From positions 1-40,968 of the forward strand of contig CACWLA010000016.1 of assembly GCA_902761665.1 (NCBI GenBank): 40,968 nucleotides of DNA. The letters run 5' to 3'. The stretch is from an uncultured Lachnospiraceae bacterium. Its GTDB lineage: Bacteria > Bacillota > Clostridia > Lachnospirales > Lachnospiraceae. Both the position numbers and the translations under genes were made by a program. This document shows, piece after piece, positions 1-40,968 of this stretch. Positions within the stretch are counted from its first letter, which is position 1, and each line of letters begins with the position of its first letter. Under the pieces are notes generated by a model, which was not told the origin of the DNA, searched no databases, and was given only the letters and a program-made list of their open reading frames with translations.

Positions 1-585
1 TCGGCGTCCAATGTGAAGGAACCCGTCCATCAGGGGCTTTGGGGCATCTTCGAGGTCTTCTTCGATACGATCGTCATCTGCACGATGACGGCGGTCGTGG
101 TCCTGTCCTCCGGCGTGATCGATCTTGCGACCGGCAGCGTCGTCACGGCATTTGCCGACATGGACAAGAACACCCTCGTCGCCCAGGCGTTCACCAACAA
201 TTTCGGTGCCTTCGGCGGCATGTTCGTGGCTGTGGCCGTGCTGCTCTTTGCCTTCTCGACAATCCTCGGCTGGAGCCTCTACGGCGTCCGCAGCTGGATC
301 TACCTCTTCGGCGAGAAGACCGCCATCGCTTACAAGGCTGTCTTCGTCGGCATCATCTTCGTTTCCAGCATCCTTACGAACGTCGACCTGCCCTGGAACA
401 TCTCCGATACCTTCAACGGCCTCATGATGGTGCCGAACCTGATCGGCGTGGTCGCCCTTTCGCCGCTCGTCGTGAAGATCACGAAGAACTACGCCGACCG
501 CCGCTTTAAGAATAAGGCCGTAAAGCCGATGTATTCCGTCTTCCCCGACCTGCAGAAAGCCGCGGAAGAAGAGGAGAATGCGTGA
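1..585 (+). CDS. Alanine/glycine:cation symporter (AGCS family), C-terminal part
   Basis: The frame is open from the first base, so the gene begins before the window and only about 194 C-terminal residues are present. The stretch PVHQGLWGIFEVFFDTIVIC, followed by the TA-VVL segment and several hydrophobic helices, is characteristic of the Na+ or H+-coupled alanine/glycine symporters (AGCS) in their last four or so membrane segments. The protein ends in a short charged cytoplasmic tail rich in Lys and Glu. The family imports small neutral amino acids across the inner membrane. The substrate cannot be told from this fragment. The next gene is more than 390 bases away behind its own promoter, so this gene ends its own transcript; I see no clear terminator hairpin right after the stop. 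Confidence 0.88.
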   Translation, partial: SASNVKEPVHQGLWGIFEVFFDTIVICTMTAVVVLSSGVIDLATGSVVTAFADMDKNTLVAQAFTNNFGAFGGMFVAVAVLLFAFSTILGWSLYGVRSWIYLFGEKTAIAYKAVFVGIIFVSSILTNVDLPWNISDTFNGLMMVPNLIGVVALSPLVVKITKNYADRRFKNKAVKPMYSVFPDLQKAAEEEENA

Positions 586-660
586 ACGACAGCTGTCCGC
601 CGCCGGAAGACATATTAATTAGTTATGATAAAAATGCCGTACACTTTCGCCTTCTTCCCC

Positions 661-689
661 TTGACACTCCCTGCCCGCGCGTGTATAAT
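661..689 (+). promoter_or_regulatory. Sigma-A-type promoter of the ileS operon
   Basis: A perfect TTGACA (661-666) and a perfect TATAAT (684-689) are separated by 17 bases. Transcription should start near 696 and run into the T-box leader. It is the best match to consensus in the window. Confidence 0.9.
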
Positions 690-695
690 CTGTCC

Positions 696-954
696 GTAAT
701 TGAATAGGAAAGGCAATGAAGGAGAGAGTACCCTTTCGCGGAAAGGCACAGAGAACCGGGACTTAAGCTGAGAGACCGGTGCGAGTACGGACAGGGGAAA
801 GTCACTCCGGAGCCGCCGACCGATGACCCGCGCCGCGGGAAGGTAGGCTCGGACGGATTCCCTCCGTTATAGGGGAGCGCATATCAGGGGTATGTGTCAA
901 ATGGGTGGTATAGCGAGATGACCTCGTCCTGTTTGGATGAGGTCATCTTTTTTT
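696..954 (+). promoter_or_regulatory. T-box leader (tRNA-sensing riboswitch) upstream of ileS
   Basis: The leader fills most of the 395-base gap before ileS. At 903-916 it has GGGTGGTATAGCGA, a variant of the T-box sequence whose UGG bulge pairs with the uncharged tRNA acceptor end. The block 849-872 (ACGG..CCGTTA) matches the conserved stem III region, and AGTA (727-730) with GAA (797-799) could form the specifier-loop S-turn. The antiterminator competes with the terminator at 917-954. In known T-boxes, uncharged cognate tRNA allows read-through into the synthetase gene. I could not place an isoleucine specifier codon: there is no AUC, AUU or AUA between 707 and 856. Cognate tRNA is therefore inferred only from the downstream gene. 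Bases 586-660 show nothing recognisable. Confidence 0.88.
917..954 (+). terminator. T-box-controlled intrinsic terminator
   Basis: The arms 917-929 and 935-947 form a 13-bp stem with a single G-U pair around a TGTTT loop, followed by seven T residues (948-954). The 3' part of the T-box antiterminator abuts the left arm, as expected for a regulated terminator. Confidence 0.92.
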
Positions 955-980
955 GAAAAATGACACCGCAGGAGGTTTTT

Positions 981-3900
981 ATGTATCAAAAGGTTTCGAC
1001 CGACATGAACTTCGTCGAACGCGAGCATGTGATCGAGAAGTTCTGGAAGGACAATCGCATCTTCGAGAAGTCGGAGCGGGAGCGCCAGGGGCGTCCCTGC
1101 TACACCTTCTATGACGGGCCGCCCACGGCCAACGGCAAGCCGCACATCGGCCACGTCGAGACCCGTGCCATCAAGGACCTGATCCCGCGCTACCGCACCA
1201 TGAAGGGGTATTACGTGCCCCGCAAGGCCGGCTGGGATACCCACGGCCTGCCGGTGGAGCTGGAGGTCGAGAAAGCCCTCGGCTTAAACGGCAAGGACCA
1301 GATCGAAGAATACGGCGTGGAGCCCTTCATCAAAAAGTGCAAGGAATCGGTCTGGAAATACGAAAAGATGTGGGAGGATTTCTCCGGCAGCGTCGGCTTC
1401 TGGGCGGACATGGAGAACCCCTACGTGACCTACCATGATGACTACATCGAGTCCGAGTGGTGGGCGCTTTCCGAACTATGGAAGAAAGGCCTGCTCTACA
1501 AGGGCTTCAAGATCGTGCCCTACTGCCCGCGCTGCGGGACGCCGCTGTCTTCCGCCGAGGTCTCTCAGGGCTACAAGACCGTCAAGGAACGCTCCGCCAT
1601 CGCCCGCTTCAAGGTGAAGGGAGAGGAGAATACCTACTTCCTGGTCTGGACCACGACCCCCTGGACCCTGCCGTCCAACGTCGCGCTCTGCGTGAACCCC
1701 GACGAGACCTACGTGCGCGTTCGCGTGGAGGCTGATGGCTGTGATTATATCCTGGCTGAGGCGCTGGTGGGAAGCGTGATCAAAACTGAAGGCGAAAATG
1801 CCGCCCCGGTGGTGCTTGAACGCCTTGCCGGCAGAGATCTGGAATACAGGGAATACGAGCCGCTGTTCGGCTTTACCGGTGAATTCGTTGCGAAGAACCG
1901 CAGCGAAAAGGCCTTCTACGTGACCTGCGATGGCTACGTCACCATGACCGACGGTACCGGCATCGTCCATATCGCCCCGGCCTTCGGTGAAGATGACGCG
2001 AACGTCGGCCGGAAGTACGGCCTGCCCTTCGTGCAGTTCGTGAACGGCAAAGGTGAGATGACCGCCGAGACCGACTACGCCGGCCTCTTCGTGAAGAAGG
2101 CTGATCCGGTCATTCTGGACGACCTGAAAAAGGCCGGACTCCTCTACAGCGCACCGAAGTTCGAGCACGAATACCCGCACTGCTGGCGCTGCGATACGCC
2201 CCTCATCTACTACGCCCGCGATTCCTGGTACATCCGCGAGAGCAGCTACAAGGACGCCCTTGTTGCCAACAATAAGACGGTCAACTGGCTGCCCGAATCG
2301 ATCGGCAGCGGCCGTTTCGGCAACTGGCTGGAGAACATCCAGGACTGGGCCATTTCGAGAAACCGCTACTGGGGCACGCCCCTCAACATCTGGGAATGCA
2401 GCTGCGGCCACCGCGAATGCATCGGCAGCCGGAAGGAACTCGCCGAGCGTAGCGGCAATGAGAAAGCGCTGACTGTAGAATTGCACCGCCCGTACGTGGA
2501 TGAGATCACCATGGTCTGCCCGGACTGCGGCGGTACGATGCGCCGCGTTCCCGAGGTCATCGACTGCTGGTTCGACTCCGGCGCCATGCCCTTCGCGCAG
2601 CATCACTATCCTTTCGAAAACAAGGAGAAGTTCGAGCAGCAGTTCCCGGCGGCCTTCATCTCCGAAGCCGTCGACCAGACGAGAGGCTGGTTCCACTCGC
2701 TGATGGCGGAGAGCACCCTGCTCTTTGACCGCTCCCCTTACGAGAACGTTATCGTGCTCGGCCTCGTGCAGGACAAGAACGGCCAGAAGATGTCGAAGTC
2801 CAAGGGCAACGCCGTGGATCCCTTCGAAGCGCTCGAAAAGTTCGGCGCCGACGCGATCCGCTGGTATTTCTACAACAGCTCCGCCCCGTGGCTGCCCAAG
2901 CGCTTCTACGAGGAAGCGGTGCTGGAAGGCCGCTCGAAGTTCATGAGCACCCTGTGGAACACCTACGCCTTCTACGTGCTGTACGCCGAGATCGATCAGT
3001 TCGATCCGTCGAAATACATGACGAACGGCAAGTGGGAACCGAAGGATCTGCCGGTCATGGACCGCTGGCTGCTTTCGAAGCTGAACACCCTCATCAAGAC
3101 GGTGGACGGCAGCCTCGATACCTACCACATCACCGAGGCGTCCCGCGCGCTTGCCGCATTCGTGGAAGACATGTCCAACTGGTACGTGCGCCGCTGCCGC
3201 GACCGCTACTGGGGCGGCGGCATGGAACAGGACAAGATCAACGCCTACATGACGCTGTTCGAAGCCCTGTATACCGTGAGCCTTCTCGCTGCGCCGATGG
3301 TGCCGTTCATGACCGAGGCGATCTACCAGAACATCGTCCGCCGCGTGCTTCCGGGCGTTCCGGAAAGCATCCACCTCTGCGACTATCCCGTGGCTGACGA
3401 AAGCCTGATCGATCCCGCGCTCGAAGCGGACATGGATCATGCCGTGAAACTCGTGGAGATGGGCCGCGCCGCCAGAAACGCCGCGGCGATCAAGAACCGC
3501 CAGCCGCTTTCCCGCATGCTGGTCAAGGCGCCTTTCACCCTCAGCGGATACTACGATGCGATCATCGCAGAAGAACTGAACGTGAAGGGACTGGAGTTCA
3601 CCGACGATGCCCAGGGATTCATTTCCTACAGCTTCAAGCCGCAGATGCGGACCCTCGGCCCGCGCTTCGGCAGGCAGCTGAATGAGATCCGCACCCTGCT
3701 GCAGAACATCGACGGCAGCGCCGCCATGAAGCAGCTGAAGGAGACGGGTTTCCTGACCCTGACCCTTTCGGCCGGAGAAGCACAGCTGTCTCCCGACGAC
3801 CTCCTGATCGACACCGCGCAGAAAGAAGGCTTTGCAGCCGTTCAGGTCGTCCGCGAGATCGTGAGCAAGGTACAGACCATGCGCAAGGAAGCCGGCTTCG

Positions 3901-4112
3901 AGGTCATGGACCGCATCCTGCTTTTCCATGACGGAAATGCGAAGATCGAGGAGATCTTCGGAAAGTTCGGTGCGGAGATCCGCCGCGAAGTGCTGGCGAA
4001 CGAAGTAAGGTGCGGCCGCAGCGACGGCTACGAAAAAGAATGGAACATCAACGGTGAGACCGTTGCGCTCACCGTGAAAAAGGATAACGCGGAAACCCGC
4101 GGGGAGGACTGA
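981..4112 (+). CDS. ileS: Isoleucyl-tRNA synthetase, IleS2-like
   Basis: The enzyme charges tRNA-Ile with isoleucine in the cytoplasm. The 1043-residue protein has the class I signatures: PHIGH near residue 55 in PPTANGKPHIGH and KMSKS near residue 603. An editing domain lies between them and an anticodon-binding domain follows. Its length, the GKPHIGHVETRAIKD context and the lack of a C-terminal four-Cys zinc finger fit the eukaryote-like IleS2 group. That group is known for reduced sensitivity to mupirocin; resistance here is inference. An in-frame ATG exists at 960, but GGAGG at 971-975 lies five bases before the ATG at 981, so 981 is preferred. The gene is controlled by the T-box leader. 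Its stop overlaps the next start (TGATG), suggesting translational coupling to glycogen phosphorylase. Confidence 0.96.
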   Translation: MYQKVSTDMNFVEREHVIEKFWKDNRIFEKSERERQGRPCYTFYDGPPTANGKPHIGHVETRAIKDLIPRYRTMKGYYVPRKAGWDTHGLPVELEVEKALGLNGKDQIEEYGVEPFIKKCKESVWKYEKMWEDFSGSVGFWADMENPYVTYHDDYIESEWWALSELWKKGLLYKGFKIVPYCPRCGTPLSSAEVSQGYKTVKERSAIARFKVKGEENTYFLVWTTTPWTLPSNVALCVNPDETYVRVRVEADGCDYILAEALVGSVIKTEGENAAPVVLERLAGRDLEYREYEPLFGFTGEFVAKNRSEKAFYVTCDGYVTMTDGTGIVHIAPAFGEDDANVGRKYGLPFVQFVNGKGEMTAETDYAGLFVKKADPVILDDLKKAGLLYSAPKFEHEYPHCWRCDTPLIYYARDSWYIRESSYKDALVANNKTVNWLPESIGSGRFGNWLENIQDWAISRNRYWGTPLNIWECSCGHRECIGSRKELAERSGNEKALTVELHRPYVDEITMVCPDCGGTMRRVPEVIDCWFDSGAMPFAQHHYPFENKEKFEQQFPAAFISEAVDQTRGWFHSLMAESTLLFDRSPYENVIVLGLVQDKNGQKMSKSKGNAVDPFEALEKFGADAIRWYFYNSSAPWLPKRFYEEAVLEGRSKFMSTLWNTYAFYVLYAEIDQFDPSKYMTNGKWEPKDLPVMDRWLLSKLNTLIKTVDGSLDTYHITEASRALAAFVEDMSNWYVRRCRDRYWGGGMEQDKINAYMTLFEALYTVSLLAAPMVPFMTEAIYQNIVRRVLPGVPESIHLCDYPVADESLIDPALEADMDHAVKLVEMGRAARNAAAIKNRQPLSRMLVKAPFTLSGYYDAIIAEELNVKGLEFTDDAQGFISYSFKPQMRTLGPRFGRQLNEIRTLLQNIDGSAAMKQLKETGFLTLTLSAGEAQLSPDDLLIDTAQKEGFAAVQVVREIVSKVQTMRKEAGFEVMDRILLFHDGNAKIEEIFGKFGAEIRREVLANEVRCGRSDGYEKEWNINGETVALTVKKDNAETRGED

Positions 4113-6562
4113 TGGAAGGATATCATATCGACAAGGACAAACTGAAAAGCCGCATGACCGAACTGATCAAGGGCGAACTGATCCCGGACCTTAAGTCTGC
4201 GACCGATGCCCAGATCTACAAGGCACTTGCGACCGCGCTCAAGGAGCAGTTCATCGACGCCTGGAACGGGACCCGCGAAAAATGCCAGGAGCAGGATCTG
4301 AAGCGTGTTTACTACCTGTCCATGGAATTTCTGATGGGCCGCGCCCTCGGCAACAACCTGATCAACCTGGGTGCCGTGAAGGAAGTCCGCGAGCTCCTGG
4401 ACGAGCTGGGTGTTGACCTTAACTGCATCGAGGATCAGGAACGCGACTGGGCGCTCGGCAACGGCGGCCTCGGCCGTCTTGCGGCGTGCTTCCTGGATTC
4501 GCTCGCGACCCTCGGCTACCCCGCCTACGGCTGCGGCATCCGCTATAAGTACGGCATGTTCCGCCAGGTCATCCAGGACGGCTACCAGAAGGAAGTTCCG
4601 GACAACTGGCTGAAGAACGGCAACCCCTTCGAGGTCCGCAAGGACAACTTCACGCAGGAGATCCACTTCGGCGGCTATACCCGCGGTGAATACGGCGAAG
4701 ACGGCCGGGTGCACTTCATTCACGAAGGCTACACTTCGGTCCTGGCCGTGCCCTACGACACCCCGGTCATCGGCTATAAGAACGGCATCATCAACACCCT
4801 GCGCCTGTGGAACGCCGAACCGGTCGAGCAGCTGGAAATGGCTTCCTTCGACGCCGGCGACTATGACCGTGCAGCCGAGCAGGAGAACCTCGCCGAGACC
4901 ATCTGCAAGGTCCTCTATCCGAACGACAACCACATGCGCGGCAAGGAACTGCGCCTGAAGCAGCAGTATTTCTTCGTTTCCGCGACCATCCAGCGCGCCG
5001 TACAGCATTTCATGCAGTACCATAAGGATATCCACGGTCTGCCGGACAACGTCATCATTCAGCTGAACGATACGCATCCGACGGTGGCCATCCCCGAACT
5101 GATGCGCATCCTGCTGGATGACTACAAGCTGGAGTGGGATGACGCCTGGAGCATCGTCAACCGCTGCTTTGCCTACACGAACCACACCATCATGTCGGAA
5201 GCTTCCGAGCAGTGGCCGATCGAGCTGTTCTCGCGCCTGCTGCCCCGTGTTTACCAGATCATCGATGAGATCAACCGCCGCTTCGTCGCGGAGATCCGCC
5301 ACCGCTATCCCGGCGACGAAGGCAAGATCCGCGCCATGGCGATCCTCTACGAAGGACGTGTCCGCATGGCCCAGATGGCCATCGTATCCAGCTTCTCCGT
5401 CAACGGCGTGGCTGCCCTGCACACGAAGATCCTGGAGGACCGTGAGTTTAAGGATTTCTTCCAGCTCTGGCCCGAAAAGTTCAGCAACAAGACGAACGGC
5501 ATCACGCAGCGCCGCTTCCTGCTGCACGGCAACCCTGCCGAGGCAGCCTGGGTCACGGCCAGGATCGGCGACGGCTGGATCACGGATCTGAAGCAGATCC
5601 GCCAGATGCTGCCCTACGCGGACGACCCGGTCGCCCAGCAGGAATTCCTGAGCCTGAAGCGCCGCAACAAGGTCACGCTCGCGAAGTACATTCAGGAACA
5701 CAACCACGTCGAGGTCGACCCCGATTCGATCTTCGACGTACAGGTCAAGCGCCTGCACGAATACAAGCGCCAGCTGATGAACATCCTGCACGTGATGTAT
5801 CTGTACAACCAGCTGTCCGATTTCCCGGACCGCGACATGGTCCCGCGCACCTTCATCCTGGGCGCGAAGGCTTCTTCCGGCTACCGGATCGCGAAGCTGA
5901 CCATCAAGCTCTGCAACGCCGTGGCCGACGTGATCAACAACGACCCGCGCACCAATAAGAAACTGAAGATGGTCTTCATCGAGGACTACCGCGTCTCGAA
6001 CGCCGAGATGATCTTCGCGGCCGCCGACCTTTCGGAACAGATCTCCACGGCCAGCAAGGAAGCCAGCGGCACCGGCAACATGAAGTTCATGCTGAACGGC
6101 GCGGTCACGATCGGCACCATGGACGGTGCGAACGTTGAGATCGTCGAGGAAGTCGGTGAGGACAACGCCTTCATCTTCGGCATGAGCGCGCAGGAGGTCA
6201 TCGACCGCGAACGCTACGGCGACTACGATCCGACCGAGATCTTCCGGAACGATCCGGACATCCGCCGGGTCCTGATGCAGCTCGTCAACGGCTTCTACAG
6301 CCCGGACGATCCGGACCTGTTCCGGCCGATCTACGATTCCCTGCTCACGAACCGCATCAGCGGCAAGGCCGACCCGTTCTTCACGCTGAAGGATTTCCGT
6401 TCCTACGCGCAGGCGCAGGAACGCGTCGACAGGGCATACCGCGACAGGAACGCCTGGGCTGCCATGGCGATCCGCAACATCGCCTGCTCGGGCAAGTTCT
6501 CGTCCGACCGCACCATCCAGGAATATGTCGATGACATCTGGCACCTGGAAAAGATCAGATAG
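4112..6562 (+). CDS. glgP: Glycogen/starch (alpha-glucan) phosphorylase
   Basis: The 816-residue protein matches the usual length of bacterial GT35 phosphorylases, which release glucose 1-phosphate from alpha-1,4-glucans using pyridoxal phosphate. The conserved segment KRLHEYKRQLMNILH is present. The cofactor segment EASGTGNMKFMLNGA carries the expected PLP lysine near residue 658. NGGLGRLAACFLDS near the N-terminus is the glucan phosphorylase active-site region. The start overlaps the ileS stop by one base and a GGGGAGG site precedes it. The gene is sandwiched between two aminoacyl-tRNA synthetase genes with only eight bases to valS, so it should be co-transcribed under the T-box. That is an unusual context for carbon-store degradation. 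GlgP and MalP cannot be separated by sequence alone. Confidence 0.95.
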   Translation: MEGYHIDKDKLKSRMTELIKGELIPDLKSATDAQIYKALATALKEQFIDAWNGTREKCQEQDLKRVYYLSMEFLMGRALGNNLINLGAVKEVRELLDELGVDLNCIEDQERDWALGNGGLGRLAACFLDSLATLGYPAYGCGIRYKYGMFRQVIQDGYQKEVPDNWLKNGNPFEVRKDNFTQEIHFGGYTRGEYGEDGRVHFIHEGYTSVLAVPYDTPVIGYKNGIINTLRLWNAEPVEQLEMASFDAGDYDRAAEQENLAETICKVLYPNDNHMRGKELRLKQQYFFVSATIQRAVQHFMQYHKDIHGLPDNVIIQLNDTHPTVAIPELMRILLDDYKLEWDDAWSIVNRCFAYTNHTIMSEASEQWPIELFSRLLPRVYQIIDEINRRFVAEIRHRYPGDEGKIRAMAILYEGRVRMAQMAIVSSFSVNGVAALHTKILEDREFKDFFQLWPEKFSNKTNGITQRRFLLHGNPAEAAWVTARIGDGWITDLKQIRQMLPYADDPVAQQEFLSLKRRNKVTLAKYIQEHNHVEVDPDSIFDVQVKRLHEYKRQLMNILHVMYLYNQLSDFPDRDMVPRTFILGAKASSGYRIAKLTIKLCNAVADVINNDPRTNKKLKMVFIEDYRVSNAEMIFAAADLSEQISTASKEASGTGNMKFMLNGAVTIGTMDGANVEIVEEVGEDNAFIFGMSAQEVIDRERYGDYDPTEIFRNDPDIRRVLMQLVNGFYSPDDPDLFRPIYDSLLTNRISGKADPFFTLKDFRSYAQAQERVDRAYRDRNAWAAMAIRNIACSGKFSSDRTIQEYVDDIWHLEKIR

Positions 6563-6570
6563 GTGACGAC

Positions 6571-9282
6571 ATGATCGAAATGGAAAAAACATACGATCCG
6601 AAAGACATAGAGGAAAAACTCTACCGCCGCTGGGAGGAGAAGGGATACTTCCGCGCGGACGAAAACTCCGATAAGAAGCCCTATACCATCGTGATCCCAC
6701 CGCCCAACATCACGGGCCAGCTGCACATGGGACACGCGCTTGACAATACCCTGCAGGACATCCTGATCCGTTTCAAGCGGATGCAGGGCTATGAAGCCCT
6801 GTGGCTGCCCGGCACCGACCATGCCTCCATCGCGACCGAAGCGAAGGTCGTGGAAGCCATGCGCGCCGAAGGCCTGACGAAGGAGATGCTGGGCCGCGAA
6901 GGCTTCCTGGAACGTGCCTGGGCCTGGCGGGAGAAATACGGCAGCCGCATCGTGGAACAGCTGAAGAAGCTGGGCTCCTCCTGCGACTGGTCGAGGATCC
7001 GCTTCACCCTGGACGAGGGCTGCTCGAATGCCGTGAAGGAGGTTTTCGTCAGACTTTATAATGAAGGCCTCATTTACCGCGGCAACCGCATGGTCAACTG
7101 GTGCCCGCACTGCAGGACGTCCATCTCGGATGCCGAGGTGGAATACGAGGAGCAGGATGGCCATTTCTGGCATCTGCTCTACCCGGTGAAGGAGACCGGC
7201 GAGATGCTGGAACTCGCGACGACCCGTCCCGAGACCATGCTGGGCGACACCGCCGTGGCCGTGAACCCGGAGGATCCGCGCTACATGCACCTCCACGGCT
7301 GCCACGTGATCCTGCCGCTTCTCGGCAAGGAGATCCCGATCGTCTGCGACGAGCACGCGGACATGACCAAGGGGACCGGCGCGGTGAAGATCACGCCCGC
7401 TCACGACCCGAACGACTTCGAAGTCGGCGAACGCTGCGGCCTTCCGCGCGTCAGGGTGCTGACCTACGACGGTCACATGACCGGTGCGAAGGATGCGGCT
7501 GAAGCCGCCGCGGAAAAGGCTGCCGGCAAGGCTGCCCTCGGCGAACCCGAAGTGCTGGACTGCGGCAAATACGCAGGGATGACGGTGGCGGAAGCCAGAA
7601 AAGCGATCGTTGCGGACCTGGAAGCCGGCGGCTATCTGAAGTCCGTCGAGCCGCTGAAGCACGACGTCGGCACCTGCTACCGCTGCCACACGACCATCGA
7701 ACCGATGGTCAGCAAGCAGTGGTTCGTGAAGATGCCTCCGCTCGCCGGCCCGGCCATCGAAGCCGTGGAAAACGGGACCATCAAGTACGTTCCCGAACGC
7801 TTTACGAAGATCTATCTGAACTGGATGCGGAATACCCGCGACTGGTGCATTTCCCGCCAGCTGTGGTGGGGCCACCGGATCCCGGCCTGGTACTGCGAAG
7901 ACTGTGGAAAGACCGTGGTGGCCAAGGAAGCCCCCGAAAAATGCCCGCACTGCGGCGGCGCCCTCACACAGGATCCCGATACCCTCGATACCTGGTTCTC
8001 CAGCGCCCTCTGGCCGTTCAGCACCCTGGGCTGGCCGGAAAAGACGAAGGATCTGGAAAAGTTCTATCCGACGAATACCCTCGTGACGGGCTACGACATC
8101 ATTGGCTTCTGGGTGAGCCGCATGATCTTCTCCGGCCTTGCCTATACCGGAAAGGCGCCGTTTGACACCGTGTTCATCCACGGCATCGTGCGCGACTCCG
8201 AAGGCCGGAAGATGAGCAAGTCGCTCGGCAACGGCATCGATCCGCTCGACGTCATCGACAAGTACGGCGCGGACGCCCTGCGCCTGATGCTGGTGACCGG
8301 CAACTCGCCGGGCAATGACATGCGCTTCTACTGGGAGCGCGTGGAAGCGTCCCGCAATTTCATCAACAAGGTCTGGAACGCCTCCCGCTTCATGATGATG
8401 AACATGGAAGGCGTGGACATTTCCGGCGTGACGGAAGAGAGCCTCGCGCCTGAAGATAAGTGGATCCTCTCGCTCCTGAACCGCGTGGTGAAGGACGCGA
8501 CAGAAAACATGGAACGCTTCGAACTGGGCATCGCCATGCAGAAGGTCTACGATTTCATGTGGGAGCAGTTCTGCGACTGGTACATCGAAATGGTGAAGCC
8601 GCGCTTCTACCAGAGTGACGACGCCGCCTCAAAGGCTGCCGCCGCCTGGACGCTGAAGACGGTCCTGACCACTTCCCTGAAGCTCCTCCACCCCTTCATC
8701 CCCTTCGTGACGGAGGAGATCTACGGCTACCTGGAGACCGGAGAGGAGACCATCATGCGGAGCGCCTGGCCGCTGTACGATCCCGCCCGCGAGTATCCCG
8801 AAGAGGAACAGCGGATCGAATGGGCGAAGGACGTGGTGCGCGCAGTGCGCCTTGCCCGCGTGAACATGAACGTCCCCGCCGCCAGAAAGCCGCATATCTT
8901 CATTGTCTCCGAAAGCGAGGCGGTGCGGAAGGCCCTCACGCTGAGCGCTCCGTTCATCACGGCGCTCGCTTCGGGCAGCGGTACGGCCGTGCAGGCGGAT
9001 AAGAGCGGCATCGGCGAAGATGCCGTGTCTGCCGTGACCCCGGCCGGGACCGTCTACCTGCCTCTTGCCGAACTCGTGGACCTCGACAAGGAACGCGAGC
9101 GCCTGCAGAAGGAGGAAGAGCGGCTCCTCGGCGAGATCCGCCGCTCCGACGGCATGCTGAACAACGAACGCTTCATCTCCCGCGCACCTGCTGCGAAAGT
9201 GGAGGAAGAAAAAGCAAAACGTGAAAAATACGCCCGCATGCTGGCTGAGGTCCGGGAGCATCTGTCCCGGCTGCAGCCGTAA
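6571..9282 (+). CDS. valS: Valyl-tRNA synthetase
   Basis: The 903-residue class I synthetase attaches valine to tRNA-Val. It shows the bacterial ValS signature PPPNITGQLHMGHAL near residues 42-56 (HMGH form of the HIGH motif) and GRKMSKSLGNGIDP near residue 547. Zinc-binding CxxC pairs lie in the connective region (CYRCH, CEDCGK, CPHCG). It ends with the ValS-specific coiled-coil arm that contacts tRNA, seen as a heptad-like Leu/Glu/Lys segment over the last 65 residues. A second in-frame ATG three codons in (6580) is an alternative start. The gene follows glgP by eight bases, so it is probably in the same T-box-controlled transcript, but no separate valine T-box is visible. Confidence 0.97.
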   Translation: MIEMEKTYDPKDIEEKLYRRWEEKGYFRADENSDKKPYTIVIPPPNITGQLHMGHALDNTLQDILIRFKRMQGYEALWLPGTDHASIATEAKVVEAMRAEGLTKEMLGREGFLERAWAWREKYGSRIVEQLKKLGSSCDWSRIRFTLDEGCSNAVKEVFVRLYNEGLIYRGNRMVNWCPHCRTSISDAEVEYEEQDGHFWHLLYPVKETGEMLELATTRPETMLGDTAVAVNPEDPRYMHLHGCHVILPLLGKEIPIVCDEHADMTKGTGAVKITPAHDPNDFEVGERCGLPRVRVLTYDGHMTGAKDAAEAAAEKAAGKAALGEPEVLDCGKYAGMTVAEARKAIVADLEAGGYLKSVEPLKHDVGTCYRCHTTIEPMVSKQWFVKMPPLAGPAIEAVENGTIKYVPERFTKIYLNWMRNTRDWCISRQLWWGHRIPAWYCEDCGKTVVAKEAPEKCPHCGGALTQDPDTLDTWFSSALWPFSTLGWPEKTKDLEKFYPTNTLVTGYDIIGFWVSRMIFSGLAYTGKAPFDTVFIHGIVRDSEGRKMSKSLGNGIDPLDVIDKYGADALRLMLVTGNSPGNDMRFYWERVEASRNFINKVWNASRFMMMNMEGVDISGVTEESLAPEDKWILSLLNRVVKDATENMERFELGIAMQKVYDFMWEQFCDWYIEMVKPRFYQSDDAASKAAAAWTLKTVLTTSLKLLHPFIPFVTEEIYGYLETGEETIMRSAWPLYDPAREYPEEEQRIEWAKDVVRAVRLARVNMNVPAARKPHIFIVSESEAVRKALTLSAPFITALASGSGTAVQADKSGIGEDAVSAVTPAGTVYLPLAELVDLDKERERLQKEEERLLGEIRRSDGMLNNERFISRAPAAKVEEEKAKREKYARMLAEVREHLSRLQP

Positions 9283-9307
9283 GCGGAGCAAGAAGGAGGA
9301 ATGGCAA

Positions 9308-10099
9308 ATGACAGCGAAAAGGTCGCAGAAGATCGGCGTCCTGGATTCCGGCGTCGGCGGACTGACCGTGGTCCGCGCCATGCAGCAGCTGCTGCCCGGC
9401 GAAGATGTGATCTATTTCGGCGACAGCGCCAACGTGCCCTACGGCAACAAGGACAGAAGCGAGATCCTGGCTCTGATGAACAAGATCCTGGATTTCATGG
9501 AGGAGAATGAGGTCAAGGCGATCGCGGTCGCCTGCAACACCCTTTCGACGCTCTACGACGTGTATGCCCCCGCGCGGAAGACGAAGATCTTCAGCATCGT
9601 GGAGGCCGGCGCCGGCAGGGTCCTGGAAGATAAGCTCCCCGAGGTCGGGATCGTGGCGACGGATTTCACCATCAAGACCGGCTGGTACGCGAAACTCATC
9701 CACGAAAAGGATCCGTCGGTAAAGGTATACGGCGCGGGCAACCACATGCTGGCGACCATCCTGGACCACGGACGCTTCGATGAGGTGCCGGAGAACCTGA
9801 AGCAGAACCTGGCCGACCTGTGGAAGCAGGGACGGCCGGACCACATCATCCTCGGCTGCACCCACTATCCGATCGTGAAGGACCAGTTTGAGGAACAGGC
9901 TCCGGGCGTGACCTTCATCGATCCCGCCTTCGAGATGGCAAAGAACATGAAGAAATGGCTGGAGGAGAACGATCTGCTGCGCAGGAAAAAGACCCACCAT
10001 CTGGACATTTTCACGAGCGGCGATCCGGCGTATTACGGCGAACTGTGCAGGCGGCTGAAGATCCAGAAGCCCGACAGCCTGAGCCAGAAGAGTCTGTAA
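9308..10099 (+). CDS. murI: Glutamate racemase
   Basis: This enzyme interconverts L- and D-glutamate without a cofactor and supplies D-glutamate for peptidoglycan. The 263-residue protein has the N-terminal DSGVGGLTVVRAM motif. The two catalytic cysteines are in ACNT (Cys76) and LGCTHYP (Cys184), and FGDSANVPYG follows the first strand. AAGGAGGA at 9292-9299 sits eight bases before the ATG at 9308, which fixes the start against longer in-frame alternatives. It lies 25 bases after valS and so is likely in the same operon. The C-terminus carries about 20 residues (SGDPAYYGELCRR...) seen in many clostridial racemases. Confidence 0.95.
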   Translation: MTAKRSQKIGVLDSGVGGLTVVRAMQQLLPGEDVIYFGDSANVPYGNKDRSEILALMNKILDFMEENEVKAIAVACNTLSTLYDVYAPARKTKIFSIVEAGAGRVLEDKLPEVGIVATDFTIKTGWYAKLIHEKDPSVKVYGAGNHMLATILDHGRFDEVPENLKQNLADLWKQGRPDHIILGCTHYPIVKDQFEEQAPGVTFIDPAFEMAKNMKKWLEENDLLRRKKTHHLDIFTSGDPAYYGELCRRLKIQKPDSLSQKSL

Positions 10100-10149
10100 T
10101 TTACGGCTGGCAGCCCCGCGCGGGCTGCAGGAAAGAAAAGGAGAAAAGC

Positions 10150-11568
10150 ATGGAAAGAAAGAATGCCTGGCTGTCCTATGACGCCGCGCAGAAGGCGAAA
10201 CTGACCGAACTGTGCGAGCGCTACAAGGAATTCATCACCCGCGGCAAGACCGAACGTGAATGTGTGGAACAGGCCGTGGAACTGGCGGAACGGGCCGGTT
10301 TCGTCTCCCTGGAGAAGGCCCGGAAGAAAGGAAAGAAGCTGAAGGCCGGCGATAAGGTCTACGATACGATCATGGGCAAGAGCATGATCCTCTTCACGGT
10401 CGGCAGCACGCCGATTGCGGAAGGCATGAACATCCTCGGCGCCCACATCGACAGCCCGAGACTCGATATCAAGCAGAATCCGCTGTATGAAGATACCGAT
10501 TTCGTGCTGCTGGATACGCACTACTACGGCGGCGTCAAGAAATATCAGTGGGTGACCCTCCCGCTGGCGATCCACGGTGTCGTGGCAAAGAAGGACGGCA
10601 CGGCTGTCAAGGTCGTCATCGGCGAAGATCCGGCCGATCCGGTCCTGACCATCACCGACCTGCTGATCCACCTGTCAGCGAACCAGATGCAGAAGAGCGG
10701 CGCTACGGTCATTGAAGGCGAAGACCTGAACCTGCTCATCGGCAGCGAACTTGTCGAGAAGAAGGACGAGGACGCGAAGAAGCCGAAGAAGGGCGAAAAG
10801 AAAGACCCGAAGGGGAACGTCAAGGACAATATCCTGAAGATCCTGAAGGATAAGTACGGCATCGAGGAAGAGGATTTCCTCTCCGCTGAGCTGGAAGTCG
10901 TTCCGGCAGGTCCGGCGAGAGACCTCGGCCTTGACCGCAGCATGATCCTCGGCTACGGCCACGACGACCGCATCTGCGCTTTCACTTCGCTGGAAGCCAT
11001 GCTGAACGTCAAAAAGCCCGAAAAGACCGCCGTCTGCCTGCTGGTGGACAAGGAAGAGATCGGTTCCGTAGGCGCGACCGGCATGCACTCCCGCTTCTTT
11101 GAAAATACAGTGGCGGAGGTCATGGACCTCTGCGGCCAGTACAGCGAACTGGAACTGCGCCGGGCGCTCCGCAATGCGAAGATGCTTTCTTCTGACGTGA
11201 GCGCGGGCTTTGACCCGAACTACCCGGCCGTGAACGAGAAGAAGAATACGGCCTACTTCGGCCGCGGCCTCGTCTTCAACAAGTACACCGGCTCCCGCGG
11301 CAAGAGCGGTTCGAACGACTGCTCCGCCGAATATTTCGCCGAAGTCCGCCGCATCATGGATGACGCAGGCGTCTTCTGGCAGACGGCCGAACTCGGCAAG
11401 GTCGACCAGGGCGGCGGCGGGACCATCGCCTACATCGCCGGCAACTACGGCATGAACGTGGTCGATGCCGGCATCGCGGTGCTGAGCATGCATGCACCGT
11501 GGGAAGCCGCCAGCAAGGCGGACATCTTCGAAGCCGTCAAGGGCTACGAAGCCTTCCTGAAGGCGTAA
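10150..11568 (+). CDS. M18 family aminopeptidase
   Basis: The 472-residue protein belongs to the M18 metallopeptidases (aspartyl aminopeptidase / aminopeptidase I). These are cytosolic, two-zinc tetrahedral enzymes that remove N-terminal residues from peptides. GAHIDSPRLD (metal ligand His99), DKEEIGSVGATGMHS (about residues 300-314) and SMHAPWE near the C-terminus are the family motifs. A Lys-rich insert (about residues 204-226) lies in the dimerisation domain. AAAGGAGAAAAGC precedes the ATG at 10150. A small 7-bp GC hairpin (10110-10128) lies in the 50-base gap after murI. The hairpin at 11615-11655 ends the transcript, making this the last gene of the T-box operon. Confidence 0.95.
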   Translation: MERKNAWLSYDAAQKAKLTELCERYKEFITRGKTERECVEQAVELAERAGFVSLEKARKKGKKLKAGDKVYDTIMGKSMILFTVGSTPIAEGMNILGAHIDSPRLDIKQNPLYEDTDFVLLDTHYYGGVKKYQWVTLPLAIHGVVAKKDGTAVKVVIGEDPADPVLTITDLLIHLSANQMQKSGATVIEGEDLNLLIGSELVEKKDEDAKKPKKGEKKDPKGNVKDNILKILKDKYGIEEEDFLSAELEVVPAGPARDLGLDRSMILGYGHDDRICAFTSLEAMLNVKKPEKTAVCLLVDKEEIGSVGATGMHSRFFENTVAEVMDLCGQYSELELRRALRNAKMLSSDVSAGFDPNYPAVNEKKNTAYFGRGLVFNKYTGSRGKSGSNDCSAEYFAEVRRIMDDAGVFWQTAELGKVDQGGGGTIAYIAGNYGMNVVDAGIAVLSMHAPWEAASKADIFEAVKGYEAFLKA

Positions 11569-11577
11569 ACCGCTTTT

Positions 11578-11603
11578 CTGTCATCCTGAGCGAAGCGAAG
11601 GAT
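11578..11603 (+). repeat. Dispersed GTCATCCTGAGCGAAGCGAA-type element (single copy here)
   Basis: The 26-base sequence between the M18 stop codon and the terminator contains TCATCCTGAGCGAAGCGAAG. From memory, this word recurs in intergenic regions of many unrelated bacteria, often near gene ends. Only one copy is present in this window, so its repeat nature is knowledge and not seen here. Confidence 0.45.
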
Positions 11604-11614
11604 TTAATCACAAC

Positions 11615-11655
11615 AAAACCGCCCTTCCGGTGCCTGAAGCCGGAAGGGCGGTTTT
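11615..11655. terminator. Bidirectional intrinsic terminator
   Basis: The arms 11615-11630 and 11640-11655 pair perfectly over 16 bp, beginning AAAACCGCCC and ending GGGCGGTTTT, around a nine-base loop. The A-run on one side and T-run on the other let it end both the + strand M18 operon and the converging small gene on the - strand. Confidence 0.92.
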
Positions 11656-11687
11656 GCTGTGAAAGAGGGAAAGATTCAGTTGTCAGG

Positions 11688-11846
11688 TCAGTCGCAGCCG
11701 CATCCGGGCTTGAAAAGCGGGTAACTGTAGCCGTTTTCGATGTATTCTTCGGCAGCGGCAAGAATCGTATCGAGATTCGATGTGGCGAGAGAAGGATCCT
11801 TCTTCTGATCGCGGGTCTCCTGTGCGGGTTTGCTGTTCTTTTTCAT
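11688..11846 (-). CDS. Small 52-residue protein with C-terminal GCGCD, unknown function
   Basis: This short frame encodes 52 residues: a basic, polar N-terminal half (KKNSKPAQETRDQKKD), a helical middle (LDTILAAAEEYIENG), and an aromatic/proline/cysteine tail, SYPLFKPGCGCD. It is supported as a gene by AAGGAG placed nine bases before its ATG, by a promoter (TTGACA-17-TATGCT, complement of 11921-11949) and by a shared terminator just downstream. It diverges from a LysR-type regulator. I do not recognise the family. The leader-like N-terminus with a Cys/Gly-rich end would suit a small metal-binding or modified peptide, but no modifying enzyme is adjacent, so this is only a possibility. Confidence 0.72.
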   Translation of the reverse strand: MKKNSKPAQETRDQKKDPSLATSNLDTILAAAEEYIENGYSYPLFKPGCGCD

Positions 11847-11920
11847 GACGGGCTCCTTTCTGCCTTTTATGCTTTTTAATGTATTGCGCCTGCGGCGCAT
11901 TTCTTTTTCTTTTCGCCTTA

Positions 11921-11949
11921 AGCATAAAACGGAAAAATACTGTTGTCAA
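11921..11949 (-). promoter_or_regulatory. Promoter of the 52-residue small gene
   Basis: On the - strand TTGACA (11949-11944) and TATGCT (11926-11921) are 17 bases apart. The -35 box overlaps that of the divergent LysR promoter almost exactly (11943-11948). Confidence 0.7.
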
Positions 11950-11976
11950 ACTGTTTAATTTTGTATATAATACAAA
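11943..11976 (+). promoter_or_regulatory. Promoter and candidate operator of the LysR gene
   Basis: TTGTCA (11943-11948) and TATAAT (11966-11971) are 17 bases apart. An inverted repeat, TTTGTAT (11960-11966) and ATACAAA (11970-11976), spans the -10 box with a three-base centre. Its T-rich/A-rich dyad form is compatible with LysR-type autoregulation, but binding is inference. Confidence 0.75.
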
Positions 11977-12004
11977 TAAAATACTGTATCAAGAGGAGCC
12001 TGCC

Positions 12005-12955
12005 ATGAACTTCCAGAGCATGCATTATTTTCTCCAGGTCGCGGAGAAGCGCAGCTTTTCCCAGGCCGCGGAGGGCTTATACATCACCCAGCAGACTCTG
12101 AGCGCGAGCATTGCCTCCCTTGAGAGGGAGCTCGGCTGCCAGCTGTTCGTGAGGCACGTTCCGCTGGAACTGACTTACGGCGGCGAACGTTTTCTGCAGT
12201 ACGCGAAAAACATGCTGGAGACCCGGGACAGGATGCTCCGGGACTTTGTCGAGATCAGGGAGGAGAAGAGAGGACGTCTGCGCATCGGCATTGCGGTAAA
12301 CCGCGGCAAGATGCTGATGCCGGCCGCCGTCCGAAAGTTCCACGAAACCTGGCCGCTCGTCGAAGTCAGGATCGATGAGCGGAAAAACGACGAGCTGTTG
12401 CCGGCGCTGTACGACGGTGAGATCGACCTGGCCGTTGCCAACTTCCCGGCTGATGCGCACGGGATCGTCACGGAAGACTACTATGAGGCTGAGGTCGTTC
12501 TGGCCGTGAGCGAAAAACTGCTGCAGGAGCGCTTCGGCGCCGAGGCGGCGGAACTGAAGGCCGAACTCCGCCGGACGCAGGACCTGCGGCTGCTTGCCCG
12601 TGTTCCCTTCCTCATGAGCAACGTTCAGGGCGTGACCGGCAGGATCGAGCGGAATCTGATCCGGCAGGCCGGCCTTACGCCCGAGGTTCGGGCTTCCTCC
12701 GCGAACATCGGAACGGTCATGGACATGTGCGTGCTCGGCGAAGGGGCCTGCTTCTGCCCGGAGGACCTGCTGCGGGACCTTCCGGCAGACGGCACGGAGG
12801 GGCTGTTTGTTCTCCGTTTCCCGAACGGAGGAACGGTCTATCCGGTCCGTTTCGGCTGGCTTCCGGAACAGGGGGAATGGAAAGCCCGGAGCGCTTTCAT
12901 TGAAACCGCAAAGAAGGTCCTGCCGCCCGGCTTTTCTTCGCCTTCCGTCCGCTGA
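12005..12955 (+). CDS. LysR-type transcriptional regulator
   Basis: The 316-residue protein has the LysR N-terminal winged helix-turn-helix: MNFQSMHYFLQVAEKRSFSQ, then AAEGLYITQQTLSASIASLE, then LGCQLFVR. A substrate-binding domain of the periplasmic-binding-protein type follows (RGRLRIGIAVNRGKML and GEIDLAVANFP). Such proteins usually sense a small metabolite and control a divergent gene as well as their own. AGAGGAG precedes the ATG at 12005. Its promoter shares the -35 region with the divergent 52-residue gene, which is therefore the most likely target. The effector cannot be told. A 160-base gap follows, containing a GC-rich hairpin (about 12938-12973) without a T tail and the hppA promoter. 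Confidence 0.93.
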   Translation: MNFQSMHYFLQVAEKRSFSQAAEGLYITQQTLSASIASLERELGCQLFVRHVPLELTYGGERFLQYAKNMLETRDRMLRDFVEIREEKRGRLRIGIAVNRGKMLMPAAVRKFHETWPLVEVRIDERKNDELLPALYDGEIDLAVANFPADAHGIVTEDYYEAEVVLAVSEKLLQERFGAEAAELKAELRRTQDLRLLARVPFLMSNVQGVTGRIERNLIRQAGLTPEVRASSANIGTVMDMCVLGEGACFCPEDLLRDLPADGTEGLFVLRFPNGGTVYPVRFGWLPEQGEWKARSAFIETAKKVLPPGFSSPSVR

Positions 12956-13040
12956 GACTGACGGGAAGGCGAAAAAAGGCCATTTTGGCGCAAACGTTTA
13001 CGAAAAAATGCCGAAACACCATTTTTCTTCAAAAAACAGG

Positions 13041-13069
13041 TTTACTTCTCAGAGAAAAGTCATTATAAT
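13041..13069 (+). promoter_or_regulatory. Promoter of hppA
   Basis: TTTACT (13041-13046) and a perfect TATAAT (13064-13069) are 17 bases apart in an AT-rich stretch about 50 bases before the hppA start. AAGGAGG lies just before the ATG. Confidence 0.72.
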
Positions 13070-13119
13070 CTCTATATTGTTACTGTTCTTTTGCTACAAC
13101 TGAACATAAGGAGGCGCTT

Positions 13120-15108
13120 ATGAATGATTTCGTGAACTGGCTGCCTGCGGTACTGGGCGTCATCGCCCTGCTGTTTGCGGCCTATCTGATCCGGAAAGTC
13201 GGAAAAGCTGAAGCCGGAACGGAAAGAATGCAGGAGATCGCGGGCCACATTCACCAGGGAGCCAAGGCTTTCCTGATGGCGGAATACCGCATCCTGGTCA
13301 TCTTCGTGGTGATCCTGTTTGTCGCGATCGGCTTCGGGATCGGCTGGATGACCGCCGTATGTTTCCTGGCCGGCGCACTGTTTTCGACCGCGGCCGGTTA
13401 TATCGGCATGAACGTGGCTACGAAGGCCAACGTGAGGACCGCTGCGGCGGCCAAGGCCAAAGGCCAGAATGCCGCGCTGTCGATCGCTTTCTCCGGCGGC
13501 GCTGTCATGGGCATGTGCGTGGTCGGCTTCGGCCTCTTCGGTGCCTGCATCATTTATCTCGTGACCGGCAGTACGGATGCGCTTTCGGGCTTCTCGCTGG
13601 GCGCTTCCTCCATCGCGCTGTTTGCCCGTGTGGGCGGCGGCATTTATACCAAGGCGGCTGACGTCGGCGCCGACCTGGTCGGCAAGGTCGAAGCCGGTAT
13701 CCCCGAAGATGACCCGAGAAACCCCGCCACCATCGCCGATAACGTCGGCGACAACGTGGGCGACGTGGCCGGCATGGGCGCCGACCTCTTCGAATCCTAC
13801 GTCGGTTCCCTGGTCTCCGCGGTCACGCTCGGCGTGCTCGCCTATCAGGTCAAAGGCGCATTCTTCCCGCTTCTCATCGCGGCGCTCGGCATCCTTTCCG
13901 GCATCATCGGCTGCTTCTTCGTGAAGGGCGATGAAAAGTCCAATCCGCACAAGGCGCTGAAGATGGGCAGCTACGTGGCCTCCGCCCTCGTGGTGGTCGG
14001 CACTGTCGGCCTGAGCTTTCTGTTCTTTGATTCGATCAGGGCAGCCATTGCCATCGTCTGCGGCCTGGTGGTCGGCCTGATCATCGGTACCGTGACCGAG
14101 ATCTATACCTCTTCCGACTACCGCTTCGTCAAGAAGATCGCGCAGCAGTCCGAGACCGGTCCCGCAACGACCGTCATTTCCGGCATCGCCGTGGGCATGC
14201 AGTCGACGGCCATTCCGATCATCCTGATCGCGGTCGGCATCTTCGGCGCTTATAAAGCGTTCGACCTTTACGGCATCGCGCTTGCCGCCGTCGGCATGCT
14301 GTCCACCACGGGCATCACCGTTGCCGTTGACGCTTACGGCCCCATTGCCGACAACGCGGGCGGCATTGCGGAAATGTCCCACCTGCCGAAGGATGTGCGC
14401 AAGATCACCGACAAGCTGGACGCCGTGGGCAACACCACCGCTGCCATGGGCAAGGGCTTTGCCATCGGCTCTGCGGCACTGACCGCTCTGGCCCTGTTCG
14501 TTTCCTACGCACAGGCAGTCGGCCTATTTGAAGCCGGTATCAACGTACTGGATTACAAGGTCATCATCGGCCTGTTCATCGGCGGCATGCTGCCGTTCAT
14601 GTTCTCCTCCATGACCATGGACTCCGTCTCCAAGGCGGCGTACAAGATGATCGAGGAAGTCCGCCATCAGTTCCGCACCATCCCGGGCATCCTGGAAGGT
14701 ACGGGCAAGCCGGACTACAAGCGCTGCGTCGCCATTTCCACCCAGGCTGCCCTGAAGGAAATGCTGATCCCCGGCATCATGGCCGTGATCTCTCCGCTGC
14801 TCGTCGGCTTCCTGCTCGGCCCGACCGCTCTCGGCGGCATGCTGGCCGGCGCGCTCGTGACCGGTGTTCTGCTGGCCATCTTCATGTCCAACTCGGGCGG
14901 TGCCTGGGACAATGCGAAGAAGTACATTGAAGAAGGCAACCACGGCGGCAAGGGTTCCGATGCCCACCACGCAGCCGTCGTCGGCGATACCGTCGGCGAT
15001 CCGTTCAAGGATACTTCAGGCCCGTCCATCAACATCCTGATCAAACTGATGACGGTTGTTTCACTCGTGTTCGCGGCGCTCATCAAAGCGGTCGGCGGCT
15101 TGCTGTAA
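13120..15108 (+). CDS. hppA: Membrane-bound ion-pumping pyrophosphatase, K+-stimulated type
   Basis: The 662-residue integral membrane protein couples hydrolysis of pyrophosphate to pumping of Na+ and/or H+. It has many hydrophobic segments. The substrate-binding signature [20 protein letters not shown] and the acidic [20 protein letters not shown] are near residues 181-225, with a second acidic set near the C-terminus ([14 protein letters not shown]). The sequence [10 protein letters not shown] near residue 437 has Ala at the position where K+-independent enzymes carry Lys, so it should be the K+-dependent class. Na+ versus H+ specificity is not resolved. AAGGAGG precedes the start, and the next gene begins 11 bases after the stop. 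Confidence 0.96.
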
Positions 15109-15118
15109 GGAGGAAGAC

Positions 15119-16030
15119 ATGTTTAATTATCCTAAGGAATTCGATCATATCGTTGAAAAGGCAATGGAACGCGGTCCGAAGAAAGCGGCCGTCGTGGGCT
15201 CCAACAGCGCGAACATCCTGCAGGGAGTTTTCGCCGCACAGGAAGCCGGTTTCGTGGAACCGATCCTCATCGGCAACTTCCGCAAGACCAAGGAAATGCT
15301 GGAAGAACTCGGCCTGGGCGACCGTCATTATGATTTCTATCCGACCTCGAACAACGTCAATCCCGTGCAGTACGCGATCGAAATGATCCAGGCGGGGAGC
15401 GCCGACGTGCTCGTGCGCGGCAATATCCAGACCCGTGACTTCCTGCTTCCGATCATGAACAAGTCGAACCACCTGATCAAGGAAGGCCGCCTGGTCACCC
15501 ACATCAGCGTAATGAAATCCGACGAATATGACCGCCTGCTGGCTGTTTCGGACTGCACCCTGCTCGTGGAACCGTCCATCGAACAGCGCGAAGAAGTCAT
15601 CCGCAACATGACCGAAGCCCTGAAGAACTTCGGGATCGAAAGGCCGAACATCGCCCTGCTGTCCCTGGTCGAGAAGCCCAGCTTCCACATGAAGGACACC
15701 GTGGAAGCCCAGACGATCGTGATGCATCACAAAGAGGAACCGATTGCGGACTGCAACCTGTACGGCCCCATCACCTACGATCTGGTCATCAGCAAGGAAG
15801 CAGCGGAACTGAAGCATTATGAATGCGAGTACAGCGGCGCGTTCGACGGCATCGTCGTGCCGAACCTGCTGGCCGGCAACCTCATCTGCAAGTTCTGGGA
15901 TGCCCACCTGCACAGTTACGCCTGCGGCGTTCTCTCCGGGACCAAGATCCCGGTCGCGATCTCCGGCCGCAGTGAATCTCCGGCGCACGCCTTCCTGTCG
16001 CTCGCCGGTTCCATCGCGATGGCCGACTGA
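15119..16030 (+). CDS. ptb: Phosphate butyryl/acetyltransferase family enzyme
   Basis: The 303-residue protein is of the PTA_PTB fold, and its length fits phosphate butyryltransferase. It would transfer butyryl (or acetyl) from CoA to phosphate, the step before an acyl kinase makes ATP. Recognisable segments are [20 protein letters not shown] near the start, [18 protein letters not shown], and the C-terminal [17 protein letters not shown] and [25 protein letters not shown] precedes the ATG at 15119. It follows hppA closely and is probably co-transcribed. No butyrate kinase gene is adjacent, so butyryl specificity is inferred from family length and could instead be acetyl or another short acyl group. 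The gene symbol is tentative. Confidence 0.85.
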
Positions 16031-16044
16031 GGCCGTGCTCTGTG

Positions 16045-16070
16045 AAAATGCCGCCTTCGGGCGGCATTTT
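16045..16070 (+). terminator. UUCG-loop terminator hairpin after ptb
   Basis: AAAATGCCGCC (16045-16055) and GGCGGCATTTT (16060-16070) pair perfectly around a TTCG tetraloop. The T-run is short (four), so read-through into the next gene, which starts only 21 bases later, is possible. Confidence 0.82.
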
Positions 16071-16091
16071 CCGTAAAAGAAAGGAAATGCC

Positions 16092-16976
16092 ATGAGCAGC
16101 GGGAATCGCTCTGACGATCAGATGAAATGTGTTTACATGGGACCGCCGATGCGGCGGAATCTGCTGGATTCCCTGAAAGAGCGTCTTGCGGGAAAAGAAC
16201 CGAAAAAGCCTTACCCGGGAAGCTTTGCTGATGACAGGGATCCGGATGACGGTCCCGGTACGGCGGACGTTCATGCCGGCCCCGGTCCGGACCCGGAAGA
16301 ACCGGAACTGGAGGAGGTCTACATGGGCCCGCCGCTGACGGAGGAGCCGGAACCGGAGTCTGACCCTGCGCCTGAGCCAGGGACTTTGCCGGCGCCCGCG
16401 CCGGAAGCAAAAGCGCCGTATGATCCCCGGATCACGGAAGGCGTTTACGCGGGACCTCAGATCCCGCCGATGGCGCCGGTCTATGCCGGACCTGAGATGA
16501 TGAACGACCCGCAGAAGGATCCGCGGGTGTGGGATCCGAAAAAACCGCGCATGGAAGCACTTTATGCTGCACCGAGACGGCCCAGTGAGATGATGATGGT
16601 CTACGCGGGACCGGATTATTTCGCAAGGAAAAAGAATGCGCAGGCGCCGATGATGCTGGTCTACGCGGGACCGCCGAACATGCCGTCGATGGCGCAGCAG
16701 ATGGAAGCCGCACGGAGCCAGGCAGAGAATGATCAGAAGGAAGCGCCGGACTACAGGAATGAGACGCAGGACCCCGAGGATCTCGGCAGGCCGACCGTCT
16801 GCCCCGGCTGCGGGGCGTCCGTCCCGCAGAGCCGCTTCTGCAGCGAGTGCGGTGCGCTGCTTCCGGGGACTCTCATGGTGAAATGCTCCTGCTGCGGCAG
16901 TATCGTCAGGAAGGGCAAATTCTGCATGGAGTGCGGCGCGCCCTTCACGCAGGAAGAAAGCAGTCCGGAAGCATGA
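16092..16976 (+). CDS. VYAGP-repeat protein with two C-terminal zinc ribbons; putative peptide precursor
   Basis: I do not recognise this 294-residue protein as a named family. Eight short motifs are spread along an acidic, Pro/Met-rich, probably disordered region: VYMGP (14-18), VHAGP (60-64), VYMGP (76-80), VYAGP (118-122), VYAGP (130-134), LYAAP (157-161), VYAGP (170-174) and VYAGP (190-194). The C-terminus has two zinc ribbons of spacing C-x2-C-x9-C-x2-C: Cys237/240/250/253 and Cys265/268/278/281. There is no signal peptide or membrane segment. It overlaps the next gene, a radical SAM/SPASM enzyme, by four bases (ATGA). Repeated short aromatic motifs beside such an enzyme suggest a multi-core substrate (RiPP-like precursor), with the zinc ribbons as a C-terminal recognition or carrier module. 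That is inference. Alternatively it is a scaffold protein whose gene merely neighbours the enzyme. Confidence 0.82.
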   Translation: MSSGNRSDDQMKCVYMGPPMRRNLLDSLKERLAGKEPKKPYPGSFADDRDPDDGPGTADVHAGPGPDPEEPELEEVYMGPPLTEEPEPESDPAPEPGTLPAPAPEAKAPYDPRITEGVYAGPQIPPMAPVYAGPEMMNDPQKDPRVWDPKKPRMEALYAAPRRPSEMMMVYAGPDYFARKKNAQAPMMLVYAGPPNMPSMAQQMEAARSQAENDQKEAPDYRNETQDPEDLGRPTVCPGCGASVPQSRFCSECGALLPGTLMVKCSCCGSIVRKGKFCMECGAPFTQEESSPEA

Positions 16977-17989
16977 GATTCACCCTGAAAAAAGCGGTCT
17001 GGGAGATCACCCTGGCCTGCTGCTTTTCGTGCAGATACTGTGGCTCGAAGGGCGGTAAGGCACGTGAGGGCGAACTTTCGACCGAAGAATGCTTAAGCGT
17101 CGCAGAGCAGCTCGCGGAACTTGGCTGCCGGAGGGTGTCCCTCATCGGCGGCGAAGTTTTCATGCGCCGCGACTGGAAAGTGATCGCCGGGCGGATGAAC
17201 GAACGCGGCATCCGCGTCAATATCATCACGAACGGTTTTCTCTTCCCGGAGAAACTGATCGCGGACCTTAAGGACGTGAACATCGAATCGGTCTCGGTCT
17301 CGCTGGACGGCCCGAAGGAGGTCCACGACCGCTACCGGCAGGAGGGGAGCTACGACCGCGCCGTCCGCGCGGTCAGGGTGCTGCATGCGGGCGGCATCCC
17401 GGTCAGCGTCATCAGCACGCTGAATGCCGAAAACGCCCCGCTGCTGCCGGAACTTTATGAAACGCTGAAGGACAGCGGCATTTTTGCCTGGCAGCTCCAG
17501 GCCTGTTCCCCCATGGGGAATGCCGCGCTCTCAGGCATCGATTACGCCTTTGATCCGCGGGAAGTCATCCGCTTCGTCGCGGAAAATGCCCCGTCGGCGC
17601 CGTTTGCCCTCGGCATCGCGGACAACATCGGCTATTTCACACCCGAGGAAGGCATGCTCCGCGGGAATCTGAGCGGGCAGGCGGTCTACCGCGGCTGCAG
17701 CGCAGGTCTCGATGCCGTCGGCATCGACAGCGTAGGGAACGTGCGCGGCTGCGAATCGATGTACGACGAACGCTTCAACGAAGGGAACCTTCGCGAGCGG
17801 AGCCTGCGCGAGATCTGGGAAGACCCGGATGCCTTCGCCTACAACCGGAAGTTCACGCCCGAACTTCTTACCGGCGCCTGCGCCGCCTGCGAAATGGGAC
17901 CGTTCTGCGCCGGCGGCTGCCGCTCCTACAACTTTTTCGTCCACGGAAAACTGCACGAAGCCCCGCGCTGCGCCAGGAATATCGTTTAG
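16973..17989 (+). CDS. Radical SAM/SPASM peptide-modifying enzyme
   Basis: The 338-residue protein begins with a radical SAM core. Cys16-x3-Cys20-x2-Cys23 (ACCFSCRYC) binds the catalytic 4Fe-4S cluster, followed by SLIGGEVFMR (the GGE-type SAM motif) and VSVSLDGPKEVHDRYR. The C-terminal SPASM domain has GNVRGCES and CAACEMGPFCAGGC, with a last Cys in PRCARNIV, enough for two auxiliary clusters. SPASM enzymes mostly modify peptides or proteins through C-C, C-S or epimerising chemistry, and some act on small molecules. No N-terminal RRE (peptide-recognition) domain is seen, so recognition may rest on the zinc ribbons of the upstream protein. The ATG overlaps the upstream stop (ATGA), strongly suggesting coupled translation and a shared job. 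No transporter or protease is adjacent. Confidence 0.93.
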   Translation: MRFTLKKAVWEITLACCFSCRYCGSKGGKAREGELSTEECLSVAEQLAELGCRRVSLIGGEVFMRRDWKVIAGRMNERGIRVNIITNGFLFPEKLIADLKDVNIESVSVSLDGPKEVHDRYRQEGSYDRAVRAVRVLHAGGIPVSVISTLNAENAPLLPELYETLKDSGIFAWQLQACSPMGNAALSGIDYAFDPREVIRFVAENAPSAPFALGIADNIGYFTPEEGMLRGNLSGQAVYRGCSAGLDAVGIDSVGNVRGCESMYDERFNEGNLRERSLREIWEDPDAFAYNRKFTPELLTGACAACEMGPFCAGGCRSYNFFVHGKLHEAPRCARNIV

Positions 17990-18012
17990 TTGGAAGCAGA
18001 TCTTTCGCTGCA

Positions 18013-18099
18013 CCTCTGGCCCCGCAGTGTCTTTCTGCCGCATTTCGTGCCGCTCCGGACGGGCAGTCTATTCGACGGAAGACGCTGCGGGGCTGGAGG
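18013..18099 (+). ncRNA. Long 23-bp RNA hairpin downstream of the radical SAM gene
   Basis: Bases 18013-18035 pair with 18077-18099 without a bulge: 19 Watson-Crick and four G-U pairs. A 41-base internal region remains that could hold a further stem (CTGCC with GGCAG, 18035-18039/18062-18066). The G-U pairs would be A-C mismatches on the other strand, so the fold belongs to a + strand transcript. There is no T-run after it, so it is not a classical terminator. It fills most of the 230-base gap before the next gene. It may be an mRNA 3' end structure, a processed small RNA or a remnant of a palindromic element. Confidence 0.6.
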
Positions 18100-18132
18100 C
18101 GCGGACATATCGGCACCACTGCAAGGCTGTGC

Positions 18133-18161
18133 TTGCAATTCCTCCAGATCTGTGATAAAAT
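18133..18161 (+). promoter_or_regulatory. Promoter of the CNNM gene pair
   Basis: TTGCAA (18133-18138) and TAAAAT (18156-18161) are 17 bases apart, about 60 bases before the first CNNM gene. Confidence 0.65.
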
Positions 18162-18220
18162 CTTCCCTCGTAATATCTTTTCGGCCGGAAAGGCCTGCAT
18201 GTTAGGAGGTTTTGTCCGTA

Positions 18221-19261
18221 ATGGACACAGACAGTATCCCCCGATCTATTTTTATCATCATCGCGCTGATCCTCGTCAGCGGCTTCTTTGCCGGCGCGGA
18301 AACGGCTTATGCAAACTGCAGCCGCATCCGTTTGAAGGCGTGGGCTGACGACGGAAAGAAGAGCGCGTCCAGAGCACTCACCGTTTTGGAAAAATTTGAT
18401 AAGGCGATCATCACTCTGCTGATCGGCAATAATGTGGCACACGTCGTGGCCACTTCTTTGGCTACCGTTCTCTCGATCTATCTGGCCGTAAGGGCGTGGG
18501 GCGAGAAGAGCGGACAGGCCCTCGGTCCGGTCATCGCGACGGTAGCCCTGACCCTGCTCATCTTCATCTTCGGCGAAACGATCCCCAAGAACATCGCGAA
18601 GGAACGCTGCGACGAATGCGCCTGTGCCTTCTCCGGGATCCTCCGCCTGCTGATGATCCTGTTCACCCCGTTCGACATCATCTTCATGGGGCTCGGAAAC
18701 GGCCTGAAAAAACTCTTTCACACCGAAGAAGGCCCGGCTATCACCGAAGATGACCTCCAGACCATGATCGAGACCATCGAGGACGAGGGCGGCCTGGAAG
18801 CCGACGAGAGCGAGCTCATTCAGTCAGCCGTGGAATTCACCGACCGCACCGTACTGGAGGTCCTGACGCCGCGCGTCAGAATGGTCGGCCTTGACCTGGA
18901 TGACGACGAAGAGACCATCATTCAGAAAATCATGGATGAAAAATATTCCCGCCTGCCGGTCTATGAGGGCGACCTCGACCACATCGTCGGGATCCTGAAT
19001 ACCAAAGTTTATCTGCAGAAGCGCATTGCGGACCGGGACACCCTTCCCGACATCCGGAAGATGATGGTCGCACCGTTTACGATCGACGAACACATGGGGC
19101 TTTACGCCCTGGTCGACGAAATGCGGCGCCGCAAGATGCACATCGCCATCGTCAGGGACGCCTGGGGCGGCACCCTCGGCATGGTCACGCTGGAGGACCT
19201 GCTGGAAGAGCTGGTCGGCGAGATCTGGGATGAAGACGAAAAGAAGGAGGCTAAGTCATGA
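18221..19261 (+). CDS. CNNM/CBS-domain membrane protein (short, no CorC_C domain)
   Basis: The 346-residue protein starts with a DUF21/CNNM transmembrane module: IFIIIALILVSGFFAGAETA, LLIGNNVAHVVATS, and the helix ending IFGETIPKNIAKE. A CBS-domain pair follows (VLEVLTPRVRMVGLD; GILNTKVYL; GTLGMVTLEDLLEELVGEI). It stops at WDEDEKKEAKS, so the C-terminal CorC_HlyC domain found in many relatives is missing. Family members have been linked to Mg2+/Co2+ export or resistance, and older annotations call them hemolysin-like. AGGAGGT (18204-18210) fits the ATG at 18221 better than the in-frame TTG at 18212. The stop overlaps the next start (ATGA), so two related proteins are made from one message and may form a heterodimer. 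Confidence 0.9.
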   Translation: MDTDSIPRSIFIIIALILVSGFFAGAETAYANCSRIRLKAWADDGKKSASRALTVLEKFDKAIITLLIGNNVAHVVATSLATVLSIYLAVRAWGEKSGQALGPVIATVALTLLIFIFGETIPKNIAKERCDECACAFSGILRLLMILFTPFDIIFMGLGNGLKKLFHTEEGPAITEDDLQTMIETIEDEGGLEADESELIQSAVEFTDRTVLEVLTPRVRMVGLDLDDDEETIIQKIMDEKYSRLPVYEGDLDHIVGILNTKVYLQKRIADRDTLPDIRKMMVAPFTIDEHMGLYALVDEMRRRKMHIAIVRDAWGGTLGMVTLEDLLEELVGEIWDEDEKKEAKS

Positions 19262-20532
19262 ACGTACCCATGCTGATCCTTTTGGTGGTCTTCCTGATCG
19301 CCCTTTCCGCCTTTTTCTCCTCCACCGAGATTGCTTTTGCGCAGGCGAGCAAGCCGCGCATCAAATCCCTTGCGGAAGACGGCGACAAAAAAGCGGTGAA
19401 GGCACAGTCGATCATCGACGACTACGTCCACGCCATTTCCACCATCCTGGTGGGCAACGACCTCGTGAACATCGCAGCGACTTCCGTCGTCACGCTGCTC
19501 TGCACCGGATATTTCTTCAAGGACAATGCCAGCGCGGAACTGATCGCGAGCGGCATTGCGACGCTCCTGCTGCTGATCTTCGGCGAGATTTTCCCGAAAC
19601 TGCTGGCGGCGGACCATGCCAACTCGCTCACGCTTTCCGGCGCGGGGCTGCTCCGCTTCTTCATGAAACTGTTCAAGCCCGTGGTCGCTGTCGTGAGCGG
19701 CCTCGTGAAATTCCTTTCCCCGCTCTGGACCCCGAAGGAAGAGATCCCGGACATGACGGATGAGGAACTTGAACTCGTTGTCGACAGCATCCAGGAGGAA
19801 GGCGTCATCAGCGAGTCCGAAGGCGAACTGATCAAGTCTGCCATCGGCTTTTCCGACATCACGGCCCGCGACATCCTGATCCCGCGCGTCGACATGATCG
19901 CCTACGACATCGACGATCCGCTGGAAGACCTGCTGGCCGACCAGGACGCCATGAGCTGCTCGCGCATCCCGGTCTACCGCGAAAGCATTGACCATATCAT
20001 CGGGATCCTGCCGACTAAGCAGCTGATGAAGGCCGTCCTCTCCTCGGATGAGCCGGTCGATGTGGAAAGCATGCTGGTCCCGCCGGTCTTCGTCCACATG
20101 ACCAAGCCCGCGAAGGAGATCCTGCAGGATTTCCGCGAAAACCGCACAAACATGGCGGTTGTCCTTGATGAATACGGCGGCACGATGGGCATCCTCACGA
20201 CCGAGGACATCCTTGAGGAGATCGTCGGCGAGATCTATGACGAGACCGACGAAGTGGAGCAGGATTATAAGGAATTGAGCCAGGACACCTTCCTGGTGGA
20301 GGGAGACCTTAATATTGAGGACGCTTTCGAGTATATCGGATACGAACCGAAAGATTTCGAAAGCGAGTACACGACAGTCAGCGGCTGGGTGACCGAACAG
20401 CTGAACCGCTTCCCCGAAGCCGGCGACGAATTTGATTTTGACGTCCTTCACGTGAAGGTCATGTCGGTGCAGGGACCGGTGGTCGAGCAGGTTGAGGTCC
20501 ACGTGGGCCGGGAAGCTGAAGAAGAGGAATAA
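19258..20532 (+). CDS. CNNM/CBS/CorC_C membrane protein (full-length paralogue)
   Basis: This 424-residue protein is a longer paralogue of the preceding gene. It has the CNNM membrane domain (LIALSAFFSSTEIAFAQASK; ILVGNDLVNIAATS; FGEIFPKLLA) and a CBS pair (ARDILIPRVDMIAYD; GILPTKQLM; GTMGILTTEDILEEIVGEI). After about residue 340 a CorC_HlyC domain follows (TFLVEGDLNIEDAFEYIG; TVSGWVTEQLNRFPEAGDEF), ending in an acidic tail. In other bacteria CorC_C binds adenine nucleotides or modulates ion transport. GGAGG upstream and the four-base overlap indicate coupled translation with the first paralogue. The pair probably arose by duplication, with loss of CorC_C in the first copy. Confidence 0.92.
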   Translation: MNVPMLILLVVFLIALSAFFSSTEIAFAQASKPRIKSLAEDGDKKAVKAQSIIDDYVHAISTILVGNDLVNIAATSVVTLLCTGYFFKDNASAELIASGIATLLLLIFGEIFPKLLAADHANSLTLSGAGLLRFFMKLFKPVVAVVSGLVKFLSPLWTPKEEIPDMTDEELELVVDSIQEEGVISESEGELIKSAIGFSDITARDILIPRVDMIAYDIDDPLEDLLADQDAMSCSRIPVYRESIDHIIGILPTKQLMKAVLSSDEPVDVESMLVPPVFVHMTKPAKEILQDFRENRTNMAVVLDEYGGTMGILTTEDILEEIVGEIYDETDEVEQDYKELSQDTFLVEGDLNIEDAFEYIGYEPKDFESEYTTVSGWVTEQLNRFPEAGDEFDFDVLHVKVMSVQGPVVEQVEVHVGREAEEEE

Positions 20533-20573
20533 GCCTCCGTTATTCAAAAACAGCAGAAATGTCAAAAAAAGAT

Positions 20574-20601
20574 TTGCAATCGTGCGGTCTTTCAGTATAA
20601 T
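20574..20601 (+). promoter_or_regulatory. Promoter before the 181-residue protein
   Basis: TTGCAA (20574-20579) and a perfect TATAAT (20596-20601) are 16 bases apart. AAAAAAGGAG precedes the following ATG. Confidence 0.75.
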
Positions 20602-20639
20602 GAACTCAGGAATGCCATCGTAAAAAAAGGAGTACTGCC

Positions 20640-21185
20640 ATGAGTTTATTTGATTTGCTGGGTAAAAAGTCGGAAAAAGAGATCAAGGATCTCTTCAGCG
20701 GCATGGAAAAGAAGATCAAGGACGCAGTGAAAGACGGCTTTAAGGACGGCATCAGGAACGATTCCCCGAAGCCGGCTGCCCCGAAGCCTGTTGAGACCTC
20801 ATACACGGCTGCCGCAGAGCCGGAACAGGAACGTTCCGATGCGCTGTGGGGCGAACTCATGCCGAAGGATGAGAACCAGTTTTCCTTTAAGGGAACGTAT
20901 AAAGAGTATTTTGAGAAAATTTTCCGCGAAGAATTCTCAGAATACAACTTTATGCTGAGCCATCCGAAGTATTATTCTTCTGATATTTACACTTTTTCGC
21001 AGGGCGGGGACAGGAAACTTGTGATCGAACTGATGAAGAAGAGCTGCGAGGCTCAGGCCCTTCGCCGCGAGACGCTTCGGGAAGGCATCGCCTATCTGCG
21101 TTTCTATGTTGACTGCAGCGACCAGGGTTGGTGGAACGCCCGCACCTACGTCGTCGGCAGGATCAGGGAAGCACTGAACAAGTAA
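20640..21185 (+). CDS. Conserved-looking hypothetical protein, possibly nuclease-fold
   Basis: The 181-residue protein has an amphipathic, Lys-rich N-terminus (DLLGKKSEKEIKDLFSGMEK), a Pro/Ala linker (about residues 40-65) and a compact C-terminal domain. That domain carries SSDIYTFSQGGDRKLVIELM and GIAYLRFYVDCSDQGWWNAR. The pattern Asp...(V)IEL-x-K with a following LRFY strand recalls restriction-endonuclease-like (PD-(D/E)XK) proteins of unknown role in clostridia, but I cannot confirm the fold or the catalytic residues. It has its own promoter and a weak terminator-like hairpin after its stop. It lies immediately upstream of the reverse transcriptase RNA, so a shared function is possible but not shown. 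Confidence 0.75.
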   Translation: MSLFDLLGKKSEKEIKDLFSGMEKKIKDAVKDGFKDGIRNDSPKPAAPKPVETSYTAAAEPEQERSDALWGELMPKDENQFSFKGTYKEYFEKIFREEFSEYNFMLSHPKYYSSDIYTFSQGGDRKLVIELMKKSCEAQALRRETLREGIAYLRFYVDCSDQGWWNARTYVVGRIREALNK

Positions 21186-21192
21186 CAAAATC

Positions 21193-21212
21193 CGGGGCCT
21201 TGGCCCTGTTTT
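21193..21212 (+). terminator. Weak terminator-like hairpin after the 181-residue gene
   Basis: CGGGG (21193-21197) can pair with CCCTG (21204-21208), including a G-U pair, around a six-base CCTTGG loop, followed by four T residues. It may separate the upstream gene from the structured RNA that begins at 21213. Confidence 0.4.
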
Positions 21213-21348
21213 GGGCAGAAAGAGAACGCCTGGCGCCTGCGGCGGACCCGGCACGGCTTATGATGGACTTCGCAGGCAGCCAAGCCGTGTACGGTCTGGT
21301 ACACCCCGGAATCCTCCGGGCTTTAATGCTTTCTCTTTCTGCTTTTTT
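21213..21348 (+). ncRNA. Putative structured RNA associated with the reverse transcriptase
   Basis: A perfect 12-bp inverted repeat, GCAGAAAGAGAA (21215-21226) and TTCTCTTTCTGC (21331-21342), is extended outward by two G-U pairs and inward by GC/GC after one mismatch. It encloses about 104 bases that fold further. Stem A pairs 21235-21241 with 21271-21277 (7 bp). Stem B pairs 21248-21259 with 21282-21294 (12 bp, one bulge) and interlocks with stem A as a pseudoknot or alternative. Stem C pairs 21305-21310 with 21315-21320 (6 bp, ATCC loop). Six T residues (21343-21348) follow. Another stem (21361-21367/21378-21384) lies before the reverse transcriptase ribosome site. A closed structured RNA just upstream of a stand-alone reverse transcriptase matches the layout of retron msr-msd or DRT2-type RNAs. 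The role is inferred. Confidence 0.62.
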
Positions 21349-21400
21349 CGTACGCAAAAACCGGCGGAGCCCCTGCGCTGCCGGGTAAAGGAGGGGCGTC

Positions 21401-22678
21401 ATGTCCCTTTTGGAAAAACTGTCCGATCCGGCCGTCTGGGAGGCCTTTTACGCTTACAGGACCTCCCTGGCAGTCCCGCGGGCGGACACGGACGAATTAC
21501 GGCAGTTCATCGATGAACAGGCCTGGCTTCCGGTCACGCAGCTGATCGCGGAGGGCAGGCGCTTTCCGCTGCCGCGCCGCGCGGTCATCAGCAAGATGCA
21601 TTCGCAGAAAAAACGCGTCGTCTACATCTATCCGCCGGCGGAGAACACGGTGATGAAGCTCCTGACCTGGCTGCTTCTGCGGAAATACGACGGCCTCTTT
21701 TCAGACGGCCTGTATTCCTTCCGCCCGGGCCGCTCGGCAAAGGACGCGATAAGGCGCCTGACCCGGATGAAGAACGTCGGCTCCACCTGGGCGTACAAGG
21801 CCGACATCCACAACTATTTCAACGCCGTACCGGTCGGACGCCTTGTCCCAAAACTGGAAAAAGTCCTTTCGGACGATCCCGAACTTTTCCGTTTCCTGCG
21901 GCGGCTTCTGGAGGAACCGGAGGTCCTGGAAAACGGACAGCCGGTCACGGACGAAAAAGGCATCATGGCCGGAACGCCCGTCGCCTCCTTCTACGCGAAT
22001 CTTTATCTCAGGGAGTTGGACGAAGGCTTCGCGCAGGACGGCATCCCCTATGCCCGCTACTCGGACGATATCATCGTCTTTGCGGACAGCCGGGAGGAGG
22101 TGCTCCGCCGCGCGGAGCGGATCCGCTCCTTCCTTGCGGAAGCGGGGCTTGAGATCAATCCCGACAAGGAGGATCTTTTCGCCCCCGAAGAAGGCTGGAA
22201 CTTCCTCGGTTTTTCGTACCGGAAAGGAACGGTCGACATTGCGCCGGCGACCGTCGCGAAACTGAAGGCCAAGATGCGCCGCAAGACCCGCGCGCTCGAA
22301 CGCTGGTGCCGCCGGAACGGCCATGAAGGAGAGAAGGCGGCGAAAGCTTTCATCCGCATTTTTAAGAGCAAACTGCTGGAAACTGCCGGGGACAGCGACC
22401 TCACCTGGAGCGCCTGGTTCTTTTCCGTCATCAATACGACGGAGAGCCTGGAGGCAATCGACGCTTATGCGCTTGACTGCATCCGGTATCTCGTGACCGG
22501 AAAGCGCACGAAAGCGCGCTTCAACCTGCGCTATGAAACCATTAAGGAGATGGGCTGGCAGAACCTCGTCCACGCCTACTACGATTACAGGGCGGAAGCC
22601 GCAGCCGGCAATGCTGCCGAAAAGGATGAAGCCCCGGCTGACACGGGAAAGGAGAACGACCGTGAAACAGATATTTGA
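21401..22678 (+). CDS. Stand-alone reverse transcriptase, unassigned class
   Basis: The 425-residue protein has the reverse transcriptase palm. The first catalytic Asp is D135 in YKADIHNYF. The B-motif GIMAGTPVASFYANLYL is at about 187-203. The catalytic YSDD is at residues 220-223, LEINPDKEDLF at 250-260 and NFLGFSYRKG at 267-276. There is no group II intron maturase X/DNA-binding or HNH endonuclease domain. Instead a helical C-terminus of about 120 residues contains SVINTTESLEAIDAYALDCI and VTGKRTKARFNLRYET, and the last 30 residues look disordered. AAAGGAGGGG lies just before the ATG. The upstream 215 bases hold a compact RNA fold. Retron, DRT/UG-type antiphage and other domesticated reverse transcriptases share this size; which one it is cannot be settled by eye. 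The last 17 bases overlap the next frame. Confidence 0.93.
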   Translation: MSLLEKLSDPAVWEAFYAYRTSLAVPRADTDELRQFIDEQAWLPVTQLIAEGRRFPLPRRAVISKMHSQKKRVVYIYPPAENTVMKLLTWLLLRKYDGLFSDGLYSFRPGRSAKDAIRRLTRMKNVGSTWAYKADIHNYFNAVPVGRLVPKLEKVLSDDPELFRFLRRLLEEPEVLENGQPVTDEKGIMAGTPVASFYANLYLRELDEGFAQDGIPYARYSDDIIVFADSREEVLRRAERIRSFLAEAGLEINPDKEDLFAPEEGWNFLGFSYRKGTVDIAPATVAKLKAKMRRKTRALERWCRRNGHEGEKAAKAFIRIFKSKLLETAGDSDLTWSAWFFSVINTTESLEAIDAYALDCIRYLVTGKRTKARFNLRYETIKEMGWQNLVHAYYDYRAEAAAGNAAEKDEAPADTGKENDRETDI

Positions 22679-23027
22679 CCGGACCTGGGCGGAAACGGAC
22701 GTCGGCGTACGGATCTTTCTGCTCGCAGGGGAAAAGGAAGCCCTGGTGATCGATACCGGGATGAACGGACTGGATGTCCGGGCGATGGCCGCGGCGCACA
22801 CGGACCTCCCGTACCGTCTGCTGAACACGCACGCGGACAGGGACCATATTGCTTCAAATACGCAGTTCGGGGAATTTTACATGCACCCTTCGGAAGCCGC
22901 GTTCTATCACAACGTACAGGGCGGCCGCGGGACCGTGATCCCGCAGCTGATCGAAGGGGCGGAAAGGATCCTGGAAGGAGGGGCGGGGACCCTTCCTTCT
23001 TGCTTTTTGCGTGAGCAGTTGGTATAA
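22662..23027 (+). pseudogene. Truncated metallo-beta-lactamase-fold hydrolase
   Basis: A GTG start at 22662, nine bases after AAAGGAGAA and overlapping the reverse transcriptase end, opens a 121-residue frame. It has the N-terminal metallo-beta-lactamase fold: GEKEALVIDTGMNGLDVRAM, then NTHADRDHIASN, which is the HxHxDH-type zinc site written here as HADRDH. Family members are usually around 200 residues or more, with a later PGHTPGS-type region and a third metal ligand. This frame ends soon after GAERILEGG, with an unrelated tail ending at a stop codon that lies inside the -10 box of the next promoter. It is therefore most likely an inactivated 3'-deleted gene; an active short protein is less likely. 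Confidence 0.75.
22973..23008 (+). terminator. Possible terminator of the reverse transcriptase transcript
   Basis: GGAAGG (22973-22978) pairs with CCTTCC (22991-22996) across a G-rich 12-base loop and is followed by a T-rich tail interrupted by C and G. The stem is short. The tail overlaps the next promoter's -35 box. Confidence 0.4.
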
Positions 23028-23028
23028 T
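23000..23028 (+). promoter_or_regulatory. Promoter of the 46-residue/TPR/rhamnose gene run
   Basis: TTGCTT (23000-23005) and a perfect TATAAT (23023-23028) are 17 bases apart. The downstream genes follow each other with small gaps as far as 36483. This may be the main promoter for a long transcript through the rhamnose genes. Confidence 0.8.
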
Positions 23029-23062
23029 AATATAGATACTTACATTGGGAGAGAATGCCCGC

Positions 23063-23203
23063 ATGATCAACTTTGATGAAGAACTCAAAAAGTTCAGTCC
23101 GAGCACCGAGGTCGAGCAGGCCGAGGACGTGATCCTGAAGCTGGATAAGATGAAGGACATGACGGATCTGATGCTGGAAATCATGAAGGACAAGGAGTCG
23201 TAG
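23063..23203 (+). CDS. Small acidic helical protein, 46 residues, unknown function
   Basis: The frame codes for 46 residues: MINFDEELKKFSPSTEVEQA, then a charged helix rich in Glu, Asp, Lys and Met (EDVILKLDKM, DLMLEIMKDKES). No signal peptide, cysteine or membrane segment is present. It begins 35 bases after a strong -10 box, which makes it the first gene of the following run. It ends one base before the next start, and its own 3' end supplies the AAGGAG for the next gene. Tight coupling to the zinc-ribbon/TPR protein suggests a partner or regulatory role, but I do not recognise a family. Confidence 0.7.
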   Translation: MINFDEELKKFSPSTEVEQAEDVILKLDKMKDMTDLMLEIMKDKES

Positions 23204-23204
23204 C

Positions 23205-24299
23205 ATGAGCATGCTCTGCTATCAGTGCGGAAGCACGCTCGGGGCAGGAAAATTCTGCCTGCGCTGCGGCGCTGACGTACAGCAGTACCGGAAGATCGTC
23301 CGCCTGGCTAACCGCTATTACAACGAGGGGCTGTCCCGGGCGAAAGTACGCGACCTGTCCGGGGCTGCGGAGGCACTCGGACGCTGCCTCAGTATCGACA
23401 AAAGGAACATTCCCGCCAGAAATCTGCTGGGGCTCGTGCTTTACGAGATGGGAGAGACGATCGACGCGCTTGCGGAATGGGTCGTCAGCACCAACTACCT
23501 GCCTCACGACAATCCGGCGGAGTCTTATGTTGCGTCTCTGCAGAAAAACCGTACTGAGCTCGATACCGCGAGTCAGGCCATTCATAAGTTCAACGTAGCG
23601 CTTGATCACGCGCGGGCCGGCAATACCGACCTTGCCATGATCCAGCTGCAGTGGGTGTTGGACAAGCATCCGAAGATGATCAAGGCCCACGAACTGATGG
23701 CCTTGCTCCTGATCTGGGAAGGGGAAAACGGCAAGGCGAAGAAGGAACTCGACGCGGCGCTGAAGATCGACCGCGGGAGCCTCTTCAGCAAGCAGCTCCG
23801 GCAGGAACTGGAAAGCGCGGCGAAGTCGGAAAGCAGCCGGAACAATGCGAGGTCCGGCGCAGGCTTGAAGAGCATGGCCGACAGTGCCGCTGAAAATGCG
23901 GAACGCGTGGGCAAGGCCCTGCAGGGGCGGCCCGGGAAACTGCTGAAGTTCGTGCTTGGGACCGTCCTTCTGGTCTGCGCCATATGGGGCATCCTGATCC
24001 CGACCGTATCCAGAAACCGTCAGGCAGCGGTCGACAGGGCCGTGGCGGTCTACGCAGAGCAGATGGAATCGCTCCGGCTGCGGCTTGCCGCCAGCGAGGA
24101 CCGGAACGAGGCGTATGAGATCCTGCTGCAGCTCAGCCAGCTTGACATTGAGGTGGCTGAGGACCGCGAGAAGATCGAGGAACTGTTCGGACAGCTGAGC
24201 ATCACGAGCGCCGACACGGATCTGTATAAAACACTTTACGACGCCTGGCGTCTGGCGCTCATGCAGAGCGGCCTGGATGAGCCGGATGAGGGACCGTGA
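23205..24299 (+). CDS. Zinc-ribbon, TPR-repeat, single-span membrane protein
   Basis: The 364-residue protein opens with a zinc ribbon (Cys5/8/18/21, [17 protein letters not shown]), the same C-x2-C-x9-C-x2-C spacing as in the VYAGP-repeat protein. Residues about 30-215 are helical TPR-like repeats ([60 protein letters not shown]). A basic linker and one transmembrane helix (about 246-266, [19 protein letters not shown]) follow. An extracytoplasmic or second coiled region rich in Glu/Arg completes it. The zinc ribbon and TPR part should be cytoplasmic. Proteins like this in clostridia have no assigned function. It lies 22 bases upstream of rmlA, so a role in envelope or polysaccharide assembly is possible. 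Confidence 0.85.
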
Positions 24300-24321
24300 G
24301 CGGTCCGGAAAGAGAGGAAAA

Positions 24322-25206
24322 ATGAAAGGAATCGTGCTTGCCGGCGGGGCCGGCACCCGGCTTTACCCTCTGACCATGGTGACTTCGAAGCAGCTGCTTC
24401 CGGTCTACGACAAACCGATGATCTACTACCCCCTGTCCACGCTCATGACGGCCGGGATCCGTGATATCCTGATCATTTCCACGCCTACGGATCTGCCGAA
24501 TTTCGAGCGGCTCCTGGGTGACGGCAGCGCCTTCGGCATCCATCTCAGTTATAAGGTGCAGCCGAGCCCCGACGGCCTTGCGCAGGCCTTCCTGCTCGGC
24601 GAGGAATTCATCGGCGACGACTGCTGTGCCATGGTCCTCGGCGACAACATCTTCTACGGCGGCGAACTGCGGACGCGCCTGAAGGAAGCAAGAGCGGCGG
24701 CGGAAGCCGGCAAGGCGACCATCTTCGGCTACTACGTGAACGATCCCCAGCGTTTCGGCATCGTGGAATTCGATGAAAACGGCAAGGTCATTTCCGTCGA
24801 AGAAAAGCCGAAGAACCCGAAGAGCAACTATTGCATCACCGGCCTGTACTTCTACGATAACCGCTGCGTGGAGATGGCGAAGCGCATCACACCGAGCGCC
24901 CGCGGTGAGCTGGAGATCACCGACCTTAACCGTTTTTATCTTGAAGACGGCACGCTGAACGTTCAGCTGCTCGGCCGCGGCTATGCCTGGCTGGATACCG
25001 GGACCATGGATTCCCTTGTGGACGCCGCGGACTTCGTAAGGACCATCGAGGTCCGGCAGGGCGCGCAGATCGCTGCCCTGGAGGAGATCGCCTACATGTA
25101 CGGCTGGATCACGAAGGAGCAGCTGCTGTTTTCGGCAGAACGCTACGGGAAATCCCCCTACGGCCAGCACCTGAAACAGGTGGCCGACGGCAAGTTCCGT
25201 TACTGA
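24322..25206 (+). CDS. rmlA: Glucose-1-phosphate thymidylyltransferase
   Basis: The 294-residue enzyme makes dTDP-glucose from glucose 1-phosphate and dTTP, the first step to dTDP-L-rhamnose. The N-terminal nucleotide-binding signature [16 protein letters not shown] and [18 protein letters not shown] are typical of Rml[24 protein letters not shown] and [15 protein letters not shown] form the sugar and metal site. AGAGGAAAA precedes the ATG at 24322. It is the first of four contiguous rhamnose genes in the order A-B-D-C. Glucose 1-phosphate is also the product of the glycogen phosphorylase encoded earlier in the window, though nothing in the sequence links their control. Confidence 0.96.
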
Positions 25207-25235
25207 TACAAAAGTTGAACACAAAGGAGAACGCC

Positions 25236-26255
25236 ATGAATCTGCTTGTGACCGGCGGCGCCGGCTTTATCGGCAGCAATTTCATTTTCTACGAGAGAAA
25301 GCACCATCCCGAAGACCGCATCGTCTGCCTGGACGCGCTGACCTATGCCGGCAATCTGTCCACGCTCGCTTCCGTACTCGATCAGCCGGGCTTCCGTTTC
25401 GTCAAAATGGATATCCGCGACCGCGAGGCGGTTTTCGCCCTCTTTGAAGAGGAAAAATTCGACATCGTCGTCAATTTCGCCGCGGAGTCCCACGTGGACC
25501 GTTCCATCGAGAACCCGGGCATCTTCCTGGAGACCAATATCCTCGGGACCGCGAACCTCATGGACGCCAGCCGGAAATACGGTGTGGGCCGCTTCCACCA
25601 GGTCTCGACCGACGAGGTCTACGGCGACCTGCCGCTCGACCGTCCCGATCTGTTCTTTACGGAGGAAACGCCCATCCATACGAGCTCTCCCTATTCGAGT
25701 TCCAAGGCGGCAGCCGACCTGTTGGCACTCGCCTATTACCGGACCTTCGGCCTGCCGGTCTCCGTTTCCCGCTGCTCGAACAACTACGGCCCCTACCAGT
25801 TCCCGGAGAAGCTGATCCCGCTCATGATCGCAAATGCCCTCGCGGACAAGCCCCTGCCGGTCTACGGCACCGGAGAGAACGTGCGCGACTGGCTCTACGT
25901 GGAAGACCACTGCAAGGCCGTCGACCTGATCATGCGGAACGGCCGCGTGGGCGAAGTTTACAACATCGGCGGCCACAATGAGATGGCCAACATCAACATC
26001 GTGAAGATCATCCTGAAGGAACTCGGAAAGCCCGAGAGCCTCATCACTTTCGTGGCCGACCGCAAGGGGCACGATATGCGCTACGCGATCGATCCTTCCA
26101 AGATCCACGCGGAACTCGGCTGGCTGCCGGAGACCATGTTCGCCGACGGCATCAAAAAGACGATCCGCTGGTACCTTGACAATCAGGAGTGGTGGAAGAC
26201 CATCGTCAGCGGCGAGTATCAGCAGTATTACGAGAAAATGTACGGCAACCGCTGA
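25236..26255 (+). CDS. rmlB: dTDP-glucose 4,6-dehydratase
   Basis: The 339-residue short-chain dehydrogenase-type enzyme converts dTDP-glucose to dTDP-4-keto-6-deoxyglucose using bound NAD+. The Rossmann signature TGGAGFIGSNF is at the start. The catalytic YSSSKAAAD (YxxxK), the preceding STDEVYGDL and RCSNNYGPYQFPEKLIPLMI are characteristic. AAAGGAGA at 25223-25230 fits the ATG at 25236; the longer frame from TTG at 25215 would place the site inside the gene. It follows rmlA by 29 bases. Confidence 0.96.
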   Translation: MNLLVTGGAGFIGSNFIFYERKHHPEDRIVCLDALTYAGNLSTLASVLDQPGFRFVKMDIRDREAVFALFEEEKFDIVVNFAAESHVDRSIENPGIFLETNILGTANLMDASRKYGVGRFHQVSTDEVYGDLPLDRPDLFFTEETPIHTSSPYSSSKAAADLLALAYYRTFGLPVSVSRCSNNYGPYQFPEKLIPLMIANALADKPLPVYGTGENVRDWLYVEDHCKAVDLIMRNGRVGEVYNIGGHNEMANINIVKIILKELGKPESLITFVADRKGHDMRYAIDPSKIHAELGWLPETMFADGIKKTIRWYLDNQEWWKTIVSGEYQQYYEKMYGNR

Positions 26256-26268
26256 GCGGGAGGAAAAA

Positions 26269-27183
26269 ATGAAAGTTTTTGTTACCGGAGCCGCCGGCCA
26301 GCTGGGCCACGACGTCATGAATGAACTGTATAAGAGAGGCCATGAAGGCATCGGCTCCGACCTTAAGCCGGAATATGCCGGCGTGCAGGACGGCTCGCCC
26401 GTGACGCGCATGCCCTATGTCAGCCTGGACATCACGGACGAAGAGGCAGTGCACCGCGTGATCCGCGAACTTGCCCCGGATGCGATCGTTCACTGCGCGG
26501 CCTGGACCGCTGTCGATGCAGCTGAGGACCCGGTGAACATCCCGAAGGTGCGGCGGATCAACGCGACAGCAACGACCTTCATCGCGGAAGCGGCGAAGGA
26601 AGCGGATGCCAAGATGATCTACCTCAGCACCGACTACGTTTTTGACGGCCAGGGGACCAAACCCTGGGATCCGGACTGCAGGGACTATGCGCCGTTAAAT
26701 GTCTACGGCCGCAGCAAGCTGGCCGGCGAACTTGCGGTGAGCAGCACGCTGGAGAAGTACTTCATTGTCCGCATCGCCTGGGTCTTCGGCCTGAGCGGCC
26801 AGAACTTCATCAAGACCATGCTCCGCCTTTCGGAAACGCACGATACCCTGCGCGTGGTCATGGATCAGGTCGGTACGCCGACCTATACCTACGACCTGGC
26901 GCGGCTTCTCGTTGACATGCTGGAGACCGACAAATACGGCTATTATCATGCGACCAACGAGGGCGGATACATTTCCTGGTATGATTTTGCCTGCGAGATC
27001 TTCCGGCAGGCCGGCAGAGACGTCACCGTCATCCCGGTCACGACCGAGGAATACGGAAAGTCCGTGGCGGCCAGACCGATGAACAGCCGCCTGGACCGCA
27101 GAAAACTGCAGAAAATGGGCTTTGAGCCGCTGCCGGTCTGGCAGGATGCGCTCGCCCGCTATCTGAAAGAGATCGGACAGTAA
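26269..27183 (+). CDS. rmlD: dTDP-4-dehydrorhamnose reductase
   Basis: The 304-residue enzyme performs the last reduction to dTDP-L-rhamnose with NAD(P)H. MKVFVTGAAGQLGHDVM is the Rossmann signature. CAAWTAVDAAEDP, STDYVFDGQG and YGRSKLAGE (the YxxxK pair) match RmlD, and the C-terminal RPMNSRLDRRKLQKMGF is typical. Between about residues 28 and 45 an insertion (SDLKPEYAGVQDGSP) makes it slightly longer than many homologues. GGGAGGAAAAA precedes the ATG 13 bases after rmlB. It stands before rmlC here; the gene order varies between bacteria. Confidence 0.95.
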   Translation: MKVFVTGAAGQLGHDVMNELYKRGHEGIGSDLKPEYAGVQDGSPVTRMPYVSLDITDEEAVHRVIRELAPDAIVHCAAWTAVDAAEDPVNIPKVRRINATATTFIAEAAKEADAKMIYLSTDYVFDGQGTKPWDPDCRDYAPLNVYGRSKLAGELAVSSTLEKYFIVRIAWVFGLSGQNFIKTMLRLSETHDTLRVVMDQVGTPTYTYDLARLLVDMLETDKYGYYHATNEGGYISWYDFACEIFRQAGRDVTVIPVTTEEYGKSVAARPMNSRLDRRKLQKMGFEPLPVWQDALARYLKEIGQ

Positions 27184-27197
27184 GGAGAATTTTGACG

Positions 27198-27800
27198 ATG
27201 GGTCAGATCACCGTGATTCCCTGCGGCATTGAAGGCCTGCTGGAGATCCAGCCGACCGTGCACCGCGATGCGCGCGGGTATTTTACCGAAACCTACAATA
27301 AACGGGACATGGAAGAAGCCGGTCTGTTCATGGAATTCGTGCAGGACAACCAGAGTGCGTCCTCGAAGGGCGTGCTGCGCGGCCTGCACTACCAGAAGCA
27401 GCATCCGCAGGGAAAGCTGGTACGCGTGATCCGCGGCGAAGTCTTTGACGTTGCCGTTGACCTCAGGGTAAAAAGCCCGACTTACGGACAGTGGCACGGT
27501 GTGGTGCTTTCCGCGGAAAAACAGAACCAGTTCTATATTTCCGAAGGCTTTGCACATGGTTACATGGTCCTGTCCGATTACGCGGAATTCTGCTACAAAG
27601 TGACGGATTTCTACCGGCCCGGCGATGAGGGCGCACTTGCCTTCAACGATCCGGACATCGCGGTAGCGTGGCCCGGGCTGACCGGAGAATATCCCGGCTC
27701 GGCCGATCCGTCCGCTTACCGGCTGGAAGACGGCACGCCGCTTGTTCTTTCGGCGAAGGACGCTGCCGCCCCGCGGCTCGGTGAGGCGTTCCGCTTCTGA
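27198..27800 (+). CDS. rmlC: dTDP-4-dehydrorhamnose 3,5-epimerase
   Basis: The 200-residue cupin-fold enzyme epimerises dTDP-4-keto-6-deoxyglucose at C3 and C5. The RmlC signatures are HRDARGYFTETYN, QDNQSASSKGVLRGLHYQ (with the catalytic His in LRGLHYQ), VRVIRGEVFDVAVDLR and EGFAHGYMVLSD. AAGGAG (27182-27187) is 10 bases before ATG 27198; an in-frame TTG at 27192 is less likely. It completes the dTDP-L-rhamnose pathway begun by rmlA. Confidence 0.95.
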   Translation: MGQITVIPCGIEGLLEIQPTVHRDARGYFTETYNKRDMEEAGLFMEFVQDNQSASSKGVLRGLHYQKQHPQGKLVRVIRGEVFDVAVDLRVKSPTYGQWHGVVLSAEKQNQFYISEGFAHGYMVLSDYAEFCYKVTDFYRPGDEGALAFNDPDIAVAWPGLTGEYPGSADPSAYRLEDGTPLVLSAKDAAAPRLGEAFRF

Positions 27801-27827
27801 CAGACCTTTGTTTTTCGGAGGATGCGC

Positions 27828-29267
27828 ATGAGAGAAAAAGGTATTCTCAAGCGATTTTCACATACGCTGCTTCTGCTTGCTCACTTCGCTGCGTTCCTTG
27901 CGGCGGCAGGGCCTTTTTTCGTGATCATGGGACAGAAGTACTGGCCTTTGCTGACCATTTCCCGTACGCTGGCGGTCACGCTGCTCGGCTTCACGATGGC
28001 CTACATCTTCATGAGCCGGATCTACGGCGGCTTCGACATCGGGAAGCGGAAGAGCAAGCCCATCATCTATTCTCAGGTCGCGGCCCTGCTGTTTACGGAT
28101 GCGGTGGCATACGTCTTCCTGTCGATCATGATGACGAACGAGACAACGGAAAACCGGCTGCGTCTCGCGAACGTATGGCTTCTGCTTCTTTCCTATGCGG
28201 TGCAGATCCTGGTGCTGATCGGCCTGACCTACGCCTTCAATGACCTGTACTTCCGCATTCATGACCCGTTAAACTGCCTGGTCGTGACCAGACAGGATTC
28301 GGACTTCATGTATTTCGTCAGGGAGATCCGGCATTTCCGCAAGCAGTTTCATCTGACGCAGGCGGTGGATTACCGTCATCCCGAGCTGGAAGAATACATC
28401 CGCGCGAATGACATCATCTTTTTCTACGGTCTCACGCCGGATGAAAGAGAGCGGGGCGTTCTCTATGCCTACCGCAAGAAAAAGGACATCTATTATTCCC
28501 TGAATCTTTCGGACATCGTCGCGCTGCGCGGCACCCCGATCTATTTCTCCGACAAGTCGATGATCGCGTCGCCTGAACGTTACATGAGTTTTGAGCAGCG
28601 CTGCATCAAGCGCGGCGGCGACCTGCTGCTGGCGAGCCTTGCTCTGATCATTCTCAGCCCGGTCTTCCTGCTGACGGCGCTTGCCATCAAGCTGGAGGAC
28701 GGGGGACCCGTCTTTTACCGTCAGGAACGCGTGACCTTCGGCGGCCGGATCTTCCGGGTGATCAAATTCCGTTCCATGCGGGCGGAGGACGGCGAAAAGC
28801 ACGTGTCCGTATCGAAGGACGACGACCGCATCACGAAGGTGGGGCGCTTCATCCGCAAGTACCGCATCGACGAGATCCCGCAGCTCATCAATATCATCCG
28901 CAGCGACATGAGCATCGTTGGCCCGCGCCCCGAAATGGTTGAGAACGTCGAGAAATACACCGCGGAATATCCCGAATTCGTTTACCGCGAACGCGCAAAG
29001 GCCGGCCTTACCGGCATGGCGCAGATCTACGGCAAATACAATACCAGCCCGAAGGATAAGCTCATGCTGGACCTGTCCTACATCGAGCATTTCAGCATCT
29101 GGCTGGACCTGAAACTGATGTTCCGCACGGTGCTCGTGCTCTTTACGCCTGAGGAAAGCACTGAGGCTTTTGAAGAGGACCAGAGCGGCGCGGCCGAGAC
29201 GGCAGCCGAAACTTATCCGGACGAAGACGCAGAAGAAAATGCTGCGAAGGAGGCGGGCGATGAGTGA
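27828..29267 (+). CDS. Polyisoprenyl-phosphate hexose-1-phosphate transferase (polysaccharide priming enzyme)
   Basis: The 479-residue membrane protein has about four N-terminal transmembrane helices (first 140 residues), a short nucleotide-binding-like region and a C-terminal bacterial sugar transferase domain (about 250-440). That domain contains the helix LLLASLALIILSPVFLLTAL, GPVFYRQERVTFGGRIFRVI, KFRSM, and RKYRIDEIPQLINIIRSDMS followed by VGPRPE. Such enzymes transfer a sugar 1-phosphate to undecaprenyl phosphate to start exopolysaccharide, capsule or O-unit synthesis. The C-terminus has an acidic Glu/Ala tail of about 40 residues. GGAGG lies six bases before ATG 27828, which is preferred over the ATG at 27822. 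The end overlaps the next glycosyltransferase by eight bases. Confidence 0.94.
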   Translation: MREKGILKRFSHTLLLLAHFAAFLAAAGPFFVIMGQKYWPLLTISRTLAVTLLGFTMAYIFMSRIYGGFDIGKRKSKPIIYSQVAALLFTDAVAYVFLSIMMTNETTENRLRLANVWLLLLSYAVQILVLIGLTYAFNDLYFRIHDPLNCLVVTRQDSDFMYFVREIRHFRKQFHLTQAVDYRHPELEEYIRANDIIFFYGLTPDERERGVLYAYRKKKDIYYSLNLSDIVALRGTPIYFSDKSMIASPERYMSFEQRCIKRGGDLLLASLALIILSPVFLLTALAIKLEDGGPVFYRQERVTFGGRIFRVIKFRSMRAEDGEKHVSVSKDDDRITKVGRFIRKYRIDEIPQLINIIRSDMSIVGPRPEMVENVEKYTAEYPEFVYRERAKAGLTGMAQIYGKYNTSPKDKLMLDLSYIEHFSIWLDLKLMFRTVLVLFTPEESTEAFEEDQSGAAETAAETYPDEDAEENAAKEAGDE

Positions 29268-30018
29268 GAAGATCCCGGTATCCGGATGCATCGTTGCGTA
29301 TCACAACCGCAGTGAGATCCTGGACTGCCTTGCCGGCTTAAAAGAGCAGACGAAGGGCGTCTGCCTCAGTCTTTTTGTCTCTGACAACGGTTCGGACGAC
29401 GGCACTCCTGCCGCCGTGCGGGCCGCTTTTCCTGATGTCGGCGTGATCGAAAACGGGGCGAACCTGGGCTTCGGCGCCGGACACAATAAGGTGCTGCCCC
29501 TTCTTTCTTCCCGCTATCACGTGATGATCAATCCCGACATCACGCTGAAGGAAGACGCGATCTCCGCAATGGCTACGTACATGGAGGGCCACCCGGAGGT
29601 CGGGCTCATGATGCCGGATATCCGGAATCCCGACGGGACCAGGCAGATCCTGCCGAAGCACGATCCGACCTGGTGGTATATGATCGCCGGGAAGTTTCTG
29701 CCTGCCGTGCGGACAGCCTACTGCCGCGGGAACGAAGCAATGGATACGCCCACGGAGATCGAATTCTGCTCAGGCTGCTTCATGATGATCCGTACCGAAC
29801 TGCTGAAGAAACTCGGCGGATTTGACGAACGCTATTTCCTCTACATGGAAGATGCGGATCTGAGCCGGCGGGTGCGGCAGGAAGCGAAGGTCGTCTTTTT
29901 CCCCGGCGCAAGGGTCGTGCACGCCTGGCACCATGACAGTGCGAAAAACACGAAGGCGATGAAGCTGCACATCGAATCGGGACGGAAGTATTTTGCCAAA
30001 TGGAGGAAGAGATCATGA
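29260..30018 (+). CDS. Family 2 glycosyltransferase, rhamnosyltransferase-like
   Basis: The 252-residue protein is a GT2 enzyme with the GT-A fold. It has SGCIVAYHNRSEILDCL at the start, SDNGSDDGT (nucleotide and metal site), ENGANLGFGAGHNK, MINPDITL (the D-x-D-like site), CSGCFMMIRTELLKKLGGFD, and ERYFLYMEDADLSRRV (the catalytic acidic region). The pattern is close to WbbL-like rhamnosyltransferases, and dTDP-rhamnose genes lie directly upstream, so transfer of rhamnose to the lipid-linked sugar is the likely role. It overlaps the priming enzyme and the following glycosyltransferase by a few bases each, showing tight coupling. The acceptor is unknown. Confidence 0.9.
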   Translation: MSEKIPVSGCIVAYHNRSEILDCLAGLKEQTKGVCLSLFVSDNGSDDGTPAAVRAAFPDVGVIENGANLGFGAGHNKVLPLLSSRYHVMINPDITLKEDAISAMATYMEGHPEVGLMMPDIRNPDGTRQILPKHDPTWWYMIAGKFLPAVRTAYCRGNEAMDTPTEIEFCSGCFMMIRTELLKKLGGFDERYFLYMEDADLSRRVRQEAKVVFFPGARVVHAWHHDSAKNTKAMKLHIESGRKYFAKWRKRS

Positions 30019-30965
30019 GCAAGGTGACGATCCTTCTGGCGGCATATAAAGGCAATGAATACGTCGGCGCGATGATCGATTCGATCCTTGCACAGGACTG
30101 TGACAACTGGGAACTGGTGCTGTCCGACGACGGCGGCTTTACCGAGGATCTGCTTGCGGAATATGCCGAAAAATATCCGGACCGCATCATCCATCACCGC
30201 TCGGGGCAGCGCTTCGGCAGCGCACAGAAGCACTTCCTGCACCTCATGAAGGCATTCCGGAACGCGGAATATCTGATGTTCTGCGACCAGGACGATGTCT
30301 GGCATCCGGATAAGGTGAGAAAGACCCTCGCCGCGATGCAGAAGGCGGAGCGCGATGCCCGCGCGGAAAGCCGTGAGGAAAATGCACCGCCGGTGCTCGT
30401 GCATACGGACCTCCGGGTCGTGGACGGAGAACTGAAACTGCTCGACGAAAGCTTCATGCACTATTCGCGGCTGGACGGAAACCGCCTCGCGCTGAATGAA
30501 CTTCTGATCCAGAACGTGGTCACCGGCTGCACGCTGATGATCAACCGGCCGCTCACCGTGCTTGCGCTCGAAGGTGCGGATGAAGAGAAGATGCTGATGC
30601 ACGACTGGTGGATCGCGCTCTGCGCGGCGGCATTCGGCAAAAGCGTTTTTTTGCCGGAGGCGACCATCGACTACCGTCAGCACGGCGGCAACGTCGTCGG
30701 CGCGAAGAGCCCGCTGAATCCGGCATACCTGAAGAGCCGGCTTTCCGGCGGCGCGATCAGAAAGGCGCTGAACGACGCTTCGGCGCAGGCGGAAGCCTTT
30801 CTCAGAGTCTACGGCGACCGGCTGAACGCGGCGCAGAAAGAGACTGTCGAAGCTTACGCGAAACTGCCCGGCATGGGAAAGATCGCGCGTCTGCGCACCT
30901 GCTCGCGCTACGGTTTCTGGAAGAAGGATCCGGGCCGCCGCGCCGCACAAATGATCTGGGGGTAG
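30015..30965 (+). CDS. Family 2 glycosyltransferase (second, likely rhamnosyltransferase)
   Basis: The 316-residue protein has the GT2 motifs KVTILLAAYKGNEYVGAMID, LSDDGGFTEDLL, MFCDQDDVWHPDK (the DxD-containing QDD site of this subfamily) and LMHDWWIALCAAAFG. This subfamily includes enzymes adding rhamnose or other sugars in streptococcal and clostridial surface polysaccharides. The ATG at 30015 has GGAGG nine bases before it and overlaps the previous stop; an in-frame ATG at 30000 is possible. It is the last polysaccharide gene of the run. No flippase, polymerase or ABC exporter is seen downstream, so export genes must lie elsewhere. Confidence 0.9.
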   Translation: MSKVTILLAAYKGNEYVGAMIDSILAQDCDNWELVLSDDGGFTEDLLAEYAEKYPDRIIHHRSGQRFGSAQKHFLHLMKAFRNAEYLMFCDQDDVWHPDKVRKTLAAMQKAERDARAESREENAPPVLVHTDLRVVDGELKLLDESFMHYSRLDGNRLALNELLIQNVVTGCTLMINRPLTVLALEGADEEKMLMHDWWIALCAAAFGKSVFLPEATIDYRQHGGNVVGAKSPLNPAYLKSRLSGGAIRKALNDASAQAEAFLRVYGDRLNAAQKETVEAYAKLPGMGKIARLRTCSRYGFWKKDPGRRAAQMIWG

Positions 30966-30968
30966 CAC

Positions 30969-31373
30969 ATGATCGTCGGGATCGGAACGGATATCTGCAG
31001 CATCGAACGCTTTGAAGACGAAGAAAAGCGGAACGCCCTCATGGCGCGCTTTTTTACGGAAGGAGAACGGACTTACGCAGAGAAGCGCGGAAAAGGCGCC
31101 GCAGCTTCGGCGGCAGCGATCTTTGCCGCGAAGGAAGCCTGCGCAAAGGCACTCGGGACCGGTTTCCGCGGTTTCGGACCGCTGGAGATCGAGGTGCTCC
31201 ATGACGAAAACGGAAAGCCCGGATACTGCCTGACCGGAGAAGCGAACATGCTTGCCCGCAGGAAAGGCGTCGACCGGATGCATCTGTCGATCTCCCATGA
31301 CGGCGGGGCCGCAGTCGCTTTTGCCGTACTGGAAGGAAGAGGAAGGTCCGGACATGATCTCTTATGGGAATGA
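30969..31373 (+). CDS. acpS: Holo-[acyl-carrier-protein] synthase
   Basis: The 134-residue protein transfers 4'-phosphopantetheine from CoA to acyl carrier protein, needed for fatty acid synthesis. The family motifs GIGTDICSIERF (metal-binding Asp8) and FAAKEACAKALGTGF (Glu-Ala-x-x-Lys) are complete, and HLSISHDGGAAVAFAVLE ends the domain. It starts three bases after the glycosyltransferase stop, so it may be read from the same message although the function is housekeeping. Confidence 0.96.
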   Translation: MIVGIGTDICSIERFEDEEKRNALMARFFTEGERTYAEKRGKGAAASAAAIFAAKEACAKALGTGFRGFGPLEIEVLHDENGKPGYCLTGEANMLARRKGVDRMHLSISHDGGAAVAFAVLEGRGRSGHDLLWE

Positions 31374-31851
31374 CCCGGACGGACGGCAGACGCTGCCGCA
31401 GGGCGCGCCGCAGAAAAGGCGCCGTACGGTCTGGCTGGCGGGAAAGCCTTCGCAGACCGATGACGTGCTTTTCATCCTGGGGCTGATCCTCTTCGCAGCA
31501 GGGCTCGGCTTCATGCTTCTGCAGGCCCTGGCACCGGCGACAGCGGCAAAGCTCCATTGGCCTTTTCCCTGCCCCTTTGACAGCCTGCTGCACATCCCCT
31601 GCCTCGGCTGCGGGGCTACGAGGGCGCTTCGGGCGCTCGCCGGCGGAAGGCTGTGGGAATCGTTTCTCTGGCACCCGGCCGTGCTGTTCTTTACGGCGGA
31701 AGCAGCTGCATTCATGCTTTCGCAGACGCTCGGACGCCTTGCGCGCGGAAGGCTGCGGATGCTCAGCTTCAATGACATGTATGTATACGCCCTGCTGGCA
31801 GTCATCCTGCTGCAGTGGATCATCAAGATCCTCATTGGCTGGCGGCCGTGA
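31354..31851 (+). CDS. DUF2752 membrane protein
   Basis: The 165-residue protein carries the DUF2752 signature CPFDSLLHIPCLGCGATRAL, with two cysteines separated by a proline-rich loop, flanked by membrane helices (ILGLILFAAGLGFMLLQALA; AVLFFTAEAAAFMLSQTL; YVYALLAVILLQWIIKILIG). The family has no established function; a role as a small membrane protein with a conserved Cys pair is all that is clear. It overlaps the acpS end by 20 bases and has an N-terminal polar tail of about 35 residues. It is followed 27 bases later by tex. Confidence 0.86.
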   Translation: MISYGNDPDGRQTLPQGAPQKRRRTVWLAGKPSQTDDVLFILGLILFAAGLGFMLLQALAPATAAKLHWPFPCPFDSLLHIPCLGCGATRALRALAGGRLWESFLWHPAVLFFTAEAAAFMLSQTLGRLARGRLRMLSFNDMYVYALLAVILLQWIIKILIGWRP

Positions 31852-31878
31852 GGGAAGAATAAAGGAACAGAAAGACGT

Positions 31879-34026
<2,148 letters not shown>

Positions 34027-34038
34027 GGAAAGACGGAC

Positions 34039-34788
34039 ATGACGGAGTTCAGGCATTTCATATCGCTCGGCAGTTTCTGCTCGGTCGCCCTCGACCTCGA
34101 GGCGCTGGGGCTCCGCGAGGCCTCCATGCCTTTTGACTGGAACATCGACCTGCGTTTCGAGGGCGTCATCGACTGCATCGAAAAGGGCTTCGAACACTTC
34201 CTGGATGAGGAGGAACTCCGCCAGAGCGAGGAAGCGCCCGAGCATTACATGAACCGCTACGAGATCCAGTTCTTCCATGATTTCAACATGTGGGATCCGC
34301 TGCGTGAGCAGCTCCCGGCCGTGCAGGATAAGTACGAACGGCGCATCCGCCATTTTTATCAGATCACGGCGGAGCCGACGCTTTTCATCCGCTACATGGA
34401 CGACCGCATCCTCGAGGAGGACGGAACGCCGCACGAACTGCGGTACATCGAAGAGCATTACGGGCACGTCATGGATGTGCTGAAGGGACTGAATCCCGAT
34501 AATGAACTGATCCTGATCGCGAACAGCGGGGTGAAGTCGGACAAACTGAAGATCTATTCCGTGGAGAAAGATAAGGGCGACATCGTCGCGCGCGTGCCGC
34601 GGGAAAAGAACAGGGAACTCGGCGCGCTGCTTGCTTCCTTCTCCGTCCCGGATCAGGAGGCGAACCGCCTGCGCGGAGAAGCGGCAGCGCGGCGCCGGAA
34701 GAAGATCGAACTGAAACACAAGGCGGAAAAAGCCGTGGCAAAGCTCGGTATCCGCAGACCCTACAAGCACGGGAAGACCTACCGCTAA
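34039..34788 (+). CDS. DUF1796 protein (putative papain-like cysteine peptidase)
   Basis: The 249-residue protein begins FRHFISLGSFCSVALDLEAL, followed by GLREASMPFDWNI. This is the DUF1796 signature, with a conserved Cys (SFCS) and the PFDW motif after it. The family is annotated as a putative papain-like peptidase, but activity is not established; it often occurs near polysaccharide genes. The C-terminal 40 residues are a Lys/Arg-rich helix (AAARRRKKIELKHKAEKAV), unusual and possibly for nucleic acid or membrane contact. It lies 12 bases after tex and 11 before the next gene. Confidence 0.82.
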   Translation: MTEFRHFISLGSFCSVALDLEALGLREASMPFDWNIDLRFEGVIDCIEKGFEHFLDEEELRQSEEAPEHYMNRYEIQFFHDFNMWDPLREQLPAVQDKYERRIRHFYQITAEPTLFIRYMDDRILEEDGTPHELRYIEEHYGHVMDVLKGLNPDNELILIANSGVKSDKLKIYSVEKDKGDIVARVPREKNRELGALLASFSVPDQEANRLRGEAAARRRKKIELKHKAEKAVAKLGIRRPYKHGKTYR

Positions 34789-34799
34789 GAGGAGAAGAC

Positions 34800-35381
34800 A
34801 TGCTGCAGACGGAAAGACTGATCCTCCGCGGCTGGGAAGAAAGCGACGCGGAGAGCTGCTTCGCCTATGCGAAAGATCCGGACGTCGGACCGATCGCGGG
34901 CTGGCCGGCGCATAAGGATGCCGCGGAAAGCCTGGATGTGATCCGGAACGTGCTGCGCGTTCCGGAGACCTATGCGGTCTGCCTGAAAGAGGACGGGAAG
35001 GCCATCGGGGCCATCTCCCTGAAAATGAAAGGGCGTACCGATTTCACGGAAAGGGACGACGAATGCGAACTCGGCTACTGGCTCGGCAAGCCGTTCTGGG
35101 GCCGGGGCATCATGCCGGAAGCCGGCCGGGAGATCCTGCGCCATGCGTTTGAGGATCTCGGGATGACAAAAGTCTGGTGTGCCTACTACGACGGCAACCT
35201 GAAGTCGAAGCGCGTGCAGGAAAAACTCGGTTTTCGCTATCAGTGGACGAGCGAAGGCGTGGACGTTCCGCTGATGCATGAAAAAAGGACCGGCCATGTG
35301 AACGCTTTGACAAAGGAAGAGTGGCAGGAGGATGAACATGCGCTATCGAACATTGGGAAAGACAGGACTGAAGGTCAGTGA
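34800..35381 (+). CDS. GNAT-family N-acetyltransferase
   Basis: The 193-residue protein resembles the RimJ/RimL group of GNAT enzymes, which transfer acetyl from acetyl-CoA to an amine. Typical features are MLQTERLILRGWEESDAESC at the start, ELGYWLGKPFWGRGIMPEAG (acetyl-CoA site with the R/Q-x-x-G-x-G/A-type loop written here as WGRGIM) and NLKSKRVQEKLGFRYQ. The substrate may be a ribosomal protein N-terminus or a small molecule; it cannot be told. It overlaps the aldo/keto reductase-like gene by 44 bases. Confidence 0.9.
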   Translation: MLQTERLILRGWEESDAESCFAYAKDPDVGPIAGWPAHKDAAESLDVIRNVLRVPETYAVCLKEDGKAIGAISLKMKGRTDFTERDDECELGYWLGKPFWGRGIMPEAGREILRHAFEDLGMTKVWCAYYDGNLKSKRVQEKLGFRYQWTSEGVDVPLMHEKRTGHVNALTKEEWQEDEHALSNIGKDRTEGQ

Positions 35382-36483
35382 GATCGGTTTCGGTGGGGAA
35401 TGGCTGGAGCGCCACGACGAGGCGGAAGCCGTGGAACTGCTGCGCCATGCCGGGGAAAAGGGCGTCAACATCGTCGACTGCTGGATGCCGGACCCGAAAT
35501 CCCGGGACATCATCGGGAAGGCCATGGAAGGAAAGCGCGAAAAATGGATCGTGCAGGGGCATATCGGCTCCACCTGGCAGAACGGACAGTACGTCCGCAC
35601 ACGGGACGTGAAGCAGGCGGCCGCAGCCTTTGAAGACATCCTGCGGCGCATGAAGACCGATTACATCGATCTGGGCATGATCCACTACGTGGATGAGCAG
35701 GCGGACTGGGACCGCTGCATGAATTCGGATTACATCGAATACGTCCGGAGTCTGCACGAAGAAGGGAAGATCCGCCACATCGGGATCTCCACGCACAATC
35801 CAAGGATCGCGAAACAGGCCGCCGAATCCGGCTTCATCGAAATGATCCTGTTCTCGGTCAATCCCGCCTTTGACATGCGGCCTGCTACGGAAGATCTGGA
35901 CAGCATGTTCGAAGGCTACGACAAAGCGGACTACAGCGGCATCGACCCCGAGCGGGCAGCGCTTTATCAGCTCTGTGAAGAGAAAAACGTAGGCATCACC
36001 GTGATGAAAGGCTTCTTCGGCGGGCGCATGTTCGACGCGAAGACCTCGCCTTTCGGCGTCCCGTTCACACCGCTGCAGTGCATCCATTACGTGCTGACGA
36101 GGCCAGGCGTTTCTTCGATCCTCTGCGGTTTTGATACAAAAGAGCAGGTGGACGCCGCCGTCGCCTATGAGACGGCTTCGGACGACGAGAAGGACTACGC
36201 GTCCGTGATCGCCTCCGCGCCGCTGCATGCGTACACGGGACAGTGCACCTACTGCGGACACTGCAGGCCATGCCCGATGAACATCGACATCGCCATGGTC
36301 AACAAGTTCTATGATCTGGCCGTGCAGCAGCCTAAAGTCCCCGAAAGCGTGAAGGCGCACTATGAGGCGTTGGGGACGACCGCTTCTGCCTGCATCGGCT
36401 GCCGGGGGTGCGAGAGCCGCTGTCCCTTCGGCGTGCAGGTCGCGGAACGAATGATAAAGACTGCGGAACTCTTCGGCTGCTGA
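35338..36483 (+). CDS. Aldo/keto reductase-like protein with two C-terminal 4Fe-4S sites
   Basis: The 381-residue protein has an aldo/keto reductase TIM barrel (MRYRTLGKTGLKVSEIGFGG; DYIDLGMIHYVDE; IRHIGISTHNP) and a ferredoxin-like C-terminus. The cysteine sets are Cys303/306/309/312 (CTYCGHCRPCP) and Cys352/355/358/362 (CIGCRGCESRCPFG). Asp47 and His116 of the usual Asp-Tyr-Lys-His tetrad are visible. The Tyr position falls in WMPDPKS and the Lys position in VQGHIGS, with neither residue present. Activity as an ordinary NADPH reductase is therefore doubtful; an electron-transfer role is possible. AGGAGG (35326-35331) lies six bases before ATG 35338, which is preferred over ATG 35332. A terminator follows the stop. 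Confidence 0.88.
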   Translation: MRYRTLGKTGLKVSEIGFGGEWLERHDEAEAVELLRHAGEKGVNIVDCWMPDPKSRDIIGKAMEGKREKWIVQGHIGSTWQNGQYVRTRDVKQAAAAFEDILRRMKTDYIDLGMIHYVDEQADWDRCMNSDYIEYVRSLHEEGKIRHIGISTHNPRIAKQAAESGFIEMILFSVNPAFDMRPATEDLDSMFEGYDKADYSGIDPERAALYQLCEEKNVGITVMKGFFGGRMFDAKTSPFGVPFTPLQCIHYVLTRPGVSSILCGFDTKEQVDAAVAYETASDDEKDYASVIASAPLHAYTGQCTYCGHCRPCPMNIDIAMVNKFYDLAVQQPKVPESVKAHYEALGTTASACIGCRGCESRCPFGVQVAERMIKTAELFGC

Positions 36484-36497
36484 CCGGTGCATTGCGC

Positions 36498-36532
36498 AAA
36501 AAGGCTTCCCTGCGGGGAAGCTTTTCGTTTAT
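36498..36532 (+). terminator. Intrinsic terminator of the acpS-tex-aldo/keto run
   Basis: GCTTCCC and GGGAAGC (36504-36510/36515-36521) form a 7-bp stem around TGCG, flanked by an A-run and TTTTCGTTT. With the A-T pairs it extends to 11 bp with one bulge. The next gene starts 83 bases later, and I see no convincing promoter in between. Confidence 0.8.
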
Positions 36533-36614
36533 CATGAACAAAGCGGAAAAATTCTGCCCGCTTAGTAACCTGAGTACCCGGAATGCCGACTGTTTATGCA
36601 GAGGAGGCTTAGCC

Positions 36615-37175
36615 ATGACGGATGAGAGAATGACCGAACTGTTTTGGGAACGGTCGGAAAGCGCGCTGGAGGAAGTGCAGAAGCACTATGCTCCGTCGCT
36701 TTATTCTCTTGCCATGCGTCTGCTGAACAGTCCCGAGGATGCGGAAGAGATCGTGAACGACACCCTGCTTGCTGCCTGGAACAGCATTCCGCCGAACCGG
36801 CCGGAATCGCTGAAGGCCTATCTGTCTGCCGTCTGCAGGCGGCGCGCCATGGACCGCCTGGATCTGCTGCGGCGGGAGAAGAGAGGCGGCGGGGAGATCC
36901 CGCTGGCGCTTGAGGAACTGGAAGAGACGCTGCCGTCGGGAAGCGACGGACGGGACTGGGCCGGAGAGATCAGCCTGAGGGATTCGCTGGAACGCTTCGC
37001 CGACGGGCTGAAACCGCTGGAAAGGAACGTTTTTCTGCGCCGCTACTGGTACATGCTGAGCGTGGAAGAAACGGCTGCGTCCTGTGGGATCTCGCCCGGC
37101 TATGCCAAAGTCCTCCTCCACCGTTTACGGAAAAAACTGAAAGCGCAGCTGGAAAAGGAGGAGCAGCATGGATAG
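36615..37175 (+). CDS. ECF-type RNA polymerase sigma factor
   Basis: The 186-residue protein has sigma region 2 (YSLAMRLLNSPEDAEEIVND, TLLAAWNSIP) and region 4 (ERNVFLRRYWYMLSVEETAA, SCGISPGYAKVLLHRLRKKL). It lacks regions 1 and 3, as in extracytoplasmic-function sigma factors. It would redirect RNA polymerase to stress or envelope genes. AGAGGAGG precedes the ATG at 36615. It overlaps by eight bases a gene for a single-span membrane protein, the normal place for its anti-sigma factor. Confidence 0.92.
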   Translation: MTDERMTELFWERSESALEEVQKHYAPSLYSLAMRLLNSPEDAEEIVNDTLLAAWNSIPPNRPESLKAYLSAVCRRRAMDRLDLLRREKRGGGEIPLALEELEETLPSGSDGRDWAGEISLRDSLERFADGLKPLERNVFLRRYWYMLSVEETAASCGISPGYAKVLLHRLRKKLKAQLEKEEQHG

Positions 37176-38946
37176 CCGGGATATACTGAAGGAACTGGGA
37201 GAGATCCGCGGATCGCTGATCGACGATGCGGACCCGGAGAAGGAGACGGACTCTGCAGGCAGGCGAAGCAGCCGGCCGGCCCGCAGATGGATCGTCCGGG
37301 GGATCGGCGCGGCTGCCGCCGCGGCTCTGGTCATCCTGGCCGTGTGTTTGTCTGACGGAAAGCCGCAGGTGACGGATCCGGCAGGCACGTCCGGATCAGA
37401 GACCCTGACGAATGAAGAAGCCAAACAGCAGGTTCCGGACAGCAATATGCAGGGAGAAGTCAAACAGTCGATTTCGAATGACGATCCGCTGGAAATAATC
37501 AAACAGCAGCTTCCGAAAGGCAATATGCATGGAGAAGCCGAGCTTGCCTGGTTTTCCGAGCGTGAACTGCTGATGCGGGCTGACTTGATCGTCCGCGGAA
37601 AAGCAGAAGCAGCAGAAACGTATCAACAGCCGCTGAAGGGACCGATGGAAGGATATTTTCAAACGTTTGTGATCCTGACCATCTCAGTCCAGGATGTTCT
37701 TCGGGGCGACGGCGCGCAGCCTGGTGAAACGATCCGTCTTGCCGTCAGTGATCTGAGCGGTTATGATTCGGCGCTGAAGCAGGCGGCTCCCGGCGCGGAA
37801 GGGATCTTCCTCATGCATGAAACGGAGCCCTGGGCGGAGGCACTTAAGGAAAGAGCGGCATTCATTGCCGGGGACGGCGTCCGTTTTGCCGTGTGGCAGA
37901 AGAATGATTCGTTAGTCTATGAGCGGGCGGCATTTACCGGCTTGCAGACAGACTGGACGCTGGAGCAGGCAGCCGATTATTTCCGCGGCGTCATCGGGGA
38001 TGAGGATCCGTCCATGCCGGAAGATTTTGCGGTATATTATGAGATCCGCAGCTTCGGGGAGAACGCGGACTATGATACCTGCCGGATCTATGACAGCGCG
38101 GCGGGAACCTGGCATCATGAGTTTTACCGTTTCGTTTCTCCGCAGGAGGCGGAGCGTGTCATTGAGGATCTCAGTTTTGAACCGCTGCCGGAAACGCTCC
38201 GGGATGTCTACCGCAGCTATTTAAAGCTGAAAGACCTGCCGGAAACGCACGAAGAGGCAGCCGAAGGCCGCGAACTAACGGAACTCGTGCTGCGGTTTAC
38301 CGCAGACGGCAAGGTCCATGAATACCGTTACACAAGCCCGTATCTGCAGTATATGGGCTCGATGAGAGAGCCGCTTGCCACCATGAATGCGGTCCTGTTT
38401 GAGATCACGCAGCTGACGACGATGGACAGGGCATTCGTGCAGGCATTGGATGACAACACTGTAAAACATAAGGATCTGGACGCCAAGATCGTTTCCTTCG
38501 AATCCTTCCGGGAGATGGAAGATTATGCAGACGTGATCGTCCGCGTGACGAGGGAAGAGCAGGAAACGCCGGTAATTGTACGAAGCGGTGAAAACATCGT
38601 TTCCGGGTTCACGTTTTCACAGGTCCGGATCGAAAAGATCCATAAAGACAAAACCGGCAGGCTGCAGGCCGGCGCGTCCATCCGTGTTCTGGAAAACGAG
38701 TTTTACGATGAACAGTCAAAAACGGTCTATCATGTGGCTGGCTACAGCATGATGAAGGAGGGCGCTCCGTATCTTCTGTTCCTGAAAAGGAATACATACA
38801 GTGACGGAGAAGATTACTACACTGCCGCAGGCGTCCACTTCGGGACGGTCTCGCTTTCCGCGGACGGGAGGACTGCCCGCGGTTACGATGAAACGGTCTT
38901 CCGGCCGTTCTGGGACGAGGCAAAGAAAAAGTACGCGGCGGATTAA
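37168..38946 (+). CDS. Single-span membrane protein, probable anti-sigma factor or sensor
   Basis: The 592-residue protein has a short cytoplasmic N-terminus (about 35 residues), one transmembrane helix (about 38-60, IVRGIGAAAAAALVILAVCL) and a long extracytoplasmic part I do not recognise. Position, overlap with the sigma gene and topology suggest it holds the sigma factor at the membrane, though no zinc-binding HxxxCxxC motif is present. Just after the membrane helix a block is imperfectly duplicated: KQQVPDSNMQGE and KQQLPKGNMHGE, 32 residues apart. The extracellular part has two similar-looking regions (SERELLMRADLIVRGKAEAA and FREMEDYADVIVRVTREEQE), each followed by VILTISVQDV or FTFSQVRIEKI. 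This suggests two copies of one domain. Confidence 0.78.
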   Translation: MDSRDILKELGEIRGSLIDDADPEKETDSAGRRSSRPARRWIVRGIGAAAAAALVILAVCLSDGKPQVTDPAGTSGSETLTNEEAKQQVPDSNMQGEVKQSISNDDPLEIIKQQLPKGNMHGEAELAWFSERELLMRADLIVRGKAEAAETYQQPLKGPMEGYFQTFVILTISVQDVLRGDGAQPGETIRLAVSDLSGYDSALKQAAPGAEGIFLMHETEPWAEALKERAAFIAGDGVRFAVWQKNDSLVYERAAFTGLQTDWTLEQAADYFRGVIGDEDPSMPEDFAVYYEIRSFGENADYDTCRIYDSAAGTWHHEFYRFVSPQEAERVIEDLSFEPLPETLRDVYRSYLKLKDLPETHEEAAEGRELTELVLRFTADGKVHEYRYTSPYLQYMGSMREPLATMNAVLFEITQLTTMDRAFVQALDDNTVKHKDLDAKIVSFESFREMEDYADVIVRVTREEQETPVIVRSGENIVSGFTFSQVRIEKIHKDKTGRLQAGASIRVLENEFYDEQSKTVYHVAGYSMMKEGAPYLLFLKRNTYSDGEDYYTAAGVHFGTVSLSADGRTARGYDETVFRPFWDEAKKKYAAD

Positions 38947-38970
38947 GCCGCTGCACGGCAGAACAACTAA

Positions 38971-39003
38971 AAAGGATGACAGCGGAGTCCGCTGTCATCC
39001 TTT
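38971..39003. terminator. Convergent intrinsic terminator
   Basis: AAAGGATGACAGCGG (38971-38985) pairs perfectly with CCGCTGTCATCCTTT (38989-39003) around a three-base loop. It stands between the + strand sigma/anti-sigma genes and the - strand carboxypeptidase and can end both. Confidence 0.92.
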
Positions 39004-39016
39004 GCTTTTGCGTCTT

Positions 39017-40768
39017 TTACAGATGGATCTGAGCCTTTGCCGTTCCGGCTTTTTCCTGCGCGGCCGTGACGGTGATGACGTCGCCGGGTTTCCCTTTGAC
39101 GATCCAGCTGAGCGTCTTCTTCGCGGGCGCTGCGGCGCCGGTCGAGATGTTGCCGTAGAACCAGACGCCGGTGACGCTCCGGCTGAAACCGGAAAGCGAA
39201 GGGATCTCCTCCGTCTCTTTTCCGGAGAGAAGAGAGAGGCCGGATTTCACTGCGGGGCCGCCGTCAGATGCCTCGACGCCTTTCGCTGCGCCTTCTTCGT
39301 CCGCGCCTTCGGCAGAAAGAGAGACCTTTACCGGTGCCGCCTTCTTCAGGGAGACCGCTTCATCGGTCAGGTTAGTCGGAAGATACCCGCGGTTCCCGAC
39401 GGTGACGCTCAGTTTATAAACGCCTTCCGCGAGCTTTTCGGACGCAGCCTTTTCAATTACCAGTTTCGGACAGGCGAGCGCAAAGCGGATGTTGAAGCGG
39501 GTGTCGTTTTCACACTCCGCGAGCAGGAAGGCCGGCGGCGGGTTCTGGTGCGTAAACTTGGTGCAGAAGCCGCCGATCTCCACCTGTCCGAAAACGGGAT
39601 GATCGTACGGTGTCCAGTCCAGCCAGTACTCCGGCGCGTTTTCTTTTACCCACTTCACGCAGGCGGCGAAGCGCTCCAGTTCCTTCTTCGGGTCTTCCTC
39701 CTTCGTGTTCCAGTCGACCGGGACGCCGGCCGCCTTCGCAATGTCCCAGAACTCCACCGTGTAGGCGGGGATCCCCTGCGACTGATAGAACCAGTCGTCG
39801 AGCGCGCCGCTGTCGTATGTCTCCTGATCGCCGATGAAGGTGTCGAAAATGTTCATGGGAAGGTAGCCGAGTTCCTGCTGCCCCATCTCCGCGATCGCCT
39901 TGAAGGCGGCGATGTCTGCTTCCGGAGCGCTTTTTGCAGAGCGTGTTCCCGGCGGATAAAGCAGGAGGCCGCCCGAAGTATGGCCGATGGCGGCGCCGCC
40001 GATGTTCGGATGCGCCAGAACGAAATCGACTACGGCCTTCGTTTCCGGGTTGCTGAGCGGGTACGGCCCCGCACCGGGCTGTCTGGCGTCCGGGAACCAG
40101 CCGAGCGGGAAGTTCCGGTTGAAATCGAGGCCCCAGGCGCTCTTTTTCAGCTTCAGGTTCTCGCTTCCGTCATACTCCTCCAGGATCCCCTCGGGAAAGA
40201 TGTCGTAAAAGCAGCCGTCCACCTCGTCCGGCGCGCGGAGCGTCATCAGGCTCTCATCCGCGGGATCCTTCTTCCAGGCGCCGTAGGGCGTCGGGATCCG
40301 CATCATGCGGATGACGCTGTCGCCGTCCAGATCTTCGGGATAAAGTCCGCCGGGCTCCGGCTGATACTCACGGTTCACGCTCCGGAGCGTTAGAGGCGTT
40401 GTCAGATAGGTCTCGGCGCCGTCCGGAGAAACGCGCGGCAGCACGTACAGGCAGTATTCGTCGAGGAGTTTCGTCGCCGCCCTGTCGCTTCCGTAACCCG
40501 TCAGCAGCCAGTCGACGGTGTGCATCGCCGCCATGGAGGAGGTCACCTCGCCGGCGTGGATGTTGCCGTCCAGATACCAGCCGGGCTTGGACAGGGCAGG
40601 CCCGGTTTTCTGATTGGTCAGCGTGACCAGGTACTGGTTCCGACCCTCCGCCGTCACGCAGTTCACGTTCAGTTCGGCAAGTTCCGGGTACTTCTTCGCG
40701 AAGTATTTCAGGCAGCTTTCCAGCTCTTCATAAAGGTAATAGTGATCGTAGGCAAACGTCGTTTTCAT
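39017..40768 (-). CDS. M14 family zinc carboxypeptidase-like protein
   Basis: The 583-residue protein has an M14 carboxypeptidase domain. Zinc ligands His71 and Glu74 are in GNIHAGEVTSS; GLDFNRNFPLGW carries the substrate Arg/Asn site, IGHTSGGLLLYPPG the third ligand His and YTVEFWD the catalytic Glu. The last 150 residues form a beta-rich region with low-complexity Gly/Ala/Glu stretches. There is no signal peptide (MKTTFAYDHYYLYEE), so it appears cytoplasmic. AAAGGAG lies before the ATG. It starts 20 bases after the end of an amino-acid ABC transporter ATPase gene and is probably co-transcribed with it, which suits breakdown of imported peptides. Confidence 0.92.
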   Translation of the reverse strand: MKTTFAYDHYYLYEELESCLKYFAKKYPELAELNVNCVTAEGRNQYLVTLTNQKTGPALSKPGWYLDGNIHAGEVTSSMAAMHTVDWLLTGYGSDRAATKLLDEYCLYVLPRVSPDGAETYLTTPLTLRSVNREYQPEPGGLYPEDLDGDSVIRMMRIPTPYGAWKKDPADESLMTLRAPDEVDGCFYDIFPEGILEEYDGSENLKLKKSAWGLDFNRNFPLGWFPDARQPGAGPYPLSNPETKAVVDFVLAHPNIGGAAIGHTSGGLLLYPPGTRSAKSAPEADIAAFKAIAEMGQQELGYLPMNIFDTFIGDQETYDSGALDDWFYQSQGIPAYTVEFWDIAKAAGVPVDWNTKEEDPKKELERFAACVKWVKENAPEYWLDWTPYDHPVFGQVEIGGFCTKFTHQNPPPAFLLAECENDTRFNIRFALACPKLVIEKAASEKLAEGVYKLSVTVGNRGYLPTNLTDEAVSLKKAAPVKVSLSAEGADEEGAAKGVEASDGGPAVKSGLSLLSGKETEEIPSLSGFSRSVTGVWFYGNISTGAAAPAKKTLSWIVKGKPGDVITVTAAQEKAGTAKAQIHL

Positions 40769-40788
40769 GGACGGCTCCTTTCGGGGAT

Positions 40789-40968
40789 CTACAGGACCTG
40801 CGCAAGGAATTCCTGCGTTCTGGGGTTTTTCGGATGATCGAAGATCTCTTCGGGCGTTCCGGATTCGGCGATCACGCCGCCGTCGATGAACAGCACGCGG
40901 TCGGAGACCTTCCGGGCAAAGCCCATTTCATGCGTGACGATCACGCAGGTCATGCCGCTTTCCGCGAG
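40789..40968 (-). CDS. Amino-acid ABC transporter ATP-binding protein, C-terminal end
   Basis: Only the last 59 residues are in the window; the gene begins beyond base 40968. The translation, [20 protein letters not shown] then [20 protein letters not shown] then [17 protein letters not shown], is the H-loop and C-terminus of polar amino-acid ABC ATPases (GlnQ/ArtP group). The switch histidine is in VTHEMGFA, and [13 protein letters not shown] is the diagnostic tail. The protein powers uptake of an amino acid from a periplasmic or lipoprotein binding protein. It is followed 20 bases later by the M14 gene. Confidence 0.93.

Follow-up and report, generated by a model that had tools for sequence, protein, structure and literature searches.

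Here, we describe a pair of overlapping genes from an uncultured Lachnospiraceae bacterium, in which a protein carrying repeated Val-Tyr-x-Gly-Pro (VYxGP) motifs is very probably the substrate of the adjoining radical SAM/SPASM enzyme. By analogy with the published splicease PlpX, such pairs probably form a new branch of the splicease group, leaderless and multi-site, in which tyramine would be excised at each V-Y-A/M. The evidence that carries this proposal is the pairing of enzyme and motif protein across relatives, the motif and its conservation, and the clade in which the enzyme falls.

The gene pair

The pair lies within the window, by which we mean the whole 40,968-nucleotide stretch of DNA that was analysed. 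Its features are as follows.

16092..16976, + strand: VYxGP-repeat/zinc-ribbon protein, 294 aa, ATG start, putative multi-site substrate (ORF, with orthologues in G013, G014, G008 and G005)
16131..16145, + strand: motif 1, VYMGP, aa 14-18
16206..16226, + strand: second conserved motif, KPYPGSF (YPx[NRS] type), candidate docking element (from YPx[NRS] enrichment in partners)
16269..16283, + strand: motif 2, VHAGP, aa 60-64; His naturally replaces Tyr, giving an internal negative control
16317..16331, + strand: motif 3, VYMGP, aa 76-80
16443..16457, + strand: motif 4, VYAGP, aa 118-122
16479..16493, + strand: motif 5, VYAGP, aa 130-134
16560..16574, + strand: motif 6, LYAAP, aa 157-161
16599..16613, + strand: motif 7, VYAGP, aa 170-174
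16659..16673, + strand: motif 8, VYAGP, aa 190-194
16797..16859, + strand: zinc ribbon 1, aa 236-256 (Pfam)
16884..16940, + strand: zinc ribbon 2, about aa 265-283 (sequence and Pfam)
16973..16976, + strand: ATGA stop/start overlap, repeat-protein TGA with enzyme ATG
16973..17989, + strand: radical SAM/SPASM enzyme, 338 aa, splicease-type clade (Pfam, tree, profile scores)
17018..17041, + strand: radical SAM CxxxCxxC (C16, C20, C23), Cys in 82/82 of the family alignment
17504..17506, + strand: Cys178, in 82/82 VYxGP-clade enzymes
17696..17890, + strand: SPASM domain, aa 242-306 (Pfam)

The preliminary description had reported eight VY[AM]GP-like motifs, two C-terminal zinc ribbons and an ATGA overlap with the enzyme gene, and all three are found. 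Six of the eight motifs are strict VYxGP, whereas 20,000 shuffles of this protein averaged 0.006 and never exceeded 2; all VY sites are internal (residues 14-194 of 294), and none of the eight motifs has Gly directly after Tyr. The ribbons span residues 236-282 with the spacing CPGCG...CSECG and CSCCG...CMECG plain in the sequence, and their Pfam scores (Zn_ribbon_3, 25.5 bits; DZR, 26.0 bits) lie slightly below the curated thresholds (27 and 27.3). No NCBIfam leader model of the Nif11 or nitrile-hydratase type matches the protein, which has a high content of P, E, D and M. When the 2.1 Mb assembly was searched with a degenerate DNA pattern for VYxGP, with x restricted to RYN codons, six of the nine matches fell inside the repeat-protein gene, and the reversed pattern, used as control, gave five. 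Of the remaining three matches, two fall in frames of 704 and 55 residues and the third at the C-terminal end of ribosomal protein L13.

The enzyme has Pfam Radical_SAM (2.1e-25) and SPASM (2.5e-7) domains, and its SPASM cysteines are conserved throughout the family alignment (C242, C260, C303, C306, C312 and C316 in 82/82; C333 in 81/82). An AlphaFold model (pLDDT 87) gives Foldseek matches to PqqE (6c8v), SkfB (6efn) and SuiB (5v1s) with TM scores of 0.66-0.74; these structures share the fold, but at 16-22% identity and with other chemistries.

Pairing and motif conservation across relatives

We surveyed the loci of the best 80 of at least 415 confirmed enzyme relatives from one scan. An adjacent ORF with the loose motif [VIALMT]Yx[GAP]P, picked for that motif, occurs at 79 of these 80 loci, upstream of the enzyme in 77 of the 79 and with strict VYx[GAP]P in 76, compared with 22 loose and 4 strict carriers in the 765 remaining genes at these loci. 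A motif-blind count gives the same picture, with strict VYx[GAP]P in 45 of 60 nearest upstream genes versus 1 of 44 downstream. The proposed enzyme-substrate pairing is thus supported, as is the variation in repeat number, with 1-9 copies per partner and 220 VYxGP in the partners of this best-80 sample (shuffle mean 0.26, maximum 3; 200 shuffles). The VY-clade enzymes L084 and L192 stand without a motif partner in their vicinity; one of the four strict-motif background genes, in L123, encodes a second VYAGP protein.

Within the motif, tyrosine and proline are the most constant positions: where a family window keeps three of V, Y, G and P, the replaced residue is Tyr in 6, Pro in 2, Val in 35 and Gly in 31. 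The choice of Tyr as the most likely target is supported by how seldom it is replaced, and we infer from this pattern that the motif tyrosine is the modified residue. Gly occupies Tyr+1 in only 11 of 292 family motifs. Between same-genus orthologues, motifs are kept while spacers drift: motif residues are identical at 35/35, 34/35, 25/25 and 24/28 positions in G014, G013, G005 and G008, compared with 147/176, 119/188, 80/122 and 61/140 spacer positions outside the ribbons. The motif variant (GP versus AP/PP) changes 9 times on the enzyme tree against about 12.2 when shuffled, with values as low in 4/500 shuffles for G and 1/500 for AP; we rejected co-evolution of variant and enzyme clade, as this clustering is weak and indistinguishable from joint inheritance.

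The zinc ribbons behave differently from the motif. They had been put forward as a C-terminal recognition module, but 16 of the 79 partners in the best-80 sample lack CxxC (two of these, L097 and L111, end at contig ends), so that ribbons are dispensable and a recognition role is unsupported. Mapped on the enzyme tree, ribbons are gained or lost 12 times (shuffled mean 14.8), and starred branches force no fewer than 9 of these changes. The better candidate for docking or recognition is YPx[NRS], found 67 times outside the main motif in the 79 partners (best 80 of at least 415 relatives) against a shuffle mean of 3.1 and maximum of 9. Raw YP dipeptides (79, in 73 of 79 partners) are not above shuffle (mean 62, maximum 84); with motif residues set aside, 78 remain versus a shuffle mean of 22.9. 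The motif stretch is carried by zinc-ribbon, FHA, kinase-FHA and FMN reductase proteins, and this variety suggests a modifiable module joined to cytosolic proteins.

Placement of the enzyme

Judged from profile scores and tree, the VYxGP enzymes appear to share a supported clade with TIGR04103 ('nif11-class maturase 3', a family that we take to be the same as IPR026482), the TIGR03913 'GDL' maturases and a sister clade. A VYxGP profile scores ten sister-clade enzymes at 266-307 bits and the Agathobacter, Aureibacter, Nostoc TIGR04103 and Azospirillum GDL enzymes at 306, 278, 265 and 257 bits; other SPASM families reach at most 149 bits (TIGR04133 140, MftC 134, TIGR04053 104, NirJ 95, ACGX 87), against 257-307 for the clade. 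In a tree with 16 VY-clade enzymes, the grouping with TIGR04103 and GDL has support of 96/88, and of 95/87 with the sisters added, although long outgroup branches make these values less secure than they look. All 82 family members match both TIGR04103 and TIGR03913 at 1e-40 or better, and 52 match heme b synthase, 46 TIGR04133 and 10 mycofactocin. The window enzyme itself scores far under the family cut-offs: 255.1 bits on TIGR04103 (cut-off 725; Nostoc control 853) and 220 on TIGR03913 (cut-off 592; Azospirillum 764, Aureibacter 535). The label of a new system given in the preliminary description has to be narrowed, since the enzyme belongs within the TIGR04103/GDL clade, where neighbour peptides have a Tyr directly ahead of G, A or M. 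A sister-profile search matched 4 of 82 genomes of G384's class; a TIGR04103 search of 113 genomes of G211's class gave 0/113, with the control likewise without match.

Cys178, in the WQLQAC segment, is invariant in the VYxGP clade and occurs in 0/10 sister-clade, 0/3 TIGR04103/GDL-type and 0/13 other SPASM proteins. Since Cys17, Cys40 and Cys52 are also almost private to the VYxGP enzymes, their chemistry may differ from that of their relatives.

Proposed mechanism and alternatives

We lean, by a modest degree, towards a reading in which the pair is a self-contained enzyme and substrate, with a splicease-type enzyme acting on the motif Tyr, most likely by tyramine excision, to give a cytosolic product. 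The enzyme, perhaps docking through YPx[NRS], would act on the Tyr of every V-Y-(A/M)-G-P site in its partner, removing tyramine (C8H9NO, about 135.07 Da) by radical chemistry as published for PlpX, so that a ketoamide would remain in the backbone, in most cases as a valine-derived alpha-keto-beta-amino acid. Up to seven sites could be edited in the window protein, the eighth motif being the Tyr-less VHAGP. The product would remain in the cytosol, where our leading guess for its role is the reversible covalent trapping of proteases or other nucleophiles. Several observations weigh against this reading: Ala or Met in place of Gly after Tyr, the low TIGR04103 score, the private Cys178, the two enzymes L084 and L192 that lack a motif neighbour, and the absence of a leader and, among the nearest genes scanned, of a recurring RRE-like partner. 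Because the nearest relatives apparently excise tyrosine-derived backbone pieces, this may be a new mode of bacterial self-protein editing.

The tyrosine might instead undergo other chemistry, such as a mycofactocin-like Val-Tyr C-C bond, a cross-link within Y-A-G-P, or oxidation without excision, which we consider possible but doubtful. Three-residue cyclophanes (triceptides) form on an aromatic-x-x motif and need a beta-carbon at the third residue, Tyr+2, yet Gly stands there in 254 of 292 family sites, and membership in that class was rejected. The private Cys178 and the Ala or Met after Tyr, which separate VYxGP enzymes from X-Y-G enzymes, speak for a distinct chemistry, and Val-Tyr is also the residue pair of MftC, MftA ending in ...GVY (chemistry described in PMC8326336). 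MftC, however, falls outside the clade by profile score (134 versus 257-307 bits) and tree, and acts on a C-terminal Tyr; with internal VY sites and a mycofact_rSAM score of 122.6 bits against a cut-off of 265, membership in the mycofactocin family was also rejected.

That VYxGP is a docking motif and another residue is modified (the YPxN Tyr or Pro, or a zinc-ribbon Cys) would fit the excess of YPx[NRS] over shuffles, but ribbon Cys are missing from the same 16 partners, and YP occurs about once per protein while VYxGP-type motifs number up to nine, as would be expected of a site and not of a handle; we think this unlikely. Still harder to sustain is the idea that the motif binds a third partner and the adjoining enzyme is merely co-regulated: the motif-less L084 and L192 loci and the VYAGP that ends this genome's ribosomal protein L13, unlinked to the enzyme, are in its favour, whereas adjacency holds at 79/80 loci (best 80 of at least 415 relatives), with enzyme and motif constant and the third gene not recurring. 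To an unremarkable low-complexity Pro-rich linker, with repeats arising by chance or drift, we give almost no credence; the high content of P, E, D and M is in its favour, but such an origin is refuted by the shuffles, the orthologue conservation and the linkage to the enzyme.

Building on tyramine excision, we offer a bolder and frankly tentative proposal: that a gut and rumen Clostridia lineage introduces up to nine backbone edits into individual cytosolic proteins of its own, with zinc-ribbon, FHA or kinase-FHA carriers, by means of a stand-alone splicease-type enzyme whose recognition site is V-Y-A-G-P instead of X-Y-G, and retains the resulting ketoamide arrays as covalent-reversible traps or switches instead of secreting a peptide. 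If true, gut and rumen bacteria would commonly edit the backbones of intracellular proteins of ordinary size at multiple sites and without a leader, and the splice site would be wider (X-Y-G/A/M) than the published X-Y-G, offering new mid-protein labelling sites. One motif would then unite the TIGR04103, GDL/DUF1843 and chagasin-tail systems, and ketoamide chemistry would be tied to protease-inhibitor domains.

Gene neighbourhood

In the window, PTA/PTB and H+-pyrophosphatase genes lie upstream of the pair and two genes for CNNM/CorC-type membrane proteins downstream. The earlier remark that no transporter or protease is adjacent holds for peptide exporters and proteases, but the CNNM/CorC proteins do belong to an ion transport family. 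Across relatives we scanned the nearest gene on each side, 71 downstream and 66 upstream, left from 77 and 70 after 10 had been dropped by hand, mostly ORFs of very short or very long length. No third gene recurs among them, any Pfam family being shared by at most 2/71 and 3/66; nor does a peptide exporter or protease, BPD_transp_1 occurring in 2/71 and 2/66. Likewise, no recurring Pfam family points to a PlpY-like RRE partner in these 71 and 66 genes, a scan that a very short or unannotated RRE gene could escape.

Likeness to known systems

The closest published parallel is the PlpXY splicease of Pleurocapsa, likewise a radical SAM/SPASM enzyme of the TIGR04103 clade with an internal Tyr-centred site. 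The published PlpX site is X-Y-G, whereas in the window Tyr is followed by Ala/Met and then Gly-Pro; VYxGP substrates are also long and leaderless, with 1-9 sites, and no PlpY-like gene was found among the nearest genes scanned. PlpX is placed in IPR026482 in PMC11002830, and our comparison rests on TIGR04103 relatives rather than on the PlpX sequence itself. In the published FtsZ tests (Table 1), the two tags that were spliced carried GYG and the enzyme did not accept the LYG tags included in that series, and context beyond the motif thus matters. Sister-clade enzymes, presumably also spliceases, mostly have neighbour genes with X-Tyr-Gly or X-Tyr-Ala, read by eye, with none within 1.5 kb at 5/20 sister loci; in L146 the peptide PIRPLYGIEP is close to the PlpA2-derived splice tag PIRP[L/G]YGLPI. 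A neighbour peptide in Nostoc, whose enzyme is of the TIGR04103 family, carries LYGLP.

Literature searches found VYAGP only in an unrelated context, and nothing on zinc-ribbon RiPPs of radical SAM/SPASM enzymes, radical SAM RiPP precursor peptides of rumen Lachnospiraceae, radical SAM ketoamide formation from precursor tyrosine, or chagasin joined with radical SAM; Scott et al. 2022 may already list VYxGP systems. The GDL maturases (TIGR03913) are, together with TIGR04103, the nearest named relatives, and six of their DUF1843 peptides carry LYGGA, PYGVA, MYMAT, LYAAG, MYAAS and PYGAG, which means that Ala or Met after Tyr is not unique to VYxGP. Unlike VYxGP proteins, these peptides are 56-64 aa long with a single site near the N-terminus, and their enzymes are longer. 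Mycofactocin MftC is also a SPASM enzyme acting on a Val-Tyr pair, but with an MftB partner. Finally, the sister-clade chagasin (I42) systems resemble the VYxGP pairs in that a folded domain, encoded next to the enzyme, bears a tail with Tyr-x-x-Pro repeats, KYGVP and KYAAP among them (KYAAP in L136 and L203). Their carrier differs in being a peptidase-inhibitor domain, for which the Pfam I42 match reaches significance in L136, L147 and L203, not L151 or L196. Some of their enzymes differ in having a C-terminal TPR; among sister enzymes, Pfam places this TPR in L136 and L146, not in L197 or L207.

A repeat protein is encoded next to a radical SAM/SPASM enzyme

The gene pair in the window encodes a protein with repeated VYxGP-type motifs and a radical SAM/SPASM enzyme of 338 aa, whose gene begins within the stop codon of the first (an ATGA overlap). 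The repeat protein carries six strict VYxGP motifs (shuffle mean 0.006), one VHAGP and one LYAAP, along with a single KPYPGSF segment.

16092-16976: VYxGP-repeat protein, 294 aa; motifs, KPYPGSF and double zinc ribbon
Residues 14, 60, 76, 118, 130, 157, 170 and 190 of this protein: the eight motifs

The VYxGP DNA pattern has nine matches in the 2.1 Mb assembly, six of them inside this gene. One of the other three encodes the C-terminal tail of ribosomal protein L13, and since that tail carries VYAGP, the motif string on its own is no proof. This L13 (L011 856-1557), a housekeeping protein unlinked to the enzyme, terminates VYAGPDHPHQAQKPEELKF and so has the repeat's five letters.

The enzyme is present in seven of 61 related genomes, the window's own included (E up to 1e-40), and a VYAGP protein adjoins it in all five other same-genus genomes that have it (G008, G009, G010, G013, G014). 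In the seventh, G032, from another genus, it adjoins a kinase-FHA protein whose two domains flank a VYAAP; that neighborhood (L048 3072-10394) also holds a 687-aa zinc-ribbon protein and two uncharacterised proteins of 300-357 aa. G005 encodes a VYAGP protein with no enzyme detected, its gene lying at a contig edge, on the side where the enzyme would come.

A contig scan confirmed at least 415 enzyme relatives, and the best 80 were kept for locus analysis; their titles are mostly Lachnospiraceae, Clostridia or Clostridiales, with rumen or faecal samples frequent. An ORF with [VIALMT]Yx[GAP]P adjoins the enzyme at 79 of these 80 loci (all except L084), upstream at 77 (offset -11 to 150 nt) and downstream at two (L130, L132), with one to nine motif copies per partner. 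Because these partners were picked by motif, an unselected count of nearest genes is the fairer test: a crude gene caller placed a same-strand gene just upstream at 60 of the 80 loci, and strict VYx[GAP]P occurs in 45 of these 60 versus 1 of 44 downstream genes. Among 765 other genes of these loci, four have the strict motif and 22 the loose one. A motif partner was also seen at 16 of 18 additional loci of the VY-clade, the window enzyme's close relatives (L140-L144, L182-L194; several duplicate loci of the best 80). None was found at L192, nor in the inspected portion of L191, whose upstream gene is the same as that of L130. At L084 and L192 the substrate may lie elsewhere in the genome. From this pairing, the VYxGP protein is almost certainly the enzyme's substrate.

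The preliminary description had proposed to check whether motif copies vary while the zinc ribbons and the enzyme stay linked. Variable copy number and linkage of enzyme and partner hold among the homologues, and constancy of the ribbons does not: CxxC is absent from 16 of the 79 partners, two of which (L097, L111) are truncated by contig ends. Carriers vary as well, including an FHA protein (L125), the kinase-FHA protein, an FMN reductase (L128) and an open frame continuing from an rRNA dimethylase (L060). No RRE, protease or exporter gene recurs among the genes nearest the pair (71 downstream, 66 upstream), and the window protein has no known leader.

Two loci are unusual. L123, in a MAG labelled Dehalococcoidales (a doubtful label), has two distinct VYAGP proteins in tandem ahead of one enzyme. 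The enzyme at L194 (G1144), adjoined by a small VYAAP zinc-ribbon-like ORF, contains an in-frame TGA, reflecting decay or assembly error.

The motif is conserved while its carriers drift

The 79 partners contain 220 VYxGP motifs (shuffle mean 0.26). In windows retaining three of the letters V, Y, G and P, the replaced letter is Tyr six times, Pro twice, Val 35 times and Gly 31 times. The position after Tyr, across 292 sites, is Ala at 247, Met at 14, Gly at 11 and Asn at 8; Met is favoured at -3, and Pro tends to be followed by Glu, Pro, Gly or Asp and then Met, Phe or Tyr. Motif residues are near-invariant among same-genus orthologues (35/35, 34/35, 25/25 and 24/28 identical) and spacers drift (147/176, 119/188, 80/122 and 61/140, in the same order), with entire copies gained and lost. 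Outside motif residues, YPx[NRS] occurs 67 times in the partners versus 3.1 expected.

The enzyme groups with TIGR04103 and GDL maturases

We searched 398 phylum-level, 391 class-level and 397 own-family genomes with a VYxGP enzyme profile, and found two score classes: VYxGP-type enzymes at 474 bits or more and a sister clade at 254-319. In the own-family sample, VYxGP-type enzymes occur in 14 of 397 genomes (the window's counted) and sister enzymes in six, with both in one, giving 19 genomes overall. In a SPASM scan of ten genomes, with 30 of 50 matches turned into loci, sisters scored 266-307 bits and all other recovered SPASM ORFs at most 149. Named references, taken from plasmids, scored 306 (Agathobacter), 278 (Aureibacter), 265 (Nostoc TIGR04103) and 257 bits (Azospirillum GDL) within the clade, and 140 (TIGR04133), 134 (MftC), 104 (TIGR04053), 95 (NirJ) and 87 (ACGX) outside it. 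In the tree, VYxGP enzymes group with TIGR04103 ('nif11-class maturase 3', which we take to be IPR026482) and GDL enzymes at 96/88, sisters join at 95/87, and the remaining families fall outside; without named references, VYxGP and sister enzymes group at 97/91. Given the length of several outgroup branches, we use tree and score gap jointly.

All 82 members match TIGR04103 and TIGR03913 (GDL) at 1e-40 or better, with fewer of them matching heme b synthase (52), TIGR04133 (46), WgkB (31), StsB (15) and mycofactocin (10) families. Sister enzymes are mostly longer, with a C-terminal TPR (by Pfam in L136 and L146, aligned in seven); Pfam found none in L197 or L207. Solved structures include no close relative (best SkfB, 99 bits), and an AlphaFold model of the enzyme (pLDDT 87) has a SPASM fold nearest to PqqE, SkfB and SuiB. 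Cys178 of the window enzyme is invariant in and private to VYxGP enzymes, within a segment, WQLQACSPMGN, otherwise common to relatives.

Related enzymes adjoin peptides with Tyr followed by Gly, Ala or Met

We surveyed 20 distinct sister loci by eye, within 1.5 kb of the enzyme (L202 repeats L136). Ten have X-Y-G in a neighbour gene: on precursors with NHLP-type leaders (L137 and L138, leader tested; L205, leader judged by eye), on short peptides ('PIRPLYGIEPPVRPLYGIEP'; L145, L146) or as repeats (L147, L151, L196, L198, L201). Five have X-Y-A: KYAAP (L136, L203), MYAV (L204, with a leader similar to L137's), AYAV (L195) and one PYAAP (L197). Neither site was seen in this range at L148, L149, L150, L199 or L200. 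The Agathobacter plasmid enzyme follows a small frame ending ...PVMYGTGVRM, and the Nostoc TIGR04103 enzyme an annotated Nif11-type peptide ending SIALYGLPPELF. Six DUF1843 peptides adjoining Azospirillum or Aureibacter enzymes carry LYGGA, PYGVA, MYMAT, LYAAG, MYAAS and PYGAG. Thus, among the loci inspected, Tyr followed by Gly, Ala or Met is the clade's common thread. In DUF1843 peptides beside GDL-type maturases (L208 1546-2246, L213 1662-2375), this Tyr is near the N-terminus in six of six.

Three sister enzymes adjoin chagasin (I42) proteins whose long tails carry KYAAP or KYGxP, the domain being significant in Pfam at these loci and not at L151 or L196:

L136 2530-3480 (-): chagasin protein
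L203 541-1485: chagasin protein
L147 356-1303: chagasin protein

These are candidate ketoamide-armed protease inhibitors. PMC11117315 describes spliceotide products as protease inhibitors, so tails bearing ketoamides would be plausible on a peptidase-inhibitor domain.

A splicease-like reaction is proposed

The Tyr of VYxGP is probably the modified site, as the preliminary description proposed. For the reaction, we lean slightly toward excision of tyramine at this Tyr, as by the published splicease PlpXY, which acts at X-Tyr-Gly and leaves a backbone ketoamide; the modified product would remain inside the cell. The main doubts are the Ala or Met after Tyr, the lack of a PlpY-type (RRE) partner among the nearest genes, and Cys178, invariant and private to these enzymes. 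PMC10533398 reports MYG and LYG as natural PlpXY sites and PIRPLYGLPI and the engineered PIRPGYGLPI as tags derived from PlpA2; of the inserts tried in FtsZ, two with GYG underwent splicing and those with LYG did not. PlpX is assigned to IPR026482 in PMC11002830. The window system, tested for all three, differs from TIGR04103 spliceases in score, X-Y-G site and leader; we therefore do not claim TIGR04103 membership and regard the VYxGP system as a new variation on splicease-type maturation. We found no description of such systems in the open-access literature searched; Scott et al. 2022, the paper closest to this subject, lay outside that coverage.

Genomic surroundings

Upstream of the window pair lie a PTA/PTB gene and an H+-pyrophosphatase, and downstream two CNNM-type membrane proteins. 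Three genes downstream of the enzyme begins what is likely a DRT-type anti-phage defence pair (20640-22678): an RT-associated protein (RTasCOG2852, 147 bits) directly precedes a reverse transcriptase matching PADLOC RT_UG26 at 561 bits. A further protein (23205-24299) combines a zinc ribbon and TPR; with 43% over 28 residues (E 0.04), its ribbon bears a weak resemblance to ribbon 2 of the VYAGP protein.
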